NCBI GenBank assembly: GCA_015852425.1
Contig: JAAAIG010001036.1
Span: forward strand, 1-11,967
Source of the DNA: Gryganskiella cystojenkinii
Taxonomy: Eukaryota; Mortierellomycota; Mortierellomycetes; Mortierellales; Mortierellaceae
Reading direction: 5' to 3'
Length of the DNA stretch: 11,967 nucleotides
The position numbers and the translations under genes were made by a program. Positions 1 through 11,967 of the stretch are shown here, piece after piece. Each line of letters begins with the position of its first letter. Position 1 is the stretch's first letter. A model generated the notes under the pieces. The model had not been told where the DNA came from and searched no databases. It saw only the letters and a program-made list of their open reading frames with translations.

Positions 1-3000
1 TGTCCTCGAAGGGTCAGACTAATTTCACCAGTTACCGAATCCAAGAGAAGGACTGAGCAATATGTGCCATCTCTGCTGCCGCAGGCTATCTGCAGACCAT
101 CAGGTGAGTAGACGGCAGGTCCATTTGTAGTCATGGGCTCCTCGAAGGTCCACAGCTCTTTGCCTGATGTAACGTCCCACGTCTTGATGCCTTGGATAGT
201 CGTTAGGGCCAGCGTCTTCCCACAGGGCGAAAAAGTGATCCCGGGGCAATGGCCCTGAAGACCAGTCAAAACATGAAGGCACTCTGAGGTCTCGATGTCC
301 CATAATCGCACCGTCTCGTTCAGATACGACGACGCCAATAACGCGCCATCATTAGAACAGGCAATCGCACTCACTACCGCGTGATCCGGTTGTACCTCGA
401 AGCTATGCAAGCGCACTCCCGACTTGACCTCCCAAAGGTGAATGGCCCGATCAAGACTGCCTGTGATAACGCGCTGACCTGATGGCAAGAATATCAGCCC
501 CGCGAAGTATCTGGTGTGGCCTTCTAGGGCGTGGAGAAAATCCCCGGTTTTAAGATTCCATATTTTAGCGATCAAGGCCTCGTCAGCAATGTCAGCATCG
601 TCGGAACCTGACGCCAATAAGGAACCGTCCCGCGATATAGCAATGTGTGTCACGGGTCGATCGTGCCCTTGAATTATTGCTAGGATGGACCACGTTGAGG
701 CGTTGTACACGATAATCTTTCCATCCTCGGTGCCGGCCACGAACGCCTTCCCATCGAGCGTGTATGCAAACGTGTGGGACATCTTTTTTAGAGTTGGCCA
801 CTCTCCAAATCGAGATCCCTCCATCCGTGCACGACTGAGGTCAACTTGTCGAAACCAGACGCCCTCAAGATTGGTTTTCCTGAGGTCCGCTCCCTGCAAT
901 TGAGCCGAATCAAAGGCTCCAAAGCTCATATCGGCTCCTGGAACTTGAATACCTCGAAGATCATGATGAGTGAAATAAACCCCTGCCTTGACCAGGATCG
1001 TGATGGCATTCGCAGCGGCAGTACGCCATTTCTTGTCAGTTTTGGACGCTTCGATAAAGCCAAAAAGCTGATCCTTGAAAGGTGGCTCAGCCTGGACGCG
1101 CTCGACAAGGAACTGCATGACCGAGGGGTCCTTGATGAAATTGCGTCTTGCCAAAGGTGAGTCCATGCTCGGTCCAGTCATCGTTGTCGTGATGGCTGTT
1201 TCTGTTGCTTCGCCAAGATCCATCTCGAAGCTGTACGCCGAATCTGTGCTCTTCCGGCGCCGCGGCTGGTACATCCTGAACTCGACTGGTGCTTCCAATC
1301 TCAGTCCAGTTTGCTGTTGTGGCGCGTAGATGGCGCGACTGACTCCATACTCGAGAATCGATCGATGAATAAACCCAAACCGACTACCATTCCTGGTCAT
1401 TGGGATCGCCTTCCGTAGCAGTTGAGTCTCCTCGTCTCTGCGACCAAAGAATCGCTCCTTCCACGTGCCTGCATCTCGGTCTCTGTCGTAGTCGACTACG
1501 GGGTTCCCGCCTTGTTCGTTATAGATGACAACTGACAGGTCTTTCAGGAAACGGAGTCCTTGTTGGGTAAACCCATCTTCGGCGAGGCTCGCGAGGGCAT
1601 TTCTCTCTGCGTTGCTTAAGTCCTGAGAAGCACATCGCTCTTTGTTGCGCTCCAGCCACCGAGTTACTAATTCGTCGTACAGTGATACTCGCGTGATTTT
1701 GTTGGTAGTCAATTTCTGGTCCGGATCGGTAATAAGTGGGAGAACCTCGAGTGATAAAGACAACAGGAATGGATTCTTGACGAGATCCTGTAGACTTGGA
1801 ATCTGATCTAATACACTCTGGTAGTCCGATGCCACCCATAGTGGTCTCTTGATAGAGACATAACGGGCGATATAGTCCTTGATTTGGTCGCTTGAAAACG
1901 GAACTAGGACAGCTTGCTTGAATAGGTCGGGGTCCACTGGGCTTGCTCGACTCGGTTGGAAGAGGTCGAGGTAATCCTCGCCAAGGTGTTCGCTCCGACA
2001 GCTGACAATCATTTGCACACGCCATCCACCGTCCTTGTTGAACTCGTTGGACTCGTACAAATTCCGTGACTGTTGACACTCATCGTATCCGTCGCAGATG
2101 ATCACGAGCTCGCGGTCCTTCATTTCGCGGATCTGGGGCTCAGAGAAGTCGCAGATACGAAGATGCTTGGCTATCAAGTCCTTTTCTGGTCGATCAATAG
2201 CTGACAAACTGATCAATAGTGGGACCTTTGTCGTCTTTGGGCTGTCCATGTACGTTTTCCAAAGCTTGAGGTCGAGTTCCTGATTAAACGTCGTCTTTCC
2301 TGTGCCAGAACCACCGAGGAGCAAGAGCACCTTTTGATCGCTGCTCAGAAACTCGTCCACCATGGAGATGAGATCAAACGACTCGTCGTCGGAGGCGTGC
2401 AAATATTTCTTGGCCAATGGTGGGACATAGACGGTGCCGTCTCGTTCCTTGGTCCGCATCCTTGCCATGCGCTGCAGGACAGCCTCAACATCGGTCTTTC
2501 GTAGAAAACGATCGGAAGGAGAAAAGTCGTCGGGGAAGATACCAAGAGGAACGGTAGCCACGTCCAAAACTCGGGATAACTGTTTGGCTAGGGGTGCAAC
2601 AACTTTCTTGGCTCCAGGTCCTCTACGATTGATCAAACAAACAATCTCGTGAGTGCTTTATAGAAAACATTAATGGTCAAGTTTTTCTTGAAAACGACCT
2701 TGATGGGTCTACACTTACCCCCATTCGTGGGCTCTTCGGCGACTGTTTAATGCCAGCTCAGGATGACCCAAATCCGCGATCAAGTTGGCGTGATCAAGAT
2801 AAGCTGCTGCGATCCCTTCTCTCAAGGCCTTGTTGCCATCCTCGATGTTTTGGTCGGTGGAACTGGGTCTCTTGACGGTATTCTTCATATGGATAAGTAA
2901 CGTGTCGACATGACTGCAGAGGACTAGTTTGATGGCGGTATCGTTGGTGTCCTGCTCTCGAACATCGTCCAGAAGGGTTTGAACAAGCTTGAGAGACTGG

Positions 3001-3038
3001 ACAGGGGTGAGCGTGTTTTTTGAATGGAGGTCAAACAT
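1..3038 (-). CDS. NACHT / pentapeptide / WD40 STAND protein (NLR-like), 3' end outside window
   Basis: Two exons, 3038-2719 and 2622-1, are joined by a 96-bp intron; the reading frame is open to the window edge (about 980 residues visible). Residues 1-107 are helical, ending in a TPR-like hairpin (AxxxAYLDHANL...ALNSRRRAHEWG). A NACHT NTPase follows: Walker A GGSGTGKTTF near residue 209 and Walker B LVIICDGYDE near 277-286. Residues about 661-700 hold a short pentapeptide stretch (GADLRKTNLEG), and from about 714 there are six WD40-like blades with KIWNLKTG, HLWEVKSG, RLWDIETS and KTWDVTSG ends; the last line breaks off at the start of another repeat. Members of this class are intracellular signalling ATPases: WD40 repeats sense a ligand or non-self protein and NACHT drives oligomerisation. 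In fungi they act in heterokaryon incompatibility or immunity-like cell death, but the ligand and output of this one cannot be read from sequence. The start is fixed by an in-frame stop just upstream (3044-3042). The wording matches Mortierella NACHT families, from memory. No frame breaks are seen. Confidence 0.9.
2623..2718 (-). other. Intron 1 of the NACHT-WD40 gene
   Basis: The 5' splice site reads GTAAGT and the 3' site CGTAG. Removing 96 bp joins TGG GG to A GGA CCT (phase 2) and links the TPR-like N-terminus to the NACHT-leading region without a stop. The unspliced frame ends at once in TAA. Confidence 0.85.
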
Positions 3039-3850
3039 TCCTCATGTGTGATCGTCAAAGTAGTCGTTCAGGCGATCAAAAAAGGAGCGAGTGGGATTGG
3101 TACAAGTTACTGTGGTCTTGACAGGTTTGTTAATTGAGAGAATGATTCGAGTGATGAAGAATGATGATGGGTAGATGATGAGCAGAAAAGGGAGATGCAG
3201 AAAACAGAGGCGCCGCAGTCGAAGGCTGAGTGTGGCAAAGTCCGAAAGAGAGGAAAGAGCGTCAATTACGAATCAATGCTACTCTCTCTCCTCAGGAAGA
3301 GTTGTTGTGAGTGGGGGCGTGATGAGAGCGAATAGCACAGGGTAGCCACTAAAGAGACGTGACATTGTGATGGATCAGAGTGCGAAGAAAAGAATGGAAT
3401 TGTCCCTCTGTGGAAAGCCGATTGAGTGAAGGCCGCAAAGAGCATCGAGTCAATTTATCCCTTCCTCCGTTTTTGGCTGTCAAAACAGCCGAATTTTTTT
3501 TGAAACCTGCGTTTTTGCCCAAGATTATTAAATTTTGATCCCAGTCTGAATCGTATTTCTATTACTGTAACTCCATTCGCTCATCCATCTCGTCAGTGCC
3601 TGAGGAAGGACCGGCAGAGGGCGGAAGTTGGTTACCTTGGACAGGATCACACTCTGCTGCGACTGCGGCAGTGTTGTTAACGACGCAAAAAAGTAAAGGT
3701 GATGGTGTGAGAACAGTCTCCAGGGCATGTGTATCTTCATATCTGCATCCTTCTATTGCACCAAGGGCGAAAAACAAAGACTACATACCGAAGGAGTACT
3801 GTCGCTCCTGGACTAGAGGATGAACGTCCTGGCAGTTTCTAGTCTTTGGA

Positions 3851-3872
3851 GGATTTCAACTGGATTTCAACT
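3851..3872. repeat. Tandem duplication of an 11-bp unit
   Basis: The unit GGATTTCAACT occurs twice in direct succession without mismatch. It lies in non-coding sequence and has no evident function. Confidence 0.6.
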
Positions 3873-4133
3873 GCACGAATATCGAGTTGTGAATTTCTAA
3901 GGGCAAAACGAAAATTGATGCAAGACTCGATTTTCTTTGAGGATCGATATTTTGCTCTGTTAGCTGTTTTTGTTCATGAACCATACCGAGTGCCAGACAG
4001 CTGATGCTGTGTCTTTTTATCCAAATTTAGTATGGTGGCAACTCGCCACTGTGTTCGAAGTCATTGGCTGTGCAAAATCTTGGACCGGCTTTTTTTTGGC
4101 CTCCTCATTGCCAATGAAGACAGAAAATGTAAG

Positions 4134-4156
4134 CACCCGAGGGAGACAACAGCGAC
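4134..4156 (+). repeat. Left copy of a long-range direct repeat flanking the FEN-Fanzor gene
   Basis: The 19-bp core CGAGGGAGACAACAGCGAC (4138-4156) recurs exactly at 11632-11650, in the same orientation. With one mismatch the match extends to 23 bp (CAC[C/T] before the core). A 19-bp exact repeat is very unlikely by chance in 12 kb. The two copies lie outside the giant nuclease gene on either side, so they may be element-end sequences or a dispersed genomic repeat. Confidence 0.7.
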
Positions 4157-4187
4157 CACGCAAACTAACATTAGAGACTGCTGTTGA

Positions 4188-4230
4188 ACGACTTGTCTGT
4201 TCCATCAAAACGCATGGCACCAAAAGTCGT
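4188..4230. repeat. 7-bp inverted repeat in the 3' flank
   Basis: ACGACTT (4188-4194) and AAGTCGT (4224-4230) are exact inverted copies with a 29-base spacer. The stem is short and could arise by chance; it is listed because it lies between the direct repeat and the end of the nuclease gene, where a guide RNA would be expected. Confidence 0.3.
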
Positions 4231-4398
4231 CAATGATTTACAGTCTACATGTCTGGATAGGGTAGCAAGTCCCAAACCAGCAAAATTTCCTAGCAATTTT
4301 TCTTTATTGACAAAAATACGTTGCCAACAGCTTCCCTGTTACCTTTCATGCATAGTTCGAGACCATGCGAGCAGAACATATTGACGTCGGTCGACTTA

Positions 4399-4435
4399 TC
4401 CGTCTCAGTGCAGAAGATTAATCTGATGAGACGGA
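4399..4435. repeat. 9-bp inverted repeat (hairpin) downstream of the FEN-Fanzor gene
   Basis: TCCGTCTCA (4399-4407) and TGAGACGGA (4427-4435) are perfect inverted copies with a 19-base spacer that itself contains the palindrome AGATTAATCT (4415-4424). It starts about 125 bp past the stop codon in the direction of transcription. In TnpB and Fanzor loci the guide RNA is usually encoded at or just past the 3' end of the nuclease gene, so this is a candidate structured part of such an RNA. That role is inference only. Confidence 0.45.
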
Positions 4436-4526
4436 CATCGAAAATGCCTTTGAGAAGTGCAAATTAGAGGTCGAAGTCTCCTGTCATTTTCACCCTTTTC
4501 TTTCTTCACCTGTTATTTAAATCCTC

Positions 4527-4532
4527 TTTATT
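4527..4532 (-). terminator. Poly(A) signal AATAAA of the FEN-Fanzor gene
   Basis: TTTATT on the plus strand reads AATAAA in gene sense, 29 bases past the stop codon. This is a canonical eukaryotic polyadenylation hexamer at a plausible distance, in AT-rich sequence. Confidence 0.55.
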
Positions 4533-4560
4533 CTCTATTACTCCTTTCGCCAGACAAGAT

Positions 4561-7500
4561 TCAAGTGGAGGTGGAGGGGGCGGATTTGGGGGTCCAATCT
4601 AGTGGTCCTGCTCGCTTTTGACGGTGGATCCAGAACCATCCGAGGTTAGCCATGTTGTGTGCTCCAGCATGGTCACGGTCTATTGGCACCCGGCATGAAG
4701 GACAGACAAACGTTCTTCCCTTCCACTGAACCAGCCTATTCTCGATCTCTTTGGAAACACAAACAGGGCACATTCGGGACGTCCTGAATTCGTTTACCAC
4801 CACGACAGTGTGACCCATTGCAACGGCCTATTTTTGGCGAAGAATAGGGGGAAAAAAAGTAGCAAGTCAGCAAAACTGAAATATACATTCAAAAGCGCAT
4901 ATAAAGTAGCTGCTATTACCTTCATGGCAAATGTCTTTTGGATTGACTCATGAGGAGAAGACTGGCCCTTCCTGGTGCGGAATTTGCCTCCTCCATAGAC
5001 AAAAAGTGCAGGAAGCATGTAGTGGTTGATGACTGACGATAGAGCCCTGTCTTTTTCGGATTTCAAGGCCTTCTTGTGTTCCCATTGCAGCTTCTTGAGT
5101 TTTTTGGAACCGTAAAATGCTCGGAGAATCGGCAACAGGTGCATATGTTGCCTCACCATATCAAACATTTCATCCTCAGATTGAAATTTGGTGGACAATA
5201 ACCTGGACGTGATCTCCTTGATGCAAGGCATCTCCACCCATGTTTTCGCTTCGTGTCTACCTCCTGAACCGAACAAGTGACGCTGCCAATGGAAATCTGG
5301 TTGAACCCATAAACTGTACGTGGCATCTCCTTTGGGAAGGAGTGGGCGATACTGCTCCAAGACCTCCTTCTCTTGTCGATATCTGTAGGATGGCCGCAAG
5401 AGAGCCCCCCTTCTCATCGACATATTCCAGACAGACATCTTGGCCACGTCGTCCTCTGTCATACCACCGCTGGAGGTGGCTGCGGGATATGCTGCTTTGC
5501 ACACATTTTCGCGAACAAGTAAGGGAAGTCGGATGTTGGACGTGGGCGTAAGCGAGGACGAGTCGCGGGATTGGTCGTGTAGAACTGATGCGGCGCCCGG
5601 GTCCATATCAAACAGACAAAATGCTGCGCTGACTTTCTCTCCAGGGTCAATGCCACCGATACGGTTGTGAAATTGAGTGACTGCATGTGCGCTGAGACTT
5701 TTGAGCTGCGGCAATTTGAGGGTTCGACGGAATGGATGTCGACTATCATAGACAATGAACTGAATCTCCAGTCCGTTGAAGATCACAAAGTTGTTCAGGA
5801 TATAACGGGTGAATCGATTCATGTTTGGGCGAAAGCGAGGTTTGGATAGAGTTAGGGGCCGACAGTCCTTGAGAGCAGATTTCAGTTCCTGATTATACGC
5901 TTTTTTTTTCGTCAAGGAATCTTTTGAGTGCTTTGCGACCTCTCGTATTGTTTTGAAATTCTTGGAAAGTGCATGTCCTCTTCCCGTAGTTGGTCTGCCT
6001 GAGCTTTGTGCCCCAGTTGATCTGTGAGTGGCTTTGGTGATAGTCGGTGCGTGAGCGTTTTTCGAACCGTTCAGTACCAGGGAACTTTTGGTACTTGGCG
6101 ATGAGCTTCCTGTCCCCATAGAAAAAAGAATGCAGGATCGAGCCAGGATTGTTCACTATCTCTGCAGTTGCGCTGCGCTTGTCCATGTATTTCCTGACCG
6201 AGAACTCAACCCCTTCGGTATATGTTTTTTTGTCATTTCCCCAGAGAACCTCCACCAGTGCTCTCTCCTCAAGTCGGACGAATGATTCCTTGAACCCAGT
6301 GGTCGGGAAGAAAGCGGGCCGGTGTTGCTGAGGGATCTGTTGGTAAAAGAACCATAGCTTCTGGATGTAGTCCAAAGGAAACTTTTCCTTTTTTAGCTTT
6401 TCCAATTCCGGATTATCGGCGTCTCCGCTGTCCTCCTCTTCCTCCTCGTCATCGTCATCCTCTTCCTCTTCTTCCTCTTCCTCTTCCTCTTCCTCGTCAT
6501 CTTCTTCCTCTTCATCCACTTCATCCTCTTTGTCTTGGTTTTTGACGGCGCCATCGGCTCCGTCCTTCTTGTCCTTGATCTCAAAAGGGTCGTCCAATTG
6601 CAGGTGCTTTAGACCCAACTTCTTGATCTAGTTTTACCAACAAAAAATGCAATTAGAAACAGATATTCTATAATCACTGCATGCATGGATATTGTAGTGT
6701 GACATTTCGTACCTTATCTATCAGAGTTGTTACCAGCTTCTTGAAATGGGTGGCAATGGTCACCCATGTGGTTTGTGCGAGATCCTGAAGTGCTTGAGAG
6801 ACAGGGAGGTCATGAGGATTGAGGAGAGGGAGGCGGTGTCCGTGCGAGTCATCAAACTGTGCGTAGATGATGTGTGCCAAGTCGTGCACCACCGCGTTCT
6901 TTGCATTTTCGCCAAACGTCTGCCTGTCGGTCAGAGCGTAGTTGTAGAGCTTTTTAATCAGCTCAAATCCGTGCTTCTTGACGAGCAGAGTCCTCAAGAA
7001 CACCAAACCAGAATGGACCTGCACGTTGGGATCGCTGTTGAAATTTGGGTTGAGAGTCCATTCGTGGACTTGACAAGAGGTGAAGCAATACATCCGAAGA
7101 GCAAGGAATACACGAGTCCGAGCCCCGTTGAGCATGGTGCAGGTGTGCTCCATACGTTCGACGATGAGACGGACGTCAGTTTTGGTAAAGGATAGGTCTG
7201 TCCGTGGAAGTAAACCTCGTGACAGACAAGCCTGAATAGATCCTGCGGTCTGAGTGTCAACAGCAAAGGTCCGCTGACAGTATCGCTTGATGTCATAGAT
7301 CTTTGTTCGATCCCTTGTCTGAGCGTTGGCATCCTTGATAGGTCGTGCAGAGATACCCGATTCCCTTTTCTTTTTCTCTTCCTTTTGCTTCTTCTTGGAT
7401 GGTTTGCGCTGATCCTGGTTTGGGGCAGATGATTGTTGCGCGGTCTTGTCATCCTCGCTAGGAACCGGCAGGGGGGGAATAGCCAGAACACAATCGTCCG

Positions 7501-10500
7501 CAGAGATCTTTTTGTTTGAGGATGGCTGCACTTTATGCATGGCGTAACGAATGGAATCGACCGGGGACATATACCTATAAGTTGTTTTTTTTCAGGAAAA
7601 AAATGGGGGCATGCACACACATGGTCAATATAGTTGTTCATGATAAAAAATGAAACATATTATAATAAAAATAAAGATAAAAATAAAAAAAACGTTCTTA
7701 CTTGGAGTTTTCCCATTGTTTCCGTCTATTATGCTTGTTGCGCCGTTTGAACTCGCGCTTTTGTTTGCTGCGTCTTAATCCATAGCGCTGGTATCGTCTA
7801 GTGGCCTCTGAAATTGCTGGAAGGGCCTGACGAAGAGGGAAATCTGGAAGAGGCAGGTCGGGATAATAAATGAATTTGTTTTTATCGAGTACAGCCTCCA
7901 TCTGAGCTATGCAACGCCGCCAGTAGTTGTACTTGTTGTTGCAGACATGCCATTCTTCCGCCACGAGCATATGACCGTCATGACGGTACTGTCGAACGAT
8001 TTGATACATGTTTTCTTTTTCCTTTTTTAGTTGAGCAAGGTCAGTCCTTGACTCGTAGGGGTTCCCATTGGCGTCCGTGGCGGGTTGTTGTAGTGGTCCT
8101 TTGTCCTGTTTTGAGGTTTCTAGCTGCTGCTGCTGCGCGCTGCCTTGGACAGAACTAGAACTGCTTGGGACTTTTTCGGCCGCAGCCTTGGCAGTTGTTG
8201 TAGTTCTTGCCTGTGTTTTCGGGGCCTGAGTCTGTTCAGAACCTGTAATGATGACGGCAGTTTGAGAAGAGTTGTTGTCCTGCTGCAAAAGCATCCTAAG
8301 CTTAACCTGGAATGGCAAACACACTGCAGATTCTGTCCGATGTGCTGGGAATGGGCCATTGGTCGGATCGGGATAAGGCAGTTTGTTGCTCAATTCTTGG
8401 ATCCGATCCTCAATCTGAGACTGGCTAATAAGAAGAGAAATGACCTCGCTTTGACGAAGTTCCCATAGCTCCCGAACAAGAAGATCCGGTCTGTGGTAAA
8501 GCTCATTCAGGCGTCGTCTGTTCTTCTTGTCGATTTGATGTAGACTATCGAGACTTGTTTCGGATTTGTAGGGATTGTCCTGAGGGGTCCGTGTATCTGC
8601 AGTTGGCGGGAGCGCTGGTGACGGCGGCAGGTCGACAGCAGGTGAAGGAGCGTTCTTGTCATTGGTTCCCTGTTCTTGGTCGGTGAGGTTTAGTTCAAAC
8701 TCTCGTAAATTTGTTGACAGTCGACTGCGGAGGATGGCGATGGTGAGTCCGCCATGGTCCTGTTCAATCTTTCGCCGGAGTTGCTTAAGGACATGGTTGT
8801 CTTGTTGAGCCCGACGTTGGAAAGACAAGTGTAGGGAACCCTCCAAGTACTCCTTGTTGCACTGGAGTTCATGAGAGATAAAGTCGAGCTTGTCCTGCTG
8901 TGTTGGTTCTTGCCTATCCAAGGCGGCGCTTGAGAGGTCAAATGTGATCACGGTACTGAGACTGGTACTGGGGACAGAGCTGAGGGTGTCTGTGATTATA
9001 GGAAGCATATGAGGGTCGCGGGGTTTTTGGCAGAAAGAGGGGAAAGTCCAGCGCTCAGAAGGGTAAGGAACAGCATACGGCGGAAAGTCGGCCGATATCT
9101 TTGCGTCCAGGACCTCTAATCGATCCTGTGCCTTCCACACTGCTTGGGCCCGAGAGTCCTTCCTTTGCTTCTTTGTGATTTTATACGCCCCATCATAAAG
9201 ACCACGGAGCCTGCCCTCCATGCGGGAATACGCGAGACGAAGTAATGAAATGTTGCTCCATGCACTGACTGGACGCGCTGTGAATCCGACAGGGCCACGA
9301 CCGGTTTCATCCGAAGGTATTTGCGTAGTCTTGTGGTGGGAGGGATAATGGCCAGAACTGTCGGAAGAATCATCATCGGATTCATCTGAAGAATCGGGAA
9401 CTGCAAACTGAGAGGAGTCCTGTCCAGTCGTGTTGGCCAGATGAGACCTGTTCTGTTGTCTAAAGAGGCGGTTCAGCATGACTTTGATACGTTCGTGGGC
9501 TCTTGGTGATTCTGGAGGGTCCTCGTCCTCCGTTTCACTGAGGCGAATGAAAATAGAGATGGCATGATCAAAGTCTTCGGATCGAGGTACATGCATCTTG
9601 ACGTTGTCTGCTTGTTGGTCTGCACGCTTAGCATTCCTGTTTTTTTCCCACCCTTCGATAATAGGACGGATCGTGCTGACATACTTCTTGACAAGAAGGG
9701 ACATTGCGTCGGCTTGATTTTCTACGAGGGATTGCATGTCGACATTGTGTCTCAAGGTGTATAAGTGAGTAGAATGGACAAGTCCAACGTTCGACCTGCC
9801 GCCTTGACTGGGGCCATGGCTTGGGTTTAGTGGCACCCAACTATTGGGAATATCGGACCTCTTGCGAGGAAGAAGGCCTTGGGTGACAAACATAGACTGA
9901 TCTGGCCATGGGAAATCATGTAATCCTTGGACAAATTTGAAGTTTCGTTGCAGACCATAATCGGTGCCTCCTCTAACGTAGTCGTTATTTGTGAACATTG
10001 AAGCCCACATCAATTGACTCGCAGTCTTGAGTTCGGCCTTCTTCAAGACGTCGTCCTTGAAAATCGTCTTCAGGACTCCACCCTTCATCGGCATCGTGAC
10101 GGACTGGACATCCTCGTAGACCAAAAAGTCGCTGTCCGTGGCAACAATGCGAAGATTGGCGCGGTCATCCACTGGTGCATCTCGATATCGTTGGGCGATG
10201 CAGGTGTCGGCTTGAAACTCACAAAGGCAGACTTTCCATCCCAGGTGCTTAAGCAGATATGTGACCTCGTATCTCAGGATTTCTCGAGGGAATCGGTAAG
10301 CGTTTTTACATCTGCGGATGAATTCCTTGATAGATCGAGGCCCCAACCGAGAGAGTTTTTCCAACGCAGCCAACTCCTTTAGCGGTTCCTTGCAGCGCTC
10401 AACATGTTGGGAATGTTTCTGCTTAGAATATTTGCCGTCGATGTGTATGATGCTGTTCATCTTGCTCAGTTTCCGCTCCTCTGATAGACGATGATCCAAC

Positions 10501-11082
10501 ATGCGTGCCATTGGCTCGTAAATCTATTCATGAAAAGGGTTGGATAGTCGTCAGTAGCCTGCACGGTGATGATGACAATGACAGTTTATTCTCGAACTCC
10601 GATTCGTCTTACGTTTTCATCCCTAGACGACGTCAGATTCAACTCTGCATCCTTGATATTGATCTCGGAGGGATGCTCTTCCTTGATGTAAGCATTGAGT
10701 GCGGCGAGGAAATCATGCTGTTGACTAACTGCGGCTGCGTCATCGTCCATGGAGTCATCGCTATCGGAGCTGTCTCCCATGCCGTCGCCTCCTCCAAGAG
10801 TGGCTTCTTGCATGACGACGTCCTGATCTCTGTTGATATCTCGACTTGTACGCGAAGTGACACTCTCGTTGGAATCATCCTTGGTAGGGGACAGTGCGGT
10901 GTGTGCAGCCGAGTGCTTTTCGGCCGACTTTGACTCGTGTAAAACGACATCAAACCCAGGGCGTTGATGACTCTAAAGTCCATGGATAGCAGGTCATAGT
11001 GAACCATCAACTTTCCATCCTGCAGGTTCTCAAGGTGCGATAGGGCTGTTTTAGCCACTTTGGCCAGGTTTAAAACACCCAT
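4561..11082 (-). CDS. Giant FEN1/XPG-like nuclease fused to a Fanzor (TnpB-like) RuvC nuclease
   Basis: Coding exons are 11082-10613, 10523-7702, 7574-6713, 6627-4920 and 4827-4561, about 2042 residues once two single-base frame breaks (10955-10957 and 5901-5909) are allowed for. Residues 1-350 match the flap-nuclease family: an MGVLNLAK start like FEN1, D30, IDGK at D186, a QAD motif at 261-263, TDSD at 287-289 and NDY at D338. An acidic serine-rich insert (about 44-157) splits the domain. Residues 350-1160 are mostly disordered or coiled-coil, with diverged repeats and a KKKQKEEKKK tract near 1157 that could be a nuclear signal. An acidic run spans 1419-1455. The C-terminus is TnpB/Fanzor-like: GIDPG (D1712), YGGGKF (1929-1934), NEFRTS (E1967), CPVC...CPSC (1974-1999) and RDHAGAHN (D2006). 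The start is supported because family members begin Met-Gly. Expected role is DNA cleavage, perhaps RNA-guided and linked to a mobile element; the guide RNA is not identified. Known Fanzors are far shorter and I recall none fused to a FEN domain. The copy may be a pseudogene if the frame breaks are real. Confidence 0.82.
4828..4919 (-). other. Intron 4 of the FEN-Fanzor gene
   Basis: The donor is AAG|GTAATA, a branch-like GCTGAC lies inside, and the acceptor is AATAG|GCC. Removing 92 bp joins ...TFAMK to AVAMGHTVVVVNEF in phase 0, which joins the two halves of the RuvC domain and is strong support that both belong to one protein. Confidence 0.88.
6628..6712 (-). other. Intron 3 of the FEN-Fanzor gene
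   Basis: The donor is AAG|GTACGA, a CTAAT branch-like site is present, and the acceptor is ACTAG|ATC. Removing 85 bp joins TTLIDK to IKKLGLKHLQLDD in phase 0. Confidence 0.85.
7575..7701 (-). other. Intron 2 of the FEN-Fanzor gene
   Basis: The donor is CCAA|GTAAGA and the acceptor TTATAG|GTAT. The 127-bp intron is very AT-rich, with A/T runs around 7640-7690. Splicing is phase 2 and joins ENS to KYMSPVDS; without it the exon 2 frame stops right after the junction. Confidence 0.83.
10524..10612 (-). other. Intron 1 of the FEN-Fanzor gene coding region
   Basis: The donor is AAC|GTAAGA, a strong TACTGAC branch-like site lies inside, and the acceptor is GAATAG|ATT. Removing 89 bp joins SSRDEN to IYEPMARMLDHR in phase 0 and connects the two parts of the FEN-like N region (D30 and the IDGK motif). 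Confidence 0.85.
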
Positions 11083-11169
11083 CTATAAGAATATAAATAG
11101 GATGTATTAGCAAGATGTAACACAATTTGGAGAGACGAGACGGTGTTCGAACAATATCGAGCTCCTCAC
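11083..11169 (-). other. Probable 5'-UTR intron ending at the start codon
   Basis: The start codon of the giant gene is directly preceded by CTTATAG, a good 3' splice site, with TGCTAATAC as a branch-like site about 20 bases further up. A matching donor, CTTG|GTGAGG, lies at 11169, giving an 87-bp intron of the same size as the others. The frame upstream of the donor meets a stop about 20 codons back with no ATG, so the upstream exon looks untranslated. Confidence 0.5.
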
Positions 11170-11967
11170 CAAGACCGACTGTTGTTGATTAAAGGATGTG
11201 CGGAAGAAAAGTGAGTTCGTAAAGCAGCTATTTTCTTAGGTCTTTGAAAAATTTGGACCAAAAGCAAGGGAAATCAGCACTGAGGACGTGTCGGTGACTT
11301 GACGAGGTAGAAATTCGCGGGATAGGACGGCAGCTAGAGAAAGGAGATGTATATTCGAGATTCGAGAAATGGTACGTACACCGTAATGTGAAAGAAGCTT
11401 GTCAGTATAAGGAGAGAGAGATGATATCCAAATATGAGAATGTTACCAAAATATACCTTGTGAAAAAAAATATATACGTTCTCTTATTTCTGCCGATGAA
11501 ACAGGTAGTCAAGAAGTAATGGCTGAGAACTGCGCTCTAACGACACGAGGTGTCAGCCAGTGAGGACTTGGATGTTGTGAACGGAAAGGTTAAGGGGAAA
11601 TAAGGCGAGTGAAAATCTTGGGTTAAACACTCGAGGGAGACAACAGCGACGAGTACAACCAAGGTGAAGGACGGCAGATAGAACAAGAGGACAAGAAAAT
11701 AAGAGAATAAGATAGCGAGAGCAAGAGAACACACAAGTTCATTGTGGTGATTCTCTCTGCTCTTTGTCGCGTCTAAAATTTTCTTTGTCTATCTGGTGGT
11801 GTGATATGACACGAGTCTTGTTGATCCTGCCTTCGGACCTTTACCACAAAACAATCACCGGGCACATCAAGGCGCGAAGAAAGCTTCTGATGTCCTTTTT
11901 TCAATTTGGGCTTACACAAAAGACAGCGGGGGGCTGGCTGCTCACTGATGCCAAGCCTTTTTCGACC
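11170..11967. other. Upstream region of the FEN-Fanzor gene; no gene seen
   Basis: About 800 bp are rich in purines on the plus strand, thus pyrimidine-rich in the sense of the minus-strand gene, as is common for fungal promoters. A TATATA stretch next to a run of A sits at about 11463-11476 and could serve as a TATA element, but its distance from the start codon (about 390 bp, including the UTR intron) leaves this open. No open frame of family character is present on either strand. The right copy of the direct repeat lies inside this stretch. Confidence 0.45.
11628..11650 (+). repeat. Right copy of the long-range direct repeat
   Basis: This repeats the 4134-4156 sequence in the same orientation with one mismatch over 23 bp (19 bp exact in the core). 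Together the copies enclose about 7.5 kb containing the whole FEN-Fanzor gene, its UTR intron and its 3' flank. No clear inverted termini or short target duplication were found next to either copy. Confidence 0.7.

Follow-up and report, generated by a model that had tools for sequence, protein, structure and literature searches.

Does a single gene at this locus encode both a FEN1/XPG-type flap nuclease and a Fanzor/TnpB-type RuvC nuclease, as the first-pass annotation had proposed, and how far does such an arrangement extend beyond one contig? The window, that is, the whole stretch of DNA analyzed, takes up all of contig C37 (11,967 bases), one of the 1050 contigs into which the 35-Mb genome is assembled. 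We find, with high confidence, that the window gene is a member of a Mortierellaceae multigene family whose proteins carry a FEN/EXO1-type 5′ nuclease domain, about 300 residues long, ahead of a whole Fanzor1-like protein (WED/REC, RuvC and TNB). The computed support comprises the presence of both folds in a single predicted polypeptide, the recurrence of the fusion, the conservation of catalytic residues and the largely matching branching of the two halves.

Gene structure and an intact paralogue

The window gene lies on the minus strand and runs from a Met codon at 11082 to a stop at 4561 through five exons separated by four GT..AG introns. Exon 1 (10613..11082) encodes the N-region of the FEN half; it opens with the reported MGVLNLAK start (11059-11082), contains a VHYD motif and resembles exon 1 of the paralogue C2. 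Exon 2 (7702..10523) encodes the FEN I-region (about 9906-10514) and then a long linker or middle region, and exon 3 (6713..7574) also belongs to the middle region. An acidic run and a WED-like and RuvC-I region with GIDPG (5640-5654) are found in exon 4 (4920..6627). Exon 5 (4561..4827) carries NEFRTS with the alternative Glu (4777-4794), a C4 zinc ribbon, DRD (4663-4680) and a match to the Pfam family Cas12f1-like_TNB. The introns span 10524..10612 (89 nt), 7575..7701 (127 nt), 6628..6712 (85 nt) and 4828..4919 (92 nt), their counterparts in C2 being 97, 104, 102 and 75 nt long.

C2 (L006:1264-7402) is located on a separate contig of 134,440 bases and encodes 1919 amino acids in five exons that are open throughout. 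All four of its introns coincide in position and phase with those of the window gene, which is not expected by chance for such diverged copies. In exon 2 the two genes are only 40% identical over 832 aligned codons and dS is saturated, indicating an old arrangement. P0001, the deposited model, is identical to the C2 protein over 1832 residues; its first four exons agree, and the sole difference is in the last one, where the zinc end is lost.

Removal of the four introns had been said to join all parts in frame. The introns themselves stand, but the in-frame joining does not, as the spliced window gene has internal stops in each of the three frames. Its length (6129 nt) is divisible by three because two frame shifts cancel in the total, which is probably how the in-frame claim arose. 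The gene starts in frame 0, continues in frame 2 through the remainder of exon 1 and as far as part of exon 4, and returns to frame 0 after a run of nine T. Judged against the intact C2, the first break (10954..10975, minus strand, exon 1) is a shift from the NALG frame (10954-10965) to the GFDVVLHE frame (10934-10957), and the second (5901..5909, minus strand, exon 4) coincides with the nine-T run, which reads A9 in the gene. These breaks may be sequencing errors or real decay, and the window copy itself may thus be broken or mis-sequenced. We left them unmended and took C2 for analysis in place of the window copy. Whether the window copy is a decaying pseudogene in an otherwise working family is, in our estimate, evenly poised: besides the two breaks, there are other copies in the genome that have in-frame stops or are mere fragments, whereas the remaining exon sequence of the window gene is open, its motifs and splice sites are intact, and one of the breaks sits in a homopolymer, a context prone to sequencing errors.

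The C-terminal half is a Fanzor-type nuclease

Relatives were collected with a composite query made of the FEN part of contig C335 and the Fanzor part of contig C201. It returned 50 proteins, all from genera that, judging by name, we take to be Mortierellaceae (an assumption for every genus except Gryganskiella).

The C-terminal motifs listed in the first-pass annotation (GIDPG, NEFRTS, CPVC/CPSC and DRDHAG) are all present. Cas12f1-like_TNB matches exon 5 of the window gene with an E-value of 1.6e-12 and C2 with 8.9e-11. In the window, GIDPG is followed by NEFRTSRMCPVC...CPSC...DRD, with 257 residues from D to TS. The order agrees with the Fanzor pattern D-X(125-275)-[TS][TS]-XX-C4-X(5-50)-RD, as given in the available part of Bao and Jurka 2013 (PMC3627910), X being 257 in the window and 262 in C2. 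Of 51 public proteins, 19 show our own version of this pattern in full; the rest stop early, do not have the piece or deviate from our version.

Another fingerprint of Fanzors, in the accessible text of Yoon 2023 (PMC10711439), is RuvC-I DPG together with an alternative Glu that precedes the first CxxC by six residues. It is found both in the window (GIDPG, NEFRTSRMC) and in C2 (GVDPG, NEYMTSKMC). The DPG half does not hold for the 43 main-clade proteins, in which RuvC-I reads DLG in 32 cases and DPG in one; the alternative Glu is present in 31 of them and gapped in 11. The same text gives a TDG motif in the WED domain as a mark of Fanzor1. TDG is present in 35 of the 43 main-clade proteins and absent from the window branch (FNG in C2, FNGLEIQF in the window), which makes this branch Fanzor-type, not firmly Fanzor1.

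At the level of predicted structure, the WED/REC/RuvC/TNB fold was recovered. The C-terminal halves match a profile of 14 near full-length relatives with a probability of 99.5%. The C-terminal part of the profile of relatives finds LaTranC and CasPhi, if weakly, and the NCBIfam model guided_TnpB matches P0007 (E 5.3e-8), P0024 and P0002 below its cut-off.

The N-terminal half has a FEN-like fold

Acidic motifs do follow one another in FEN order, as first noted, in exon 2 on the minus strand: IHIDGK (10431..10448), CEFQADTCIA (10194..10223), ATDSDFLVY (10116..10142) and FTNNDYV (9975..9995). In FEN1 numbering, the Asp of VHYD in exon 1 is taken to correspond to Asp34; that of IHIDGK corresponds to Asp86, those of DSD to Asp179 and Asp181, and that of NDY to Asp233, while FQAD has Gln at the Glu158 position and Asp at that of Glu160.

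Pfam XPG models have no match in the pieces of the window and C2 that were scanned, so that the FEN call was at first unsupported; its support comes through relatives. Searched alone against PDB sequences, the window branch finds FEN only at an E-value of 0.13, behind a CHAT protein at 0.1. The FEN pieces of the window, C2 and C335, however, match the profile of 14 near full-length relatives with a probability of 99.3%. This profile aligns XPG from residue 1, and the N-terminal part of the profile of relatives finds RAD2, FEN1, XPG, EXO1 and GEN1. One relative, P0024, exceeds both curated Pfam cut-offs (XPG_I 28.1 bits, TNB 52 bits); at E ≤0.05, 18 of the 43 members show XPG_I and 30 show TNB. 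The NCBIfam model fen_arch matches P0007, P0024 and P0002 below its cut-off. The predicted fold of the FEN/XPG/EXO1 catalytic domain is recovered, and we describe the window branch as FEN-like in fold.

Conservation of the acidic residues is high. NDY is invariant and DSD nearly invariant in 26 aligned rows, the main clade retains D, D, EAD, DSD and NDY, and D80, D184, D186 and D235 never vary among the 14 near full-length proteins, where D37, E165 and D167 are nearly invariant. The full set of metal-binding acidic residues is therefore found at the level of the family, but not in the window branch, which has Gln for Glu158. Among the 24 rows covering this third motif, 19 have EAD, one ETD and four a Gln (three QAD, one QFD); the latter are the window and C2 (FQAD), P0020 (GQAD) and P0042 (GQFD). 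The remaining carboxylates are kept in the window/C2 branch. As far as the alignments go, the family resembles a nuclease of which the window branch may be an altered form, its FEN half possibly weak or dead given the Gln at the Glu158 position.

This substitution raises an alternative, namely that the FEN half has a structural or DNA-binding role, holding flaps or branched DNA that it no longer cuts, at least in the window/C2 branch. The very long branch of P0001, the model of C2, in trees of both halves (6.26 and 6.69 changes per column) points the same way as the four Gln rows. However, the retention of the other carboxylates in the window/C2 branch, and of EAD or ETD in most of the rows, argues against it, as do the invariant or nearly invariant acidic residues in the near full-length proteins, and we consider a non-cutting FEN half unlikely.

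A possible cut-and-process mechanism

Enzymes of the FEN/EXO1 type cleave 5′ flaps and resect DNA from its 5′ ends. According to the available part of PMC10432273, Fanzors cut DNA under the guidance of RNA. By analogy, an RNA produced from the element or close to it would guide the Fanzor half, and the matching target would be cut. The FEN/EXO1-like half might then process, in cis, the 5′ ends or flaps that the break sets free, and such end processing could steer repair to homologous copying of the element-bearing strand, resulting in homing or element retention. This combination of guided cutting and cis processing that favors homologous repair is the simplest way for the two halves to work together; we put it forward tentatively, at somewhat less than an even chance. 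Its fuller form, a single-polypeptide cut-and-process machine in which the fused EXO1/FEN domain would resect 5′ ends cut by the RNA-guided Fanzor, and the element would spread or survive by homology-directed copying rather than through a transposase, is possible if rather doubtful.

It is an open question why mobile elements keep TnpB/Fanzor nucleases and how breaks become element copies. A cutter fused to a flap- or end-processing nuclease makes that question directly testable. Engineered Cas-exonuclease fusions have been made to change repair, and the family, if the proposed mechanism is true, would be their natural counterpart and, to our knowledge, the first RNA-guided nuclease to carry an end-resection nuclease of its own.

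Genomic surroundings

The window gene is flanked by two parts of one dispersed repeat, both on the minus strand. Part A (11624..11702), in the 5′ flank, ends in a 27-nt core (11624-11650), and part B (3485..4158), in the 3′ flank, begins with that core (4130-4156). In the three places examined (C111, C689 and C629) the two parts are contiguous, and the flank matches stop at, or a few bases from, the edges of the core present on both sides. Either the gene unit was inserted into the repeat, or the gene-less copies are deletions between direct repeats; under both readings, the position between the two repeat parts suggests a mobile past. Gene-less 'ghost' elements have been reported for SpuFz1 (PMC10432273, available part).

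Such a past invites the thought that the FEN half serves transposition itself, trimming excised or joined ends, instead of repair after a guided cut. The split repeat with its core on each side fits an inserted unit or deletion derivatives, and Fanzor1 genes are carried in many transposon types (PMC3627910, available part). On the other hand, none of nine window and C2 reading frames scanned with Pfam has a transposase domain, inverted repeats around the window gene are only short and imperfect, and only three other repeat places were examined for the missing gene. A role in transposition thus appears improbable to us, and processing after a guided cut is the reading that we prefer.

The downstream repeat aligns between the window and C2, with 44 matches listed in the genome, the window itself included; the window repeat is 70-81% identical to other copies. 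The repeat, or its 57-nt end, occurs on the sense strand downstream of the C2-type Fanzor copies C2 (L006:7597-8206) and C646 (L019:1253-1307). Since coding dS is saturated, the association between repeat and Fanzor may be independent and non-random. We considered whether the conserved repeat is a guide-RNA scaffold and rejected it as evidence for a guide RNA: no Rfam family scores above its gathering score, the covariation term for six sequences (+3.37) gives no support, and the roughly 1.5 kb available downstream of the C340 and C989 copies contains no match to the repeat.

Near the repeat end, at 3451-3495 on the minus strand, the window has a hairpin, GGCTGTTTTGACAGCC, which is absent from C2; a sub-threshold match to Rfam Histone3 (E 0.5) covers the same positions. 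Another dispersed repeat, about 240 nt long and sharply bounded, occupies 4166-4407; it matches eleven other places in the genome and has no match in the 3′ flank of C2. Further along, a gene with NACHT (E 1.4e-8) and many WD40 models lies at 3-2657 on the minus strand, cut by the contig start, with a reading frame (2715-3041, minus strand) upstream of it. By its domains it is an ordinary fungal STAND-type gene.

The fusion recurs across Mortierellaceae

Recurrence of the fusion in several species had been named beforehand as the finding that would support a single gene for both nucleases, and it is what we observe among public Mortierellaceae proteins. By protein names, both parts are found in proteins of nine genera. 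Counted with FEN and RuvC profiles built from those same proteins, 34 of the 51 public proteins contain both parts, 16 only RuvC (six labeled partial, ten not) and one only FEN. Together with the intact C2 and the Pfam XPG_I and TNB matches, these proteins bear out the proposed joining of FEN/XPG and Fanzor in one gene. The suggested structural check also came out in its favor, as the predicted folds match EXO1/FEN1 and a solved Fanzor within one polypeptide.

FEN and RuvC trees of 25 proteins have many groups in common. P0014 is in conflict, grouping with P0002, P0035, P0006, P0023 and P0045 in the FEN tree (support 96/96) and with P0017 and P0018 in the RuvC tree (97/97), which implies either that halves have been exchanged to some extent or that a tree is in error. 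The two trees are most simply explained by one old fusion, and halves may have been exchanged later. That two neighboring genes, or an assembly join, were taken for one is highly improbable: the window copy with its two frame breaks does lie on a 12-kb contig and some public relatives have RuvC only, but C2, on an independent 134-kb contig, has the same order, introns and an open frame, proteins of nine genera have both parts and the two trees are largely congruent.

Comparison with known systems

Compared with Fanzor1 proteins (SpuFz1, GtFz1 and PpFz1), the family has an extra N-terminal FEN/EXO1 domain of about 300 residues. No such domain is mentioned in the available text of Saito 2023, Bao and Jurka 2013, the Cell 2024 structures paper or Yoon 2023; in the same text, 'xpg' is absent from Saito 2023, and 'flap' and 'fusion' from the Cell 2024 paper. 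The family resembles FEN1, EXO1, XPG (Rad2) and GEN1 in its metal-binding acidic residues and in a fold that extends over the full catalytic domain. It differs in being fused to Fanzor, in having many related copies in one genome and, in the window branch, in the Gln at one carboxylate position. The similarity to TnpB of IS200/IS605 and IS607 lies in the TNB end, which TnpB models match; unlike these, the family is eukaryotic and spliced, and has the alternative Glu and a FEN domain.

In the open-licence PMC literature, covered mostly at listing level and without supplements, we found no description of a FEN/XPG fusion to Fanzor or TnpB, in agreement with the earlier remark that no family with both domains had been described. 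UniRef titles of single members read 'XPG-I domain-containing' or 'Cas12f1-like TNB domain-containing'; hence the parts are known in databases, and their combination is unremarked as far as seen. The analysis adds a large, apparently unnamed protein family that extends across a whole fungal family, the Mortierellaceae.

Copies within the genome

TNB exceeds its cut-off at 19 places in the genome. Seven loci, those with more than 3 kb available upstream of TNB, were compared. FEN followed by RuvC is found in the window, C2, C560 and C405 (in the last, only the first part of FEN), and not in C434, C241 or C441. C434 and C241 have RuvC and no FEN match in the 3.4 and about 5 kb upstream, respectively, and C441 matches neither profile. 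FEN parts alone occur near contig ends in C335 and C204. Comparison of C2 with C340, confined to the C-terminal end, indicates purifying selection on that end (dN/dS 0.18 and 0.06).

A second divergent FEN-Fanzor branch comprises L067:2400-3736 (C335), L071 (C560), P0042 and P0020. Its motifs are IHYD, GQ[AF]D and LNDYD or QNDYD; Gln occupies the Glu158 position wherever that motif is readable (C335, P0020 and P0042).

Nine of the 19 TNB places (C340, C748, C185, C164, C495, C972, C814, C259 and C533) are less than 2 kb from a contig end. In eight of these nine the contig breaks toward the N-terminus, a pattern that would be expected if gene bodies almost identical to one another had interrupted the assembly.
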